Shown: positions 1-64,000 of the stretch, piece after piece | How the letters are laid out: every line of letters begins with the position of its first letter | How positions within the stretch are numbered: position 1 is the stretch's first letter | Assembly: GCA_015062605.1 (NCBI GenBank) | Contig: SUUI01000008.1 | Location: 1-64,000, forward strand | DNA from: Eggerthellaceae bacterium | GTDB lineage: Bacteria > Actinomycetota > Coriobacteriia > Coriobacteriales > Eggerthellaceae | Direction: 5' to 3' | Length of the DNA: 64,000 bases | Position numbers and translations under genes: made by a program | The notes under the pieces: model-generated | Told to the model about the DNA's origin: nothing | Database searches by the model: none | What the model saw: only the letters and a program-made list of their open reading frames with translations

Positions 1-347
1 CCCGAGGGTCTCGTGATCACTCCCCGAGGGCTGAGTACAGAAAGTGTACTCAGTGGTGAGTACAGGTGAGTACACCCTTGGAGCACCTCGGCGAAAATAC
101 TCCCCAATAACGAAACATCACGTTGATACACGTGGCAACACGGGAGAGCACGAGACGACAAGCTGTTAGTGTGAGGAAACCTCCCGGAACAGTTGAGTGG
201 GAGTAGGGCGTCAGCATTCTCCTGCCGCGAGAGATTTCCAGACTGCCAGCTTATTTCGTCTTTGGGTGCCAGGGTGGAAGTCTCGCGCAGTTTGGGCAAT
301 AATAGTGTGCGGGTACCAATGTTTCTTCAGGCGGAAAGGAGCTTACC
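1..347. other. Intergenic region upstream of the bile salt hydrolase with repeated operator-like words
   Basis: No convincing gene is visible. The word TGAGTACA occurs at 32-39, 57-64 and 67-74 and in inverted form at 45-52. The first pair makes a 9-bp inverted repeat (31-39/45-53) with a 5-nt spacer. A second pattern, CACG at 119, 129, 139 and 149, recurs every 10 bp. Both lie where operators for the downstream hydrolase could be, but no regulator for them is encoded in the window. Confidence 0.45.
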
Positions 348-1304
348 ATGTGCACGGGAGTTCGCTTCACAGACGGACACGGCAACATGTACTTCGGGCG
401 CAATCTGGATTGGAGTTGCGGCTACGGCGAGCACGTGGTTATCACTCCGACTGGCTGGAGCCCCGATTCCCCGTTTGGTGCCATCAGTGCCATCAGCCGA
501 CCCATCTACGGGATGGGCATCGTGTCCGAAAACACCCCTCTGTACTTCGATTGCGCGAACGATGCGGGTCTCGCCGTTGCCGGCCTGAACTTCCCGGGCT
601 ATGCCCAATACGAAGCCGCTCCGGTACAGGGAAAGACCAATGTGTGCGCATGGGAGTTCCCTTTATGGGTGGTTGCCAACTTCCGAACGGTTGACGAAGT
701 AGAATCCGCCCTTGCAGAAACGGCCATCGTGGATAGGCCCATCAACGACCAATACCCGTCCTCTCTGCTGCACTGGATCATCGGCGACGCGGAGCGCAGC
801 ATCGTGGTGGAGTACACGGCGCAGGGCATGCAGGTCTTCGGCAACGGCTTCGATGTCCTGGCCAACCAACCCGGTTTCGCCTATCACGCAGAAAACGTCC
901 GGAACTATATCGGCTGCTCTCCCGAGGTCGAAGGTCCCGTCTCCTGGCGCACGGCTGAGCTCTCCTCTTACGGAAGCGGAAGCGGCATGCGCGGAATCCC
1001 TGGCGACTGCTACTCTCCCTCGCGTTTCGTACGCGCCGCGTATCATAATGCCTTCTATCCGCAAAAGGACACCGAGGCCGAAAACGTATCGCGCCTGTTC
1101 CACACGCTGGGGAGCGTTGCGATGGTGGACGGAGCATCCAAGATGCTCGACGGCGCTTACGAGATAACCGTCTATACCGGTGGCCTGTCCACGCGCACGA
1201 ACACCTACTATTACAACACCTACGACGACCCGGCTATCAGAAGCGTGGCACTTTCCGACTACGATACGGATGGAACCGAACTGATTGAAGTTGACCGCTT
1301 CTAG
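348..1304 (+). CDS. bsh: Choloylglycine (bile salt) hydrolase / penicillin V acylase family
   Basis: This is an Ntn-hydrolase of the choloylglycine hydrolase family, 318 aa, the usual length. Such enzymes cleave the amide bond of glycine- or taurine-conjugated bile acids. The start is set by the second codon: Met is removed so that Cys2 becomes the nucleophile. The expected active-site residues are in place: Cys2, Arg18, Asp21, Asn81 in NFPGY, Asn173 in NQPGF and Arg226 in SPSRF. No signal peptide is visible, so the enzyme is probably cytoplasmic. GGAAAGGAG precedes the ATG. It stands alone between the repeat-rich upstream region and a hairpin at 1526-1560. Bile salt hydrolase fits a gut organism better than penicillin V acylase, but substrate cannot be settled from sequence. 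Confidence 0.92.
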   Translation: MCTGVRFTDGHGNMYFGRNLDWSCGYGEHVVITPTGWSPDSPFGAISAISRPIYGMGIVSENTPLYFDCANDAGLAVAGLNFPGYAQYEAAPVQGKTNVCAWEFPLWVVANFRTVDEVESALAETAIVDRPINDQYPSSLLHWIIGDAERSIVVEYTAQGMQVFGNGFDVLANQPGFAYHAENVRNYIGCSPEVEGPVSWRTAELSSYGSGSGMRGIPGDCYSPSRFVRAAYHNAFYPQKDTEAENVSRLFHTLGSVAMVDGASKMLDGAYEITVYTGGLSTRTNTYYYNTYDDPAIRSVALSDYDTDGTELIEVDRF

Positions 1305-1655
1305 CCTCTCAAAACTGCTTGATGAGCCTGAGGGTTCAGCCTATGTTTGCAGGAAAGATGTAGGCCGTCCCGTAAGGCGAGCAGTTTGTGCCTCCATCGA
1401 AATGCATGTCGTACTCCTTTCTCTTATCTACGCTCTCTCACTGAAATCGTAGTGCGCAAGAGTAGTCATGAGAATGGGAGTGACGATTAGCGGTTTCAAA
1501 TGAGTTTTCTCTACCTAATATGATAAACCCCTCTGCAGAAACACATAAGGCAGAGGGGTTGTTTAAGATTGTGTAAGCCAGCTTTGGATGAACCATCAAT
1601 TGCCGTAAGATTCCTAGGGGCAACTGAGGCTATCGATGAGATTGCCTAATAGATA
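1305..1655. other. Intergenic region between convergent genes
   Basis: No gene is supported in this stretch. It holds the hairpin at 1526-1560 and a loosely spaced 8-bp inverted pair (AAACTGCT near 1313, AGCAGTTT near 1380), which is probably incidental. Confidence 0.5.
1526..1560. terminator. Bidirectional hairpin terminator candidate
   Basis: Arms AACCCCTCTGC (1526-1536) and GCAGAGGGGTT (1550-1560) pair perfectly over 11 bp with a 13-nt loop. Flanking U-rich stretches are weak on both strands (GTTTAAG on plus, TTTATCA on minus). It lies between the convergent hydrolase and DUF1232 genes. Confidence 0.55.
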
Positions 1656-2108
1656 TTATGCTTCAGCAACCTCGGCGTTTTGCTTCTTTTCGGCATCTTC
1701 CGGAAGAACGAAGCCCAGTCTCCAAGCCTCGAATGCCCGTATTTCCTTCTCGTTCAGCTTGATGGCAAGCGCCACGACGGCGACATCATCTACCCAACCC
1801 AGAAATGGGATGCTGTCGGGGATGAGATCCTTGCCCTTCACCAGGTAAATCAGTGCGCCAAGTACGCATGCGATGACTTTCGGTGAAATCTCGGTATACT
1901 CACCCGTCACGTAGCTTTTGATCATGCTTGCCATTGTCGGCACTTTCGCGAGGGAGCCTGCGAGTGCCCCAGGAAGGCCGCTAATCCGCTCCTTTACCTG
2001 CCCGAGGAGGTCGTTTACCTTATCGGGGTCATCCATCATGCTCTTTGCTTGCGACATGCCGATGTCAAGAATCGACTGCGCGCTTTCTTCGCTTACTTGC
2101 TCTGCCAT
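1656..2108 (-). CDS. DUF1232 (YkvA-like) domain protein
   Basis: 150-aa protein with a DUF1232 domain at about residues 70-120. The diagnostic stretch contains ALIYLVKGKDLIPDSIPFLG followed by WVDDVAVV, typical of this small membrane-associated family of unknown function. The N-terminal half is hydrophilic and helical (VNDLLGQVKERISGLPG). SD AAGGAGGG lies before the ATG. It follows the XRE-AbrB regulator and ABC genes in the same direction with a gap of about 107 bp, so it may be a separate unit. No biochemical role can be assigned. Confidence 0.8.
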   Translation of the reverse strand: MAEQVSEESAQSILDIGMSQAKSMMDDPDKVNDLLGQVKERISGLPGALAGSLAKVPTMASMIKSYVTGEYTEISPKVIACVLGALIYLVKGKDLIPDSIPFLGWVDDVAVVALAIKLNEKEIRAFEAWRLGFVLPEDAEKKQNAEVAEA

Positions 2109-2215
2109 TTCGCCCTCCTTAAGAATGAATAGCTTTTTCGCTCATTGCCACTATAGCATACGTCAAGCGGCGCGAAGCACTGCTGTCGTCATGTGGGCTT
2201 TCAATCAATCACGCG

Positions 2216-2653
2216 CTACTTGCCTGCCGATGAAAAAGCCTGGTTTATTAGCTCGAGTTTCTTCTCGAAGATCTCAGCTGGAACGAGAGCGAATCCCTCG
2301 GCATCCTCACTGAGCAAAATGAGCCTTTGTCCTGTTTTGAGCTTGAAGTGGTCACGTGCAGCTTTCGGGATGACGATTTGACCGCGTTCGTTCATTGTGA
2401 CGGAGCCCCACATGTTCTTGCCTTTGGGTGCGGGAGGTAATACGCGACCATCGTCCGTTGCCTCGGTCTTCAGCAAGCCGTCCACTGTAGTGCCGTAGAC
2501 CTGCGCCAGACGTTGGCATTTCTCGACATCGGGGACGGTAGAGCCATTTTCCCATTTCGCATATGCTTGACGGGAGATGCCGATCTTTCCGGCAATCTCT
2601 TCCTGCGAGAAGCCGTGGATGTTACGCAACATGAGCAGATTATCCTTCAGCAT
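2216..2653 (-). CDS. XRE-family HTH regulator with C-terminal AbrB/SpoVT-like domain
   Basis: This likely cytoplasmic transcription factor carries two DNA-binding modules. Residues 1-60 form an XRE helix-turn-helix (FSQEEIAGKIGISRQAYAKW). Residues about 85-125 form a swapped-hairpin AbrB/MazE-type domain (MNERGQIVIPKAARDHF, then LKTGQRLILL). I place the start at the second ATG (2653) because AGGAG then sits 6-7 nt away, whereas it abuts the ATG at 2659. The gene begins 9 bp after the stop of the ABC permease, so it is probably the third gene of that cassette and may regulate it. A tandem 9-bp repeat upstream of the cassette (4105-4122) is a possible target, by inference. Confidence 0.85.
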   Translation of the reverse strand: MLKDNLLMLRNIHGFSQEEIAGKIGISRQAYAKWENGSTVPDVEKCQRLAQVYGTTVDGLLKTEATDDGRVLPPAPKGKNMWGSVTMNERGQIVIPKAARDHFKLKTGQRLILLSEDAEGFALVPAEIFEKKLELINQAFSSAGK

Positions 2654-2662
2654 GTCCATCTC

Positions 2663-3316
2663 CTATAAATCCGTCTTTTCGAAGCTTGCCGCAGCGTTTC
2701 TCAAAGCCAGCCACGTGAGAACGATATAGCACACTACTCCCGCTGCGAGCAAGCCGAGCTGCAAGGGGAGGTTCGCAAAACCGAATGCATTTAGCGCCTC
2801 AAAACCAGGGATGTAATGCGCGGCCTCCGCAATGCCCATTATCGCGAACGCAACGATAATGAAGGTCACGAAGGGCTTCGCGAACTTATACGATGTCTTG
2901 AAAAACCCCGCTATGAAGAAAAGGTTGAACAATCCGAACAACAGAAACGCCACTCCGAGGGCAAACGGATTCGCGTTCATAAGCGCGTTTTGCAGATATA
3001 CCGGTGAATCTGCGAGCGCCGTCATGCGAACGATCACCACGATCGCCATCAGCAACAGCGTGCTCAGCTCGATGATGCATGAGAAGTACACCTTGCCCTT
3101 CGCCACGTCTTGTTTCGACACGGGCAAAAGCGCCGAAAACACCAGGTCGTTCGCTTCGCGTGCGTTCTGGAAGCTTTGGAAGATGCCAAGGCACGAGAAG
3201 AACACGCCGCAGAGAATCGGGTATCCTGGCAAAAAGAACATCAAGCCGAACGCGATGAAGATGTAGGAGAGGATAGAGGCGGAGAGCTTCATTTCCTTGA
3301 AGAGCAGGTTACGCAT
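2663..3316 (-). CDS. ABC-2 type transporter permease
   Basis: 217-aa integral membrane protein with about six hydrophobic segments (for example ILSYIFIAFGLMFFLPG near the N-terminus and LLAAGVVCYIVLTWLAL near the C-terminus). Length and architecture fit the ABC-2 exporter permease superfamily. Its start overlaps the end of the upstream ATPase gene by 8 bp, implying translational coupling and a shared complex. The substrate is unknown. Cassettes of this kind with a linked small regulator are often used for peptide antibiotic resistance or export, but nothing here proves that. Confidence 0.8.
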   Translation of the reverse strand: MRNLLFKEMKLSASILSYIFIAFGLMFFLPGYPILCGVFFSCLGIFQSFQNAREANDLVFSALLPVSKQDVAKGKVYFSCIIELSTLLLMAIVVIVRMTALADSPVYLQNALMNANPFALGVAFLLFGLFNLFFIAGFFKTSYKFAKPFVTFIIVAFAIMGIAEAAHYIPGFEALNAFGFANLPLQLGLLAAGVVCYIVLTWLALRNAAASFEKTDL

Positions 3317-4031
3317 TTAAGGTCCCCCTTTCCAGACGCAGGAACGCTTCCTCGAGGGTTTCATCCTGTCCTTGATATCGCTGTGCAAACTCCTTTCTGG
3401 AGATAGCTGCCACGATGCGCCCCTTTGAGATGTACACGATGTCGTCTGCGCATTTCTCGATGTCGGAGATGATGTGCGTTGAGAAGAAGATAGCCACCCC
3501 AGCTTGCTTGATTTGACCGAAGAGTTCGAGGAGCTCGTCACGCGAGAACGGATCGAGGCCACTCGTCGGCTCATCGAGGATGAGGGTTTCTGCGTTGTGG
3601 GAGAGCGCGAACAGGAGGTTGCATTTCACTTTCATACCGTCGGATAGCTCACGAGGTGTCTTGTTTTCGTCGAGGGCGAACATACGCAGATAGCTTTCAT
3701 ACTTCGCATCGTCCCACGTGTCGTAGAAGCGTTTCATTACGTCTTTGATATCGCGGATTCTCTTGCGTGGATACCAGCTTATGGTGCCCGTAGAGTAGCC
3801 GATACGCTTCTTGATATGCGCTTCATTGCCCGCAAGCGGCAAGCCGAAGTAATCAATTTCGCCACAGTCAGGATGAATTAGATTCAACATCGATTTAATG
3901 GTCGTAGTTTTGCCGGCACCGTTTCTTCCTATGAAGCCGGTTATCCTGCCTGCTTTGAGCGAGAACGAAACCGCATCGAGCGTGAAACCAGGGTACTTTT
4001 TTGTTAAGTTTCGTATGCTTACGATATCCAT
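3309..4031 (-). CDS. ABC transporter ATP-binding protein
   Basis: 240-aa nucleotide-binding subunit. Walker A is GRNGAGKTT near residue 36, Walker B is ETLILDEPTSGLD near 150, and the H-loop is FFSTHII. The signature region reads ELSDGMKVK, a relaxed form of LSGGQ common in ABC-2 exporters of the YtrB/BcrA type. It pairs with the overlapping downstream permease and the XRE-AbrB regulator. The gene is preceded by a 186-bp spacer that separates it from the other ABC cassette. Confidence 0.9.
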   Translation of the reverse strand: MDIVSIRNLTKKYPGFTLDAVSFSLKAGRITGFIGRNGAGKTTTIKSMLNLIHPDCGEIDYFGLPLAGNEAHIKKRIGYSTGTISWYPRKRIRDIKDVMKRFYDTWDDAKYESYLRMFALDENKTPRELSDGMKVKCNLLFALSHNAETLILDEPTSGLDPFSRDELLELFGQIKQAGVAIFFSTHIISDIEKCADDIVYISKGRIVAAISRKEFAQRYQGQDETLEEAFLRLERGTLNA

Positions 4032-4104
4032 TGCATCTCCTCAGAAAGATTTGATTTATAGGAATATCGTATCGTCTGGTTGCGTCTCCTTCTACCAACC
4101 ATGC

Positions 4105-4122
4105 TTGGCGAATTTGGCGAAT
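4105..4122. repeat. Perfect 9-bp tandem direct repeat upstream of ABC-XRE operon
   Basis: TTGGCGAAT occurs twice head-to-tail (4105-4113 and 4114-4122), about 75 bp upstream of the ATPase start at 4031. Location and size are compatible with an operator, perhaps for the XRE-AbrB protein in the same cassette. This is inference. Confidence 0.35.
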
Positions 4123-4217
4123 AATTGTTAACTTTGGTTGCTTTTCAGCCTGTATGGTCTACCCGCGGACGTCTTGCGGTTCCTACGGTAATCCCCGCAA
4201 GTCAAGACAAATGCACA

Positions 4218-5816
4218 TTACAGCTCAGCGAAAAGCTGGCTTCCCTTGGTGTCGAGCCAATGCAGCAAATACGCTGCGATGCCTAAGAACAGCACGATCC
4301 ATACAGCCATGTACGTTGTGGCATCGAGTGCTGATCCAAAAAGGAAATAGATGAGGATGAACGCTATGGCGATCCCCCAACCCCCGAGCATCAAGACAAT
4401 GACAGCTCCGCTTCGCTTGAGGGGCATGAGTTCGTTCGTCCAGGAGACGTTAGCCATTTTCACGCCGAGGAACGAGCCTGCCATTGACGTGAACACCACA
4501 TACGCGAATGGCACGATGCACATGAGCGCCTTGGGTGTAGCGGGCAGGTCGAGTGCGAACGCAAGGCACGCAACCGCAATAGCCAGTGGAGCCGCCGTCA
4601 GGACAAGATGTACGACTGCTTTGGCGCGCAACACGTTCTTTGACGCTATAGGAAGCGACTGCAGGATCCATAGGCTCCTACCTTCAAGCGATACCGATGG
4701 TGCCGCAATGGTATTGGTTCCAGCAAACATGCACAGCGCTCCGCATAAAACTACGCAAACGAATGCGAGATCGTTTCCCCAGATTTCAACTATCAGCTCG
4801 TTGATAGACTGGGCATTCAAAAGTGTCACCACACCGAAAACCAGTATGAACAAGGAACCCATACTTGAATTCAGAATATAGTTGGCGTTCGAGCGGTATT
4901 TCGCGAATTCCTTGCTCACAAGCGCGCTGAACGGCGATTTGAAGCTTGCGGTTTTCTCAACATAGCGGACACGTTTGGTTTTGGCTGAGGCTGTTGCGAG
5001 CTTTAGATAGCTATGCGACAGCGCCATCCAGGTCAATGCGACGAGTACGATGGCGATTACCAAGAACGCAGCGGTTGCTGTTACGTTACCCTCGCCGATG
5101 CTGCCGAACAGGTAGATGACATAAGCGGCGTCCTTTGCGCTGGCGCTGTACGCCGCGGCGTTCGCAATCAGCTCCATCATCGCTTCGCCAGCCTGGAAGT
5201 AGACGAAGTAGTACAGCGCGAGGAACGCCACGATGATGAGAACGGAAAGTAAGCTCTTATTTTCAAGCCTCAAGGCGATTTTCGCGACAATCCAGCTGAA
5301 CAGGCATCCAACGCACAATACAACGGCTGCAGAGATGATGAGCAACGTGATACCACAGAGCACTTCCACGATGCCCGCAGAAGCGGTTCCCCAATACACA
5401 ACGAGCGCGGGTACCAGCGCAATAGCCGTATACAGGGTTCCGAGTAGAAACGTGCTCATGAGGCGCGCGGCAACGATGTCCTTTATCGGGATGGGCAACG
5501 ACAGCAACAGATCATTGTCTTTTGCGAGAAAAAGGGCCGCATAACCAGTAGCCACCGCGCCGAACACGCCGATCAGAATGGCGGTTCCTGCCATGATTAC
5601 GAAGTACAGCCAACCTGCATTCGCATTGACCAAAGGCCAGCATAGCGTAACCGCCAACGAAACGAACATGCTTCCGAACACGCCGAATATGAGGATGACG
5701 AAGAACGCGAACCATGCGATGATGGACCCTTTCGAGCGCATCTGGTTCTTTTTCGCATCGTAGAAGTAGCCCTTGAAGATCTCTTGGAATTGCTTCTTCA
5801 GCAGGATCTTGAACAT
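4218..5816 (-). CDS. Large ABC exporter permease (putative)
   Basis: 532-aa polytopic membrane protein with roughly 12 hydrophobic segments, arranged as two ABC-2-like halves separated near residues 270-310 by a basic hydrophilic stretch (SAKTKRVRYVEK). It begins exactly one base after the stop of the adjacent ATPase gene (5817), so the two are co-transcribed and very probably form one exporter. The N-terminus (MFKILLKKQFQEIFKGYFYD) is typical of large ABC exporter permeases of Firmicutes and Actinobacteria with unknown substrate. Confidence 0.8.
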   Translation of the reverse strand: MFKILLKKQFQEIFKGYFYDAKKNQMRSKGSIIAWFAFFVILIFGVFGSMFVSLAVTLCWPLVNANAGWLYFVIMAGTAILIGVFGAVATGYAALFLAKDNDLLLSLPIPIKDIVAARLMSTFLLGTLYTAIALVPALVVYWGTASAGIVEVLCGITLLIISAAVVLCVGCLFSWIVAKIALRLENKSLLSVLIIVAFLALYYFVYFQAGEAMMELIANAAAYSASAKDAAYVIYLFGSIGEGNVTATAAFLVIAIVLVALTWMALSHSYLKLATASAKTKRVRYVEKTASFKSPFSALVSKEFAKYRSNANYILNSSMGSLFILVFGVVTLLNAQSINELIVEIWGNDLAFVCVVLCGALCMFAGTNTIAAPSVSLEGRSLWILQSLPIASKNVLRAKAVVHLVLTAAPLAIAVACLAFALDLPATPKALMCIVPFAYVVFTSMAGSFLGVKMANVSWTNELMPLKRSGAVIVLMLGGWGIAIAFILIYFLFGSALDATTYMAVWIVLFLGIAAYLLHWLDTKGSQLFAEL

Positions 5817-6524
5817 CTACTCAGCCTCCAGCTCCAGGAAAGCCTCTTCGAGGCTATCATCGCCCTTGACCTCTTCCATCGTGCCCGAGCGCACAAGCCT
5901 GCCTTGACGGATGATCGCCACCTTGTCGCACAGCTTCTCGGCAACCTCGAGCACATGCGTGGAGAAGAAGATCGCACCACCTGCGTCGCAGTGTTCGCGC
6001 ATCATCAGCTTGAGGGTGTGCGATGCTTTCGGGTCGAGTCCGACGAAGGGCTCATCCATCACGATGAGCTTGGGTGCATGCATCCAAGCTGCGATGACGG
6101 CTAGTTTCTGCTTCATGCCATGCGAATAGGAGGCGATTGGCTGAGCGAGGTCTTTTGTAAGCCCGAAGGTGTCAGCCAGCTCGCGAATCCTAAGCTGGCG
6201 CTCATCGGGTGAAATGCGGAAAACGTCTCCGATGAAATTGAGGTATTTGATGCCGCTCATGTACTCGTACAGGTCAGGGTTATCGGGGATGTACGCAAGA
6301 ACGCCCTTGCAATAAAGCGGTTCCTCCGCAATCGAGTGACCGTCGATGTACACGGTACCCGAATCGAATTGCAGGATGCCGACTGCGCACTTGATAGTGG
6401 TCGTCTTGCCGGCGCCGTTGGGTCCGATGAAACCGTAAATCTCACCAGGTGCGATGTGAAGCGAAAGGTCGTCTACGGCGAGCTTATCGCCATATCGTTT
6501 CGTCAAATGCTCGATGTTCAACAT
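5817..6524 (-). CDS. ABC transporter ATP-binding protein
   Basis: 235-aa ATPase with Walker A GPNGAGKTTTIK near residue 36, signature YSHGMKQKL near 133, Walker B KLIVMDEPFVGLD near 153, and H-loop FFSTHVL. It lies directly before the 532-aa permease with no gap, forming a two-gene exporter. It is only moderately similar to the ATPase at 3309-4031, so this is a second independent cassette rather than a recent duplicate. Confidence 0.92.
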   Translation of the reverse strand: MLNIEHLTKRYGDKLAVDDLSLHIAPGEIYGFIGPNGAGKTTTIKCAVGILQFDSGTVYIDGHSIAEEPLYCKGVLAYIPDNPDLYEYMSGIKYLNFIGDVFRISPDERQLRIRELADTFGLTKDLAQPIASYSHGMKQKLAVIAAWMHAPKLIVMDEPFVGLDPKASHTLKLMMREHCDAGGAIFFSTHVLEVAEKLCDKVAIIRQGRLVRSGTMEEVKGDDSLEEAFLELEAE

Positions 6525-6642
6525 TGCTATAGTCCCTCTTTCAGAACTGAATCACCTATTGTTTCCGATCAGCTTGCCGAAGAGTTCGCGCATTGGGGAT
6601 CCGCCCTCTAATAACGAACCTGTTGGAGGGAAATGGTACACC

Positions 6643-7437
6643 TTATCTGTCTGTAATCACGCGGACTCCGGGAGCACGCACGCCAGCGCGGCCGAGCGCT
6701 TCGGTGATTGCTTGTGTCAGGTCGAAATACACCGTCCAATAATCCGCGGATTTACACCATGCGCGCGTCGTGAACTCCATGGCTTCGTTGCTTCCGCCGG
6801 AAAGCCGTGCGAATGGTTCGGGGTCTTTTAGAACAAGGTTATCTGCAGCCATGACGTCCAACATGACCTTTTGCACCTTCGCCACATCCTCGCCCTTTGC
6901 GCAGCCGAATGTCAAATCGACCCTTCGGAGCTCCTCGGAAGACATGTTCGTCACGTTGGCGTTCATGAGCGAGCCGTTTGGAATCGAGACGGCTTTGTTG
7001 TCGATTGTGTTCAGAACGGTGTAGAACAAGTTGATTTCCTTTACGAATCCTTCGCCGCCTGCTGCGCTAATGTAGTCGCCAACTTTGAAAGGACGGAAAA
7101 TAAGCAACATGATGCCGCCAGCAAAATTTGAAAGGGAACCCTGCATCGCCATGCCTATGGCGAGGCCGGCAGAGGCAAGCACTGTGATAATCGAAGCCAT
7201 TGGAATGCCCAGAATACCGATAATCGAAATCAGCAGAATGACGTAAAGTGCGATCTTCGCACCATTGAGTAAGAACTTACGAAGCGTTTCGTCTTGGCGC
7301 TGGAATGCTTTCAGATTTTCCAGAATCTTCAGCAGCTTGTTGACGATCCATTTTCCGATGAACCAAACAAGCAAAGCCAGGATGATTTTCGCAAGTGCCT
7401 CGATGAGGATATCGCCGATTGCCGTTATATCAAACAT
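6643..7437 (-). CDS. mscS: MscS-family mechanosensitive ion channel
   Basis: 264-aa small-conductance mechanosensitive channel that would release solutes on hypo-osmotic shock. TM segments lie near residues 14-35, 55-80 and 82-110. The pore-lining third helix has the family pattern (GLAIGMAMQGSLSNFAGGIM), followed by the beta-domain signature FRPFKVGDYISAAGGEGFV. Length is close to the E. coli protein. It is transcribed toward the ABC genes, separated by about 118 bp, and is probably its own unit. Confidence 0.92.
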   Translation of the reverse strand: MFDITAIGDILIEALAKIILALLVWFIGKWIVNKLLKILENLKAFQRQDETLRKFLLNGAKIALYVILLISIIGILGIPMASIITVLASAGLAIGMAMQGSLSNFAGGIMLLIFRPFKVGDYISAAGGEGFVKEINLFYTVLNTIDNKAVSIPNGSLMNANVTNMSSEELRRVDLTFGCAKGEDVAKVQKVMLDVMAADNLVLKDPEPFARLSGGSNEAMEFTTRAWCKSADYWTVYFDLTQAITEALGRAGVRAPGVRVITDR

Positions 7438-7507
7438 TTCTCCATCCTTTCCGAAACGTTCGTTATGATGCCGTTGCGTGTGCTATCGCACGCAACCTTT
7501 GTAGGTA

Positions 7508-7681
7508 TTGTACCTGCTTGGTTTTATCAATAATACGGGCATCGGTGCGATTGGCTGGGTTCTTGCGATCGTGTCCTACTTCGCCATCTTTGCGTGTATG
7601 GAGGTCATGGTGTGGCGTGCGTTCGGCGTCGATCCACGCACGATTCCCGCGCGCATGCGCGACATCCTTGGCGGGAAGTAG
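7508..7681 (+). pseudogene. C-terminal remnant of an integral membrane protein
   Basis: A 57-codon open frame encodes a hydrophobic helix (IGAIGWVLAIVSYFAIFACM) and a basic cytoplasmic-type tail ending in MRDILGGK. An in-frame stop lies just upstream (7502-7504). The only start candidate is a TTG at 7508 with no SD. The translated end looks like the natural C-terminus of a larger transporter-like protein whose 5' part is missing. I do not recognise the parent family. It could instead be a tiny membrane protein. Confidence 0.4.
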
Positions 7682-7934
7682 CGCTTAAGGATTGTTAAAG
7701 ACGATTCCAGCAGCATTGCCACCTCGTGGGGGTCAACTTCGCGTGCACTATCTTATGCGTGCCATCGAAAAGGCAAGGCTTGCCGACATCAGCAGCAACG
7801 GTCTTACGTCGCCACCCAATTGAGATTCCGCGGACATATAATAGTAGGTACGATGGCGCTGCCTTTATCCCGGATGAGGGGGAAGGCGCGTCATCGTTAG
7901 AGCGAAAACCGCAAGGCATTAGAAGGCGAGTGAC

Positions 7935-8462
7935 GTGGAATATCGGTTGCCAACCCTTGAAGACAAGGCTGATCTGCAGGATTATCTCGACGAATGCAGT
8001 GCGATCGTCGAGCAGAGCGTGATGCTGCATCAGGATTTGTTCGAGGAGGATTATCCCGCGTGGGTCGCCACGATCGAGCGATACGCCCGCGAGGGCAATG
8101 CGGATTGGGGCAGGTCGCTTTTCATTCTCTGCCGCGACGGTGGCGATGATGGCACCGACGGCGAGCTCGTCGGCCTTTTGTGCATCCGCTACGAACTCAC
8201 ACCCGAGCTCGAGGCGATTTACGGGCACATCGGGTACTCGGTGAGACCCTCGAAGCGCAAGCGGGGTTATGCCACGCGGATGCTCCAGCATGCATTGGAC
8301 GTGTGCAGGGGCCTCGGGTTGGAATCGGTGACGCTCGGCTGCTACAAAGCGAACGTCGCATCTGCTGCGGTCATGAAGAAATGCGGTGGCACCCTCGTAG
8401 CCGAAAACGAGAACTACACCGAGGGCCAGATAAGTCAGTATTACGAGATCCGCCTCGTGTAA
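7935..8462 (+). CDS. GNAT-family N-acetyltransferase
   Basis: 175-aa acetyltransferase that would use acetyl-CoA to modify an amine. The core is at residues about 70-160: a beta strand with ELVGLLCIRYEL, the acetyl-CoA-binding motif A as GHIGYSVRPSKRKRGYATRM, and the Asn-containing helix (YKANVASAAVMKKCGG). The GTG start is supported by AAGGCGAG 6-7 nt upstream. It resembles predicted GNATs of unknown substrate (YjaB/RimJ-like). It is followed on the same strand by the sirtuin gene, 64 bp away. Confidence 0.88.
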   Translation: MEYRLPTLEDKADLQDYLDECSAIVEQSVMLHQDLFEEDYPAWVATIERYAREGNADWGRSLFILCRDGGDDGTDGELVGLLCIRYELTPELEAIYGHIGYSVRPSKRKRGYATRMLQHALDVCRGLGLESVTLGCYKANVASAAVMKKCGGTLVAENENYTEGQISQYYEIRLV

Positions 8463-8526
8463 TTTCTCGAGTAACCTTAATCGTGTAACCTAGAGCATGC
8501 GGACGGAAACGACAAAGAGGTGCATC

Positions 8527-9387
8527 TTGCCAAACACGGATTACGAAAACGGATTGCAGCAGCTGCGAGCGGCCATCGATGCGGCGGATGCCGTCGTCCT
8601 CGGTGCGGGCGCGGGGCTCTCAACTGCCGCAGGTCTCACATATTCAGGCGAGCGCTTCGAGCGCCTGTTCGACGACTTCATCGCGAAATACGGCATCCGC
8701 GATATGTATTCCGGCGGGTTCTTTCCGTTTCCGTTGCCTGAAGAGCAATGGGCATGGTGGAGCCGGCACATCTGGTGTAACCGCTACGAGCCTGCGCCGA
8801 AGGATACGTATGGAAAGCTGCTGCGATTGCTCGCCGGCAAGGATTTCTTCGTCATCACGACGAATGTCGATCACCAGTTCCAACTGTCGGGCTTTCCGAA
8901 GGAGCGCCTGTTCTACACGCAGGGTGACTACGGTCTATGGCAGTGCAGCGAGCCATGCCACGACAAAACCTACGACAATTACGATACGGTGAAGCGCATG
9001 GTGGAAGAGCAGCGCGACATGCGCGTTCCGAGCGAGCTTTTGCCGTATTGCCCCGTGTGCGGCAAACCCATGGCCATGAATCTGCGCGCCGATGATACGT
9101 TCGTGGAGGATGCGGGTTGGCACGAGGCAGCCGGACGCTATCAGGATTATCTGGATGCGCACCAAAGCGGTAAGGTGCTCTTTCTTGAGCTGGGCGTTGG
9201 GGCGAACACGCCGATCATCATCAAGTACCCGTTCTGGCGCTTCACGTACGCCAATTCCGAGGCGGCGTATGCGTGCGTGAACTTGGGCTCGGCGTATGCT
9301 CCCGCAGAGATTCGCGAGCGGTCGATTCTCATCGATGCCGATATCGATCGGGTCCTCGATGACTTGCTCGCTGCTGGAGAAAGGTAG
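8527..9387 (+). CDS. Class M sirtuin (SirTM), NAD-dependent protein ADP-ribosyltransferase-type
   Basis: 286-aa Sir2-family protein with the NAD-binding motif GAGAGLSTAAGLTY near the N-terminus. Canonical sirtuins have a catalytic His in a conserved 'HG' before the zinc module. Here the equivalent stretch reads TQGDYGLWQC, with Gln in that place, and the earlier motif is TTNVDHQF. These are hallmarks of SirTM enzymes, which ADP-ribosylate proteins rather than deacylate them. Four Cys (CSEPC, CPVC) likely bind zinc. I prefer a TTG start at 8527, six nt after AAAGAGG. An ATG ten codons upstream (8497) lacks an SD. The macrodomain gene follows 9 bp later, the partnership expected for reversible ADP-ribosylation. 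Confidence 0.88.
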   Translation: MPNTDYENGLQQLRAAIDAADAVVLGAGAGLSTAAGLTYSGERFERLFDDFIAKYGIRDMYSGGFFPFPLPEEQWAWWSRHIWCNRYEPAPKDTYGKLLRLLAGKDFFVITTNVDHQFQLSGFPKERLFYTQGDYGLWQCSEPCHDKTYDNYDTVKRMVEEQRDMRVPSELLPYCPVCGKPMAMNLRADDTFVEDAGWHEAAGRYQDYLDAHQSGKVLFLELGVGANTPIIIKYPFWRFTYANSEAAYACVNLGSAYAPAEIRERSILIDADIDRVLDDLLAAGER

Positions 9388-9396
9388 GCTGATAGC

Positions 9397-10182
9397 ATGG
9401 AAAGTGCTCGCAAGGTTCAGTTACTCGAAAACCTCGTGGAAACGCTATGCGCCGAACGCGGGGAGCAGCTTCCTGCGGCTTCCGATGCCGATGGCCTCTG
9501 GACGGCGTTTCGCGCGCTCGTGAACACGCGTCCGCCGTGGCCTGCTTCCGGGGCGTTCCTCGCGGCGCAGGACGAACTGCTGCAAGGTGTCATCGAGGAG
9601 GCGGGTATTCGTACCATCGCCGATGCGGTTCAGTGCCCGGCGGATCCGCGCCTGCTGCTTTGGCGCGGCGATATCACGACGCTCGCCGTGGACGCCATCG
9701 TGAATGCCGCCAACAGCCAGATGCTCGGCTGCTGGGTGCCCGGCCATCACTGCATCGACAATGCCATCCACACGTTCGCGGGTGTGCAGCTGCGTTGTGA
9801 GTGCGCTCGCATCATAAAGGCCCAAGGGCACGAGGAGCCGACGGGCGCGGCGAAGATCACAGATGCATACAACCTGCCCGCGAAGCACGTCATCCACACG
9901 GTCGGGCCGATTGCCGGCGGGCGACCGTCCAAAGAGCATCGCGCGCTCCTTGCATCGTGCTATGAAAGCTGTCTTGACCTCGCTGCCGAAAATGGTCTCC
10001 ATTCCATCGCGTTCTGCTGCATCAGCACGGGCGTCTTCGGGTTCCCGCAGCGGGAGGCAGCCGAGATTGCGCTGCAGACCGTTCGCAATTGGCTCGCCGT
10101 GCACGATGCCGACATGAATGTCGTGTTCAACGTCTTCGGCAGTACCGATGAGCTGATCTATCGGGACTTGCTCGGCCTTTAG
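9397..10182 (+). CDS. Zinc-type macrodomain protein (protein ADP-ribose hydrolase)
   Basis: 261-aa protein with an N-terminal helical extension (about 85 residues) and a C-terminal macrodomain. Key motifs are LLWRGDITTLAVDAIVNAAN, the Zn-macro signature GCWVPGHHCIDNAIH (Cys plus two His as metal ligands), and the loop STGVFGFP. Enzymes of this class remove ADP-ribose from proteins and occur beside SirTM. No GcvH-like or lipoate-ligase genes adjoin the pair, unlike the extended operon of Staphylococcus and Streptococcus, so the target protein is not evident here. Expression is probably coupled to the sirtuin, 9 bp upstream. Confidence 0.9.
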   Translation: MESARKVQLLENLVETLCAERGEQLPAASDADGLWTAFRALVNTRPPWPASGAFLAAQDELLQGVIEEAGIRTIADAVQCPADPRLLLWRGDITTLAVDAIVNAANSQMLGCWVPGHHCIDNAIHTFAGVQLRCECARIIKAQGHEEPTGAAKITDAYNLPAKHVIHTVGPIAGGRPSKEHRALLASCYESCLDLAAENGLHSIAFCCISTGVFGFPQREAAEIALQTVRNWLAVHDADMNVVFNVFGSTDELIYRDLLGL

Positions 10183-10402
10183 CTGCGCCTGTCCCTTTTT
10201 CCGTACTCAAAACGCGAATCCTTTCAGCTTCCGAAATCGCTCTGAGAGGCTGCTCTAGTGTGCGGTCGGCATTCTTCGCGCGCGTATGTTGTACAATCGA
10301 GCCATACATTGAAACATCGGGAAAGACCCGCCATTCCGCCGCACAGACGCTGGACTGGTTTCGGGTCGCGATAATGACAGAAAGGGTGGGGAAGAAGGCA
10401 GC

Positions 10403-11950
10403 ATGCTGATAGGCATTCCAAAAGAACCTGCCGAGGGCCAGAAGCTGGTATCAGCGACCCCCGACACCTGCGGCAAGCTCATCAAGCTCGGCTACGACGT
10501 GTGCGTTGAAGCCGGCGCGGGCGATGCCGCGAACTATCCGGACAGCCAATACGAGGCTGCCGGGGCGAAGATCGTCAGCCGCGAAGAGGTATGGGGCGCC
10601 GATATCGTCACGTTCCTCGACACGCCTCCGGCAGATGAATTGGCGCTCGTCAAGCGCGGTGCGACGCTCATCGGCCGCATGAATCCGTGGGGCCGCGGCG
10701 AAGACATCGAGAAGTTCAAGGAGATGGGCGTCACGGCGCTCGCCATGGATGCCGTGCCGCGTCTGACGCGCGCACAGAGCCTTGACGTGCGCAGCTCCAT
10801 GATGAACGTGAGCGGTTATCGCGCCGTCATCGAAGCGGCAAACGAATTCGGCCGCACGTTCGCCGGCCAGGTCACTGCAGCCGGCAAGACGCAACCTGCC
10901 AAAGTCTACGTCATCGGCGTCGGCGTTGCGGGCCTTTCCGCCCTCGGAACCGCAGGCTCCATGGGTGCGGAGATCTATGCCACTGACGTGCGTCCCGAAG
11001 TCGCCGACCAGGTCGAATCGCTCGGCGGCACCTTCGTGGAGATCCCCGTTAAGCAGGAGAGCAAGGACGGCTACGCCAAGGCGCTCGACGAGGAGCAGCA
11101 GAAGCTCACGCTCGCGGTGTACACCGAGCAATGCGCGAAGAACGACATCATCATCACGACGGCCGCTGTCCCCGGTCGCCCCGCACCGCTGCTCATCACG
11201 GAAGAAGCCGTTGCGGGCATGAAGCCGGGCAGCATCATCGTCGACATGGGCGCATCTCCGCTCGGCGGCAACTGCGCGTTGTCGAAGCCGGGCGAGGTCG
11301 TCGTCACGGACAACGGCGTGAAGATCATCGGCTACATGGACCTGCCGAGCCGCATGCCCGGACAATCCAGCCAGCTTTACGGCCAGAACATCGTGAACTT
11401 CCTGAAGCTGTGCACGCCGGGTAAGGACGGCCAGCTCGTGCTCGACGAGGACGATGCGGTCGTGCGCGGCGTCACCGTGACGCTTGCAGGCGAGGGCATG
11501 TGGCCTCCGCCCCAAGTGCAGGTTTCGGTTGCCACGGCGAAGAAGGACGAGCCCGAAGCCGCCGCTTCCGCACCCGAACCCGAGAAATCCGCCGTGGCGA
11601 AGCACTGGTGGAAGGTCCTCGCGGCGCTCATCCTCATGCTGCTCGTGCTCTTCGCGCCCGCATCCATGCAGGCGCACTTCATGGTGTTCGCACTTGCGTG
11701 CGTCGTCGGCTTCTACGTCATCACGAACGTCACGCATTCGCTGCACACGCCGCTCATGTCCGAGACGAACGCCATCTCAGGCATCATCGTCGTCGGTGCG
11801 GTGCTGCAGGTGGTGACCGGCCTCGTTACGGGCAATACGGTCATCGTCGTGCTGTCCGCCATCGCGTTGGCGATAGCTTCCATCAACATCTTCGGCGGCT
11901 TCTTGGTGACGCGCCGAATGCTGAAGATGTTCGAAAGGAGCTCTGAGTAG
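10403..11950 (+). CDS. pntA: NAD(P) transhydrogenase subunit alpha
   Basis: 515-aa alpha subunit of the proton-translocating transhydrogenase, which reduces NADP+ with NADH using the proton motive force. The N-terminal half is the NAD(H)-binding domain I, with the Rossmann motif [20 protein letters not shown] near residue 173. After an Ala/Pro/Glu linker at about 375-395 come four TM helices (starting [20 protein letters not shown]). It is therefore the fused single-chain type rather than split PntAA/PntAB. The start (MLIGIPKEP) is canonical, with AAGG-rich sequence upstream. pntB begins two bases after the stop. Confidence 0.96.
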
Positions 11951-11952
11951 CC

Positions 11953-13374
11953 ATGGAGAATCTGCTTTCAAGCTTCCAGGCGATAGCCTATATCCTGGCT
12001 GCGCTCCTGTTCATCCTCGCGCTTGCCGGCCTTTCGCAGCAGAAGAGCGCTGCGCGCGGTAACACGCTCGGCATCATCGGCATGGCCGTCGCGCTCGTCG
12101 TCGTCATCGTGGTGGCGCTTGCGGGAAGCGGCAGCCATCTTCTGACGGCCATCTGCATCTTCGTCGTGACGATTGCCATCGGCGCGGTCATCGGCGTCTG
12201 GCGCGCCAAGAGCGTCCAGATGACCGAGATGCCCCAACTCGTGGCCATGCTGCACTCGTTCGTCGGCGCAGCGGCTGTGCTCGTGGGCTTCAACTCGTTT
12301 TTGGCGACCCCGGGTGCCAATACTCCCGAAAACGCCTACCATCTGGGCGAAGTCGGCCTGGCCGTCTTCATCGGCGCCGTGACGCTCACCGGTTCCATCG
12401 TGGCATTCCTCAAGCTGTCCGCCAAGATCTCCGGCAAGCCGCTCACGCTGCCTGGCCGCAACATCCTGAATCTCGTGGCCTGCATCGCGTGCATCGCCTG
12501 CATCGGCTGGCTCATCACCACGCGCGGCGTTGAGGCCGGTCTCGTGCCGCTCGTCATCATCACGGTCGTCTCGCTTCTGCTCGGCGCGCATCTCGTGCTC
12601 GCCATCGGCGGCGGAGACATGCCCGTCGTCGTGTCCATGCTCAACAGCTACTCCGGTTGGGCGGCTGCCATGGCTGGCTTCACGCTGGGCAATGACCTGC
12701 TCATCATCACCGGCGCGCTTGTCGGTTCTTCCGGCGCGTACCTCTCGTACATCATGTGCAAGGGCATGAACCGCTCGTTCATCAGCGTCATCCTCGGCGG
12801 CTTCGGCGAAGGTGCCACGAAGGGCGGCGGCGAAGCGAAGGATTACGGCACGCATACCGAGATCGACGCGGAAGGCGCGGCGCTCGCGTTGAAGAACGCG
12901 AAACGCGTCGTCATCACGCCGGGCTACGGCATGGCCACCGCCCAGGCGCAGTTCCCGGTCGCCGATCTCGCGCGCAAGCTGCAGGCCATGGGCGTCGATG
13001 TGAAGTTCGGCATCCATCCTGTTGCCGGTCGTATGCCGGGCCACATGAACGTGCTGCTCGCCGAGGCGAAGGTGCCCTACGACAGCGTATATGAGATGGA
13101 CGAGATCAACGACGATTTCGGCGACGTGGATGTCGTGCTTGTCATCGGCGCGAACGACACGGTCAATCCGTCGGCGCTCACCGAGCCCGATTCGCCCATT
13201 GCCGGCATGCCGGTTCTGCGCGTGTGGGAAGCCGAGCAGGTCATCGCGTTCAAGCGCAAGATGGGCAATGCGGGTTACTCTGGCGTGGTGAACCCGCTGT
13301 TCTACAACGACAACACGGACATGCTCCTTGGCGATGCCAAGGCTTCCGTGGAAGCGATCATCGCGGCACTGTAA
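11953..13374 (+). CDS. pntB: NAD(P) transhydrogenase subunit beta
   Basis: 473-aa beta subunit. About nine TM helices form the proton channel (residues 1-270). A C-terminal NADP(H)-binding domain III starts at about 300 with [17 protein letters not shown], then [20 protein letters not shown] and [12 protein letters not shown]. Length matches the family (about 460). With pntA it makes a complete membrane enzyme supplying NADPH. The strong antisense open frames opposite pntAB are codon-bias shadows. Confidence 0.96.
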
Positions 13375-13428
13375 GCCACGCGATCGTTCCCTTTGAGATC
13401 GCCATCACGCGATCGTCATTGAAAACAC

Positions 13429-13470
13429 AAGGCGGCGAGCTTTCGGGCCCGCTGCCTTTGTTCTTGTTGT
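13429..13470. terminator. Terminator between pntB and the convergent redox operon
   Basis: Arms AAGGCGGCG (13429-13437) and CGCTGCCTT (13450-13458) pair over 9 bp with one G-T wobble and a 12-nt loop, followed by TGTTCTTGTT. On the minus strand the stem is followed by GTGTTTTC, so it may serve both convergent units. An 11-bp direct repeat (CACGCGATCGT at 13377 and 13407) precedes it. Confidence 0.55.
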
Positions 13471-13514
13471 GCGTGATTCGTCAGGGTTGCCGCATGTGCG
13501 CGGATGCCAGTGTG

Positions 13515-14207
13515 CTATGTGCCCGGTGTTTGGGAATCGGCGCGGTTCGGTTTCCTTCCGAGCGCCACGCGCAGTGCATGGAAGATTACGGCCACGAAAA
13601 CGCCTGCCGCAGTCCACAAGGCGCATGCGAGCAGGACGTTCGGCATTCCTGCGGCAAACTGCACGCTGCCCGTCAGGTAAGCGGGAAGGTTCAGCTGTAC
13701 GAAGGAGATCACGCCGAGAGCGGCTACAACCGCGACGAGCGCATACACAGCGATTCGCGCTGCCGGCTGCATCGTGCGGATGCGACCACTCGTGAAAACG
13801 CTTCTCATTTGGAGCCCCGCGTGCGCTGCGGCGAAGGCGAACATCCAATAGGAGCACAGCATGTGAGCCTGGCGTGCGATGGCGGTGCCGGGAAGCGCGG
13901 GCAGGAATGCGAGCGCATGCTTTGAAAGGATGACGGCGCTTACGGCCTGCCCGACCAGACAGGCAACAAGGCCGACGATGACGATGGCGCGAATGACGCG
14001 CAACGCCGACCAACGCCCCCGTGCCAGCGTTGCGAACCAGCGGCGATTCAGGACGAGGTGCACGCACATAAGCACGATGAGCGCGATGCCCAAGAACTCG
14101 TGCGGCGCCTCTTCAACGAGTGCGGTCGCCATCACGAGCACGAGTATGACGGCCAAGAGAATGTCGACCGTCATACGTGCGAATCTTTTGTTGCCTGAGC
14201 GTGCCAT
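13515..14207 (-). CDS. DUF4405-like membrane protein
   Basis: 230-aa membrane protein with five or six hydrophobic helices. Paired histidines lie in membrane contexts: HEFLGIALIVLMCVHLVLNR near 35-54 and QAHMLCSYWMFAFAAAHAG near 120. This pattern matches DUF4405/cytochrome b561-like four-helix heme proteins, so heme binding is plausible. SD GAGGCAATAACA precedes the ATG. It is the last gene of the minus-strand redox cluster and may pass electrons to or from its flavodoxins, by inference. Confidence 0.7.
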   Translation of the reverse strand: MARSGNKRFARMTVDILLAVILVLVMATALVEEAPHEFLGIALIVLMCVHLVLNRRWFATLARGRWSALRVIRAIVIVGLVACLVGQAVSAVILSKHALAFLPALPGTAIARQAHMLCSYWMFAFAAAHAGLQMRSVFTSGRIRTMQPAARIAVYALVAVVAALGVISFVQLNLPAYLTGSVQFAAGMPNVLLACALWTAAGVFVAVIFHALRVALGRKPNRADSQTPGT

Positions 14208-14300
14208 TGTTATTGCCTCATCAATGATTCGGTTCCTAGGCGGGGTGATGATTTGGAAGGGCGGCGTTTACATCGTCCACATGCTGAGAGGAGCACCGCG

Positions 14301-14825
14301 CTATGCCATCTTCTTCGCCCAGGCGGCCGCCTTGTCGCGCGATTCTGCAGCGCGGTTCCCTGTGATGGAAAGCCCCTTTTCGATTGTAGCGCCTTTGCAG
14401 ATCTTCTTCAGGTGCTTTTCGGAGCCGCCCATACCTGAGCCTTCGTTCGTGCAGAAGGGCACGATGCGCTTGCCCGTCAGGTCGTAATGCTCCAGGAACG
14501 TGAACACGCACATCGGGCAGGTGCCCCACCAGTTGGGATATCCGAGGAAGATCGTGTCGTAGTCATCGATGGAAAGGCCTGCATCCTCAAGATAGCGCGC
14601 AAGTTCGGGACGAGCATCGGCCTGCAGCTCGGCTTTCGCCTCGTCGATGCACTTGTAGTAGTCCGCATCGTACTGTTTGACCGTTTCGATCTCGAAAAGG
14701 TCGCCGCCGACGGCTTCAGCTACGAACTCGGCCACACGCTCGGTGTTGCCCTTTTTCAGGTTCTTTATGCTTCCTGACCAGTAGTTTTCTCCCTTGCGGG
14801 AGTAGTAGGCGATGAGATTTGCCAT
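14301..14825 (-). CDS. Flavodoxin
   Basis: 174-aa cytoplasmic flavodoxin, an FMN electron carrier. The phosphate-binding region begins LIAYYSRKGENYWSG, and the later FMN loop is FLGYPNWWGTCP, typical of the flavodoxin_4-like group. The start at 14825 is chosen because GAGAAAGG lies 6 nt upstream. An upstream ATG would add 13 residues without an SD. It sits 70 bp after a second, exported flavodoxin, suggesting a pair working on each side of the membrane. Confidence 0.88.
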   Translation of the reverse strand: MANLIAYYSRKGENYWSGSIKNLKKGNTERVAEFVAEAVGGDLFEIETVKQYDADYYKCIDEAKAELQADARPELARYLEDAGLSIDDYDTIFLGYPNWWGTCPMCVFTFLEHYDLTGKRIVPFCTNEGSGMGGSEKHLKKICKGATIEKGLSITGNRAAESRDKAAAWAKKMA

Positions 14826-14895
14826 GAGATTCCTTTCTCCGGGAAAGCGTTGATTGCCAGACAATGCCGATTATCGGATTGTGGAAAACGCCAGA

Positions 14896-15552
14896 TCAGA
14901 GGCCTAAACCAGCGTACCACTCATCGATTTTGTCGAGCGAGTTGGCGACTTCGCTGCCGCGTATGGCGAGACCCTTGAGGACCTTTGCGCCCGTCATTTT
15001 GCCCAAGTCGTCGTAGGTGCCGCTGTCGCCGGACCCTTCGTGGCTGTTGAACGGGATGACGGTTTTTCCTGTCCAATCGTGGTCGTTGACGAAGCCTTGC
15101 GTAATCATAGGAAGCTTGTACCACCAGATGGGATAGCCCACGAAGATGGTGTCGTACTCATCCCAGTTCTGCACCGGATTGGCGATTTCGGGATAGACGC
15201 CGTCGTTCTGCTCCTGCTTTGCTCGGTCGATGCATGCGTTGTAATCCTCCGGATAGGGGTCAGCTGCCTGAATGCGATAGATTTCCGCGCCGGAAAGCGT
15301 GCTCAGGCGCTCCGCCATCTTCAACGTGTTGCCCGACCACGACCACAAAACAATCAGGCTCTTGCCTTTTGCGGACGAACCCGAGGACGCGCCCGAGGAT
15401 GTTGACGATGAGGATGATGGGGAAGCAGTTGACGAGCTCCCCGAAGAAGCCGGCTTGCTGTTCGAGCATCCGACGAGGCCGAGCACGGCGCTTGCGGCCA
15501 TGATGCCCGTCATGCCGATGAACGACCTTCTGCTGACTGGCATGTGGTTCAT
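14896..15552 (-). CDS. Exported flavodoxin-like lipoprotein (Tat signal)
   Basis: 218-aa flavodoxin domain behind an export signal. The N-terminus carries a twin-arginine motif (SRRSFIG), a hydrophobic stretch and a lipobox ending LVGC, then a long Ser-rich linker (about residues 35-62). The domain retains LWSWSGNTLKMAERL for FMN phosphate and the loop FVGYPIWWYKLP. Tat export would let it fold with FMN inside the cell before anchoring outside. The start at 15552 follows AAGGAGAAAGAAC. Confidence 0.88.
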   Translation of the reverse strand: MNHMPVSRRSFIGMTGIMAASAVLGLVGCSNSKPASSGSSSTASPSSSSSTSSGASSGSSAKGKSLIVLWSWSGNTLKMAERLSTLSGAEIYRIQAADPYPEDYNACIDRAKQEQNDGVYPEIANPVQNWDEYDTIFVGYPIWWYKLPMITQGFVNDHDWTGKTVIPFNSHEGSGDSGTYDDLGKMTGAKVLKGLAIRGSEVANSLDKIDEWYAGLGL

Positions 15553-15625
15553 GTTCTTTCTCCTTTTCGTACGCATGGCGACTGTGTGAGTTGCCGCGGT
15601 TTTCCTTCTTGCATTAGCGCAGGCT

Positions 15626-16171
15626 TCAGCGCAGCGAGAATGTCACATCGACATCTCCCTGGCCGAACGCTGCGAGTAAATCTTCGCGGGTGGCACCATC
15701 GATATGAGCGAGCCGTGTGAAGCTCCACGTATTCGTGTCGTAATACACGGTGATCTGGTTGCCCTGGTAGAGGATGACGTCTCCCGGCTGCGTGGTTATC
15801 TGCTCGTCGTTCGTCGGCAGGCTCGTGCCCAACGGTCCGACCTTCTCGAAGTTGCCGTAATCGTGCAGGGAGAGCGTCAGAGGCCCGCCCTTCAGCAGCT
15901 CTGCGAAGGCTTTTGCTGACGAATTATCTTCGAATGACGCGTCGAACGTCGTTCCGTTCGCGGTGATGGTGAGTACGGGTTCCTCCTGCGCCGTTTTGCT
16001 GTCCGTTGCTTGCTGAGCCGATGGCGCCGAAGAGGTTGCGGGCTGCGACGGCTGCGAGGCTTGCTTTGAAGCACCCGAAGCGTCACATGCCGATAGCGCA
16101 AGCGTTGCGGCCAGCAATAACGCGAGGCAAAGTGATGTGCGACCAACCGATGTGCGCAGCCTTGCCGTCAT
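15626..16171 (-). CDS. Cyclophilin-like domain lipoprotein
   Basis: 181-aa predicted lipoprotein. A signal sequence (SLCLALLLAATLALSAC) ends in a lipobox Cys, followed by a Gln/Ser/Ala-rich linker and a C-terminal domain of about 115 residues. Motifs such as LTLSLHDYGNFEKVGPLGTS, GDVILYQGNQITVYYD and WSFTRLAHI are typical of the cyclophilin-like (AF2212-type) domain often found beside flavodoxins and reductases. Its ATG overlaps the stop of the upstream CMD-cupin gene (TAATG), indicating coupling. Confidence 0.8.
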   Translation of the reverse strand: MTARLRTSVGRTSLCLALLLAATLALSACDASGASKQASQPSQPATSSAPSAQQATDSKTAQEEPVLTITANGTTFDASFEDNSSAKAFAELLKGGPLTLSLHDYGNFEKVGPLGTSLPTNDEQITTQPGDVILYQGNQITVYYDTNTWSFTRLAHIDGATREDLLAAFGQGDVDVTFSLR

Positions 16172-16941
16172 TATGCCAGCTTTCCGTAATCTTCGTCCGA
16201 AACGGGCTCCAACCACTCGTTGCTCGCGCTTTCGCCGGGTACTTCGATGGCGAGGTGCGAGAACCATGAATCGGGCGCCGCCCCGTGCCAGTGCTTCACG
16301 CCTGCGGGGATGTTGATCACCGTGCCCGGCGCCATCGGAACGGCTTCCTTGCCCCATTCCTGGTAATAGCCGCGCCCTCCGACGCAGATGAGCATCTGAC
16401 CGCCGCCCTTCTCCGCATGATGGATGTGCCAGTTGTTGCGGCAGCCGGGTTCGAAGGTCACGTTGAATACCGGCACCTGCTCGGTCGAGAGGGGAGCGAG
16501 GTAACTCTGACCCACGAAGAACTGCGCGAATGCGTCATTCGGCTGTCCGATGGGGAAGGGCATCTCCTTCGCGTGTGCGCGCATGGCAGCATCCTCAAAG
16601 GGAAGGTCGCCTTCGTCAGGCTCCCACACGGTCTTCGCGAGATTGAAGACGGCCCATGCCTTCGGCCAACCTGCGTAAAACGCCACATGGGTGATGATCG
16701 CCGCGATCTCGCGCTGGGACACGCCATGGGCTTTCGCATTTTGCAGGTGATACACCAAAGACGAATCGGTGATGCCGGATGACATCAGCGCTACAACCGT
16801 GATGATGCAGCGGGTTTTGACATCGATGTCCTGATTGTTCCAGTCTTCTCCGAACAGTACGTCGTCGTTGTAATGGGCGAACTCAGGGGCGAATTCCCCC
16901 AGTTGGTTGCGTCCTGCCGTCTGCGTGATCTTAGCTGCCAT
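16171..16941 (-). CDS. Carboxymuconolactone decarboxylase-like protein fused to a cupin
   Basis: 256-aa two-domain protein. Residues about 20-110 are a CMD/AhpD-like helical domain (KTRCIITVVALMSSGI, then ITHVAFYAGWPKAWAVFNLAK), but without the CxxC of peroxidase-type AhpD. Residues about 150-240 are a cupin with metal-ligand-type motifs FEPGCRNNWHIHHAEKGGGQ and GVKHWHGAAP. Such fusions are annotated as CMD-family proteins of uncertain reaction. SD AAAGGAGG is clear. It lies 16 bp after the aldo/keto reductase. Confidence 0.88.
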   Translation of the reverse strand: MAAKITQTAGRNQLGEFAPEFAHYNDDVLFGEDWNNQDIDVKTRCIITVVALMSSGITDSSLVYHLQNAKAHGVSQREIAAIITHVAFYAGWPKAWAVFNLAKTVWEPDEGDLPFEDAAMRAHAKEMPFPIGQPNDAFAQFFVGQSYLAPLSTEQVPVFNVTFEPGCRNNWHIHHAEKGGGQMLICVGGRGYYQEWGKEAVPMAPGTVINIPAGVKHWHGAAPDSWFSHLAIEVPGESASNEWLEPVSDEDYGKLA

Positions 16942-16957
16942 TGTTTAAATGCCTCCT

Positions 16958-17929
16958 TTAGTACCAGTCGTGCTTTTCATGGCGATCGAGTGCGGTGATG
17001 CGCTGCATTTCGTCGTCAGATAATGCGAATCCGTGGATGTTCAAATCTTCTGCTATATGGTCGGGATTGCCCGAACCGGGGATCACGATGATTCCTCGTT
17101 GCCGATTCCATCGGAGAATCACCTGCGGGATGGATACGCCGTGCGCATCGGCTATGGTTCTCAGCGTTGAGTCTGCCAAAAGTTCGGTGTTATGGCCTCG
17201 TCCTCCAAGTGGGTACCAGCCTTGCATCGCAATGCCCAGATCCTGGATGTAGGGTACCACGCCCTGCCCCTGGTAGTAAGGATGGATCTCGTTTTGTACC
17301 AGGGCGGGTACGGTGTCAACCTTCGGAAGGAAGTCCTCCAGCTCTTCAACGTACCAATTCGAAAGCCCGATGCTGCGCACCGTTCCTGCTGCGACAGCCT
17401 TTTCCATAGCCTTGTATGCTTCAACATCTCCAGCGCCAGGATGATGCAAGAGCAGCAGGTCGATATAACCTATATCGAGCGTATCGAGTGCTTGTTGAAT
17501 CGCTCGCTCCGGATCTGCGAATTGATTCGGATAGAGCTTCGTCGTCACGAACAGTTCCTCGCGAGGCACACCGCATGTGCGAACGCCTTCGCCGACGGCA
17601 TCCTCGTTGTGATACATGTAGGCGGTATCGATGAGACGTCCTCCAGACGAGGCGAGCGAATGTATGGAACCCACGCAGGTCGCGAAATCGAGCGAATAGG
17701 TGCCGAGACCCTGCGTGGGCATCTCATAACCGCTGTTGAGCGTTATCGTTCGCGGCAATTCGGCCACGGCGATCTCGGAGCCGGGCGCATCTTTTGAACT
17801 GCTGCCTGTTTGTTGGGATGATTTCGTCCCTGTTTTCGTGCGCACTGAAGCGCATCCCGCGAGCGCGAATGCGCTTGCCAACCCAAGGCATACGAACGAG
17901 CGCCTGTTAAGCATGGGTGAGTGATTCAT
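16958..17929 (-). CDS. Aldo/keto reductase with N-terminal export/lipoprotein signal
   Basis: 323-aa NADPH-type aldo/keto reductase. The catalytic tetrad is recognisable: Asp and Tyr in LIDTAYMYHNE, Lys in TTKLYPNQ and His in LLLLHHPG. The cofactor-binding end has VIPGSGNPDHIAEDLNI. Unusually for this normally cytoplasmic enzyme it begins with NRRSFVCLGLASAFALAGC, a Tat-like motif plus lipobox. A pre-loaded nicotinamide cofactor would have to be exported with it. A Ser/Thr/Gln linker follows. It lies between the alpha/beta hydrolase and the CMD-cupin gene. No clear SD is seen before the ATG. Confidence 0.88.
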   Translation of the reverse strand: MNHSPMLNRRSFVCLGLASAFALAGCASVRTKTGTKSSQQTGSSSKDAPGSEIAVAELPRTITLNSGYEMPTQGLGTYSLDFATCVGSIHSLASSGGRLIDTAYMYHNEDAVGEGVRTCGVPREELFVTTKLYPNQFADPERAIQQALDTLDIGYIDLLLLHHPGAGDVEAYKAMEKAVAAGTVRSIGLSNWYVEELEDFLPKVDTVPALVQNEIHPYYQGQGVVPYIQDLGIAMQGWYPLGGRGHNTELLADSTLRTIADAHGVSIPQVILRWNRQRGIIVIPGSGNPDHIAEDLNIHGFALSDDEMQRITALDRHEKHDWY

Positions 17930-18001
17930 GCTATACGGCTTTCTGCGCGCATGGTCTGTTTTCGGGATACGTTCATCTGCTGCTTCGAATTGTGAGCGCT
18001 T

Positions 18002-19003
18002 TTACCGCAGGTACTTCGCATAGAACTCTTCCAGTTTGTCGAACGGGATAGCGCCCGACTTGCCGCCATCGTAGAGGTCGGTGTGCGAGGCTCCCGGAAT
18101 GACGAGTAGCTCCTTGTTATCGGCGTGTGCGTTGCCTTCCACCATGTTCGCGAAGGCATCCTTGCCAAAGTAGAAGGAGTGGGCAGCGTCGCCATGCATG
18201 ATAAGCACGGCCGAACGGATCTCGTTGGAATAATGCAGGATGGGCTGGTTCATGAAGGACTCGCAACCGATGACGTTCCAACCGCCGTTCGAGTTGAGTG
18301 AGCGCGGATGATAGCCGCGATCGGTCTTGTAGTAGTCATAGTAATCTGCCACGAAGAACGGAGCATCCTCCGGAAGCGGGTCGACCACGCCGCCGCCGAG
18401 TGCGTACTCGCCAGCCTGGTAGTCAACCAGACGCTGCGCGCACATCGCAGCGCGCTTCTCATAGCGGGCTTCCTCGCTGTCCTCGGAGTCGAAATAGCCG
18501 TTCGCGTTCACGCGGGTCATGTCGTACATGGTGGAGGCGACGGTGGCCTTCACGCGCGTATCGAGCGCGGCGGCGTTGATTGCCATGCCGCCCCAGCCGC
18601 AGATGCCCAGGATGCCGATGCGGTCGGCATCGACGTGCGGGTGCAGTGAGAGGAAATCGACGGCCGCCATGAAGTCTTCCGTGTTGATATCGGGGGAGGC
18701 CATGTAGCGGGGCGCGCCACTGGACTCGCCAGTGAACGATGGGTCGAAGGCCATGGTCAAAAAGCCGCGCTCTGCAAGTGTTTGCGCATAGAGGCCGGAG
18801 CACTGCTCCTTTACGGCGCCGAAGGGGCCGGACACGGCGATGGCGGGGAGGGGACCTTCCGCCCCTCGGGGAATGTACAGGTCAGCTGCGAGTGTGATGC
18901 CGTAACGGTTTGCGAACGTCACCTTCTCGTGGTCGACCTTATCGCTTTGGGGAAAGGTCTTATCCCATTCCTGCACAAGCGTCAGGTTCTCAGTCTTCAA
19001 CAT
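18002..19003 (-). CDS. Alpha/beta hydrolase (YcjY/dienelactone-hydrolase-like)
   Basis: 333-aa alpha/beta-hydrolase fold protein. The oxyanion region is PAIAVSGPFGAVKEQCSGLYA and the nucleophile elbow is ILGICGWGGMAINAA. In YcjY-like relatives the serine position of this elbow reads C-x-S-G-G. Here Trp replaces Ser, leaving Cys two residues earlier as the only candidate nucleophile. A C-terminal His (GASHTDLYDGG) is present. AAGGAGG precedes the ATG. This is the promoter-proximal gene of the minus-strand cluster, divergent from merR. Confidence 0.85.
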   Translation of the reverse strand: MLKTENLTLVQEWDKTFPQSDKVDHEKVTFANRYGITLAADLYIPRGAEGPLPAIAVSGPFGAVKEQCSGLYAQTLAERGFLTMAFDPSFTGESSGAPRYMASPDINTEDFMAAVDFLSLHPHVDADRIGILGICGWGGMAINAAALDTRVKATVASTMYDMTRVNANGYFDSEDSEEARYEKRAAMCAQRLVDYQAGEYALGGGVVDPLPEDAPFFVADYYDYYKTDRGYHPRSLNSNGGWNVIGCESFMNQPILHYSNEIRSAVLIMHGDAAHSFYFGKDAFANMVEGNAHADNKELLVIPGASHTDLYDGGKSGAIPFDKLEEFYAKYLR

Positions 19004-19054
19004 GGTGGTTCCTCCTTATTTGAAAACGTTTTGATTTCTGCTATCATGGGTACC

Positions 19055-19082
19055 GTAATACATAAACCTAACTTTAGGTCAA
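19055..19082 (-). promoter_or_regulatory. MerR-type operator and promoter of the redox operon
   Basis: A perfect palindrome ACCTAA-CT-TTAGGT lies at 19066-19079. On the minus strand it overlaps a -35-like TTGACC (19082-19077) and is followed after 16 bp by a -10-like TATTAC (19060-19055). A palindrome next to the -35 element between divergent regulator and target genes is the usual MerR-family arrangement. Confidence 0.6.
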
Positions 19083-19103
19083 GATATTTTTGGAGATGAT
19101 TTC

Positions 19104-19541
19104 ATGTACACGATCGGCCAAGTATCGGAGATGTTCGATCTGCCTATCTCGACGTTGCGCTATTACGATAAAGAGGGTTTGTTTCCAACCATGGAGCGCA
19201 AGAACGGCATCCGCAAATTCGGCGAAACAGAGCTCGAGGCGCTGCGCGTCATCGAGTGCCTGAAGGCGTCGGGGCTCGAGATCAAGGACATCAAACTCTT
19301 CATGCAATGGTGCACTGAAGGTTCGGCAACCTATCCGCAGCGAAAAGGGCTTTTCGAGAAAAGGCGCGAGGCCGTTCAAGACGAAATCGCCGAGCTGCGA
19401 AAGACGCTCGCGATGCTCGAATTCAAGTGCTGGTATTACGAAACGGCCATCGCTGACGGCAACGAGGAGCGCTTGGCGGCTATGCTTCCTGACAAGCTTC
19501 CGTCTGACGTGCAGACGCTGTACGATATCGCGCATAGCTAG
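19104..19541 (+). CDS. MerR-family transcriptional regulator
   Basis: 145-aa regulator with an N-terminal winged helix (YTIGQVSEMFDLPISTLRYY, then DKEGLFPTMERKNGIRKF), a linker, and a long dimerisation helix at about 80-115. It has no metal-binding Cys pair at the C-terminus, so it resembles small-molecule or redox responsive MerR proteins (AdhR/NmlR-like) rather than metal sensors. GGAG is 8 nt before the ATG. It is divergently transcribed from the seven-gene redox cluster and probably activates it through the palindrome between them. Confidence 0.9.
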   Translation: MYTIGQVSEMFDLPISTLRYYDKEGLFPTMERKNGIRKFGETELEALRVIECLKASGLEIKDIKLFMQWCTEGSATYPQRKGLFEKRREAVQDEIAELRKTLAMLEFKCWYYETAIADGNEERLAAMLPDKLPSDVQTLYDIAHS

Positions 19542-19547
19542 CACGAC

Positions 19548-19570
19548 GGGCGCGCATTGCGCCCTTTCAG
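19548..19570 (+). terminator. Terminator after merR
   Basis: GGGCGC (19548-19553), loop GCATT, GCGCCC (19559-19564), then TTTCAG. A short GC-rich stem directly after the merR stop, with a weak U-tract. Confidence 0.5.
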
Positions 19571-19628
19571 ATGTGCTCACTTCGTGGGGGAGCGCAGTTG
19601 AGCAGCCTGCAAACCCTATAATACGCAC

Positions 19629-20696
19629 ATGCGCATTCGGTCCACATATGGTTTCCGATCTGGCTTTGCGATGGCGGTTTTCTCGGCCATCGCTGCAGCG
19701 GCATTGCTTTTCTGCTGCCACGCTTCGCTTGCGTATGCCGAAACCGACAACATCGATGCTGCCCCTTCTGAACTTCAGCAGAGCATAGAGGAATCATCGG
19801 CCGCGTATAACAAGGCCTCTGCTGAAATCGAGGCGCTCGAGCAGCATATCGCTGAGAATACCGCTCGTATCGCCGAGCTCGAAGAGAAGATTCCCGTGCA
19901 GCGCGAGAAGAGTGCAGCGGCCATGCGGGTGCTGTACAAGATGAACAGCGGCGGGTATTCGCTGGTGAACGCTGTGATCGAATCGGGGAGCTTCAAGGAA
20001 TTCCTCGACAGGATCTCGTACATGACTCGTGTCCAGAACAGAAGCCTGCAAGAGATCGTCCAGCTGACGGCCATGCAGGAGGAGCTTGAAGCCACCCGCG
20101 TAGAGCTCGAGCGGCAACGCGAGGAAGCGCTGAAGGAGCAGCAAGCTGCGAAGGATGCCCTTGACGAGGCCATGGCCATTCGCCAGCAGGTCATCGAGGC
20201 GGCAGCGCGCGAGGCGGCCGAGCAGGCCGCGCGCGAAGAGGAGCAATCCCAAGCCGAGGGGCAGCCGGAAGGGGAGGCATCGGATTCGACATCCGGAGCC
20301 CCCGCGGTTGACCCTGTGAACAGCGGGAACACCGATCGCGATACTTTCATTGCAGAGTGGGCGCCTCGCATCGATGCCTATATGGCAGGCTACCCATTGG
20401 CCGGATACGGCAGCGTGTTCGCTGCCGCGGCATGGGATTACGGCGTGGATCCGCGCTTCTCACCTGCCATCTCGTGGGTGGAGAGCTCGAAGGGCTTGTA
20501 TTGCTACCGCAGCTTCAACGCTTGGGGTTGGGGCGGCATCAGTTGGAGTAGTTGGGAAGAGGCAATCGATGCCCATGTACGCGGTTTGGCGCGGGGTTAT
20601 GGCTATACCGTCTCCGAAGCTGGCGCGAAGAAGTATTGTCCGCCCAATTGGGAGCACTGGTACAACACGGTCTGTGCCGAGATGGGGAAGATCTAA
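19629..20696 (+). CDS. Secreted coiled-coil protein with C-terminal lysozyme-like (wall hydrolase) domain
   Basis: 355-aa exported protein. A signal peptide ends near AYA (residue ~37). A PcsB-like coiled coil covers about 50-200, including IPVQREKSAAAMRVLYKMNS and a Gln/Glu-rich second helix. A low-complexity Ser/Gly/Pro linker follows at 205-235. The C-terminal domain at about 238-355 looks like a transglycosylase/glucosaminidase fold: PRFSPAISWVESSKG with a candidate catalytic Glu, then WGWGGISWSSWEEAIDAH. It probably acts in peptidoglycan turnover during division. It stands alone downstream of merR. Confidence 0.82.
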   Translation: MRIRSTYGFRSGFAMAVFSAIAAAALLFCCHASLAYAETDNIDAAPSELQQSIEESSAAYNKASAEIEALEQHIAENTARIAELEEKIPVQREKSAAAMRVLYKMNSGGYSLVNAVIESGSFKEFLDRISYMTRVQNRSLQEIVQLTAMQEELEATRVELERQREEALKEQQAAKDALDEAMAIRQQVIEAAAREAAEQAAREEEQSQAEGQPEGEASDSTSGAPAVDPVNSGNTDRDTFIAEWAPRIDAYMAGYPLAGYGSVFAAAAWDYGVDPRFSPAISWVESSKGLYCYRSFNAWGWGGISWSSWEEAIDAHVRGLARGYGYTVSEAGAKKYCPPNWEHWYNTVCAEMGKI

Positions 20697-20784
20697 GAAG
20701 CCGCCCGACCTTCTCCGATTCTTTCTTTCCAACTATGAAACGTTCCTTGACTGCCAAGATCGGTGTGTCGACAGCACGGTTTGC

Positions 20785-21093
20785 TTATTTGCTACGCTTT
20801 TTCGGCGTGGGAAGGTCTGGGAGCATCTCGGCGACAAGCTCGGCAAGAGCGATGCGATCCTCGATATCGACGAGCAACATGGGTGAGCCGCCTTCATAAG
20901 GCATCTCGTAGGTTGAAAGCACTGCCCGGGAAGCGGGCGTATCCTTCACGAGGAAGCGGTCATCGTAAATTCCACCGAAGATCTTTCCGCGCGAGTAGAG
21001 CATGTATTCGCCCATCATCTTACGTGAGGTGATTTCGGGCGCGGCGCTCAACAAGTCAAGCACGTAGTCCAAATACTCTTTGCTGCTCGCCAT
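20785..21093 (-). CDS. TfoX/Sxy N-terminal domain protein
   Basis: 102-aa protein matching the TfoX N-terminal domain. The core contains ITSRKMMGEYMLYSRGKIFG and DDRFLVKDT. In gamma-proteobacteria TfoX/Sxy promotes competence, but stand-alone N-domains in other phyla have no known role. The start at 21093 is set by GAGAGGAT just upstream, since a longer frame would run into the end of the neighbouring peptidase gene. The C-terminus is basic (PTPKKRSK). Confidence 0.85.
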   Translation of the reverse strand: MASSKEYLDYVLDLLSAAPEITSRKMMGEYMLYSRGKIFGGIYDDRFLVKDTPASRAVLSTYEMPYEGGSPMLLVDIEDRIALAELVAEMLPDLPTPKKRSK

Positions 21094-21136
21094 ATCCTCT
21101 CTCTTTTCCTTTTGTGCGTCTGTAGTGCAGGAAGAG

Positions 21137-22489
21137 TTAACTGATTGCGAAAAGCGCCTTCGATTGGCTGGCAATCAGTTCGGGATCCCAGCTTGCTGCG
21201 GATCGTACGGCAGAATAGGGATCATTGATCGTGACGGTCCCGTCGGCGTTGAGCCCGGTGATCAGGAAATAATGGCCGCCTTCGGTGAAGTCGCCGGGGC
21301 CGACGTTCGCGATGACGAGCTTGCCTGAGGAAAGCGCCTGCGTAATCGAGTAGGCGTCCGTGCCGATTTGCTGGCTGTTGAGGCCGAGCTCGTTCGCGCC
21401 ATCGGTGAAGAAAGCGCTGTCGGTGCCATCATAAGCTGTTGCATAACCATTATCGACGCACCACACGCCCATCGTGTAGGGGTCCATCGACGTATCGCCC
21501 GTGAGCGCTTGGTACGCCATCGCCATCGTGGTCGGTCCGCATCCCGTCAGTGCGAAGGTCGTCGAGCTGTATTCGGTGTAGCCCCAGCGTTTGTCCCACT
21601 GGTAAAAGCGCGGCACGCCATTCGAGGAATCGTCGGTATGGCTTTCGTTATAGTCGGGCCCGTCGGCGCAGTACTTCTCGGGCCAGTCGCGCACGAAGGA
21701 GACCGCTTCGGGCTCCTTGGCGGCGAGTTTCAGCAGCTTATAGCGCACCGTGGGGCCGTCTTCGAGGTACTCGTCGGGGTGCGAGGCGATCCAGAACGCT
21801 TCGGCGTTCGTCTGGGCTTCCTCGACGAGCATGTCGGCGAATTCAGCGCCGATGATGATGGCGATGTAGTCGTGTTCGATTTCCCCGCTGCTCAGATCGC
21901 CCATCACAGGGGAGAGTCCGACGAAGGGGTTGAAGGATATGAGGCCGTTGTCCACTTCGCCTTCAGTCGCTTGCGAGGTCTCATTGCCTTGCGCTGTTTG
22001 CTCCGTGCCATCGGAAGTGCTTGCGGTTTCATGCCGCTGCTCCGTTTGCCCGCAGCTGTGGATTCCCGAGATGATGAGGATGATGAGCAGAAGCAGGACG
22101 ATGCCCACGATGATGAGCCGTGCGGTGGGGGAGATCGTCAGCGTTTTCGATTGCTCGCGCGTGCGTTGCGCCGACTGCTGGCGGCGGTTGCCCTGGGCAC
22201 GCGTTTTGCTCGCCGCGCGACTGCTTCGGGCGCGCGCATCATCGGAAGGACGGCGACGTCGGTTGCCCGTGCTATCGGAAGAATGGCGGCGTTGGCCTTG
22301 CGCGGTGGGAGCCTGCCTGCGCCGAGGTTCGCGCTCTTGCACAGCCTGCCTGCGTCGGGGTTCGCGCTCCTGCGCAGCGCGCGCGGGTTGCTCGCCGCGC
22401 GCAGTGCGCTCTCTTTCGCTGCGAGCGCGCCTTCGCGCTTCGAGCCGCTTGCGCGCCTCCTCGCGTTGTATGTCGTCACTGTACCCCAT
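21137..22489 (-). CDS. Membrane-anchored C39-like cysteine peptidase
   Basis: 450-aa protein. Residues 1-120 are an Arg/Gln-rich cytoplasmic tail. A TM helix at about 124-146 (LIIVGIVLLLLIILIISGI) is followed by an acidic Thr/Glu/Gln linker. An extracellular papain-like domain of the C39_2 type occupies the last 170 residues, with Cys in LTGCGPTTMAMAYQAL, His in EGGHYFLITG and Asp in TINDPYS. Substrate is unknown; surface protein or peptide processing is plausible. The tail contains two copies of an 11-residue unit (QEREPRRRQA plus one residue) encoded by a 33-bp tandem repeat. Confidence 0.88.
   Translation of the reverse strand: MGYSDDIQREEARKRLEARRRARSERERTARGEQPARAAQEREPRRRQAVQEREPRRRQAPTAQGQRRHSSDSTGNRRRRPSDDARARSSRAASKTRAQGNRRQQSAQRTREQSKTLTISPTARLIIVGIVLLLLIILIISGIHSCGQTEQRHETASTSDGTEQTAQGNETSQATEGEVDNGLISFNPFVGLSPVMGDLSSGEIEHDYIAIIIGAEFADMLVEEAQTNAEAFWIASHPDEYLEDGPTVRYKLLKLAAKEPEAVSFVRDWPEKYCADGPDYNESHTDDSSNGVPRFYQWDKRWGYTEYSSTTFALTGCGPTTMAMAYQALTGDTSMDPYTMGVWCVDNGYATAYDGTDSAFFTDGANELGLNSQQIGTDAYSITQALSSGKLVIANVGPGDFTEGGHYFLITGLNADGTVTINDPYSAVRSAASWDPELIASQSKALFAIS
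22311..22376 (-). repeat. 33-bp tandem duplication inside the peptidase gene
   Basis: Two adjacent 33-bp copies (22311-22343 and 22344-22376) differ at only a few positions and keep the reading frame, each encoding QEREPRRRQA plus one residue. They lengthen the Arg-rich cytoplasmic tail. Confidence 0.8.
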
Positions 22490-22552
22490 GGTCCGATTAT
22501 AAAGGCTGGCGCGTACAGCACGATGTTCATACGTGAAAGTACATATTTAGAC

Positions 22553-22594
22553 ATGAGAAAAACGAACCCCCTGCCAGGTTGCATGGCAGGGGGT
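22553..22594 (-). terminator. Intrinsic terminator of the MFS / prenylcysteine-oxidase-like operon
   Basis: On the minus strand an 11-bp perfect stem ACCCCCTGCCA/TGGCAGGGGGT with a 7-nt loop (arms 22584-22594 and 22566-22576) is followed by TCGTTTTTCT. It lies 32 bp after the stop of the flavoprotein gene and closes the operon. Confidence 0.85.
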
Positions 22595-22625
22595 AAGCCT
22601 GGTCGCAATCATGCGGGTTTTCGCA

Positions 22626-23996
22626 TCACGCCTGTGCCGCCAGGAATTCGTCGATTTGGATGTTTGCCGCGTTGATAGCGCTAACCGCTTCGACCTCGAC
22701 CGACCCCGCAGCCGTTTCGAACGCGTTTGCGAAATACAGGCCCGGCTGAATCTTGAAGGGCACATGCTCGACATCGGTTGTCAGAATCGGATATGCGCCG
22801 CGCCATACGTATTCGGTCTCATCGTGAACGACCGTGAAGATACGTGCGAGCTCTTCATCGGTAACGTGATGATCGGCGCTGAAGATCTTGTAAATACGAC
22901 TGTTGTATTGCGGCGAGAAGCCCGTCACGCCTACCGACTTGAACGGGGCTCCCGCGCTATCGGCGGTGAAGATGGTCGACGGCAGTTTCTTCGAGGGTTT
23001 CGCATGGAAGTACGACGGGTTGAGCTCGCCTGCGATGAAGCGCGTGTGGACGACCTGATACGGATTCTTCGCAATGGGGATCACCGCACCCTCTTTCACA
23101 ATGTCAAAGCCCGACATAGCGGGAGGAACCGCCAAAACGACCGCATCGTATTCTTTCTCCTGACCGTCATCCGATGTCACGCGATATACGAAACCGTGCG
23201 GGCGATCATCGTCGGGCGAAGCCTCGACTCCGGTGACGCGCGTGTTGTAGCGCGTATCGGTGCCGATTGCCTCCAGCGTTTTCTGGAACACGGTCCAGTT
23301 TCCCCCTTCGATGGCGAAGAGGTAGCCGCCCGCCAAGCCGGCTCCTGCCAAACCTACGAGTCCGGCGAAAGCGTTCATCTCGAGGCCCTGGTTGTACATA
23401 TTGTGCGTAATAGGCTCGACGATGTCCTTTGCCATGCGGTCGTTCACGCCTAGCTTCTTGAGGTAGTTTCCAAGGGAGATTTCGGCCGCTTCACGTTCTT
23501 GCACGCCATCGAGCAGCTCATTCACCGTTTGGAATGTCTTGCCGGATTCCTGGATGGCGTAGATGCCGTCCCATTTCTCGGCCATTTCCTTCGCGTGATT
23601 CGTGACTTTGAGTGCGCTTGACGGTCCGACATGCTTCACGATGCCGATCGCCATAGATGCCAGGCTCGAATGCGTGAAGACTGGGAAGCCTTTGTCCGTC
23701 CACCAACCGAAGGTCTCGTCGTCGCCGTCCATGCTGACGCCGGGTGTTCCTTCCTTCGAGCCGACGAGTTTCATGATCTCGAACGTATGCTTGCCGGACG
23801 AATGGAGCACTGCGCCGCCTGCCTCCAGGGTCGCGCCTGCGAAATCGACATCCCATACGCGTCCGCCCGCATGCTCGTTCTTCTCGTATACGGTGATTTG
23901 CGCGGTGTCGCCAAGCCGTTTTTGAATCTGGTATGCGGCGAACGTGCCGGCAGCACCTGCACCGATGACGGCGACTTCATACGTTTGCTTGCTCAT
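22626..23996 (-). CDS. FAD-dependent prenylcysteine oxidase-like protein
   Basis: 456-aa flavoprotein. The dinucleotide motif is VAVIGAGAAGTFAAYQIQ at residues ~8-25, with the acidic ribose ligand in YEKNEHAGGR. Several blocks run co-linear with eukaryotic prenylcysteine oxidase (compared from memory): LEAGGAVLHSSGKH, YNQGLEMNAFAGLVGLAGAG then FAIEGGNWTVFQ, HTRFIAGELNPSYF, SRIYKIFSA, and a C-terminal FANAFETAAGSVEVEAVSAI. That enzyme cleaves the thioether of prenylcysteine to cysteine, an aldehyde and H2O2. No signal peptide is visible, whereas the animal enzyme is lysosomal. SD AAAGGACC is present. It follows the MFS gene by 90 bp and shares its attenuator. The exact substrate is inferred; a general amine oxidase is the alternative. 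Confidence 0.8.
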   Translation of the reverse strand: MSKQTYEVAVIGAGAAGTFAAYQIQKRLGDTAQITVYEKNEHAGGRVWDVDFAGATLEAGGAVLHSSGKHTFEIMKLVGSKEGTPGVSMDGDDETFGWWTDKGFPVFTHSSLASMAIGIVKHVGPSSALKVTNHAKEMAEKWDGIYAIQESGKTFQTVNELLDGVQEREAAEISLGNYLKKLGVNDRMAKDIVEPITHNMYNQGLEMNAFAGLVGLAGAGLAGGYLFAIEGGNWTVFQKTLEAIGTDTRYNTRVTGVEASPDDDRPHGFVYRVTSDDGQEKEYDAVVLAVPPAMSGFDIVKEGAVIPIAKNPYQVVHTRFIAGELNPSYFHAKPSKKLPSTIFTADSAGAPFKSVGVTGFSPQYNSRIYKIFSADHHVTDEELARIFTVVHDETEYVWRGAYPILTTDVEHVPFKIQPGLYFANAFETAAGSVEVEAVSAINAANIQIDEFLAAQA

Positions 23997-24086
23997 TGAA
24001 GGTCCTTTCTCTTTCGTGTCGTACTCATGTTTTGGAACATGCGATCACATCGCTGTGTTTGCTTCTTTCGTGCGTGAGCAACGTGC

Positions 24087-25490
24087 TCAATCGCTCGTTT
24101 TATCTCCAGTGAGGAACACCGCCACGACAACGAGGCCGATGACGATGAACAGGCTGCAGACGATCCAAACTGCATCGTAACCCGTATTGCTGATGAGGCC
24201 GTCGGGAGTGGTCCCGATTTTCAGAAGGCTCACATACAGGCCGCCTGCCAGTGCGCCGCCAAGGGTTTGCGAGGAATTGAAAAGACCCGTCGCGATGCCT
24301 TTGGTGTCTTGCGTTGCGCGGTCGGGGATGATGACCGGAATCGCAGCGGAAACGGTGCCGAGACCGAGGCCGGCAAGGCTGACGAACAAGGCGACTCGAA
24401 CAAGGCCGGTGCCGGGCAGCAGCCACTGGATGAATGCGATGAGCGCAATGACGAAACCGGCGATGAGCACGCCCTTTGCAGGGAGCTTACGAAGCAGGAA
24501 GGGCAGGATGAAGGCTGCGATGACCGTGCATCCCGTGATTACCGTCTCAGCGATTGAAATGGCATCAGGTTCGAATGCATACCCGTAGCCGTATACGGCG
24601 GGGTCGGCGGCCAAGAACGTTGCGACAGGCGAGAGATAGCCGTAGAACACGGCGCCGAAGCATATTGCGGCAATATAGAGAGGGAAGAGCCTGCGCGAGA
24701 ACATGACGTTCACGTCGATGGCAGGGTTCTTCGTGCGCTTCTCATACCGATACCAGAAGACGCCTACCACGATGGCGCCGACGAGAAGCACTGCGCCGAT
24801 GACGCTATCGAGCCCGCCCTCGACGACTTCGGTGAAGCCGAGGATGGCGACGATCATGAAGATGCCCAGGAGGATGAAGCCCTTGCGGTCGATCCAGGTG
24901 TTCGCGCCGGTGACGTATTCGGGCATCACGAAAATGACGAGCAGGGTGCAAATCACATGGAGCAGGGGGATGAACGCTATCGATGCGGCGACCGTCCCCA
25001 ACGCGTTGTAGACGAAACCGGAGCTCAATGTGCCCAGCAAGGTTCCCAGGGTCATGGTTGCCACGATTGCCGCGACGGAGTTCGTGGCGGTCCGTCCGGT
25101 GGTTTTCGAGTGCACCAGGGCGATATGCAGCGGCATCCACACGGGAATCGCGCCGTTGAATGCGCGGCCGACGAGCACGAGCGCCCATGACCCGAAGAAG
25201 GCGCCTGCCCAGATGAGCACGGTTGCCACCAGCACGGAGGGAATCACGATGCGCAGGATGAACCGGTAGCCTTTGATATCGCCCATGCGTGTGAAGAAGG
25301 GGACGAGGATGGCCGCGAGAGCGGTGGGGATGACGTTGAACAGCTGAAGCCCTGATGCGTCTACGCCGAGCTCGAGGCCAAATTTTGGAATCAAGGGCTC
25401 GTAGTAGCCCTGGGTGAAACCGCTGACGAGCTCGATGATGACGATGGTCAACACCAGCTTGAAGGTATCTTTATCAATCGTGCGTGACAT
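24087..25490 (-). CDS. MFS transporter (DHA2-like, ~14 TM)
   Basis: 467-aa major facilitator superfamily protein with about 14 hydrophobic helices. It has the loop 2-3 motif-A region FFTRMGDIKGYRF, a motif-C-like TM5 (TLGTLLGTLSSGFVYN), and a C-terminal repeat of this pattern (GTVSAAIPVIIPDRATQD). The start at 25490 follows AAAGGAAATTGC; an ATG ten codons upstream lacks an SD. Substrate cannot be read from sequence, but expression is governed by a Met/Cys-codon leader and the downstream gene is prenylcysteine-oxidase-like. A thioether or sulfur amino acid derivative is therefore the best guess. Confidence 0.9.
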   Translation of the reverse strand: MSRTIDKDTFKLVLTIVIIELVSGFTQGYYEPLIPKFGLELGVDASGLQLFNVIPTALAAILVPFFTRMGDIKGYRFILRIVIPSVLVATVLIWAGAFFGSWALVLVGRAFNGAIPVWMPLHIALVHSKTTGRTATNSVAAIVATMTLGTLLGTLSSGFVYNALGTVAASIAFIPLLHVICTLLVIFVMPEYVTGANTWIDRKGFILLGIFMIVAILGFTEVVEGGLDSVIGAVLLVGAIVVGVFWYRYEKRTKNPAIDVNVMFSRRLFPLYIAAICFGAVFYGYLSPVATFLAADPAVYGYGYAFEPDAISIAETVITGCTVIAAFILPFLLRKLPAKGVLIAGFVIALIAFIQWLLPGTGLVRVALFVSLAGLGLGTVSAAIPVIIPDRATQDTKGIATGLFNSSQTLGGALAGGLYVSLLKIGTTPDGLISNTGYDAVWIVCSLFIVIGLVVVAVFLTGDKTSD

Positions 25491-25540
25491 GCAATTTCCT
25501 TTCGTTGACGTTGGAATCATGAGGGGCTCCCAACAAAAAA

Positions 25541-25556
25541 GGAGCCTTAAGGCTCC
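25541..25556 (-). terminator. Attenuator terminator in the MFS leader
   Basis: On the minus strand GGAGCC-TTAA-GGCTCC is followed directly by TTTTTTGTTG (25540-25531), a textbook intrinsic terminator about 40 bp before the MFS start codon. Its upstream arm overlaps the 3' arm of the antiterminator (25553-25565), so the two structures exclude each other. Confidence 0.9.
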
Positions 25557-25645
25557 CGAACATCGACCGAATCAAGAGATGATCCCGAAAAAGCTACCGC
25601 AGCATAAAGGGAAACGTGCACGCAGCCCTTTCCGATGTTCGGGAG
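25553..25645 (-). promoter_or_regulatory. Antiterminator of a Met/Cys-responsive attenuator
   Basis: CGATGTTCGGGAG (plus 25633-25645) and CTCCCGAACATCG (25553-25565) are perfectly complementary over 13 bp. The 5' arm in the transcript lies within the leader peptide gene, starting 12 nt past the Cys codons. A ribosome stalled on the Met/Cys run would leave this arm free to pair and break the terminator. A ribosome reaching the stop codon would cover or pass it and let the terminator form. The mechanism is inferred from the layout, which matches classical amino-acid attenuators. Confidence 0.85.
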
Positions 25646-25707
25646 TTGGGCATTCGACAACAGCACATCATCATCATGATGCGTTGATCTGCTGAGTGAA
25701 TGGCCAT
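25594..25707 (-). CDS. Leader peptide with Met4-Cys3 run (attenuation control)
   Basis: A 37-codon frame starts at ATG 25707, eight nt after GGAGG, and ends at TAG (25596-25594). It reads MAIHSADQRI, then MMMMCCCR, then continues to MLR. Codons 11-14 are Met and 15-17 Cys, with another Cys at 30 and further Met at 19 and 35. Such clustering of two related rare amino acids just before an antiterminator arm is the mark of a control peptide rather than a functional protein. It is too short for ordinary gene callers. Confidence 0.88.
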   Translation of the reverse strand: MAIHSADQRIMMMMCCCRMPNSRTSERAACTFPFMLR

Positions 25708-25749
25708 AGTGTGTCCTCCGAAAACGAGCTTATGGAATCGACTGGGAAA

Positions 25750-25778
25750 ATAATAAAAGGGCGAATTCTGCATGTCAA
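25750..25778 (-). promoter_or_regulatory. Consensus sigma70 promoter of the leader-MFS-flavoprotein operon
   Basis: On the minus strand TTGACA (25778-25773), a 17-bp spacer, and TATTAT (25755-25750). The -35 is a perfect match and the -10 differs at one base. The leader SD is about 32 bp downstream of the -10. A promoter this strong fits control by attenuation. Confidence 0.9.
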
Positions 25779-25779
25779 T

Positions 25780-25809
25780 AAAAAACCTATCAAAGTGATA
25801 GGTTTTTTT
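25780..25809. terminator. Bidirectional intrinsic terminator
   Basis: AAAAAACCTATCA, loop AAG, TGATAGGTTTTTTT. On the minus strand it ends transcripts from the GntR/ABC-remnant unit just before the leader promoter. The plus-strand T-run is equally good. Confidence 0.85.
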
Positions 25810-25834
25810 AAGCAGGTGGCAATTTCCAGGTGTT

Positions 25835-26107
25835 TTAGAACTCGCGCGTCTCGTAAAGTTTGCTGGTCACAAGCGCGCTTAGCACGAACAGCACGAGCGC
25901 AATGACGATGACGCCGACGCAGAGCAAGGGGAGCATGCTCTCATCGGGAACGACATCGAGATATCCTAGCCCCAATGCGAAGAACAGGCAGACGGCGAGC
26001 ACGAAGATGATCGGGATGCTCACGCGGTCGAGCGTGAATCCATCGTAGTGCTTGGTGAGGTTGTTTCCTTCAATCAGCTTGTTCATTAGAGGGTCTTTCT
26101 CGTTCAT
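25835..26107 (-). pseudogene. In-frame ABC ATPase/permease fusion remnant
   Basis: 90 codons that join two unrelated ends. Residues ~8-30 (MNKLIEGNNLTKHYDGFTLD then RVS) match the first beta strands of an ABC ATP-binding protein, which normally continues into Walker A about ten residues later. Residues 31-90 are instead two TM helices and a basic tail (LVTSKLYETREF) typical of the end of an ABC-2 permease. The gene sits directly after a YtrA-type GntR gene, where an ATPase and a permease gene are normally found. The simplest reading is an in-frame deletion that removed most of both genes. It could still be expressed as a small two-TM protein. Confidence 0.7.
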
Positions 26108-26125
26108 AGTTGCCGGTTTTCACGG

Positions 26126-26500
26126 TTATTCGCATTCGGAAAGCGCATCGAGCATCTCGTGGAGATCGGAGAGCTCCAACCCCGCCGCCTTCGCATCCGA
26201 AAGCGCAGTTGCAAGGCTCGCCTCGATCGTGCGCAGGCGTTCCTCGCGCAGGATCTCCAAGTTACCGCCGGCAACGAAGCTGCCCTTGCCCGGTACGGTA
26301 TCGATGAAGCCTTGGGCCTCCAAGTCCGCATACGCGCGCTTCGTCGTGATGACGCTCACATGGAGGCTGTTCGCCAAGGCGCGTATGGAGGGCAGGGGAG
26401 AGCCCGCTTCGAGTTTGCCGGACAGGATCGCATCCTTGAGCTGGAATGTGATTTGCTCGTAGATGGGTCTGTCGCTTGCGTTGGAGATGACGATGTCCAC
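26126..26500 (-). CDS. GntR-family (YtrA subfamily) transcriptional regulator
   Basis: 124-aa regulator. The N-terminal winged helix (PIYEQITFQLKDAILSGKLE, then LPSIRALANSLHVSVITTKR, then GFIDTVPGKGSFVAG) is typical of GntR. The short helical C-terminus marks the YtrA subfamily, which controls ABC transporter operons in response to cell-envelope stress. The GTG start at 26500 has AAAGGA 6 nt upstream; a longer frame to 26632 has no SD. Its usual ABC partners are reduced to the fusion remnant downstream. A palindrome at 26528-26547 is probably its operator. Confidence 0.9.
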   Translation of the reverse strand: MDIVISNASDRPIYEQITFQLKDAILSGKLEAGSPLPSIRALANSLHVSVITTKRAYADLEAQGFIDTVPGKGSFVAGGNLEILREERLRTIEASLATALSDAKAAGLELSDLHEMLDALSECE

Positions 26501-26527
26501 ATGTGTTCCTTTGCGTGTATATTGTAT

Positions 26528-26547
26528 ATATTGTGCATACACAATAT
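26528..26547. promoter_or_regulatory. Palindromic operator candidate for the GntR regulator
   Basis: ATATTGTG-CATA-CACAATAT, an 8-bp perfect inverted repeat, lies 28-47 bp upstream of the GntR start codon and between the divergent GntR and ICMT-family genes. YtrA-type regulators bind such palindromes and repress themselves. Binding is inferred. Confidence 0.6.
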
Positions 26548-26679
26548 GCACGCATGGTGGTGGCGCGTCAAGTGGTTTTTCAGAAGAAACGACGTGCGTC
26601 ATTCTGCTATCATCGGTGGTGAGATCATGCATGCGATGAGGAAATCGATGATGAAATCAGATAGGCGATGGGGAAATCT

Positions 26680-27351
26680 ATGGACAAGAAGCTATTCTCA
26701 ACTGCACTAGGGAAATTCGTGGCAGGCGTTGTGATCATCGGCCTGTTGTTGTTCGCGCCTGCGGGAACGCTTGTCTGGTGGCAGGGTTGGTTGTTCATGG
26801 GAATCCTCTTCGTGCCGATGTTCGTCGCCGGCCTCGTCATGATGAGCAAAGCCCCCGATCTTTTGCGCAAGCGTCTAGACGCGAAGGAGGAGGAATCCGA
26901 GCAGCGTACGGTGCTTGCGCTCTCGGCGCTCATGTTCGTCGCCGCATTCGTGGTCGCAGGGCTCGGCATCCGCTTCGGCTGGATTGAGCTGCCGTCGTGG
27001 GTTACGTGGGTCGGCGTTGTCATCTTCCTCGTGTCGTACGCGTTGTACGCCGAGGTCATGCGCGAGAACGCATACCTGTCGCGCACGATCGAGGTGCAAG
27101 AAGGGCAGCACGTGGTCGATACCGGCATGTACGGCATCGTGCGTCATCCCATGTACAGTGTGACGCTCTTCCTGTTCCTTTCTATGCCCCTCGTGCTCGG
27201 TTCGCCGTTCTCGTTCATCATCATGCTCTTCTATCTGCCCATCATCATCAAGCGAATCCGTAACGAGGAGGAAGTGCTCGCTGTCGGCCTCGAGGGTTAT
27301 GAGGAGTACATGACGCGTGTGAAGTGGCGTTTGGTGCCTCACGTCTGGTAG
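26680..27351 (+). CDS. Isoprenylcysteine carboxyl methyltransferase (ICMT)-family membrane protein
   Basis: 223-aa integral membrane methyltransferase with about five TM helices. The SAM-binding C-terminal region is present: VVDTGMYGIVRHPMYSVTL, then RIRNEEEVLAVGLEGYEEYM and RVKWRLVPHVW. The family includes eukaryotic ICMT, which methylates prenylcysteine ends of proteins, but most bacterial members have unknown substrates. The start at 26680 (MDKKLFS) fits the usual N-terminus and has GGGG 6-9 nt upstream; a start at 26668 is possible. It is divergent from the GntR gene and may share its operator. Confidence 0.85.
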   Translation: MDKKLFSTALGKFVAGVVIIGLLLFAPAGTLVWWQGWLFMGILFVPMFVAGLVMMSKAPDLLRKRLDAKEEESEQRTVLALSALMFVAAFVVAGLGIRFGWIELPSWVTWVGVVIFLVSYALYAEVMRENAYLSRTIEVQEGQHVVDTGMYGIVRHPMYSVTLFLFLSMPLVLGSPFSFIIMLFYLPIIIKRIRNEEEVLAVGLEGYEEYMTRVKWRLVPHVW

Positions 27352-27397
27352 GGGGCGGTGTCCGCGCAGGCGGTTGTACATGTTTTTACCTGGTAAG

Positions 27398-27424
27398 GAA
27401 CGGCCTCCATGCGGGAGGCCGTTC
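27398..27424. terminator. Strong hairpin between convergent genes
   Basis: GAACGGCCTCC (27398-27408) and GGAGGCCGTTC (27414-27424) form an 11-bp perfect stem with a 5-nt loop between the convergent ICMT-family and methyltransferase genes. There is no clear U-run on either side, so termination efficiency is uncertain. Confidence 0.55.
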
Positions 27425-27436
27425 TCGTAATGTGTC

Positions 27437-28159
27437 CTAGAGCTTCCTGAGCGTGATGGCAATCGTGTTCAGATAATCGAGCGCACCTGCCTCGATAGCT
27501 GCGCGGTCGCCTTTCGCATACTCGTTGTCGCATGCGAGCCAATCGGTCCATGCCTCTGGTGTGCATGCCATCTGGCGCATCGACACGATCTCGACGCCTT
27601 CGGTCGGTTCTATGAGCGCGCGCCACCAATCCATGTCATGCATGTAGCCGAGCTGCTCGGGCATCCATGACGCGAGCAGGCAGGCGGGAAAGTCGTCGTG
27701 GCAATCGTGCACCATGCCGGGAAACGCCAGGTACAGCATCCCGCCCGGCTTCACGTACGGAAGGAGCTTTGCACCCAGATACTGTGAATCGCGCCCGAAA
27801 TAGTTGTAGGAATCGATGCTCACCACGGCATCGAAGAATTCGGTTGCGAAGGGGAGGCCTTGCGCCGCATCAGCCTTCACGGGGCAGATGCGGCGGTTGG
27901 AAAGCCCCATCTCTTCGAAGAAGCGCATATTGTCGCCCGGCTCGCTCCACAGGTCGACGGCGTACGTGATGAAACCGTACTCGCGCGCGAGCATGCACGA
28001 TGTGATGCCGGTTCCGGAGCCGAGGTCTAAGACGACGGAACCAGGTTCGATGGCGTGATTGTCAAGCAGCTCCTCGCAAAGCTTCAGGGGATTCGGACCC
28101 ATGATCTTGGATCGGACGATTGATGCGGGGAACGTGCCCGCTTTCGGGAATGTGGTCAT
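27437..28159 (-). CDS. Class I SAM-dependent methyltransferase
   Basis: 240-aa methyltransferase. Motif I is VVLDLGSGTGITSCMLARE near residue 43, the acidic ribose ligand is in YAVDLWSEPGDN, and the later strand is FDAVVSIDSYNYFG with VKPGGMLYLAFPG. The start at 28159 (MTTFPKAG) has GAAAGAGAG upstream. Its small-molecule substrate is not recognisable. It is monocistronic between convergent and divergent neighbours. Confidence 0.88.
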   Translation of the reverse strand: MTTFPKAGTFPASIVRSKIMGPNPLKLCEELLDNHAIEPGSVVLDLGSGTGITSCMLAREYGFITYAVDLWSEPGDNMRFFEEMGLSNRRICPVKADAAQGLPFATEFFDAVVSIDSYNYFGRDSQYLGAKLLPYVKPGGMLYLAFPGMVHDCHDDFPACLLASWMPEQLGYMHDMDWWRALIEPTEGVEIVSMRQMACTPEAWTDWLACDNEYAKGDRAAIEAGALDYLNTIAITLRKL

Positions 28160-28373
28160 GATGACTCTCTTTCTTCTGTAGATGACGGTTGTTCGATGCC
28201 GATATCCGAGTTCGTTCGGATGCATACACCAACCTAAGCAGCATCGGCTGCTTTCCAAAAGCTATTCGGTTGGCGTTCTTCTACAGAACAATGACCAAAA
28301 AGACATCCCCTTGAAGGACTTGGTCGCGCAAAGCCCCGTGCCCTGCGCACTGCAGCCATCGTAGCATATTCAC

Positions 28374-28387
28374 GTACGCTGGCGTAC
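28374..28387. promoter_or_regulatory. Palindrome overlapping the putative -10 upstream of the MEMO-AMMECR1 gene
   Basis: GTACGC-TG-GCGTAC is a perfect inverted repeat that runs into TACAAT (28385-28390), a likely -10, about 60 bp before the start codon. A regulator bound here would block the promoter. This is inferred. Confidence 0.4.
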
Positions 28388-28447
28388 AATGAGCTTAAGG
28401 AAAACGTGCGTGTTGCACGCTAGCCAACTTTGCGTGAGGAGGCTTCC

Positions 28448-29905
28448 ATGGGAATCGTATATGCCTGCGCAGTACCGCATCCGCCGCTGATCGTGCCGTC
28501 GGTCGGCCGCGGGGAAGAGGCGAAGATCCAAGCGACCGTCGATGCGTATCGGCAGGTCGCTCGCGAGGCGGTCGCTTCGAAGCCCGATGTCATCGTCGTG
28601 ACCTCGCCGCATGCGCCGTATTTCCGCGATGCGTTCCACGTGACGACCGATGCGATGCTGTGGGGCTCGCTGGCGCAGTTCCGCGTGCCGCAAACGAGCA
28701 TCGAGGCGCGCTGCGATGCGACGTTCGCCCAGGCGGTCGTCGATGCGCTCGGGGATGCGAACATTCCTGCTGTGACGAGTGACCGCTATCGCGACGACAT
28801 GGACCATGGCACGTTCGTGCCGATGTACTTCGTGCGCGAGGCATATCGCAAGATTGCAGGGGAGGACCGTCCGCTCGGCGAGGATCTGCCTTGTCCGATC
28901 GTGCGTATCGGCTTGTCCATGCTCCCTGCGAGCATGCACCGGGAATTGGGTCGCATCATCGCGCGCGTTGCTGATGAGCAGGGAAAACGCGTTGTATTCA
29001 TCGCGAGCGGCGACCTCTCGCATAAGCTGAAAGCCTCAGGACCGTACGGATATGTGCCGGAAGGCCCTGCATTCGATGCGCAAATCTGCGAGCTCTTCGC
29101 GGCGGGCGATTTGGACGGCCTGTTCACAATGGACGAGGATTTGTGCGAAGCGGCCGCCGAGTGCGGTCTGCGCTCGTTCCAGATCATGACCGGCGCGCTT
29201 GACGGCCTCGAGATCGATGCGGAGCTCCTTTCTCATGAGGGTACATTCGGCGTGGGCTACGGCGTCGCAGCATTCCGCATCGCGGATCTTCCGTCGTGCG
29301 AATGCGAACCGTCATGGCCGACTCTGGATGATGCCGTTGAGGAAGCCGAAGAGGATGGAGATATGGGAGTCGATCCCCATATCGCGCTCGCGCGCCTTTC
29401 GGTCGAAACGTACGTGCGCACCGGGAGGGCGGCAAGCCTTCCTGCAGATGTGCCGCACGAGCTTTTGAACATGCAGGCGGGCGCCTTCGTGTCGCTGCAT
29501 AAGCGCGGCCAGCTGCGCGGTTGCATCGGAACCATTGCTGCGACCTGCGAAAACGTCGCGCGCGAAATCATCCAGAACGGCATTTCGGCCTGTTCGCGCG
29601 ACCCTCGCTTCAATCCCGTGACCGCCGACGAGCTCGATTACCTCGAGTATTCGGTGGACGTGCTCGCTCCCGCCGAGCCGATCGATTCGACCGACCAGCT
29701 CGATCCCGCACGCTATGGCGTCATCGTGACGAAGGGATGGCGGCGTGGTTTGCTACTGCCGAATCTCGAAGGCGTCGATACGGTGGAAGAGCAGGTTTAC
29801 ATCGCTAAAAGGAAGGCGGGCATCTCGCCGCTCGATTCCAACGTTCAGCTTGAGCGTTTCGAGGTCGTTCGCTACACGCGTGGGGGCGAGCCGAGGATTC
29901 CATGA
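28448..29905 (+). CDS. AmmeMemoRadiSam proteins B and A fused (MEMO-like + AMMECR1)
   Basis: 485-aa fusion. Residues 1-~275 form a MEMO/class III extradiol-dioxygenase-like domain: ACAVPHPPLIVPSVGRGEEA, VVTSPHAPYFRD, then FIASGDLSHKL with the His/Asp pattern of the metal site. Residues ~305-485 are an AMMECR1 domain: GAFVSLHKRGQLRGCIGTIA, ACSRDPRFNPVTADEL and GVIVTKGWRRGLLLPNLEG. The start at 28448 follows GAGGAGG. The stop overlaps the start of the radical SAM gene (ATGA). The three parts always cluster in many bacteria and archaea and must act together, but the reaction is not established. Confidence 0.93.
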   Translation: MGIVYACAVPHPPLIVPSVGRGEEAKIQATVDAYRQVAREAVASKPDVIVVTSPHAPYFRDAFHVTTDAMLWGSLAQFRVPQTSIEARCDATFAQAVVDALGDANIPAVTSDRYRDDMDHGTFVPMYFVREAYRKIAGEDRPLGEDLPCPIVRIGLSMLPASMHRELGRIIARVADEQGKRVVFIASGDLSHKLKASGPYGYVPEGPAFDAQICELFAAGDLDGLFTMDEDLCEAAAECGLRSFQIMTGALDGLEIDAELLSHEGTFGVGYGVAAFRIADLPSCECEPSWPTLDDAVEEAEEDGDMGVDPHIALARLSVETYVRTGRAASLPADVPHELLNMQAGAFVSLHKRGQLRGCIGTIAATCENVAREIIQNGISACSRDPRFNPVTADELDYLEYSVDVLAPAEPIDSTDQLDPARYGVIVTKGWRRGLLLPNLEGVDTVEEQVYIAKRKAGISPLDSNVQLERFEVVRYTRGGEPRIP

Positions 29906-30756
29906 ATGACGTGACGAAAACCCGTGTTACGTGTGATGCCTGTCCGCATGCATGCTCGCTCGCACCAGGTAAGGTGGGGTATTGCCGTGCCCGTGCTTTC
30001 GATGGGAAAGCTATCGTTTCAGAGTCGTATGGGCGTCTAACCTCGCTTGCACTCGATCCGATCGAAAAGAAGCCCATCGCTCGATGGAATCCCGGCACCA
30101 CGGTGCTTTCGCTTGGCAGTTATGGCTGTACGATGCGCTGTCCGTTTTGCCAGAACGATTCCATTGCCCAAGCGGGCGCCGATGATGTCCAGTGGTTTTC
30201 GACCACGCCGCAAAGAATCGTGCAACGAGCTTCAGACTTGCGGTATCGCGGCTGCATCGGCATCGCGTACACCTACAACGAACCGCTTGCAGGGTGGGAA
30301 TTCGTGCGCGATACAGCCCGGCTTGCACATGAAGCCGGACTCAAAAACGTCTTGGTTTCGAATGGTATGGTAAATGCAGGGCCGCTTGCAGAGGTCGCAC
30401 CGCTTATCGATGCGGCGAACATCGACCTCAAGTGCTTTACGGAGGAGGGCTATAGGTCTCTTGGTGGCGACCTTGTAGCCGTAAAGAGCACGATCGAGAC
30501 GCTCGCGCATCTTGAAACCTGCCATCTCGAGGTGACCACGCTTTTGGTCCCCGGCTTGAACGATTCGCCGGAGGAGATCGATGGGCTATGCACGTGGCTG
30601 GCGAGCCTTGATCCGCGCATCCCATATCACTTGTCGCGATTCTTCCCGCATTTCAAGATGATGGACGCACGTCCCACGCCGACTACGACGATGCGCCAGC
30701 TGGCCGCTATCGCACGCAAGCACATGGAAACGGTGCTGCTCGGCAACATGTGGTGA
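29902..30756 (+). CDS. amrS: AmmeMemoRadiSam system radical SAM enzyme
   Basis: 284-aa radical SAM protein. The 4Fe-4S motif is CTMRCPFCQN (CxxxCxxC) near residue 75. It has an N-terminal Cys cluster CDACPHAC typical of the PflA-like AmrS group, a GIAYTYNEP strand, and LIDAANIDLKCF. It overlaps the fused MEMO-AMMECR1 gene by 4 bp, so the subunits are made together. Homology to pyruvate formate-lyase activases suggests radical generation on a protein or small molecule, with substrate unknown. Confidence 0.94.
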   Translation: MNDVTKTRVTCDACPHACSLAPGKVGYCRARAFDGKAIVSESYGRLTSLALDPIEKKPIARWNPGTTVLSLGSYGCTMRCPFCQNDSIAQAGADDVQWFSTTPQRIVQRASDLRYRGCIGIAYTYNEPLAGWEFVRDTARLAHEAGLKNVLVSNGMVNAGPLAEVAPLIDAANIDLKCFTEEGYRSLGGDLVAVKSTIETLAHLETCHLEVTTLLVPGLNDSPEEIDGLCTWLASLDPRIPYHLSRFFPHFKMMDARPTPTTTMRQLAAIARKHMETVLLGNMW

Positions 30757-30826
30757 TCGGGCGCTTCTGCATGCAGCTCGCGATCGGCTCGCTTGATATG
30801 CGGCTGCGGTTTCTAGCGGGCGGTGC

Positions 30827-32224
30827 CTACAGATCGCAATCGACCCATACGACGGCGCTCGTCAGGTCGCCCATGGGCTGGCTGATGATGGCAGCCGGGC
30901 CGAGGCGCGAGAACACGCCTCCGAACTGCCCGTTGAACGAGTAGAGACCCGGCATGTTGTTGTAGCGCACGGTTGCGCGCGGGATGTCAACGTCGTCTGC
31001 GATGAGCAGGTCGTTGCAGATGGGCAAAAGCTCGGTTTTGAAGGGCATCAAGTAGGTCTGCACGAGGAAGGGCGCTCCCATAGCTCCGTTCGCGAAGCGC
31101 GCGACGATATCCTCCCATTCCTTTTGCGTGTACATTTGACCTGCGTAAACGTCATGGGCTCCGTACTGGTCGGTCGGTTTGATGATCCATGCATCCTTGT
31201 TCTGACGCACCTCGTCGAGGTCGATATGCTCATCATCCAGAAACACCGTGCGCGGCACCCATGCATCCACGAAATCGCACTCCTCTTTCGTGAGCATCTC
31301 GCGGGTCTCGGGCCAGAACACGGCGGAAAAGATCTGCTTGTCGTGCACGATGTGCCCCGCGAAGCTTCCGATGAGCGCGACGGCGCCATCGCGCACGGCG
31401 GCGATCATCGGCTGGCTTGCCTCCCAATTCGTGAGCACGTCGTTCGTTACGGCGCGTCGCCAGATGGCATCGATCTTGCGGCCCTTCGCATCGCGCAACT
31501 CGCGCTTCTCGGCATCGTAAGACAAATCGCGCACGTCCTCCACGAGACAGGGGTAGCCGTGCTCGCCGAAGTAACGCGCGTAGACGCGGAACTCGTCGAC
31601 GACGGCGTTCTCCATGAAATCCGCGATGGCGAACGTGGGATGCTCGACGCGGTTCTCGAACGTGTTGTAAATGCGGATGAACTCCTCGACCCACGGGTTG
31701 AACAGGTCGGATGTTTGTGTCTGGTGCACCTTTGCGAAATGGTGGAACGTTTCGGATTGCGCGATGGAGATGTTCAGCTCGCGATCCTCGTTCATGCCCG
31801 ATGAACCGTCCGCGTTCCACTCGCAGAAACCGCCCGTGAGCGTGTCTTCGTTCAGGAAGACATCGAAGCGTGCGAAGGGGAGGAGTGCGTCGTAGCGCTG
31901 CGGGATGAGGATGAGCTCGCGCAGGCGCTCGTCGTAGTCGAACAGCATGCGATATGACGGGTCGTCCAGATAGCGGCGGATGACCTTCTCGCAGATGCGG
32001 TGCGCGGTTTCGGTTAGGCGCTTCATCAGGTCGTAGGTCGTGCGGTCGAATAGACGCGGCACGAAGGATGATTCCGCCTGTATGTAATGCACGAGTGCCG
32101 TCGAATTCTCCATATAGGCGAACGCGGCCTCGCGCCCGGGGATGTCGCCGTCGAGCGCATCGATGATATCTAGGTATTCGCGCGTGTAAGCGGCGTTTTT
32201 CGTCAATGTGGCGTTATGCGCCAT
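30827..32224 (-). CDS. Glutathionylspermidine-synthase-like (pre-ATP-grasp) protein
   Basis: 465-aa protein resembling the C-terminal synthetase domain of glutathionylspermidine synthase and related ATP-grasp amide ligases. Recognisable blocks are GGFCEWNADGSSGMNEDREL, IDAIWRRAVTNDVL, DAWIIKPTDQYGAHDVYAG and YNNMPGLYSFNGQFGGVFSR. Such enzymes join a carboxylate and an amine with ATP. The partner amidase domain and glutathione genes are absent, so the substrates differ or are unknown. AAAGGAGAG precedes the start, 11 bp after the DNA glycosylase stop, making a three-gene operon with repair genes. Confidence 0.75.
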   Translation of the reverse strand: MAHNATLTKNAAYTREYLDIIDALDGDIPGREAAFAYMENSTALVHYIQAESSFVPRLFDRTTYDLMKRLTETAHRICEKVIRRYLDDPSYRMLFDYDERLRELILIPQRYDALLPFARFDVFLNEDTLTGGFCEWNADGSSGMNEDRELNISIAQSETFHHFAKVHQTQTSDLFNPWVEEFIRIYNTFENRVEHPTFAIADFMENAVVDEFRVYARYFGEHGYPCLVEDVRDLSYDAEKRELRDAKGRKIDAIWRRAVTNDVLTNWEASQPMIAAVRDGAVALIGSFAGHIVHDKQIFSAVFWPETREMLTKEECDFVDAWVPRTVFLDDEHIDLDEVRQNKDAWIIKPTDQYGAHDVYAGQMYTQKEWEDIVARFANGAMGAPFLVQTYLMPFKTELLPICNDLLIADDVDIPRATVRYNNMPGLYSFNGQFGGVFSRLGPAAIISQPMGDLTSAVVWVDCDL

Positions 32225-32235
32225 GGTGCTCTCCT

Positions 32236-32907
32236 TTATGCTTTCGACTTCTGCTTGCGGGCGTTCTTCGGTGCATAGTCACGGTCATATCCGGGTACGT
32301 CCATGTGTGAAATCGCCCACAGGTACAAGCTCGCGACGCTTCCGTAGGGGGAGTAACGCCTGCGGTATTTCTCGAACATCTTGCGTGTGACCTTGCGATG
32401 ATGATAGACCATGCGCATGCCGCGGTGTATGGCGAGATCGCCGAAGCTTAAGATGTCGGGACGGCCGAGGTTGAATAGCAGCAGCATCTCCGCCGTCCAT
32501 ACGCCGATGCCGGGCAAGGCGCTGAGCGCGGCGATCGCGTCGGCATCGCTCATGTGCTCGACGGCATCGATGTCGAATGCGCCCGAAACGACCTTCTCGG
32601 CGAATCCTTTGATGTAGGCGGCCTTCTTGAACGTGATGCCGCATGCCTGCAATTCGGCTTCCGTTGCTGCATGCACGGTTTCGGGGCTTACATCGCCCAG
32701 TGTGCCAAGTAGGCGATTCCAAACGGTAGCCATGGCAGCCGAGGAGATCTGCTGGCCGACGATGTGATGCACGACGCCTGCGAACAGGTCGTCGCCTTCC
32801 ATCTCGCGATACACGTGCCCGACCGCATCGATGGCCGCAGCGAGCTTCTTGTCCCTGGACTTGAGGTAGGCGATTTCCTCGTCGCCGTATTCGAAGTACC
32901 GTGTCAT
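32236..32907 (-). CDS. DNA-3-methyladenine glycosylase II-type (HhH-GPD)
   Basis: 223-aa base-excision glycosylase. The helix-hairpin-helix and catalytic Asp are in LPGIGVWTAEMLLLF and LSFGDLAIHRGMRM. The upstream helix FAGVVHHIVGQQISSAAMAT is typical of AlkA/MAG enzymes, without the N-terminal AlkA beta domain. It removes alkylated purines. It overlaps the preceding methyltransferase gene by 4 bp (ATGA), so direct reversal and base excision of alkyl damage are made together. Confidence 0.92.
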   Translation of the reverse strand: MTRYFEYGDEEIAYLKSRDKKLAAAIDAVGHVYREMEGDDLFAGVVHHIVGQQISSAAMATVWNRLLGTLGDVSPETVHAATEAELQACGITFKKAAYIKGFAEKVVSGAFDIDAVEHMSDADAIAALSALPGIGVWTAEMLLLFNLGRPDILSFGDLAIHRGMRMVYHHRKVTRKMFEKYRRRYSPYGSVASLYLWAISHMDVPGYDRDYAPKNARKQKSKA

Positions 32908-33515
32908 GGCCGCTCCGCTTCGGGAACTGCGCGCTTAGCGCTTTCGAGCACCAAGCGCGAGGCGCCCTCTATGCCTTCGAGCGCGGTGCCCTTCTTCGGC
33001 CGCTTGAAGGTGCTTTTCATGGCGTGCTCGTGCTCGAGCAGCTTGATCTTGGTGTCGATGCCGCCGCCGAAACCGGTCAGGTTGTCGTTCGAGCCGACGA
33101 CGCGGTGGCACGGCACGATGAGGCACAGCGGGTTGTGACCGACGGCTCCTCCGACCGCGCGCGCCGACTGCCGCTTGCCGGTCTCGGCTTCGATGCGTTT
33201 CGCGATGGCACCGTATGTGGTCGTCTGACCGTAGGGGATGTCGAGCATCGCCTTGCGCACGCGCATCTGGAATTCGGTAGCGCGGGCGGAAAGCGGGAGC
33301 TCGCGCGGATCGGGCGCTTCCCCCGCGAAGTAGCGGTCGAGCCATGCGCGCACCTGATCGAAAAACGGCAGGTCATCCTTACGCTCCATACGCTCATCGA
33401 TGCCGTATCCGAAGTAGCGGTCGTTATCGAACCAGCAGCCGCACAGGCCCTCGCCGTCGCTCGCGAACGTGAGCGTGCCGATGATCGGCGTTTCGTAATC
33501 CGTGTAATACATCAT
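32904..33515 (-). CDS. ogt: Methylated-DNA-[protein]-cysteine S-methyltransferase
   Basis: 203-aa suicide repair protein that takes methyl from O6-methylguanine. The active site is IVPCHRVVGSN (Cys in PCHR), preceded by the HTH-like YGQTTTYGAIAKRIE. The N-terminal Ada/Ogt domain (about 90 residues) is present; there is no Ada AraC domain. AAAGGG lies upstream, and a second ATG follows immediately. It is first in the operon with the glycosylase and the ATP-grasp gene. Confidence 0.94.
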   Translation of the reverse strand: MMYYTDYETPIIGTLTFASDGEGLCGCWFDNDRYFGYGIDERMERKDDLPFFDQVRAWLDRYFAGEAPDPRELPLSARATEFQMRVRKAMLDIPYGQTTTYGAIAKRIEAETGKRQSARAVGGAVGHNPLCLIVPCHRVVGSNDNLTGFGGGIDTKIKLLEHEHAMKSTFKRPKKGTALEGIEGASRLVLESAKRAVPEAERP

Positions 33516-33695
33516 GGGGAAGCGCCCTTTCGCTTTGTCCTTTTGGTCGGTCTTTCCAATCAGTCATGATTATAAATATCTGCTTCGAGGTTTCCATCCG
33601 CGCAGCGCAAGAAAGCGAACGGCGGACAGCCCTAGACGAGCACGTACGGTTGCAGCATAATCGAAGCGCATATTGGTTCGATCGGGAAGCATTGC

Positions 33696-34373
33696 ATGGA
33701 AAAGTCGCGTAAACGCATGATCATCGCCATTGTGGTGAACGTCCTCGTGTTCGCGCTCGAGGTGTACGCTATGTATCGCGGCATCAAAAAGAACGGTCCG
33801 TTCGGCAATTTCATCTTCTACACCGAATGCTCGAACCTGTTCGCAGGCATCGTGTGCGCGGCTTGCGCGGTTGCCGAGATACGCGCACTTCGCACGGGAG
33901 GCGAGCTCGGCCGTACGTTGCGCTGGCTCAAGTACATGGCGAGCTGCGTGTTGCTCATGACGTTGTTCGTGGTGACGTTCGTTCTCGTTCCGATGCTGGA
34001 AAACGCTGGCTATCCAGGCTTTTACATGATGTATATCGACGGTGTGAAACTCGTGACGCACCTTGGCGCGCCGCTCGTAGTGGCGATCTCGTATGTGCTG
34101 TTCGAGGCGGATCGCGCGATGACGTTCAAGCAAAGCCTTGTCGGATTCGCGCCGACGCTTTTGTACGCGGCGGTTGCATATCCGTGCAACATCCTGCGGC
34201 TTTGGGATGGTCCGTACCCGTTCTTCCAAGTGTGGAACATGCCGGTGTGGCAGTCGATCCTGTGGTTCATCGCGTTGTTCATCCTGGCATTCAGTCTGTG
34301 CCAGATTCCGCGTTTGCTTGCGCGCAGGTTCGGGCGCAAGGCTGCCGAAGCGAAGAAGGGATCATATCGATGA
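33696..34373 (+). CDS. Six-TM membrane protein (Pr6Pr/FAR-17a-like)
   Basis: 225-aa protein with about six TM helices and a basic C-terminus. FIFYTECSNLFAGIV, YMASCVLLMTLFVVTFVLVP and KLVTHLGAPLVVAISY fit the Pr6Pr/FAR-17a-AIG1-like membrane family, some of which are lipid esterases in animals. Function in bacteria is unknown. Its stop overlaps the start of the flavin-reductase-like gene (ATGA), implying co-translation. Confidence 0.65.
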   Translation: MEKSRKRMIIAIVVNVLVFALEVYAMYRGIKKNGPFGNFIFYTECSNLFAGIVCAACAVAEIRALRTGGELGRTLRWLKYMASCVLLMTLFVVTFVLVPMLENAGYPGFYMMYIDGVKLVTHLGAPLVVAISYVLFEADRAMTFKQSLVGFAPTLLYAAVAYPCNILRLWDGPYPFFQVWNMPVWQSILWFIALFILAFSLCQIPRLLARRFGRKAAEAKKGSYR

Positions 34374-34909
34374 GTGACTTCACCGAGAAGGACTACAAGA
34401 TCTTCGAGATGTTCGAGAAGGATTGGGCGCTCGCAACGGCGGGCACGCTCGAGCATTTCAACTCCTGCACCATCGCCTGGGGCATGCTAGGCACCACATG
34501 GGTGAAGCCCGGCAATGGCGGCGAAGTCGCGATGATATTTCTGTATCCAACCCGCCATACGCTCGAATTCGCACAGCAAAGCGATCAATTTACGATCAGT
34601 TTCTTCCCGAAAAGCTATAAGAAGATGCTCGGCTATATGGGCACGCATTCTGGACGCGATGGTGATAAGGCCGCAGCGTGCGACCTGACGCCTGTCGCGA
34701 TGGGCGAGAGCGTGACCTACGAGGAGGCGAATTTGATCTTTTTGTGCAAAAAGCTCTACCAGCATCAGATCGCAAAAGAGGATCTTGCACCAGAGATTCA
34801 AGAGTTCTACGCGGTCCAGCCAGGGATTTTCCCTCGAGATGAGAATGGTGACTGGCAGACGCACTGGGTCTTCATCGGTAGAATCATCGATGTGGATGAC
34901 AGACGCTAG
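34370..34909 (+). CDS. Flavin reductase-like / FMN-binding split-barrel protein
   Basis: 179-aa protein of the flavin-reductase-like split-barrel family. It begins SDFTEKDYKIFEMFEKDW, with the flavin-binding pattern FNSCTIAWGMLGTTWVKP and IFLYPTRHTLEF near 30-65, and TISFFPKSYKKMLGYMGTHS. It is likely cytoplasmic. It starts on the last base pairs of the membrane protein gene and is followed 16 bp later by a GyrI-like gene, forming a small operon. The partner oxidase or substrate is unknown. Confidence 0.82.
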   Translation: MSDFTEKDYKIFEMFEKDWALATAGTLEHFNSCTIAWGMLGTTWVKPGNGGEVAMIFLYPTRHTLEFAQQSDQFTISFFPKSYKKMLGYMGTHSGRDGDKAAACDLTPVAMGESVTYEEANLIFLCKKLYQHQIAKEDLAPEIQEFYAVQPGIFPRDENGDWQTHWVFIGRIIDVDDRR

Positions 34910-34925
34910 AGTCGGAGAAACAATC

Positions 34926-35558
34926 ATGGCATTCGATTTCAAAAAAGAATATAAGGAATTTTATGCTCCGAAGTCAAAACCGAGCATCGTCGACGTGCCG
35001 CCCATGAATTTCATCGCGGTGCGCGGACAAGGCGATCCCAATCAGCAGGATGGCGAATACAAGCAGTCAATCAATCTTTTGTACGGCATTGCATTCACCA
35101 TCAAGATGAGCAAGAAGGGGGATCATCGTATCGAGGGCTATTTCGATTATGTCGTCCCACCGCTCGAAGGCTTCTGGTGGCAAGAAGGCGTGATGGGTAT
35201 CGATTATGCTCGCAAAGACGATTTCAGTTGGATTTCGGTCATTCGTCTGCCCGATTTCGTGACGAAGGCGGATTTCGATTGGGCGGTAAAAGAGGCTACT
35301 TTCAAGAAGAAAGCCGACTTCTCGAAGGTCGAGTTCTTCACGTATGACGAGGGGTTATGCGTGCAATGCATGCACATCGGCTCGTACGATGACGAGCCAG
35401 CAACCATTGAGCTCATGCACGAATTCGCGGCGCAACAAGGCTGCGAACCTGACATTTCCGATCAGCGATTCCATCACGAGATCTATCTGAGCGATGCACG
35501 CAAGGTTGCTCCAGAGAAGCTGAAAACGATCGTCAGGCATCCGATCCGAATGAAGTGA
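34926..35558 (+). CDS. GyrI-like small-molecule-binding domain protein
   Basis: 210-aa protein of the GyrI-like/SHS2 group. IVDVPPMNFIAVRGQGDPNQ, EGYFDYVVPPLEGFWWQEG, and the C-terminal SDARKVAPEKLKTIVRHPI are typical of stand-alone GyrI-like proteins, which bind or hydrolyse small compounds. There is no HTH domain, so it is not itself a DNA-binding regulator. CGGAGAAACAATC precedes the ATG at 34926. It ends 17 bp from the convergent tilS stop. Confidence 0.85.
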   Translation: MAFDFKKEYKEFYAPKSKPSIVDVPPMNFIAVRGQGDPNQQDGEYKQSINLLYGIAFTIKMSKKGDHRIEGYFDYVVPPLEGFWWQEGVMGIDYARKDDFSWISVIRLPDFVTKADFDWAVKEATFKKKADFSKVEFFTYDEGLCVQCMHIGSYDDEPATIELMHEFAAQQGCEPDISDQRFHHEIYLSDARKVAPEKLKTIVRHPIRMK

Positions 35559-35575
35559 TCGCCTCAAGAAGCGCG

Positions 35576-36778
35576 TCAGAGCTTCTTACGGCGTGCCCGA
35601 TAGGCTTCCATTGGTTCGATGCGCACACCGCGCTTGTTCGCGCTGACGGCGAGATTGCCTTGGATGTTGGTGACATAGCCGCTGCGGATCGTATCGCCAT
35701 CCCATGCATCAAGCACCGCTTGCACAGATGCATTCTCCACGCGCATCTCTTCAGGGAGAATCATGCTCAACACATCGAACACCGTGCGGCGTCGGATGAC
35801 GAGCTCTTCCGTTCCGAAAGCAGGAGCTATGACGCAGCCCGCAGAGTAATCAGGTGCATCGTCATCCTCGTTGACAACCATAAGTCGCGTGTCAGGCAAG
35901 ATGCCTCCCATAATGTCGAGAAGGGGATCTGTAGACGGTGCAGTCCAGCTCACATGCGTGCGAATAGCCTGTTCAGCGAGGCTTTCCAGGTGCGCGTCCT
36001 CATCAGCGACCAAATCCATCGTACGGCATAGGGTATCGAACAGGTTCGGATTCTTCTCGAGTGCCAAGGGAATCATAGTGCTGCGGACATAAGCGCGGAA
36101 GTATTCGGTATCATCATTCGTGGCATCATCCCGCCACAAAGCTCCTTCGTCGTCCGTGACGGTGATGCGGTCTCCATCCGCTGCGCGCGCTTCAATGTAA
36201 GCGCGGATTTCATCACGCGATATGCCGAGTAGAGGACGGATGACATTTCCCGTACGCCATGTCATGCCCGCCAATCCTCCTGGTCCCGTTCCCACGATGG
36301 AGCGCATATAGAAGTTCTCTACGCGGTCGTTTTGCGTGTGAGCAACGCAGATACGCCCTTCCTCGTTGGGAATGCCCTCGTGGGCGCACATGCTTTGCAA
36401 TGCCTCACGGGCTGCCGCGTAGCGTTCGCGGCGGGCAATCGCCTCGAGGTTGCCGCCTTCGCTCGCAACGAGCGCTGGAATGTCTATAGCGCAGACGAAC
36501 AAGGGGAGCCCAAGAGCATCGGCGAGCGCCTCGACGAACCGTTGATCGTCATCGGCCTGCTGGCCGCGAATGCAATGGTTCACGTGCAGCATTGCGAGAG
36601 GGCCTATTTCACCGCGTTGCGAAAGATCATTCATCACATAAGCGAGGCCGCATGAGTCTGAGCCGCCTGACACCATAAGCAAAAGAGAGTTCGCTTTGTC
36701 CGCAAGCCCGTGCTCCGAAAGCGCGCGCAAGGTCTTTTCCTCGATGCTTTGTGTATTCTTTTTCACGTTCGTCTCCAT
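35576..36778 (-). CDS. tilS: tRNA(Ile)-lysidine synthetase
   Basis: 400-aa ATP-dependent ligase that converts C34 of the CAU-anticodon tRNA(Ile) to lysidine, an essential step for AUA decoding. The PP-loop is LLLMVSGGSDSCGLAY near residue 30, followed by HVNHCIRGQQADDDQRFVEA and the catalytic region VAHTQNDRVENFYMR. The C-terminal TilS domain is present. ATG 36778 lacks an SD. GTG 36766 has GGAG at good spacing and may be the true start. The gene is divergent from the large ABC gene, unlike the usual tilS-hpt-ftsH order, which is interrupted here by ABC and maf. Confidence 0.93.
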   Translation of the reverse strand: METNVKKNTQSIEEKTLRALSEHGLADKANSLLLMVSGGSDSCGLAYVMNDLSQRGEIGPLAMLHVNHCIRGQQADDDQRFVEALADALGLPLFVCAIDIPALVASEGGNLEAIARRERYAAAREALQSMCAHEGIPNEEGRICVAHTQNDRVENFYMRSIVGTGPGGLAGMTWRTGNVIRPLLGISRDEIRAYIEARAADGDRITVTDDEGALWRDDATNDDTEYFRAYVRSTMIPLALEKNPNLFDTLCRTMDLVADEDAHLESLAEQAIRTHVSWTAPSTDPLLDIMGGILPDTRLMVVNEDDDAPDYSAGCVIAPAFGTEELVIRRRTVFDVLSMILPEEMRVENASVQAVLDAWDGDTIRSGYVTNIQGNLAVSANKRGVRIEPMEAYRARRKKL

Positions 36779-36853
36779 CGTATTGCAAAGCAGGTACAAT
36801 ATTACGGTTGCACGGTTTGCATTATACGCATACTGAGTAGGAAGCAGACTGAC

Positions 36854-39800
36854 ATGCTCGAACTCAAACATCTTCGTAAAGCTTACGAGACCGGTTCGTT
36901 CACGCAAGTTGCTCTTGATGATGTTTCCATTTCCTTTCGCGATAACGAATTCGTTGCCATCCTCGGGCCGTCAGGCTCGGGCAAGACAACGCTGCTTAAT
37001 GTAGTTGGAGGACTTGACCAATGCGATAGCGGCGACTTGGTCATCGATGGTGTTTCCACGAAGGAATATAAAGACCGCGACTGGGATACCTATCGCAATA
37101 ACCGCATCGGTTTCGTGTTCCAAAGCTACAATCTGATTCCTCATCAGACAGTGCTTTCGAATGTTGAGCTTGCGTTGACGTTGTCGGGCGTCGATCGCGA
37201 GGAGCGCCGCCAACGCGCTGCTGAAGCGCTTGACCGCGTTGGCCTGTCCGAGCATATCCACAAAAAGCCTGCCCAGCTTTCTGGTGGCCAGATGCAGCGT
37301 GTAGCCATCGCGCGTGCTCTCGTGAATAACCCCGACATCCTTCTTGCCGACGAGCCGACGGGCGCACTCGATTCCACGACGAGTGTGCAGATCATGGACC
37401 TTTTGACCGAGATTGCCAATGATCGCCTCGTTATCATGGTCACGCACAACCCTGAACTCGCCGAGCAGTACGCCAATCGCATCGTCAACCTGCGTGACGG
37501 TAGGATCGAGTCCGATACCAATCCGTTCAATCCCGCCATGGAGCTTGGGAGTGCGGGTGAGCATCCCACGCGCAAGACGTCCATGTCGTTCTTGACGGCG
37601 CTCGCGCTTTCGTTCAACAATCTGATGACGAAGAAGGGCCGTACCATCATGACGGCTTTCGCCGGATCCATCGGCATCATCGGCATCGCCGCCATTCTCG
37701 CACTGGCCAACGGCGTCAACAACTACATCGCCTCGGTTGAGGAGGAGACGCTTTCCCAATATCCGTTGCAGATCTTAAGCTCCGGCTTCGATATGACCTC
37801 GTTGCTTGCACGCAACGTCGAGCAAGAGGAGAAGTCCGAAGAGGAGAAAAAGCAGGAGCAGGAAGCGCGTCAAAAATATCTTGAGGAATCGAAGAACAAG
37901 GTGCGCGTGTCGCGCCTGCTCACCACCATGTTCTCGCGCATAGGCACCAATGACCTCGCTTCGCTCAAAACATATCTCGACAGCGGGGAGGCTGGCATCG
38001 ATAACGACGTGCGCGCCATCGAGTACTCCTACAACGTGGAGCCGCAGGTGTTCTTGTCAGACATTTCGAACGGAGTGAAGCAAGTCAATCCCGATACGAC
38101 GTTCAAGGCGTTCGGTTTAGGTGCTGGCAGTTCGAACAGCCTGATGTCGATGGCTTACAGCAGCGATGTGTTCTTCCGTCTGCCCAAAGACGAGAATCTC
38201 TATATCAACCAGTACGAAATGGTCGCGGGTCGTTGGCCCGAGAACTATAACGAATGCATCTTGGTCATGAGTGGAAGCGGTTATATCAGCGACTTCATGC
38301 TCTATACGCTCGGCCTGCGCGATTCGCAGGAAATGAAGGACATGATCAGCGACTTCATGGCCGAGAGGAAAGTCGAGGCGCCGACAGATTATCGCCTCTA
38401 CGAATACGATGAGATCCTCGGTATCACGTTCAAAGTGGTCAATGCGAGTGATTTCTACCAATACGATTCAGCGTATGGGGTCTGGAAGGACAAGACTACC
38501 GATTCCGATTACATGAAGACGCTCGTCAATGATGGCGAGAACCTCAAGATCGTCGGCATTGTGAAGCGCGCTGAGGGTAAGGATGTCGCCATGTTGCGTG
38601 CGGGCATCAACTATCCCTATGAGCTCACGCTGCATCTGATGGACAATGCGTCGAAGAGCCAGATTGTCCGTGAGCAACTTGCCGATGAAACCGTCGATGT
38701 CATCACGGGGAAGACGTTCGAGGAGGAAGCGAACGACTCACGTGGCGGATTCAGCATGGATTCCCTGTTCAGCATCGATACTTCCGCATTCGAGCGAGCG
38801 TTCCAGTTCGACCCGGGTGCACTGGCATTCGATCCTTCGAGTCTCGCGGATGCCATATCGCCAGGCGATTTGCCCGCGTTCCCGCAAGCCACTCCCGATA
38901 TCTTCGACGGCATCGATATCACCATCGACGAGCAGACATCCCAAGACATCACGCAGGCGGCTTCATTTCTGCTCTCCCAGTACATCGTCTCGCATCCCGG
39001 CGTTCCAATCGACCAGATAGCTGACGGGTTCATCTCATGGATACAGGATGATTCGACCGTCATCGTGGTTCCCATCGGCGGAGAAAGCGTCAACATGTCA
39101 GTGCGCGATTACCTTGCACTCGTCGTTTCGCAATCCGAGGGCATGAGCGATATCGCTGATAGCGTCACAACAGCAATCCAAAATTACATCGCACAGGCAG
39201 TCGGAACGTATACGCAGCAGGTCATCCAAGTCGTCATGACGAAGACCGCCGCGACCGTCGCCTCTCAGATGGGCTCGAGCATGGCGAACGCCGTCAACTT
39301 CAATCCGAACGCCCTTGCCGATGCGTTCAGCTTCAATCTCAGCCAGGAAGACCTTGCCGAGATCATGGCCTCGATGATGAACACCGAGGAGCGTACCTAC
39401 GGCAATAATCTTAAGGACTTCGGTTACGCTAACGTGAACGAGCCATCCTCCATTTCCATCTATCCGAAGAGTTTCGAGAGCAAAGAAGTGGTCTCCAACG
39501 CGCTGACTGCGTACAACGATAAGATGGAATCGACGGGGCAGGACGAGAAGGTCATCTCCTACACCGACATCGTCGGCGTGCTCATGAGCTCGGTGACAGA
39601 GATCGTCGACATGATATCGGCGGTTCTCATCGCGTTCGTCGCCATCTCCCTCATCGTGTCGTCAATCATGATCGGCGTCATCACCTACATCAGCGTTCTC
39701 GAGCGCAAGAAGGAAATCGGCATCCTGCGTGCGATGGGCGCGAGCAAGCGCGACATCAGCAACGTGTTCAATGCCGAGACGGTTATCGAGGGCTTCATCG

Positions 39801-40015
39801 CCGGTATTCTAGGCATAGCGGTCACGGCGATATTGTGCATACCAGCAAATGCCATCGTGGCTGCAACCTACGATGTTGAGAACATCGCCATATTGCCTGT
39901 CGGAGCAGCATTGATTCTGATCTTGATCAGCGTCGTGCTAACGTTTGTGGCGGGGCTTATCCCATCTTCCGCGGCAAGCCGTAAGGATCCCGTCGAAGCG
40001 TTGCGGAGCGAATAG
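36854..40015 (+). CDS. Large MacB/FtsX-type ABC transporter (ATPase fused to permease)
   Basis: 1053-aa fusion. Residues 1-225 are a LolD/MacB-type ATPase: Walker [12 protein letters not shown] at ~36, signature [15 protein letters not shown] at ~141, Walker [14 protein letters not shown] first TM helix lies near 290, then a very large extracytoplasmic region of about 600 residues that starts with a Lys/Glu-rich coiled coil ([17 protein letters not shown]). Three C-terminal TM helices carry the FtsX signature ([19 protein letters not shown]). Such proteins couple ATP hydrolysis to work in the envelope rather than transport across a pore. TAGGAAG precedes ATG 36854. Confidence 0.92.
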
Positions 40016-40026
40016 GGGAGCGTGGC

Positions 40027-40698
40027 ATGACCGACGAACCGCGTGCGAACGGCGCAGATGAGCAGGTAGCGCCTTCCGGATTTGCGCTGCATATCGTGCT
40101 TGCCAGCAAGAGCCCTCGCCGTAAGGAGCTGCTCGAGCAGGCCGGCGTGCATTTCATCGTACGGGCGAGTGAAGTTGACGAGACGCTCGATGATGCGCTC
40201 CAAAATGATCCTGCAACGGCGGTTGGCGTTCTCGCGGAACGCAAGGCTGGTGCCGTGGTGCAAGAATTGCTCGCGGAAAAGCCGCAGGATGCGTGGGTCG
40301 TCATCGGTTCAGATACCATGGTAGTGCTCAACGGCGAGATATTTGGCAAGCCTCGCAATCTCTCGCAAGCGAAGCACATGCTCCGTGCGCTTTCGGGTGC
40401 AACGCATGAGGTCATGACCGGTGTGAGCGTGTGGCTTGTGAACGGTGATGCCAACGGTAAGGTGTCGGTTGGGAAGAAGACCTTCACCGACATCAGCAAA
40501 GTGACGTTTCATACGCTTTCTGATGAGCAGATCGACGAGTATCTGAAGATGGGCGAGTCCTTCGATAAAGCAGGCGCGTATGCGGTGCAAGGCCATGCAG
40601 GCTCGTTCGTTGCCGATATCGAGGGTGCAGTCGATACGGTTATCGGATTGCCCGTGGGGCGGCTTCTTAAGGAGTTCCCGGATCTCTTGCATGCTTAG
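40027..40698 (+). CDS. maf: Maf-family nucleoside triphosphate pyrophosphatase
   Basis: 223-aa nucleotide pyrophosphatase that hydrolyses dTTP/UTP or modified nucleotides. The family signature is LASKSPRRKELLEQAGVHF at ~23, followed by SEVDETL, then VVIGSDTMVVLNGEIFGKP and GKAGAYAVQGHAGSFV-type motifs (here FDKAGAYAVQGHAGSF). About 18 extra N-terminal residues are hydrophilic. GGGGAGCG lies before the ATG. It is 11 bp after the ABC gene and probably co-transcribed with it. Confidence 0.94.
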   Translation: MTDEPRANGADEQVAPSGFALHIVLASKSPRRKELLEQAGVHFIVRASEVDETLDDALQNDPATAVGVLAERKAGAVVQELLAEKPQDAWVVIGSDTMVVLNGEIFGKPRNLSQAKHMLRALSGATHEVMTGVSVWLVNGDANGKVSVGKKTFTDISKVTFHTLSDEQIDEYLKMGESFDKAGAYAVQGHAGSFVADIEGAVDTVIGLPVGRLLKEFPDLLHA

Positions 40699-40897
40699 CC
40701 GCCGGATCTCCGTATGCATCTTTTCCCATGGAATTATCGTGGCTCCAAGAATACATGAGGCGGTCTCGTGCGCAGAATGACGGCCGAGCATGATACACTA
40801 TACGGTTAGGTGTGTCCTGACATGCGAAGGGCACGCTGCGGTATGTGTTTAGCGAAGAGCCCAGGCTCCTTCGGCGTGGTAAGGAAATGAGTGTAAT

Positions 40898-41449
40898 ATG
40901 CATCCCGATGTCAAAAATATCCTGTATTCGGAAGAAGAGCTTTCCCAGCGCGTTCGCGAGATGGGGGCGTTGATTACCGAGCGTTTCGCCGATACGGCGA
41001 ACGATAATGGCATCGTGGTAATCTCGGTACTGCGTGGAGCGGCGATTTTCGTTGCAGATCTCGTCCGCTGCATCGACTTACCGCTCGAGATGGATTATAT
41101 GGCGCTTTCTTCTTATGGGAACGAGGCGACGAGTTCGGGCAGGGTTCGTATCGAGAAGGACCTCTCGACCTCCATCGAAGGCCGCCATGTGGTCATCGCG
41201 GAGGATATCATCGATTCCGGTCAAACCCTTCAGTACCTCATTCCGCTTCTCAAAAAGCGCAATCCTGCGAGCATTGACGTGGTCGCGTTGCTCCACAAGG
41301 AAGTCGAAGGCCAGATTCCCGTCGATTGCCTATGCACGGGCTTCGAATGCCCGAACGAGTTCGTCGTGGGCTACGGGCTCGATTACGCGCAGAAATACCG
41401 CAATCTTCCCTATATCGGGATTTTGAAACCTGAAGTCTATCAGAAATAG
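40898..41449 (+). CDS. hpt: Hypoxanthine phosphoribosyltransferase
   Basis: 183-aa type I phosphoribosyltransferase for purine salvage. The PRPP motif is VVIAEDIIDSGQTLQYLI at ~100, with the upstream flexible loop YMALSSYGNEATSSG and the C-terminal VVGYGLDYAQKYRNLPYIG typical of HPRT. AAGGAAATGAG lies upstream. ftsH starts 13 bp later, the conserved hpt-ftsH pairing. A spacer of 199 bp before it contains a likely promoter (TACACT near 40795). Confidence 0.96.
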   Translation: MHPDVKNILYSEEELSQRVREMGALITERFADTANDNGIVVISVLRGAAIFVADLVRCIDLPLEMDYMALSSYGNEATSSGRVRIEKDLSTSIEGRHVVIAEDIIDSGQTLQYLIPLLKKRNPASIDVVALLHKEVEGQIPVDCLCTGFECPNEFVVGYGLDYAQKYRNLPYIGILKPEVYQK

Positions 41450-41462
41450 GACCAGAAACCTT

Positions 41463-43790
41463 ATGCCTGACAACAACAATAAGCATCCCGAACAAAGAAG
41501 CTTCGACGTTCGCACCGCGGTCATGTGGGCGATTTTCGTCACCTTGTTCCTCATCTTCATGGGTGAAGGCCTGTTTGGAGGCTCATCGCGCGACACCGAT
41601 ACGCTTATCACTTCGGAATTCGTCGCCGCGGTCGAAGAGGGGCGTGTGCATGATGTCGTGTACAGCGCGGGCGATTACACCGTCAGCGGCACGTATTATC
41701 CTGCCATCACTGCTGGATCCACCACGGCTGATGCATTCAATGCGGCGATTTCAGCACTGAACAGCGCAACGGGCGGGTATGGGCTCGGCGGCGTCGAAAC
41801 CGAGCGCATTCCATCGGTGACACTTGGTTCGCTGCGCAACTACACATCCACGTATGTGGGGCAGGATTCCCTGCTTGAATTGCTTTCCTCGCATCCTGAC
41901 GTGAGCTTCGAGGTCAAATTGCCGTCGCCATGGCTCGAGATGCTCGGCACCTTCCTGCCCATCCTTTTGATCGCCGGCTTGGTCATCTTCTTCTTCACGC
42001 AGATGATGAAGGCCAACAATTCTCAAATGAATTTCGGTAAGGCGAAAACCAAGAAAGCGTTGGAAGAGCGTCCTGACGTTCACTTCTCCGATGTTGCTGG
42101 CGTTGATGAGGCGGTCGAGGAGATGAGGGAGATTAAGGACTTCCTCTCAAATCCCGCTAAATACCAAGCGATGGGTGCCAAGATACCTCGCGGCTGTCTG
42201 CTTGTCGGCCCTCCGGGCACAGGCAAGACTTTGCTTGCAAAAGCAGTTGCCGGTGAGGCAGGCGTGCCTTTCTTCAGCATTTCGGGTTCGGACTTCGTCG
42301 AGATGTTCGTCGGTGTTGGCGCGAGCCGCGTACGCGATTTGTTCCAGCAAGCGAAAGACGCCGCTCCGTCAATCATCTTCATTGATGAGATCGATGCGGT
42401 CGGCCGTCAGCGCGGTGCTGGTTTGGGCGGCGGACATGACGAGCGCGAGCAAACGCTCAACCAGTTGCTCGTCGAGATGGATGGATTCGAGTCAAACGAA
42501 TCTGTCGTGCTCATTGCCGCAACGAACCGTGTGGATATTCTCGATCCGGCGCTTCTGCGTCCTGGTCGTTTCGATCGACAGATCGTGGTTGATGTGCCCG
42601 ACTTGAAGGGTAGGGAGCGCATTCTCGAGGTGCACGCCAAGAACAAGCCCATTGGCTCGGATGTCGACTTGGCGAAGATCGCCAAGCTGACTCCTGGATT
42701 CACGGGTGCAGATTTGGCGAATCTTATGAACGAGAGTGCGTTGCTTACCGCGCGTCGCAATAAGAAGATCATCACGATGCGCGAAGTGCAAGATTCCATG
42801 GAGCGCGTGATTGCAGGACCGGAGCGCAAGGGTCGAATCCTCGATGAGCGCACGCGTCATACGATTGCCTACCACGAGAGCGGTCATGCGTTGGTTGGGC
42901 ATACGCTGCCGCACGCGGATCCCGTTCACAAGATCTCGATCATCTCGCGTGGCCGTGCTCTGGGTTATACGCTTTCTATCCCGAAGGAAGACAAGGTTCT
43001 CAGCTCGCTATCCGAGATGCGCGATGAGCTGGCTGTATTCATGGGCGGTCGCGTTGCCGAGGAGATTTTCTGCGATGACATCACCACGGGAGCTAGCAAC
43101 GATCTCGAGCGCGCCACGAAGATGGCTCGCGCCATCGTGACGCAATACGGCATGAGCACCGAGCTCGGAACGCAGGTGTTTGGTCAGCCGAATCACGAGG
43201 TCTTTTTGGGACGCGATTATGGCAATACGCAAGATTATTCCGAAGAGACAGCGCGCCGCATCGACGATGAGGTCGCCCGCATCATGAAAGAAGCGCACGA
43301 TCGCGCCTACGAGATCTTAAGCTCGCATCGAGAGCAGATGGATTTGATGGCAAGCGTTCTGCTCGAACGCGAGACGGTAGATGGCGAGGCATGCGAGGCT
43401 TTGCTGAACAATACATGGGATGATTATCTGCTACACGAAGCTGAGATAATTGCCCGCCATGAGCGCGAGGAAGCCGAAGCACGTGCGAAGGACGCCATGC
43501 TTGCCAGCGCAAGCCAACATGCATTGCATGAACCAGCGATCATCGTCGACGAGCCCGGGGTCGTCATTGGAGAGACCGATGAGGAAGGCGTGTTCAAGGC
43601 TGACGAGGCATTCGATAATTTCGACAGCAATGACGATAGCGATAACGACTTCTTCAGACAGTTCGATGCCGAGCGCGAACGTCTTGCGAAGAAAAAACCC
43701 ATCATCTACAAGGATTCCGACGAAAAGCTTTCCGATGAGGTTGCGGATTCGGTTGAAGCCGAGGGTGAACCAGAAGAGAAAAAGCAATAG
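41463..43790 (+). CDS. ftsH: ATP-dependent zinc metalloprotease FtsH
   Basis: 775-aa membrane AAA protease that degrades misfolded membrane proteins and short-lived regulators. TM1 is at ~18-38 and TM2 at ~158-180, flanking an extracytoplasmic domain of about 115 residues. Walker [17 protein letters not shown] is at ~249, Walker [12 protein letters not shown], the SRH region [12 protein letters not shown], and the zinc site HESGH at ~470. The C-terminal ~110 residues are an acidic extension ([14 protein letters not shown]) longer than in E. coli, as in other actinobacteria. Confidence 0.97.
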
Positions 43791-43799
43791 GAGGAATGC

Positions 43800-45125
43800 G
43801 TGAACTGGCGTTGCTCATCATTCGATTTCGATACTCAGATGCCCATAATCATGGGCATCTTGAACCTTACTCCCGATTCGTTTTCGGATGGAGGTTCGTA
43901 TAGTTCCTTGCAGGCTGCGCTTGACCAAGCTCATGCGATGATCGAGCAGGGTGCCCAGATCATCGATATCGGCGGTGAGTCGACGCGTCCTGGAAGCGAC
44001 GAGGTATCTATCGGTGAAGAGATAAGTCGCGTCATCGATGCGGTACGTGTGCTTTCAGATGAAGGGGTCTGCGTCAGCATCGATACGCGTCATGCTGAAG
44101 TGGCACGTGCATGCGTAGACCAAGGTGCTTCGATAATCAATGATGTGTCGGGCTTCCGCGATCCCGCAATGGTCGAGGTTGCAAAAACTTGCGATGCTGG
44201 TCTGGTGGTCATGCATATGAAGGGCGAACCGAAGACCATGCAGAATGATCCCCATTACGATGACGTGGTCGCTGAGGTTTGCGAGTACCTCGATCAGCAG
44301 GCTTTCATGTTGCAAGAGCAGGGAATCGAGAAGGATCGCATCTGCATCGATCCGGGTCCGGGGTTCGGGAAGACGCCGCAACAGACCATCGAGCTAGTGC
44401 GCAACTTCCAAGAGATTCGCCGGCTTGGGTATCCCGTCATGGCCGCGCTCTCGCGCAAAAGCTACATCGGCTATGCCTACAACATCGACGTTCCCGCCGA
44501 TCGCGATGATGCATCCGCTGTCGAGGCGCTGATGGCATGCGAGCTCGGTGCGAGCATCCTCCGTGTGCACAATGTCGAGCGTACGGCGAAAGAGCTCGCC
44601 AACTTGCGCCCGCTTGTATTCCTTGCCCTCGGTTGCAATGTCGCGCTTGTTGGCAATGACGGCGAGGAAACGGAAGGGAAGATCGCTCAGCTCAATCACG
44701 CTATCGGGGAATTGTGCATGCTGCCCGACTCCCAGATAATCGATATTTCTAGTTTCTATGAGAGCGAGCCTGCGTACTATGAGGACCAGGATACGTTCGT
44801 GAATGCCGTTGTCAGCATGCGCACCGGCATCCCTCCCAAAGAACTGCTCGATTACCTTCACACCATCGAGGACAGCCTCGGTCGAGTACGCGAGATCCGC
44901 AATGGTCCCCGTACGTGCGATCTCGATATTCTCGATTATCAGATGTATGTGGTGAACACCGATGTGCTGACGCTTCCGCATCCGCGCATCTGCGAACGCG
45001 ACTTCGTGGTGAAGCCGTTTGCGGAAATTGCGCCGGGCCACATCCTCGCTGATGGAACGCCCGTTGATTCAGTGCCCGAGGAAGAACGCATCGGACGTGC
45101 GCATCGTATCGAGCGATCGCTATAA
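43800..45125 (+). CDS. folP: Dihydropteroate synthase fused to HPPK (FolP-FolK)
   Basis: 441-aa bifunctional folate enzyme. Residues 1-~270 are dihydropteroate synthase: IMGILNLTPDSFSDGG, IDIGGESTRPGS, INDVSGFRDPAM and MAALSRKSYIG. Residues ~273-441 are hydroxymethyldihydropterin pyrophosphokinase (FolK): LALGCNVALVG and the signature RNGPRTCDLDILDY. The two consecutive pathway steps are thus on one chain in the order FolP-FolK. The GTG start has a perfect AGGAGG 6 nt upstream, 9 bp after ftsH. No FolB domain is present. Confidence 0.96.
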   Translation: MNWRCSSFDFDTQMPIIMGILNLTPDSFSDGGSYSSLQAALDQAHAMIEQGAQIIDIGGESTRPGSDEVSIGEEISRVIDAVRVLSDEGVCVSIDTRHAEVARACVDQGASIINDVSGFRDPAMVEVAKTCDAGLVVMHMKGEPKTMQNDPHYDDVVAEVCEYLDQQAFMLQEQGIEKDRICIDPGPGFGKTPQQTIELVRNFQEIRRLGYPVMAALSRKSYIGYAYNIDVPADRDDASAVEALMACELGASILRVHNVERTAKELANLRPLVFLALGCNVALVGNDGEETEGKIAQLNHAIGELCMLPDSQIIDISSFYESEPAYYEDQDTFVNAVVSMRTGIPPKELLDYLHTIEDSLGRVREIRNGPRTCDLDILDYQMYVVNTDVLTLPHPRICERDFVVKPFAEIAPGHILADGTPVDSVPEEERIGRAHRIERSL

Positions 45126-45183
45126 GCCCGTGTGGCGCTTCGGAATGAAAGATTGCTTCTGGGAAGAGGAGAAAGAGGTCATC

Positions 45184-45927
45184 ATGGCTATCAAAGTGAA
45201 GTTGATTGCTTCGACCACATCGACGAACGATGAGATTAAAAAAGCCATTGACGAGGGGAAGCCGGAGGGGTTCACCATACGCGCGCTCAGGCAGACGGCC
45301 GGTCGCGGTCGCAACGGGCATACGTGGACGAGCCCTGCGGGCAGCCTGTACATTTCAACCTTGCTACGTCCTGATGTTCCAGCCGATCAGCTTCCTTCGC
45401 TGAGCTTGCTCGCCGGCTTGGCGGTGTATCGTATGCTTGCCTCGTATTACGAGGTCAACGGCAAACAGATTAAACTCAAATGGCCCAATGATGTCATGGT
45501 GACCAAGCCGATTAACGGTAAGCTGGCCGGCATTTTGGTCGAGGCGCACGGAGACGCGCTCGTGCTGGGCCTTGGGCTCAATGTGAATGAGCCGCAGAAT
45601 GGCGAAAGCATCGATCCAGCCGCAAGCTACGTGACCTATGTGGCGAATATCAAGCGCCTCGATACGGCCGATTTCGGACGTGAGTTCCTTGAGCAGTTCT
45701 ATGCGCTCTATGAGCGTTGGCTTGAGGATGGCTTCGCGCCATTTAAGGACGAATTCAACGAGGCGATGCTTTTAAGCGGGCGCACTATCGAGCTTTTGGA
45801 TGCGCTTGGAAACTCTCTTGCGACAGGCATCGCGCAGGGCGTTGACGAACGCGGTTACTTGGTTCTTTTGGACGAAGACGGCTCCACGAGGGCTGTTGCT
45901 TCCGGGGAGGTTCGCGTACTTCACTAG
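45184..45927 (+). CDS. birA: Biotin-[acetyl-CoA-carboxylase] ligase, monofunctional
   Basis: 247-aa biotin protein ligase that charges biotin carboxyl carrier protein. It begins LIASTTSTNDEIKKA, then TAGRGRNGHTWTSPAGSLY (GRGRxG biotin-binding loop), KLKWPNDVMV and LAGILVEAHGD. The C-terminal SH3-like domain is LSGRTIELLDALGNSLATGI. There is no N-terminal HTH, so it cannot act as the biotin repressor. GAGGAG and AGAGG lie before ATG 45184. Reading further upstream would overlap folP-folK and is rejected. Confidence 0.94.
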   Translation: MAIKVKLIASTTSTNDEIKKAIDEGKPEGFTIRALRQTAGRGRNGHTWTSPAGSLYISTLLRPDVPADQLPSLSLLAGLAVYRMLASYYEVNGKQIKLKWPNDVMVTKPINGKLAGILVEAHGDALVLGLGLNVNEPQNGESIDPAASYVTYVANIKRLDTADFGREFLEQFYALYERWLEDGFAPFKDEFNEAMLLSGRTIELLDALGNSLATGIAQGVDERGYLVLLDEDGSTRAVASGEVRVLH

Positions 45928-45982
45928 ACGGCGCAAAAAAGAGGGCCTACACAACGATCGAAGATAAGCTGGTTCCCGAACA

Positions 45983-47653
45983 ATGCTCGAACTCGCGAAC
46001 ATATCACTGCCACTGGATGCGGGGATGCCTGATGGTTCAGGTTCCCCGCTTGTGTTCTCGGCAGCCCTAAACCAGCTACCTTGTGAGTTGCGCGATACGG
46101 TTGAGGATGTTACCGTCTTACGTCGCGCGGTCGATGCGCGAAAAAAATCGGACGTTCATTTTGTTGTGACGCTTGGGATAAGCTTTGCTGACGAGAGCTC
46201 GGAGCAGCATGCCTTGCAGTGGTTTATCGAGCAGGGGAGGCAGGCGAAAGCTCACATCCCTTACCAACCGCTTTCCATCCCCGATTGCTCTGCGTGCGTT
46301 TCGGGCGATGATTCTTTTAGGCCCATTGTGGTTGGAACGGGCCCTGCTGGCTTGTTCGCAGCTTTGTATTTGGCACGAGCTGGCGCGCGCCCGCTCGTGT
46401 TGGAGAGGGGCGCAGCCATTGAGAAGCGCGTGGATATCGTTGAATCATTCAACGCTGGCGGCACACTCGATACACATACGAACATCCAATTCGGCGAGGG
46501 CGGCGCGGGAACGTTCTCCGATGGCAAGTTGACAACGAACATCAAAAGCCCCTATGCACCTCATGTGCTTCACTGGTTCGTCGATGCAGGCGCGCCAAGA
46601 GATATCCTTGTCGCAGCGAAGCCGCACATCGGAACCGATGTGCTGCGAGGAGTGGTTCGTACACTGCGCGATCAGATAACGGCTTTCGGTGGAGAGGTTC
46701 TCTTTAACACGCAACTAGTTGGAATCAGCAAACACGACGGCATCTTGAATAGCGTATTCATACAGAATGCCGATGGTTCAGAATGCGAGATTCCAGCTCG
46801 CTTCCTTATCTTGGCTTGCGGGCATTCAGCGCGTGATACATTTCAAATGCTGTTCGACAAAGGTTTTGAGCTCACGCAAAAGCCTTTTTCGATGGGCGTG
46901 CGCATCGAGCACTCGCAAGAGGCCATAAACAAAGCGCAATACGGAGCGTTTTCCAAGCATCCAGCGCTTGGGGCTGCTGATTATAAGCTGGCGGTGCATC
47001 TGGGAAACGGACGGAGTGCCTATACGTTTTGCATGTGTCCTGGAGGCAGTGTGGTTTGCGCGTCAAGCGAAGAAGGCGGAATCGTTGTGAACGGCATGAG
47101 CAATCGGGCACGTGATGGCCGACATGCTAACAGCGCACTGCTTGTCGGCGTGGAGCCACGTGATTTCGGCAGCGATCATCCTCTCGCGGGAATGGAGTTC
47201 CAGCGGACATGGGAGAAGGCTGCATATGCTCATGCGGTTTCCAAGGGCGGCGCTCCGTATCAGGCACCAGCGCAGACGGTCGGATCGTTTTTAGGAAAAA
47301 GACACGAGAAGGCAAGTCGCGCTTTGGATCCTAGCTATGTGCGCGGGGTCGTTGCAGGCGACTTGCATGCATGTCTCCCGGCGTTTGTTTCGGAGACGAT
47401 AGAAGAGGCTTTGCCGCTTCTTGACAAGAAACTATCGGGCTTTGCAAACGATGATGCATTGATGATTGGTATCGAGACGCGCAGCTCGTCTCCTGTGCGT
47501 ATCGTCCGTGATGCATCCTTGCAGGCAACAGCATGCTTAGGCGTATACCCATGTGGCGAAGGGGCAGGCTATGCGGGAGGCATCATGAGTGCCGCTTCGG
47601 ATGGCTTGCGTGTGGCAGAGCAGCTTGCGCACGATTTGCAGGAACTATCCTGA
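45983..47653 (+). CDS. FAD-dependent dehydrogenase (COG2509-like)
   Basis: 556-aa flavoprotein. An N-terminal ~90-residue RNA-binding-like domain (VTVLRRAVDARKKSDVHFVV) precedes the FAD fold: PIVVGTGPAGLFAALYLARA, LERGAAIEKR, then the strongly conserved THTNIQFGEGGAGTFSDGKL and a C-terminal CGEGAGYAGGIMSAASDG. This is a widespread uncharacterised oxidoreductase family. It starts 55 bp after birA. Convergent with the threonylcarbamoyl-AMP synthase gene, 24 bp apart. Confidence 0.92.
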   Translation: MLELANISLPLDAGMPDGSGSPLVFSAALNQLPCELRDTVEDVTVLRRAVDARKKSDVHFVVTLGISFADESSEQHALQWFIEQGRQAKAHIPYQPLSIPDCSACVSGDDSFRPIVVGTGPAGLFAALYLARAGARPLVLERGAAIEKRVDIVESFNAGGTLDTHTNIQFGEGGAGTFSDGKLTTNIKSPYAPHVLHWFVDAGAPRDILVAAKPHIGTDVLRGVVRTLRDQITAFGGEVLFNTQLVGISKHDGILNSVFIQNADGSECEIPARFLILACGHSARDTFQMLFDKGFELTQKPFSMGVRIEHSQEAINKAQYGAFSKHPALGAADYKLAVHLGNGRSAYTFCMCPGGSVVCASSEEGGIVVNGMSNRARDGRHANSALLVGVEPRDFGSDHPLAGMEFQRTWEKAAYAHAVSKGGAPYQAPAQTVGSFLGKRHEKASRALDPSYVRGVVAGDLHACLPAFVSETIEEALPLLDKKLSGFANDDALMIGIETRSSSPVRIVRDASLQATACLGVYPCGEGAGYAGGIMSAASDGLRVAEQLAHDLQELS

Positions 47654-47677
47654 TCAAGCAAATCGGTTTGACGCTTC

Positions 47678-48289
47678 TTAAATCTGCACGGATCCTTGGC
47701 GCAGCACGCGTGGCGTATTGCCTGTGCAATCAACTACAGTTGATGCTACGCCAGTTGAGGGAACAGCTCCCTTCACGATTACCTCGACAGAGCGCAGTAT
47801 CTCGTCTTCGAGTTCGTCGAAGATTGCCGGTGCGGCGTTTCCTGAGACGTTGGCGCTCGTTGTTGCCAAGGGGCAGCCACAGGCGGCGATCAACGCTAAG
47901 GCGATATCGCTTGCCGGCATGCGCAAACCGATGGTTCCGTCCTTCGATTGAAAACCGCTCGGCACTGCGTTGCTTGCGCGGACAACGAGCGTAAGCGCGC
48001 CAGGCCAATGGGCGCGGGCGAGCTCATTGGCCCATTGAGGAACATCAGCGCCGTAGAGGTCGATATCTTCGATGTCTCCAACAAGCCATGCGATGGGTTT
48101 TTTCTCGGGTCTCTGCTTGATTTCGGATAGTTGAGAGCAATCTTTGGCAGCTGCGATGGCGATGCCGATGCCATATACGGTGTCAGTTGGGAAAACAACG
48201 GGTTTCCCCGCCAGAAGGGCCCGTGCAGCGTCATCTAGTGCAGTGCGCTTCACGTCATACGGGGCATTTTGTTGCATTTTGTCTGGCAC
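47678..48289 (-). CDS. tsaC: L-threonylcarbamoyladenylate synthase (YrdC/Sua5 domain)
   Basis: 203-aa enzyme making threonylcarbamoyl-AMP from Thr, bicarbonate and ATP for the t6A37 tRNA modification. Core motifs are GKPVVFPTDTVYGIGIAI at ~28, KQRPEKKPIAWLV (KRxxxxP-type), LTLVVRASNAVPSG, IGLRMPASDIAL and PLATTSANVSG. It is the short form without the Sua5 C-terminal domain. The GTG start (48289) follows AAGGAGAACGTAC. Confidence 0.95.
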   Translation of the reverse strand: MPDKMQQNAPYDVKRTALDDAARALLAGKPVVFPTDTVYGIGIAIAAAKDCSQLSEIKQRPEKKPIAWLVGDIEDIDLYGADVPQWANELARAHWPGALTLVVRASNAVPSGFQSKDGTIGLRMPASDIALALIAACGCPLATTSANVSGNAAPAIFDELEDEILRSVEVIVKGAVPSTGVASTVVDCTGNTPRVLRQGSVQI

Positions 48290-48425
48290 GTACGTTCTCC
48301 TTGAACCAAGCGATGAGCCTTCTTGGATATAGCGTATTGTACGCCATAGCCAGCCTTAAGGCTTTTAGCACTTTCGGGCATCTTTCAATCCGCATTGCTT
48401 CATTCTCTAATCGTCGCATTGTCAT
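48255..48425 (-). CDS. Possible small protein overlapping the tsaC start
   Basis: A 56-codon frame starts at ATG 48425, seven nt after GGGAG, and overlaps the first 35 bp of tsaC in another frame. It is basic (RRLENEAMRIERCPKVLKAL, then YPRRLIAWFKENVRA). Codon use is richer in AGA, TTA and CTA than neighbours. It could be a small protein or a coupling leader whose translation delivers ribosomes to the tsaC GTG. No family is recognised. Confidence 0.3.
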   Translation of the reverse strand: MTMRRLENEAMRIERCPKVLKALRLAMAYNTLYPRRLIAWFKENVRARQNATKCPV

Positions 48426-48488
48426 TTTCCGCTCCCATGATGCTTTGGCAAGCTCTATACTGGAACCGTAAAAGAGAAAGGACGAATC

Positions 48489-48938
48489 ATGATTATTTCG
48501 ATGGGAAGCGACCATGCAGGTTTCGAGCAGAAACAGCAGCTTGTCGATTATCTGAGGGGCGAAGGCTACGAAGTCGCCGATTTGGGTCCTTTTTCTGCTG
48601 ATCGAGTCGATTACCCCGATTTTGCAGCCAAAGTTGCACAGCATGTTGCCGAAGGAAAATCGCGTTTCGGAGTGCTCGTGTGCGGTACCGGAATCGGCAT
48701 GGCAATCGCAGCGAACAAGATCTGCGGCATCCGCGCGGCAAATGCAATCAACGTCGAATTCGCCAAACTCGCCCGAGGACACAATGATGCGAATGTGGTT
48801 ACTCTTTCGGGGCGCTATGTCGATCTTGAGACGAACGAGAAGATTCTCGATGCGTTTTTGACTGCCGAATTCGAAGGCGGCCGCCATGCGCAGCGAGTAG
48901 AAAAGATAATGCTGTTGGAAGAATGCACTGCTGAGTGA
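48489..48938 (+). CDS. rpiB: Ribose-5-phosphate isomerase B
   Basis: 149-aa isomerase of the pentose phosphate pathway (RpiB/LacAB family). GSDHAGFEQKQQLVDYL at the N-terminus, CGTGIGMAIAANKICGIRAA with the catalytic Cys at ~66, and ARGHNDANVVTLSGR are diagnostic. GAAAGGACGAATC precedes the ATG, and TATACT (48457-48462) is a likely -10. It is divergent from tsaC and 76 bp upstream of upp. Confidence 0.95.
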   Translation: MIISMGSDHAGFEQKQQLVDYLRGEGYEVADLGPFSADRVDYPDFAAKVAQHVAEGKSRFGVLVCGTGIGMAIAANKICGIRAANAINVEFAKLARGHNDANVVTLSGRYVDLETNEKILDAFLTAEFEGGRHAQRVEKIMLLEECTAE

Positions 48939-49014
48939 ATGTGTTTTACTGGAATCATGCCGTTGCGTTAGTTTTACGGCTTGCAAGTTCGAGCAATGAA
49001 AGGACTGTTCTCCC

Positions 49015-49653
49015 ATGTATGATGACCGCGTGACACTTGTCGACCACCCACTGGTCCAACATAAGCTCTCCATCCTGCGTGACAAGGATACCTCATGTAA
49101 GCAGTTCCGCGAACTCGTACGTGAGATCGCCCTGTTCGAGGGTTATGAGGCGATGCGCGACCTGCCGCTTGAGCCGATTGACATCGAGACGCCGATCGCC
49201 CCGATGACGGCATATCAGATTGCCGGAAAGAAGCTTGTCGTAGTTCCCATCCTGCGTGCCGGTCTGGGTCTTGTCGATGGAATCCTCGAACTCATGCCTG
49301 CTGGGCGCGTTGGTCATCTGGGCATGTATCGCGATGAGGAAACCCATCAGCCTGTCGCATACTTTGATAAGATGCCTTACGATGTGAGCCAGCGTATGGT
49401 CGTGGTCGTTGATCCCATGCTTGCAACTGGCGGAAGCGCCGCAGCGGCAATCGAGTATCTGCGCGGCCGCGGTGTGGAAGGCACTATCAAGCTCGTGGTT
49501 CTCGTGTCTGCCCCTGAGGGCATCGAGCGCGTGCTTGCGTCCGATCCCGACGTGCATATTTATACGGCCGCCATTGATGACGGCCTGAACGAGAATGCCT
49601 ATATCGTACCTGGTCTGGGCGATGCAGGCGATCGCATTTTCGGAACCAAGTAA
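49015..49653 (+). CDS. upp: Uracil phosphoribosyltransferase
   Basis: 212-aa pyrimidine salvage enzyme converting uracil and PRPP to UMP. It has the expected [20 protein letters not shown] start region, [15 protein letters not shown], the PRPP loop [20 protein letters not shown] and the C-terminal [11 protein letters not shown] uracil-binding end. Full length for the family. GAAAGGAC lies upstream. Confidence 0.97.
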
Positions 49654-49693
49654 GGTATTTCGAGGTCTGAAAACAGCAGCGTAATCATGAGAA

Positions 49694-49723
49694 GCTCGGA
49701 TCCTCCATACGGAAGATCCGAGC
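49694..49723 (+). other. Intergenic hairpin before the dCMP-deaminase-like gene
   Basis: GCTCGGATCCTCC, ATAC, GGAAGATCCGAGC forms a long stem with one mismatch, ending about 20 nt before the GAAGGGAAG SD. There is no U-run, so it is more likely an mRNA-processing or translation-influencing hairpin than a terminator. Confidence 0.4.
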
Positions 49724-49744
49724 GCTCGCGAGAAGGGAAGAGCA

Positions 49745-50227
49745 TTGGCTGAAATGGATAATCGACCGAGCTGGGATGAATACTTCATGACGCTCGCCAC
49801 GCAGGTTTCATCACGCACGACGTGCCTGCGGCGCGCGGTTGGCGCGGTTATCGTCAAAGACAAACGCATCCTTGCAACAGGATACAATGGAGTGCCGATT
49901 GGTATTCGCCACTGCGCGGAAGTCGGTTGCTTGCGCCAACAGCTCAATGTCCCCTCAGGTCAGAAACATGAACTGTGCCGTGGCCTTCACGCAGAGCAAA
50001 ATGCCATCATCCAGGCTGCGCGATATGGCATCGATATCTCGGATGCGTCCATCTACATTACCACCCAACCATGTGTGGTGTGTGCGAAGATGCTCATCAA
50101 TGCGGGAATACGCAAGATCGTGTATGCCAATCCATATCCGGACGAGCTTGCCCTGTCGATGCTCGAGGAGTCAGGGATCGAGTTGCAAATTTATGAAGGA
50201 CCTTGCGAGTCCGATGTGAAAGAATAG
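49745..50227 (+). CDS. dCMP deaminase-family protein (ComEB-like)
   Basis: 160-aa zinc deaminase. His/Glu and Cys/Cys ligand motifs are [16 protein letters not shown] and [17 protein letters not shown]. The N-terminal [20 protein letters not shown] and [20 protein letters not shown] match dCMP deaminase/ComEB. An extra CxxxxxxxxC-type segment (CAEVGCLR, later HELCRG) fits the second zinc site of this group. TTG 49745 is the better-placed start; ATG 49754 is possible. It supplies dUMP for thymidylate synthesis. Confidence 0.92.
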
Positions 50228-50261
50228 CGATTCGCCCCCTGATTCTCCAACACCGCGTTGT

Positions 50262-50293
50262 AAGGCCGCATATGTAAATATGCGGCCTTTTCG
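50262..50293 (+). terminator. Intrinsic terminator after the deaminase gene
   Basis: AAGGCCGCATAT, loop GTAA, ATATGCGGCCTT, then TTTCGCAGATTTTT. A 12-bp perfect stem with U-rich tail, 34 bp after the stop. Confidence 0.85.
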
Positions 50294-50394
50294 CAGATTT
50301 TTCCAATAAAACGCAACATTTTTCCATGTACGCCGCTTACGCCTCATTTGCCCTATGTTGCGTGAGCGCAAGAGGCTGAATGCAATCTCTTCGG

Positions 50395-50400
50395 TATAAT
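50395..50400 (+). promoter_or_regulatory. Likely -10 of the ATP synthase operon promoter
   Basis: A perfect TATAAT lies 60 bp upstream of the first gene of the operon and follows the terminator at 50262-50293. No good -35 is seen at 16-18 bp, so it may depend on an activator or be a weak match. Confidence 0.5.
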
Positions 50401-50460
50401 CAGTGCGCTTACACTGGTTGTAGCGAAGCGCTGCGGCACGCAAGTATTAATGGAAAGTGG

Positions 50461-50745
50461 ATGATGGTTCTCGCAGTTGTACTCGGGGTTCTTTTCGGCG
50501 TGATAGGTTCTCTACCTCTCTTCGCTGGCATTCGGATTGTCAAGAAGATCCCCGCAACGAACACCTACGGGTTTTTAGGTTTGTTCTTAGGCTGCATCTT
50601 CGTCTCTGCGATCTTGCTTGTTGTGCCGCTTTTAGTGTGCTCAAAAGTTGCCCATGATGTGGCTTTCGCTATGGCCATCGCTGAGCTGCTCGTGTTTTTG
50701 GCATTCGTTGTCATCTTGGGCATTATGCGTATAAAGCAGAAATAG
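50461..50745 (+). CDS. Small AtpI-like membrane protein at the head of the ATP synthase operon
   Basis: 94-aa protein with three hydrophobic helices (VLAVVLGVLFGVIGSLPLFA; FLGLFLGCIFVSAILLVVPL; IAELLVFLAFVVILGIM) and a short basic end (RIKQK). Its position directly before atpB is that of AtpI, which helps c-ring assembly or Mg uptake in other bacteria. Sequence similarity to AtpI is not clear by eye, so the assignment rests on context. ATG 50461 follows GGAAAGTGG. Confidence 0.65.
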   Translation: MMVLAVVLGVLFGVIGSLPLFAGIRIVKKIPATNTYGFLGLFLGCIFVSAILLVVPLLVCSKVAHDVAFAMAIAELLVFLAFVVILGIMRIKQK

Positions 50746-50760
50746 CAGGAGGAATTGTTC

Positions 50761-51558
50761 ATGAACCTTACAGGCGATCCGTTATTTGACATTGCCGCGC
50801 CTATTGAGGAGCTGAGTGAATCATTCAATTCCACGACGGTATTCAATATCGGTCCGTGGTCCATCTCGCAGTACACATTCTGGATGTTCATCTGCCTGGC
50901 ACTCGTCCTCGTTGTCGTCCTTGTCGCTGCCAAGCGCGTGACCTTGGTTCCCAAGAGCAAGTTCGCAAGCATGGTCGAATATGGTTACGATGCTGTGCGC
51001 CGTAACATGGGAGAGGGCGCCATCGGCCATGGATACGAGAAGCATATGCCATTTCTGGCATCGCTGTTCTTCTTCATCCTGCTTTCCAATGTTGTCGGTT
51101 TGATTCCTGGCTGCAAAACGCCGACCGGCACGTTGGGCGTCACATGGGCTCTCGCGTTGTGCTCTTTCGTTTATTTCAATTATTACGGCATCAAGGCCAA
51201 GGGTGGTTGGGGATATATCAAGTCTATCGCTCCAAGTGGACTTCCGAAGCCCATGGTTCCCGTCATCTGGTTCTTCGAATTCTTCTCCTTGGTCATTCGT
51301 CTGCTCACGTTGGCCGTTCGACTTTACGGCAACATGTTCGCAGGCCACATGATCTTAGGCATCTTCGCCATCATGACGCAGGTGTTCATTATGGATGCAA
51401 TCGAATATGCATCCGTTATGACGGCACTACCTGCCATCGTATGGTTCCTGTTCATCGCTGTCATGTATCTGCTGGAATGCTTGGTTGCCTTCCTGCAAGC
51501 GTACGTTTTCACCATTTTGTCGGCAGTGTATGTCGGCTTGGCGACGAGCGAGCACTAA
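50761..51558 (+). CDS. atpB: ATP synthase F0 subunit a
   Basis: 265-aa proton channel subunit. Five to six TM helices. The conserved helix contains LVIRLLTLAVRLYGNMFAGHM with the essential Arg facing the c-ring. Further conserved pieces are GLIPGCKTPTGTLGVTWALAL and LECLVAFLQAYVFTILSAVY. GGAGG lies 8 nt before ATG 50761. It follows the AtpI-like gene by 15 bp. Confidence 0.96.
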   Translation: MNLTGDPLFDIAAPIEELSESFNSTTVFNIGPWSISQYTFWMFICLALVLVVVLVAAKRVTLVPKSKFASMVEYGYDAVRRNMGEGAIGHGYEKHMPFLASLFFFILLSNVVGLIPGCKTPTGTLGVTWALALCSFVYFNYYGIKAKGGWGYIKSIAPSGLPKPMVPVIWFFEFFSLVIRLLTLAVRLYGNMFAGHMILGIFAIMTQVFIMDAIEYASVMTALPAIVWFLFIAVMYLLECLVAFLQAYVFTILSAVYVGLATSEH

Positions 51559-51608
51559 GTGAGGTACTAAGCCGGATTGGCACGGCTGAGTATATAGTTG
51601 GTCAGAGT

Positions 51609-51631
51609 CCCCGGAGAAAGAGGCTCCGGGG
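51609..51631 (+). promoter_or_regulatory. GC-rich hairpin in the atpB-atpE spacer
   Basis: CCCCGGAG, loop AAAGAGG, CTCCGGGG: a perfect 8-bp stem ending 9 nt before the AGGAGG SD of atpE. There is no U-run. Its place suits an element that stabilises the atpE mRNA end or shapes its initiation region, since subunit c is needed in excess. Confidence 0.6.
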
Positions 51632-51651
51632 CGTCCAAAAGGAGGAATACA

Positions 51652-51870
51652 GTGGAAACTACATTCGTCATCGCTGCTCTCAAGGTCGTTGGCTATGGCC
51701 TTGGCACCATCGGCCCTGGCATCGGCCTTGGTTTGTGCGGCTACGGTCTGTGCGTCGGTTCCGCTCGTCAGCCTGAACTCGCTGGCAAGCTGTTCACCAA
51801 CGCCCTGATCTTCGGTGCTCTTGCTGAGGCACTTGCACTGATTGGCTTCGTGCTCACCTTTATCTTCTAA
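51652..51870 (+). CDS. atpE: ATP synthase F0 subunit c
   Basis: 72-aa proteolipid of two helices that forms the rotor ring. Helix 1 holds the Gly motif GTIGPGIGLGLCGYG, the loop is ARQPEL, and helix 2 carries the ion-binding Glu in FGALAEALALIGF. The Gln and Ser that accompany Na+ binding in Na+-type rings are Leu and Ala here, pointing to H+ coupling. The GTG start is 7 nt after AGGAGG. Confidence 0.96.
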   Translation: METTFVIAALKVVGYGLGTIGPGIGLGLCGYGLCVGSARQPELAGKLFTNALIFGALAEALALIGFVLTFIF

Positions 51871-51920
51871 ACGGCAATCGAGTATCCATAACGATTAGCC
51901 ATAAGAAAGAAGGTGAACAC

Positions 51921-52532
51921 GTGATACCAGGAGCAAAGAAGGGTATGTTCAAGGTGGGGCTTACCGCTGCGTGCGCGAGCGCGCTGTCGTTTGCCACTCC
52001 GGCGCTCGCATTCGCCGAGGAGAAGAGCGGCATCGATGTCATCTTGCCCGACATGAACGAATTCATTCCCATGCTCGTTGCCTTCATCATCTTGGTCATC
52101 ATTCTCGCCAAATTCGGTTGGCCCATTTTCGACGGAATCGTAAAGCGTCGCGACGAGGCTATCAAAGACTCTTTGAAGAAGTCCGAGGATGCCCGTATCG
52201 AAAGCGAGCGCTTGCTCGAGGAATATCGCAAGCAATTAGCTGATGCGAAGTCCCAAGCAGCCCAAATCATCGCTGACGCGAAGAAGACTGGCGAATCCGT
52301 TCAAGCCGATATCGAGAATAAGGCAAGGATGGAAGCTGACAACATGATTGAGAAGGCAAAGGCCGCCATCGATTCCGAGAGGAAAGCTGCGATTTCTGAG
52401 CTACAGGGAGCGGCAGCTGATCTTTCCATCTCGGTGGTTGCACGCCTTGTCGGAGAAGATCTGAGTGACGACGATCATCGGAAGATCATCGAGCGCTATG
52501 TGAACGAGGCAGGTAGTTTCAATGCCAACTAA
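51921..52532 (+). CDS. atpF: ATP synthase F0 subunit b with N-terminal signal-like extension
   Basis: 203-aa peripheral stalk subunit. Residues 1-~33 look like a signal peptide (KKGMFKVGLTAACASALSFA ... ALAFAEE) before the usual membrane anchor at ~48-68 (MLVAFIILVIILAKFGWPIF). The long charged helix (RRDEAIKDSLKKSEDARIES onward) forms the stator. The extension is absent from E. coli b and would place the N-terminus outside after cleavage. GTG 51921 follows AAGGTGA. The end overlaps atpH by 11 bp. Confidence 0.94.
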   Translation: MIPGAKKGMFKVGLTAACASALSFATPALAFAEEKSGIDVILPDMNEFIPMLVAFIILVIILAKFGWPIFDGIVKRRDEAIKDSLKKSEDARIESERLLEEYRKQLADAKSQAAQIIADAKKTGESVQADIENKARMEADNMIEKAKAAIDSERKAAISELQGAAADLSISVVARLVGEDLSDDDHRKIIERYVNEAGSFNAN

Positions 52533-53100
52533 CCGCCTTGTCGAAAAAGAGAAAGTCGTAACGTATGCTGGTGCATTGCTTGATGCGGCGAATCAGATGG
52601 GCGGCCAAGAAGGCGTTCTCGAGATTCGCGACGAGCTCGAGCAGATTGTACGCATCATGCGGCAGAGCATCGACTTGACGGAAGCGTTGAGCGAGGTCAC
52701 GTATTCGCCCGAGCAGCGCGCAGCACTCGTGCGCTCTGTATTCGCGGAATGCAATCCCGTGCTCGTTGACGTCTTGGCCGTTATGGCCGAGCGTGGCGAC
52801 ATGGGTCTTCTCAACCGCGTTTGCGCGAGTTTCGAGGACCAGATTACCGAAAAGCTCAATGTCACGGTCGTCGATGTTACGACGGTCGTAGAGCTTGATG
52901 ATCATCTACGCCAGATCATTACCCAGAAAACATCCGCTGAGCTGGGCACCGATGTCGTTCTTCGCGAGCACATCGATGCATCCATTCTCGGAGGAATCCT
53001 TATGAGTGCGAACGGTACGTACATCGATGCCAGCGTCAAGACGCAACTCGAGAACGCGCGTACCACGCTCAAGCAAACTGTAGATGGAGGTGAATGCTAG
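52522..53100 (+). CDS. atpH: ATP synthase F1 subunit delta
   Basis: 192-aa stator protein linking subunit b to the F1 head. The helical N-terminal domain ([20 protein letters not shown]) and the C-terminal signature [20 protein letters not shown] are typical of OSCP/delta. It overlaps atpF by 11 bp, and its stop overlaps the probable atpA start by one base. Confidence 0.95.
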
Positions 53101-54665
53101 TGACTGAAATCACCGCACAGTCTATTGAGGCGGCGCTGCGCAAGCAGCTCGATGCCCTCAATACGAGCGTTGAGTCTCGCGAAGTCGGTACTGTCATCCA
53201 AGTTGGCGACGGTATTGCACGCGTCGATGGCCTAAAAGATGCCATGGCGGGCGAGCTGCTCGAATTCACAGGCGCAGGCGGTAAGACCGTGTACGGTCTG
53301 GCTCAGAACCTCGAAGAGGATGAAGTCGGCGCCGTATTGCTCGGCGATGTCACCGCAATCAAAGAAAACGACCAGGTGAAGACCACTGGTCGTATCGTTG
53401 AAGTGCCTGTAGGCAAGGGTATGCTCGGTCGCGTTGTGAACCCGCTCGGCATGCCCATCGATGGTAAGGGCCCCATCCAACCCGAGGGATATCGTCCTGT
53501 CGAGTTCAAAGCTCCTGGCGTTATCGCGCGCCAGCCTGTATGCGAACCGATGCAGACCGGTATCCTTGCAGTCGACTCGATGATTCCTATCGGCCGCGGT
53601 CAGCGCGAGCTTATCATTGGCGACCGCCAGACGGGCAAGACGGCAATCGCTGTCGATACCATCATCAATCAAAAGGGTCAGGACATGATCTGCATTTACG
53701 TCGCAATCGGCCAGAAGGCCTCCACGGTTGCGCAGATCGTTGAAACGCTTGACCGTTATGGTGCCATGGATTACACGATTATCGTGGCTGCATCGGCATC
53801 TGATTCTGCTCCGTTGCAATACATCGCGCCTATGGCCGGTGCAGCAATGGGCGAGTTTTTCATGTACAACGGCGAAGATGGCAAGCCAGCTGGAAAGGAC
53901 AACCCCGGTCGTCATGTGCTGTGCATCTATGATGACTTGTCCAAGCAGGCTGTTGCCTATCGCCAGATGTCGTTGACCCTGCGCCGTCCTCCGGGACGCG
54001 AAGCGTATCCTGGCGACGTTTTCTATCTGCATTCTCGTTTGCTCGAGCGCGCTGTTAAGATGTCCGATATCAATGGCGGCGGTTCCCTAACAGCCCTTCC
54101 GATCATCGAAACGCAGGCAGGCGACGTGTCCGCCTACATTCCGACGAACGTCATCTCCATTACCGATGGCCAGATTTACCTGCAGACGGACTTGTTCTTC
54201 CAGGGTCAACGTCCGGCTGTCGACGTCGGCATCTCCGTGTCGCGCGTTGGCGGTTCCGCGCAGATCAAGGCCATGAAGCAGGTCGCAGGTTCGCTGCGTC
54301 TGGATTTGGCCTCATATCGCGAGCTGCAGGCGTTCACGCAATTCGGCAGCGACCTCGACAAGGCTACGCAAGATCAGCTGAACCGCGGTGCTCACATGAC
54401 CGAGCTTCTGAAGCAGGGTCGCTACAACCCAATGCCCGTTGAGGAGCAGGCTGTGGCCATCTACGCAGGCGGTCATGGGTACCTTGACGAGCTGCCCGTT
54501 TCCGATGTCGTGCGCTTCCGTACCGAACTGCTTGCATGGATGCGTGCTTCCCATCAGGAGATCTTCGACCATATCGTGGAGGAGAAGAAGTTTACCGATT
54601 CCATCGAGACCGAGCTGAACGCTGCTATAGAAGCATTCTTGCAGCAGTTCCAGGTAAGAGCATAA
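53100..54665 (+). CDS. atpA: ATP synthase F1 subunit alpha
   Basis: 521-aa non-catalytic nucleotide-binding subunit. The P-loop is [15 protein letters not shown] at ~174, and the family signature region [20 protein letters not shown] follows later. I prefer GTG 53100, nine nt after GGAGG; ATG 53094 would be only three nt from the SD. It assembles with beta into the hexamer. Confidence 0.97.
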
Positions 54666-54677
54666 GGTAGGTAAGCT

Positions 54678-55577
54678 ATGCCAAACCTTCACGACATCGA
54701 ACGCCGAATCAACTCCGTTACTTCAACGAAGCAGATTACGCGTACCATGGAAATGGTTGCGGCTGCCAAGATCCGTCGCGCGACCGAGCGCGTGGATGAG
54801 GCAACGCCGTTCTCCTCTTCCATGAAAGAGATGCTTGCGAATGTCGCAGCGCAATCGAGCGGTGGGGATAGCCCGCTGCTCGCAACGCATGACGATGTCA
54901 AGCATGTGCTTATCGTTGTTGTCGTGTCGGACCGCGGCCTTGCAGGTGGCTTTAATAGCAACGTTCTGCGCAAGGCTGAAAGCATCATGAAGGATCGCGA
55001 AGCTGCTGGTGCTCAAGTGAGCATCGTGTCCTGCGGCAAGAAGGGCATCGGCTACTTCAAGTATCGTGGCATCAAACCAGTGCTAGAGTTTGTCGATATG
55101 TCCGCTGATCCTACCGTAGAAGAAGCATCATCCGTTTCTGCGTATGCGATCGATGGTTATACCAACGAGGAACTCGATGAGGTCATCGTGGTGTACAACC
55201 ACGCGAAGAACGCTGCCGAGCAGGTGCTCACCGTAGAGACCGTGCTTCCTGTCGATACCGAAGCGTTGTTGGCGAATGCCGCAGAGAAAGAAGAAGTGTC
55301 AGAAGGAGCCATCAAGGCAGGGTTCGAGTTCGAACCGAGCGCTGGCGATGTTCTCGACAGTCTGCTTCCTGCTTACGTACGCACAACGTTCTACCATGCT
55401 CTTATCGATTCTGCAGCTGGCGAGCAAGGCGCTCGTCGTACTGCGATGAAATCGGCGACAGACAACGCGAACGAAATGGTTGAAACACTTACAAGAATTT
55501 ATAATCGTGCACGTCAAAGCGCCATTACGACAGAGATTACCGAAATCGTCGGTGGCGCAGCTGCATTGGAGGATTAA
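54678..55577 (+). CDS. atpG: ATP synthase F1 subunit gamma
   Basis: 299-aa central rotor shaft. The N-terminal helix DIERRINSVTSTKQITRTME and the C-terminal ITTEITEIVGGAAALED are the conserved coiled-coil ends that turn inside the alpha/beta head. Between them is the Rossmann-like part with VVVSDRGLAGGFNSNVLRKA. The stop abuts the atpD start. Confidence 0.97.
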   Translation: MPNLHDIERRINSVTSTKQITRTMEMVAAAKIRRATERVDEATPFSSSMKEMLANVAAQSSGGDSPLLATHDDVKHVLIVVVVSDRGLAGGFNSNVLRKAESIMKDREAAGAQVSIVSCGKKGIGYFKYRGIKPVLEFVDMSADPTVEEASSVSAYAIDGYTNEELDEVIVVYNHAKNAAEQVLTVETVLPVDTEALLANAAEKEEVSEGAIKAGFEFEPSAGDVLDSLLPAYVRTTFYHALIDSAAGEQGARRTAMKSATDNANEMVETLTRIYNRARQSAITTEITEIVGGAAALED

Positions 55578-57025
<1,448 letters not shown>

Positions 57026-57026
<1 letters not shown>

Positions 57027-57430
57027 TGGCCGGCCTTGTATGTGACATCGTTACGCCGCAAGCTCGACTGTTCTCAGGTGATGCGACAATGGTCACCGTG
57101 CCTGGCGTCGAGGGTTCCATGGGCTTTTTGCAGGGACATGTGCCGCTGGTCTCACCTCTTGCAGACGGCATGGTCCGCATCGAGGGCGATACGCCTGGTG
57201 ATGCGAAGAGCTTCGTGTGCCAAGGCGGATATGTCGAGGTCACAGGCGAAAAGGTCATCGTGTTGGCCAATCGGGCGCTGCGTGTCGAGGATATAGATGC
57301 TGCTTCGGTACGTGAGCAACTGGGTCAATACGAACAGAAACGTGCAGCGTTGTCAGAAGAAGAAGCCAACAAGACGACGCTTGCCGACGACATTGCATGG
57401 TGCAATGCCCAATTGAACGCAGTATCTTAA
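57026..57430 (+). CDS. atpC: ATP synthase F1 subunit epsilon
   Basis: 134-aa rotor/regulatory subunit. The N-terminal beta sandwich contains CDIVTPQARLFSGDATMVTV and GFLQGHVPLVSPL. The C-terminal helical pair (VREQLGQYEQKRAALSEEEA) could inhibit ATP hydrolysis. The first codon shares a base with the atpD stop. Last gene of the operon. Confidence 0.95.
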
Positions 57431-57451
57431 GCTGCTGTGTAGTTTCCTCTT

Positions 57452-57479
57452 AAAAGGGCCCGCATATGCGGGCCCTTTT
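57452..57479. terminator. Strong bidirectional terminator after atpC
   Basis: A perfect 28-nt palindrome AAAAGGGCCCGCAT/ATGCGGGCCCTTTT, with A- and T-tracts on either side, between convergent atpC and ahcY. Confidence 0.92.
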
Positions 57480-57509
57480 CGTATGCGCGATATGGCTTCT
57501 AGATAGCTT

Positions 57510-58760
57510 TTAGAAGTTCCAGCTGTTCATGTATTCGATCTGCTCGTCCGTGAGCGTGTCGATTTCGATGCCTAAGGTCTCAAGCTTCAAACGCGCGATG
57601 CTCTCGTCGATTTCAGCAGGCACGTTATACACTTGGTTCTCAAGCTCGTCAGCGTGCTTGACAAGGTATTCCGCCGCGAGAATCTGGTTGGCAAAGCTCA
57701 TGTCCATAACACTTGCAGGGTGGCCTTCTGCACAGGCAAGGTTTACGAGTCGACCTTGGGCAAGGACAACGACTTTCCGCCCATCTTCAAGCGTATATTC
57801 TTCAACCAGCGGCTTAAGCTCTGTTTTGGACACCGCGTGCTCTTCAAGCCAAGGGATGTAGATCTCCGAATCGAAATGACCGGAGTTGCAAAGGATCGCG
57901 CCATCTTTGAGATTCTCGAAGGCGGGCGCATCGATGACCTTGCAATCACCCGTGACGGTTACCCACACATCTGCGAGCTTCGCAGCCTCCTCGGCTTTCA
58001 TGACTTGGTAGCCTTCCATGAATGCTTCGAGTGCGCGTAGCGGGTCAACCTCGCAGATGATGACGTTCATGCCCATGCCGCGTGCGCGCAGGGCAAGACC
58101 GCTTCCGCAATATCCGTAGCCGGAAATGACGATCGTACGACCGCACATGAGACGGTTGGTGGCGCGGATGATGCCATCGAGCGTGCTTTGCCCCGTTCCA
58201 TAATGGTTATCAAAGCAATGCTTCGTATTAGCATCGTTGACGTTGATAACGGGGTATGACAGTACGCCTTCACGTGCCATCGAAATCAGTCGGATTACAC
58301 CCGTCGTCGTTTCCTCGGTACCGCCGATGACGTTGGACAGTTTCTCGGGGAATCGCGTGTGCAATGCGGTATCGAGATCGGCTCCATCGTCCATGATGAT
58401 GTTCGGGTCGAAATCAATGACGGCTTGAATGTGCTTGTCGTAGGTTTCGGCATCCTCGCCGGCGATGGCGTGGACTTCGATACCGTAATCACGTACTAGC
58501 GAGGCTGCGGTATCGTCTTGGGTGGAAAGCGGGTTCGATGCGCACAGCCTGACCTGAGCGCCGCCAGCGACTAAAGCGCGCATAAGGTTGGCGGTTTCGG
58601 TCGTTACATGCATGCACGCTCCAATGCGGATGCCGTCAAACGGCTTCTCGTCCGCAAAGCGTTTGCGGATAGATGCCAGTACAGGCATATCGCGGTCTGC
58701 CCATTCAATTCGGGCACGTCCTGCATCGGCAAGGTTGATATCTTTGATTTCTGAGCTCAT
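57510..58760 (-). CDS. ahcY: Adenosylhomocysteinase
   Basis: 416-aa NAD-dependent enzyme that splits S-adenosylhomocysteine to adenosine and homocysteine, keeping SAM methyltransferases active. Diagnostic parts are [56 protein letters not shown] and the NAD fold [20 protein letters not shown]. The catalytic Lys/Asp region is slightly variant (NDANTKH in place of NDSVTKS), as in the shorter bacterial/archaeal type. AGGAGG lies 4 nt before ATG 58760. Confidence 0.96.
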
Positions 58761-59097
58761 TGATCCTCCTAACATTAATCGCGGTCTAGGGTATCACACT
58801 ATCTAGAAGAATTGCCTCGCTCTTTTCGTCTATCGCGAACCTTACATGATCGAGGGAAATCCATTGATTTGATGAAGTCAATATGTAGACCAGCTGGATT
58901 CTTTTCTTGGACCTCGCCATTCATTAGGCGAAACGATAAATCCATAAAACATTCGCATAGGAATCGGGATGAGACGCATATAATCTGCCGAGCTCTGCAA
59001 AGACCGTCTGCTTCCATAAGCAGACATATAGTTTCTTAAACTTTGAAGGTTTATGCGGAAGAGAAACAAGAAGGAATGATTCGAAAGGTTAGATTGT
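58761..59097. other. Intergenic region between ahcY and the glycosyltransferase
   Basis: No gene is supported. A TATAAT (58979-58984) is a likely plus-strand -10 for the glycosyltransferase, and a hairpin GTCTGCTT-CCAT-AAGCAGAC lies at 59006-59025 in the resulting leader, followed by ATATAGTTTCTT. The region is more AT-rich than its surroundings. Confidence 0.5.
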
Positions 59098-60402
59098 ATG
59101 AGTGGATTCCTCTCGCATTTCTCCTATGTGGAAATCTTCAATTTCTGCGTATTTCTGATATTCACATGCTGCTACACGTATCAGCTTTTCTATGTTTTGG
59201 TAGTGCTCAAGCAAAAACCAGATGTACCGGAAGCAAAGAGAAACCATAAATTCGCTGCGGTGATTTCCGCACGCAATGAAAGCGCCGTGATCGGCTATCT
59301 GATCAAGTCGATCAAAGAGCAGAATTATCCTCAGGAGCTCATCGATGTGTTCGTCATCGCCGATAATTGCACGGACGATACCGCCTCGGTTGCCCGCAAA
59401 GCTGGCGCAATCGTCATTCCCCGTTTCAATAAAAGGGAGATCGGCAAAGGCTATGCACTCGATTATGGCTTTGAGATCCTTCTTGACCGCTATGCGGATC
59501 GCGGTCATGAGGCATACTTCATCTTCGATGCGGACAATGTGCTTGATCCGAATTATTTCCGCGAGATGAATAAAACGTTCGATTCTGGCGTACCGGCTGC
59601 AACAAGCTACCGTAATTCTAAGAATTTCGATAGCAATTGGATTTCCGCAGGCTATGGTATGTGGTTCATGCGCGAGGCGAAATACCTTTCCCAAGCACGT
59701 ATGCTGCTCAATACCAGTTGTGCAATCAGCGGTACGGGTTTTTACATCTCCGCGGATGTCATCAAAAAGCATGGCGGGTGGAAATGGCACCTTCTGACTG
59801 AGGATATCGAGTTCTCGACAATCAGCATCTTAGACGGCATGCGCATTGGCTATTGCCCTACTGCGATGCTCTACGATGAACAACCGATTACGTTCCGCGA
59901 TTCATGGAACCAGCGCTTCCGCTGGGCAAGGGGTTTCTATCAGGTGTTCGGACGTTATGGCGCTGAGCTTGTACGGGGCATGTTCACGCAAAAGAAGGGC
60001 CATCGGTTCGCGTGCTATGACATGCTCATGACGATTGCGCCCGGTTTACTGCTGACCATCGCATCGGTCCTCTTCAACGTCATTATTCTGTCGATGGGGG
60101 CTATGGGCCTTATCAGCACCGGTGATATAGTGGCCTCCTCGGGCGAAGCCCTCGGCTTTTGCATCGCAAACTACATGGGCTTCATGCTTTTCTTCGGTAC
60201 GATCACCGCGATAACGGAGCGCCGCAATATCCATGCGAGCACCTCGATGGTCGTGCGATCGGTCCTAACGTTCCCTCTTTTCATGTTGACTTACTTTCCT
60301 ATTGCCATTGCGGCTTTGTTCTGCAAGAAATGCCAATGGAAACCTATCCGCCATACAATCTCGGTCGATGCGAAAAGGTTTGCGATGCCTACGGGGCATT
60401 AA
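59098..60402 (+). CDS. Membrane glycosyltransferase family 2
   Basis: 434-aa processive-type GT2. A TM helix lies at ~8-35, then the GT-A domain: AAVISARNESAVIGYLIKSI, VIADNCTDDTASVARKAG, the metal-binding FIFDADNVLDPN, the acceptor Asp in LLTEDIEFS and the QxxRW motif as NQRFRWARGF. Three to four TM helices follow at ~305-425. These features fit synthases of surface polysaccharide or glycolipid (poly-GlcNAc or cellulose-like). No export partners lie beside it. It ends 3 bp before the stop of the convergent CxxC protein gene. Confidence 0.9.
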   Translation: MSGFLSHFSYVEIFNFCVFLIFTCCYTYQLFYVLVVLKQKPDVPEAKRNHKFAAVISARNESAVIGYLIKSIKEQNYPQELIDVFVIADNCTDDTASVARKAGAIVIPRFNKREIGKGYALDYGFEILLDRYADRGHEAYFIFDADNVLDPNYFREMNKTFDSGVPAATSYRNSKNFDSNWISAGYGMWFMREAKYLSQARMLLNTSCAISGTGFYISADVIKKHGGWKWHLLTEDIEFSTISILDGMRIGYCPTAMLYDEQPITFRDSWNQRFRWARGFYQVFGRYGAELVRGMFTQKKGHRFACYDMLMTIAPGLLLTIASVLFNVIILSMGAMGLISTGDIVASSGEALGFCIANYMGFMLFFGTITAITERRNIHASTSMVVRSVLTFPLFMLTYFPIAIAALFCKKCQWKPIRHTISVDAKRFAMPTGH

Positions 60403-60405
60403 GGC

Positions 60406-60699
60406 TTACGCATTCTGGGATTTTGACGTGAGGTGCCACCCATCGCAATAGGGGCAGCGGTAGCAGCGAAGACCGAGCGTTCCATGCTCCGCGCATGCTC
60501 GAATCGCTTCCCGGGCATCGCGTTCGCTGTCGTAGCGATTCTTCGATTCGCAGGCCTTTTTGCGGAGGGTGCGTTCCTTTTCGAGGGATTTTGCTGTAAC
60601 ACGCTTGGTTTCGCGCTCAAATAGGTCATCCATCCCGCCAAGTTGCGACTTGAATTCGGCAATGCGCTTTGCTTTTGCTGACCCTTTCCGGCTGGTCAT
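60406..60699 (-). CDS. Small CxxC (zinc-ribbon-like) basic protein
   Basis: 97-aa cytoplasmic protein with a Lys/Arg/Glu-rich helical N-terminal part (TSRKGSAKAKRIAEFKSQLG, FERETKRVTAKSLEKE) and a C-terminal half-ribbon LRCYRCPYCDGWHLTSK with Cys, CxxC and His able to bind metal. The start at 60699 omits 11 upstream residues lacking an SD. Related small proteins of unknown role occur in actinobacteria. Nucleic-acid binding is plausible. Confidence 0.65.
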   Translation of the reverse strand: MTSRKGSAKAKRIAEFKSQLGGMDDLFERETKRVTAKSLEKERTLRKKACESKNRYDSERDAREAIRACAEHGTLGLRCYRCPYCDGWHLTSKSQNA

Positions 60700-61130
60700 A
60701 GGATGCCCTTTCGCTGCGTGTTCGGTGCACACGGAGATGGTTTTCGCTTCCTGCTTTCTTCGCGTAGTATAAGCCTCTTTGTGCCAACTACCGTTTAAGG
60801 GTTTCCATATTTGTGCGGAATGTGGCGAACCGTCATAACGTGCGCATATCTGCTAAACTGTATGGTGCTTCTTTTGGCTCTGTAGTTGCGAGGGCGCAGA
60901 TGCGTCCTTTAGTCCATGGCAGATGCGGTCGAAAGGATCCACGTAAGTGCGGGGCAACTCGCATGAGCATGGCGTATTCTAGGCGTAAGTCGTACCGCTC
61001 GTTGATAAGCAGCATTCGGCTGCACGAGCGAGAGGGTGGTCGGTATCAAGCCAATACCCCAGTACGCGAGTGTGGGGGCAAAGACTAGGTCAGACAAAAG
61101 AAGCCAGCGTAGAACGAACGGGAGGATACT
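60700..61130 (+). other. Structured non-coding leader upstream of the binding lipoprotein gene
   Basis: No convincing gene. Successive hairpins are visible on the plus strand: GCTCGT...GCAGC-ATTCG-GCTGC-ACGAGC (60997-61029), GGTAT-CAAGCCA-ATACC (61042-61058), and CCCCA...TGGGG (61057-61061/61073-61077). The last two share bases 61057-61058, so they cannot form together. No known riboswitch class is recognised. Confidence 0.4.
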
Positions 61131-61967
61131 GTGAATAAACGGATTGGGACTTTGATAGCATGTGGCACTCTCATTGTTTGCTTAGCCGGCGTATTGTGCG
61201 GATGCAACAGCTCTCAGAAGTACGAACCAGCTATGAAAAATGCAGCGATTACTTCGCCATCCATTATTGAAAACGGTGTTTTGACAGTTGGCGTGAGTGG
61301 TGAGAACGCACCTATGTCCGCTAAGAGCAGCACGGGAATTGTCGGCATCGATGCTGACATGGCTGCCGCGATTGCCGACGAGCTCGGATTGAAGCTCAAG
61401 CTCGTCGACGTTGACCCTGATCCCATGGCCGCGTTGAACAAGGGTACCGTGGATATCGTCATGGGAGTCGACAAGGGAGATGCTACGGCGAATGTTTGGA
61501 AATCCGATCCTTATGTTCAAAGCGGCGTGACCCTGTTCTCGAAGACGCAAGGTGCCACCGCGCCCACAAAGGGCTCTGGTTCTAAGATCGCAGTGCAGGC
61601 TGCCTCATTGAGCAACTGGGCGATTTCGAGTTTGTACGAACCTGCTGAGATTGTTGCCGAAAGCGATCTCGTCACTGCCTTCAAAGACCTGGCAGACGGG
61701 AAGGCTGATTACGTCGCAGCTGATGCCGTTATCGGCATGTATGCGGCAAAGGCGGCTAGCGTGACGGTGTATCCGGTTGCCATCATCGATGCTCCGACTG
61801 GCTATTGCATTGCTGTGAAGGATTCGAATAGCTCGTTGAAGAGCAGCATTGCTTCCGCGCTTACTGCTGTCAATAAGGATGGCATCACCGACACCATCCA
61901 GAAGAAATGGCTGGTTGAGACCATCGATGTTTCGAAGCTTGCTGCGATCACTTCCAGCGAGGCGTAA
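61131..61967 (+). CDS. Amino-acid-type ABC transporter substrate-binding lipoprotein
   Basis: 278-aa lipoprotein of the solute-binding family 3. Signal peptide with lipobox LCGC (Cys25). The binding domain begins IIENGVLTVGVSGENAPMS, then GIDADMAAAIADELGLKLKL and DIVMGVDKGDATAN, typical of polar amino acid binding proteins. The GTG start has GGGAGG 6 nt upstream. No permease or ATPase genes are adjacent, so it must work with a transporter encoded elsewhere or as an orphan receptor. A structured leader lies upstream. Confidence 0.88.
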   Translation: MNKRIGTLIACGTLIVCLAGVLCGCNSSQKYEPAMKNAAITSPSIIENGVLTVGVSGENAPMSAKSSTGIVGIDADMAAAIADELGLKLKLVDVDPDPMAALNKGTVDIVMGVDKGDATANVWKSDPYVQSGVTLFSKTQGATAPTKGSGSKIAVQAASLSNWAISSLYEPAEIVAESDLVTAFKDLADGKADYVAADAVIGMYAAKAASVTVYPVAIIDAPTGYCIAVKDSNSSLKSSIASALTAVNKDGITDTIQKKWLVETIDVSKLAAITSSEA

Positions 61968-62007
61968 TCCGCTTGTCATTGCCGAACAACGAACATTAGC
62001 AAATGAA

Positions 62008-62037
62008 AACGGGCTTGGGAATCATCCCAAGCCCGTT
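62008..62037. terminator. Bidirectional terminator between the binding protein and sufB
   Basis: AACGGGCTTGGGA, loop ATCA, TCCCAAGCCCGTT: a 13-bp perfect stem between convergent genes. U-rich flanks are modest (CGATTTG on plus, TTCATTTG on minus). Confidence 0.75.
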
Positions 62038-62069
62038 CGATTTGCGGAATGCTTGCGCTACGCGAGGGG

Positions 62070-62999
62070 CTAATTCAAGAAATCTTCGATAATCTCCTGC
62101 TCAGCTTCCTCGTAGGTCAGTCCGAGGGTCATAAGCTTAGTGATCTCGTCGCCGGCGATTTTGCCGATAGCGGCCTCGTGAATCAGCATGGCATCCTCGC
62201 ATGCAGCTTCGATACCAGGGATGGCGGTAACGTTTGCCTTTCCCATGATGATGGCATCGCATTGTACGTGACCATGGCAGGCTGCGGAGCCGGTGACAAG
62301 TGGATTGAAGATCTGCTTGGAATTGTCCTGTGCGACAGAGCGGGAAATTACCTGAACGCTTGAACCGTCGCCAACCAGATTGATTTTCATATTCGACGTA
62401 GCAGTTTGGTCATCATGCGTGAGCAACTTCTCAGTCAGGATGAGCTTTGCATTTTCCTTTAGTTCGGCAACCGTGTCACGCAGGGTTGATGTCACGCCGC
62501 GCAGCTGCGTGAGTTCCATTTCGCAGTAGGAGTTTTCCTCCATATAGACGTTTGTAACCGGATTGAGGACACGCTCGCCAGTGCCGGTACCTTCGCCATA
62601 GTGCTTTTCGATATATTTGATGCGGCTGTTCTTGCCGATATAGAACGTATGGATACCATCGTGCTGAGAGCCCTTGTGGCTGTCGTTATGGATGCCGCAC
62701 CCTGCGATTATCGTGATGTCGCAGTTGTCTCCAATATAAAAGGTGTTATACACGACATCCTTCAATCCAGATTGCGTAACGATGACAGGGATGAAGACGT
62801 TTTCACCTTTTGTGCCAGGGGCGATGGTGATGTCTATGCCAGGGTTGTCGGTTTTAGTGGCGATTTCGATATTCGCTGATGAATGACGCTCGACGAGCTC
62901 TCCGTTTCTGCGGATATTGAATGCACCGTTGGGCATGCCATGTATGTTGGCGATTGCCGCTAACAGGTTCTCATCGATGGGGGAAAGATCAACAGCCAT
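62070..62999 (-). CDS. sufB: SufB/SufD-family Fe-S assembly scaffold (short form)
   Basis: 309-aa beta-helix protein of the SufB/D family, well short of the ~480-aa classical SufB. It has the core repeats (IAGCGIHNDSHKGSQHDGIH, YIGKNSRIKYIEKHYGEGTG, RDTVAELKENAKLILTEKLL) and the C-terminal SAACHGHVQCDAIIMG and EDAMLIHEAAIGKIAGDEI. With the adjacent SufC-type ATPase it would form a two-component Fe-S scaffold. No SufD, SufS or SufU gene is present in this window. It starts 42 bp after the sufC stop. Confidence 0.9.
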   Translation of the reverse strand: MAVDLSPIDENLLAAIANIHGMPNGAFNIRRNGELVERHSSANIEIATKTDNPGIDITIAPGTKGENVFIPVIVTQSGLKDVVYNTFYIGDNCDITIIAGCGIHNDSHKGSQHDGIHTFYIGKNSRIKYIEKHYGEGTGTGERVLNPVTNVYMEENSYCEMELTQLRGVTSTLRDTVAELKENAKLILTEKLLTHDDQTATSNMKINLVGDGSSVQVISRSVAQDNSKQIFNPLVTGSAACHGHVQCDAIIMGKANVTAIPGIEAACEDAMLIHEAAIGKIAGDEITKLMTLGLTYEEAEQEIIEDFLN

Positions 63000-63041
63000 A
63001 GATGGCCTCCTTTATTTAACACATTGACGCGTAACGCGAAC

Positions 63042-63818
63042 TTAGCAAGTAGTGGGAATCGTTGTGAGATGAAGCGCAGTGGGCTCTGTGAGCTGGCAGC
63101 CGGGCACGCCCTTCGCGGTGAAGCCAAGCTTCGGCATGAGCTGCTCTGGCGTTCCGGTTTCGCTGATGCGGCCTTCGCGGAGCAAGACGACTTCATCTGC
63201 AAGTTGGATGATGCGTTCCTGATGCGAGATGATCACTATGGAACGCCCATCGCGTGCTTCGTGAATATCGCGGAACGTTTCCGTTAGGCGATCAAAGCTC
63301 CACAAATCGATTCCAGCCTCGGGCTCGTCATAGATGGCGAGCTTCGGGTCGCTTGCAAGGATAGTGGCGATTTCGATACGCTTGACCTCGCCACCCGAAA
63401 GGCTTTTATCAACTTCGCGGGTCAAATACGTTGCCGAGCATAGGCCAACCTTCGCGAGATACTCGTTGCAAGCAAGCATGGGAAGCTTCCTGCCTGCCGC
63501 GATTTCCAAGAGCTTCTTAACTTTCATTCCCTTGAAGCGAGCAGGTTGTTGGAATCCGTAGCCGATGCCAAGCCGTGCGCGTTCCGTGATGGAAAGGTCG
63601 GTGATGTCCTCGCCATTGAAGATGATCTGCCCGCTCGTGGGTTTTTCGATGCCCATGATGAGTTTTGCCAGCGTCGATTTGCCGCCGCCGTTCGGACCGG
63701 TAATGACCGTGAACCGGTCGTCGCCTATCGTCAATGAAAGGTCATCGATGATGCGTTTCGTCTCTATAGCGCCTTCGTTCACAGGCACTTCGAAGACAAG
63801 GTTCTTTAGTTCAAGCAT
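63042..63818 (-). CDS. sufC: Fe-S assembly ATPase SufC
   Basis: 258-aa ABC-type ATPase. Walker A is GPNGGGKSTLAKLIMG at ~40, the signature is VDKSLSGGEVKRIEIATIL, Walker B LAIYDEPEAGIDLWSFD, and the H-loop VIISHQERI. The EAGIDLWSF stretch is typical of SufC. It pairs with the short SufB downstream. On the minus strand a TATAAT lies at 63904-63899, followed by a leader with two hairpins. Confidence 0.95.
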   Translation of the reverse strand: MLELKNLVFEVPVNEGAIETKRIIDDLSLTIGDDRFTVITGPNGGGKSTLAKLIMGIEKPTSGQIIFNGEDITDLSITERARLGIGYGFQQPARFKGMKVKKLLEIAAGRKLPMLACNEYLAKVGLCSATYLTREVDKSLSGGEVKRIEIATILASDPKLAIYDEPEAGIDLWSFDRLTETFRDIHEARDGRSIVIISHQERIIQLADEVVLLREGRISETGTPEQLMPKLGFTAKGVPGCQLTEPTALHLTTIPTTC

Positions 63819-63848
63819 GATGTTTCGTCCACCGCTTTCTTTCGACCT

Positions 63849-63904
63849 CGGGCAAAGCCCGTGCCTGACATAAGCCAGGCATACTGTTCAACCACGCCAT
63901 TATA
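63849..63904 (-). promoter_or_regulatory. Promoter -10 and structured leader of sufCB
   Basis: A perfect TATAAT (63904-63899) is followed in the transcript by hairpin TGCCTG...CAGGCA (63881-63862, 8-nt loop) and directly by CGGGC-TTT-GCCCG (63861-63849). The ATG is 30 nt further on. The hairpins may affect initiation or stability. No Rrf2/IscR-type site is recognised. Confidence 0.5.
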
Positions 63905-64000
63905 GCGATTCTGGATACAAAAACGTCTGACTGCGGAAAAATGCGCATGTTCCTTCCGATAGGGGAAGCGGTGACGAGTCTCTCGATTTGAAACGTAGTG

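Follow-up and report, generated by a model that had tools for sequence, protein, structure and literature searches.

The operon described here occupies the minus strand of the window, by which we mean the whole 64,000-nucleotide stretch that was analysed (contig SUUI01000008.1, positions 1 to 64,000, of Eggerthellaceae assembly GCA_015062605.1). All of its elements lie on that strand and, by sequence inspection and scanning, are present from promoter to final terminator as first described.

25750-25778, minus strand: strong sigma-70-type promoter, TTGACA-17 nt-TATTAT (consensus scan, 11/12 matches)
25594-25707, minus strand: leader peptide ORF of 37 codons with a GGAGG Shine-Dalgarno sequence ahead, MAIHSADQRIMMMMCCCRMPNSRTSERAACTFPFMLR followed by the stop codon (sequence; shuffles)
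25657-25677, minus strand: regulatory codons, Met4 (25677-25666) and Cys3 (25665-25657), then Arg (sequence)
25633-25645, minus strand: antiterminator 5′ arm, CTCCCGAACATCG, shortly after the Cys codons (pairs perfectly with 25565-25553 over 13 bp)
25553-25565, minus strand: antiterminator 3′ arm, CGATGTTCGGGAG, which shares bases with the terminator 5′ arm (pairing with 25645-25633)
25540-25557, minus strand: attenuator, an intrinsic terminator hairpin of 7 bp, then a T run (scan, fold)
24087-25490, minus strand: MFS transporter, about 14 transmembrane segments, DHA2-like, with an alternative earlier ATG at 25520 (PF07690, E 5e-20)
22626-23996, minus strand: FAD oxidase of the prenylcysteine oxidase family, 456 aa (PF07156, E 2e-56; AF2 model)
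22566-22594, minus strand: operon-ending intrinsic terminator, 11-bp stem (scan)

Re-examination thus recovered every element of the preliminary description, namely the promoter, the Met4-Cys3 leader, the antiterminator/terminator pair, the MFS gene, the flavoprotein gene 90 bp further on and the final terminator. NCBIfam gives neither the flavoprotein nor the MFS protein a specific name.

The closest solved structures to the MFS protein are DHA2-type drug and lipid transporters, including QacA, EfpA and the putative drug transporter 7d5p, at weak similarity (E 5e-15 with a 13-member profile). Its hydropathy plot has 13 peaks and one weaker segment. In most close loci the gene is the neighbour of the flavoprotein gene, and many distant flavoprotein homologues likewise come with a distant MFS, so the two form an old module. 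The preliminary description had called the MFS an importer; since the protein is closest to the 14-helix DHA2 exporters, that direction is an assumption. The likeness to DHA2 drug exporters, the roughly 14 helices and the old pairing also speak for a detoxification system, in which the oxidase would degrade a thioether that is toxic or acts on membranes (prenyl-cysteine, a prenylated peptide or an S-conjugate), the DHA2-like MFS would expel either the product or that compound itself, and the Cys leader would respond to a loss of cysteine brought about by electrophiles or oxidants. We consider this rather unlikely: a sensor of cysteine (and methionine) starvation would be an indirect sensor of a toxin, and poly-Cys leaders elsewhere govern cysteine synthesis genes. 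The reading developed below is instead one of cysteine salvage.

Work on prenylcysteine oxidase has dealt with it as an enzyme of animals and plants that disposes of the remnants of prenylated proteins. The animal enzyme frees the cysteine of prenyl-cysteine, the characteristic reaction being oxidation of S-farnesyl- or S-geranylgeranyl-cysteine to Cys, an aldehyde and H2O2; PCYOX1 requires O2 and its substrates are limited to C15 and C20 chains. The flavoprotein of the window matches the Pfam family Prenylcys_lyase (PF07156) with 191.8 bits against a cut-off of 27 (E 2e-56), as do 24 out of 24 bacterial homologues. A profile search placed PCYOX1 (9fxq) first at E 4e-70, the next best match (6e-12) covering the FAD-binding part only. 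The AF2 model (pLDDT 91) likewise has 9fxq as its best PDB match (E 3.5e-35, TM 0.88/0.86), followed by 6cr0 (E 7.6e-20, TM 0.66/0.69). Three residues of PCYOX1 have been mutated, Y221, V234 and Y433, and loss of Y221 kills the enzyme (PMC11530802). In our alignment a single constant shift in numbering takes them to Tyr201, Val214 and Tyr402; the two tyrosines are invariant among the 24 bacterial homologues and the valine is nearly so. Sequence and model together place this bacterial flavoprotein in the prenylcysteine oxidase family, as had been proposed. It contains no cysteine in its 456 residues, compared with 1.47 % cysteine in the window, a point in favour of the salvage reading.

An enzyme of this family may nevertheless have left thioethers for another hydrophobic substrate, such as an amine, an isoprenoid or an alcohol, the attenuator being real. 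The flavin amine oxidase fold is common to a wider family, from which the structure matches of rank two and below are drawn, and identity to PCYOX1 is just 28 % over the structural alignment. We judge such a change of substrate unlikely, given that the tyrosine essential in PCYOX1 is kept in 24/24 homologues, that 9fxq stands far above every amine oxidase in both the sequence and the fold searches, and that independent Cys leaders point to cysteine. The open-access papers searched held no bacterial PF07156 enzyme with measured activity and no mention of PF07156 itself. This counts against the salvage reading, as do the O2 requirement and chain-length limits of PCYOX1, many hosts of the bacterial homologues being probably anaerobic.

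The proposed control by cysteine supply would act through the leader. The anatomy found there is that of an attenuator: a translatable leader with a run of regulatory codons, followed by an antiterminator (13 bp) and a terminator that are mutually exclusive because their arms overlap, as seen in sequence and fold. The Cys run occupies codons 15-17 of 37, in the middle of the ORF, and the antiterminator 5′ arm begins 12 nt past the last Cys codon. The leader region folds with a z-score of -3.7, and the fold, the 13-bp pairing and the shuffles agree in upholding the attenuator anatomy of the preliminary description. The leader ORF ends within the antiterminator loop, with its stop codon some 37 nt beyond the 5′ arm, so the antiterminator could re-form after ribosome release; this position of the stop counts against the proposed attenuation. 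Rfam has no known RNA at the leader, its E-value search returning chance-level matches only.

Most of the close orthologous loci lack the Cys leader, and likewise the antiterminator, and among the orthologous loci compared the Met4 run was seen at the window locus only. Two further loci, L036 and L037, both Propionibacteriaceae and thus outside the lineage of the window, carry Cys3-Arg leaders just upstream of the MFS gene. The L036 leader ends in HCLGCCCR, with the Cys run right at the stop codon; the L037 leader ends in RGCCCRGGAR and is followed by a terminator-like hairpin, which L036 does not have. An ORF containing CCCR arose by chance in 2/4000 shuffles for L036 and 0/4000 for L037. Because these two loci have Cys3-Arg leaders of their own, cysteine is the shared theme, and cysteine rather than methionine is the common denominator of the leaders. 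Conservation of the leader and antiterminator, on which the preliminary description had staked its reading, thus fails at most orthologous loci, although the independent recurrence of poly-Cys leaders speaks in the opposite sense. That the leader ORF arose by chance and its hairpins are just an ordinary promoter-proximal terminator, with regulation unrelated to Cys or Met, fits the absence of the leader from most orthologous loci but is highly improbable in view of the shuffles of the leader region (dinucleotide-preserving; an ORF with Cys3 or longer in 7/5000, a Met/Cys run of at least 7 in 0/5000), of the longest perfect pairing that overlaps the terminator arm (13, where 500 shuffles reached 9 at most), and of the Cys3-Arg leaders at the two further loci.

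The Cys3-Arg codon pattern was also scanned in the genome of the window, with the reversed pattern as control, giving 20 matches against 22. Among the matches followed up, we found no second Cys leader of the window's form, since the short-ORF matches lay out of frame inside genes: that at 5499-5509 of the window (minus strand) and another on contig 15 each fall within an ABC permease or trmD-like gene. Just one of the 30 matches read in the two Propionibacteriaceae genomes is intergenic with a start codon, and it was rejected as a Cys leader because a threonine synthase gene on the other strand ends next to it. No Cys leader lies near the CysK-like genes in the window's genome or in genome G759, nor at the OAH-sulfhydrylase/CysK and IscS/IscU genes of the former. 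The organism has two CysK-like genes and is therefore not an obvious cysteine auxotroph; like the lack of a Cys leader at its OAH-sulfhydrylase/CysK and IscS/IscU genes, this counts against the salvage reading.

We propose a two-gene sulfur-salvage operon under ribosome-mediated attenuation, which would free cysteine from S-prenyl or S-alkyl cysteine at cysteine starvation, and we regard this proposal as evenly poised between right and wrong. This gut-type actinobacterium may in that way scavenge cysteine from lipid-tagged cysteines. When charging of Cys-tRNA (and at this locus of Met-tRNA too) is poor, the ribosome would stall on the Met4-Cys3 codons, and the uncovered antiterminator 5′ arm could pair with its 3′ arm; the terminator would be blocked and the MFS and flavoprotein genes transcribed. 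With adequate charging, the ribosome would run over the antiterminator arm and the terminator would form. The flavoprotein would most likely oxidise S-prenyl (or another activated S-alkyl) cysteine at its C-S bond, passing a hydride to FAD; free cysteine and an aldehyde would then arise by hydrolysis. A prenyl group is plausible as the substrate moiety. The MFS would move the substrate or a hydrophobic product across the membrane, in either direction. The analysis establishes the anatomy, the family and fold, the conserved active-site residues, the conserved gene pairing and the recurrence of Cys3 leaders; the response to Cys/Met, the substrate, the product and the direction of transport are what we infer.

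A broader proposal, possible but somewhat doubtful, is that a transferable pathway of two genes occurs in gut Actinobacteria, including some that have no recognisable cysteine synthase. It would import prenyl-cysteine left over when eukaryotic prenylated proteins are turned over, release the cysteine by means of a PCYOX-type oxidase, and be induced at cysteine starvation through poly-Cys leader attenuators recruited more than once. If cysteine starvation does control the operon, prenylated-protein waste would become a nutrient through this bacterial counterpart, and a physiological role would suggest itself for PF07156 proteins of bacteria. With leader codons, enzyme and transporter within one 3.2-kb operon, the locus is a small testable case, and its divergent relatives without the leader offer natural comparisons.

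The open-access papers searched contain no description of a bacterial operon of this kind, in which a PCYOX-like enzyme and an MFS are under Cys control; known systems share parts of it. In Bacillus subtilis, CmoO and CmoJ salvage S-alkyl-cysteine by sulfoxidation and then C-S cleavage of the sulfoxide, with N-acetylated intermediates (PMC10863075). The proposed outcome is the same, flavoenzyme C-S cleavage of S-alkyl-cysteine with recovery of cysteine, but those flavoenzymes are unrelated to the one in the window, and neither operon protein has a monooxygenase or acetyltransferase domain, only PF07156/amine-oxidase-type FAD domains and the MFS. The DHA2-type exporters are the nearest solved structures to the MFS profile, at weak similarity, and the MFS too would have about 14 helices. 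With PCYOX1/PCYOX1L (PDB 9fxq; PMC11530802) the flavoprotein, likened from sequence and model, shares the PF07156 domain, the fold, the equivalents of the three mutated residues and FAD; it differs in being bacterial, in having no apparent signal peptide, in its low identity, and in its setting in an MFS operon with an attenuator. Poly-Cys leaders, a known means of cysteine control in actinobacteria, are found ahead of the cys operons of Mycobacterium and P. acnes and ahead of cbs in B. longum (PMC1262725), and the title of Canestrari 2020, as cited in PMC13236596, presents the mycobacterial ones as cysteine-responsive attenuators. Common to these and the window is a short leader ORF with a run of Cys codons upstream of a cysteine-related operon, and the L036 leader resembles those of PMC1262725 in having its Cys run right at the stop codon. 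The window leader, in contrast, has Met4 before Cys3, a run in mid-ORF and a clear intrinsic terminator/antiterminator, and the genes behind it serve not cysteine biosynthesis but encode a transporter and an oxidase of the PCYOX-like kind.

The operon, which lies entirely on the minus strand of the window, carries as sequence every element assigned to it in the preliminary description, and its anatomy goes beyond what shuffled sequence produces:

25778-25750, minus strand, near-consensus promoter TTGACA-17-TATTAT (sequence scan)
25707-25594, minus strand, leader ORF of 37 codons with GGAGG ahead, MAIHSADQRIMMMMCCCRMPNSRTSERAACTFPFMLR*
25677-25657, minus strand, Met4-Cys3 codon run in the leader
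25645-25633, minus strand, antiterminator 5′ arm CTCCCGAACATCG, 13 nt, perfect complement of 25565-25553
25596-25594, minus strand, leader stop codon, ~37 nt beyond the 5′ arm
25565-25553, minus strand, antiterminator 3′ arm, overlapping the terminator 5′ arm
25557-25540, minus strand, intrinsic terminator of the leader (attenuator; sequence and fold)
24087-25490, minus strand, MFS gene (other possible start, ATG at 25520)
22626-23996, minus strand, flavoprotein gene, 456 aa, 90 bp after the MFS gene
22594-22566, minus strand, strong operon-end terminator 3′ of the flavoprotein gene

Dinucleotide-preserving shuffles of the leader region gave an ORF with at least three consecutive Cys codons in 7 of 5000 cases and a Met/Cys run of seven in 0 of 5000. 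The antiterminator pairing spans 13 bp compared with a shuffle maximum of 9 (n = 500), and the leader folding energy is 3.7 standard deviations under that of shuffles. Since shuffles rarely or never match the run, the pairing and the folding, the attenuator anatomy is real at the sequence level, and we infer that it would respond to Cys or Met. A stalled ribosome masks ~12-14 nt past its A-site codon, and the 5′ arm begins 12 nt beyond the last Cys codon; a ribosome stalled on the Met4-Cys3 run would thus leave the arm just uncovered, allowing the antiterminator to form. An advancing ribosome would instead mask and unwind the arm while the polymerase synthesizes the terminator. The weak point of such a switch is the leader stop codon: because it falls inside the antiterminator loop, ribosome release could give some readthrough in the fed state. 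Directly 5′ of the promoter, a perfect, A/T-flanked hairpin (25774-25812, AAAAAACCTATCA-CTT-TGATAGGTTTTTT) may be able to act as a two-way terminator separating the operon from GntR-type regulator and membrane-protein genes. The window also holds a raiA RNA, a structured RNA family (RF03072; 60869-61102, plus strand; 139 bits, far over the gathering score).

Conservation of the leader is divided. Cys3-Arg leaders precede both Propionibacteriaceae loci (MRFSGSVAPAITVHCLGCCCR at L036 and MQSQIVPRGCCCRGGAR at L037), but inspection of upstream regions revealed no Cys leader in most close loci. ORFs with CCCR arose in 2/4000 and 0/4000 shuffles of the L036 and L037 upstream regions, respectively. 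The L037 leader has a terminator-like hairpin directly 3′ and a possible leaderless start, with TACACT a few nt before the ATG. Common to all three leaders is Cys3-Arg, Met4 being confined to that of the window. As the window locus does not cluster with L036 and L037 on the tree, poly-Cys leaders have either arisen repeatedly or disappeared many times. Elsewhere, an Asp/Glu/hydantoin racemase family gene stands directly 5′ of the MFS gene in five close loci (L029, L032, L033, L034 and L035; PF01177 for L029) and appears to be co-transcribed with it; one close locus has a helicase-like gene upstream, and L027, L028 and L030 have plain intergenic DNA.

The flavoprotein matches PF07156 (Prenylcys_lyase) with E 2e-56. 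A profile from an alignment of 24 bacterial homologues finds as best PDB relative 9fxq, a reconstructed ancestral form of the eukaryotic prenylcysteine oxidase PCYOX1 (E 4e-70); remaining matches are at 6e-12 or weaker, nearly all to the N-terminal FAD-binding part only. The AlphaFold model (mean pLDDT 91.4) aligns to 9fxq with TM 0.88/0.86, compared with 0.66/0.69 for the second entry, a nicotine-type oxidase. In PCYOX1 the Y221A and V234W mutants are inactive and Y433A is weakened (Barone et al., PMC11530802). These residues are 9fxq chain positions 201, 214 and 413 (constant offset 20, residue identity right each time), and in the alignment the window flavoprotein has Tyr201, Val214 and Tyr402 there; both tyrosines are invariant in 24/24 bacterial homologues and Val214 nearly so. 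Together, the matches and the residue mapping show a member of the prenylcysteine oxidase family that keeps the mutation-tested active-site residues, with putative catalysis. The flavoprotein has no Cys in 456 aa, compared with 1.47% in the window protein background, and the L036 flavoprotein and MFS have one between them. Such proteins would suit synthesis during cysteine starvation, a weak hint because few Cys residues are typical of the whole family and perhaps of GC-rich genomes as well.

The majority of the 15 close loci found GTDB-wide have a same-family MFS (53-63% identity, full length) next to the flavoprotein; in one of them only the end of a divergent MFS gene is on the contig. None was found beside the flavoprotein at L031 or L038, and at L040 the contig end falls within the flavoprotein gene. 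Several homologues of 28-43% identity also have an adjoining MFS, and the pair is therefore an old functional unit. In a further genome, G376 (L066), and at L041/L065 (G375), the two genes are divergent neighbours without operon arrangement; pairing thus outlasts rearrangement. The genome of L067 (G367:C131) holds two homologues, one copy at a contig end and, at L067 itself, a more divergent one (42%) near which no MFS was found. One distant PF07156 clade (L141, L142, L146, L147 and L145; flavoproteins ~28-34% identical) has operons with a different MFS, and in the first four an alpha/beta hydrolase gene adjoins the flavoprotein as third gene; our guess is an esterase removing a prenyl-cysteine methyl ester before oxidation. 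The window MFS, with ~14 membrane helices, had been proposed as an importer. Its profile is closest to DHA2-type proteins in the PDB (a putative drug transporter, QacA, EfpA), and since these relatives are mostly exporters or lipid movers, import is an assumption.

Close homologues are rare: record titles place each of the 15 loci in Actinomycetota (Coriobacteriia, Bifidobacteriaceae, Propionibacteriaceae), and a homologue occurs in 12/397 genomes of the window's order, in 1/396 across the phylum (the window's own) and in 0/2 other genomes of its genus. This patchy distribution suggests horizontal transfer. The title of one record mentions yak rumen, many other records, judged by their isolate codes, are probably metagenome bins from insect guts, and many of the carrier organisms are probably anaerobic. 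In G758, the genome of L036, cysteine-synthase superfamily (PF00291) members are TrpB- and ThrC-like only, with no CysK/CBS-like member found in this metagenome bin, which may be incomplete; it is thus possibly a cysteine auxotroph carrying a Cys3-Arg leader operon. Two CysK-like genes, an O-acetylhomoserine sulfhydrylase and IscS/IscU, all lacking a Cys leader, are present in the window's genome, where the operon would be a supplementary cysteine source.

The central idea, that regulation and enzyme chemistry both point to cysteine, is strengthened by the independent Cys leaders and the active-site residues; the substrate group may be prenyl or another activated S-alkyl. The CmoO/CmoJ salvage of B. 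subtilis is a functional analogue (PMC10863075). Poly-Cys leaders were predicted in 2005 before cys operons (Mycobacterium, P. acnes) and cbs (B. longum) (PMC1262725), and the mycobacterial ones are reported, in work cited as Canestrari 2020, to be cysteine-responsive attenuators. The papers searched, largely open-access ones, hold no description of a PCYOX-like enzyme under poly-Cys attenuation. Each half of the operon has a known counterpart, PCYOX for the flavoprotein and actinobacterial poly-Cys attenuation for the leader.
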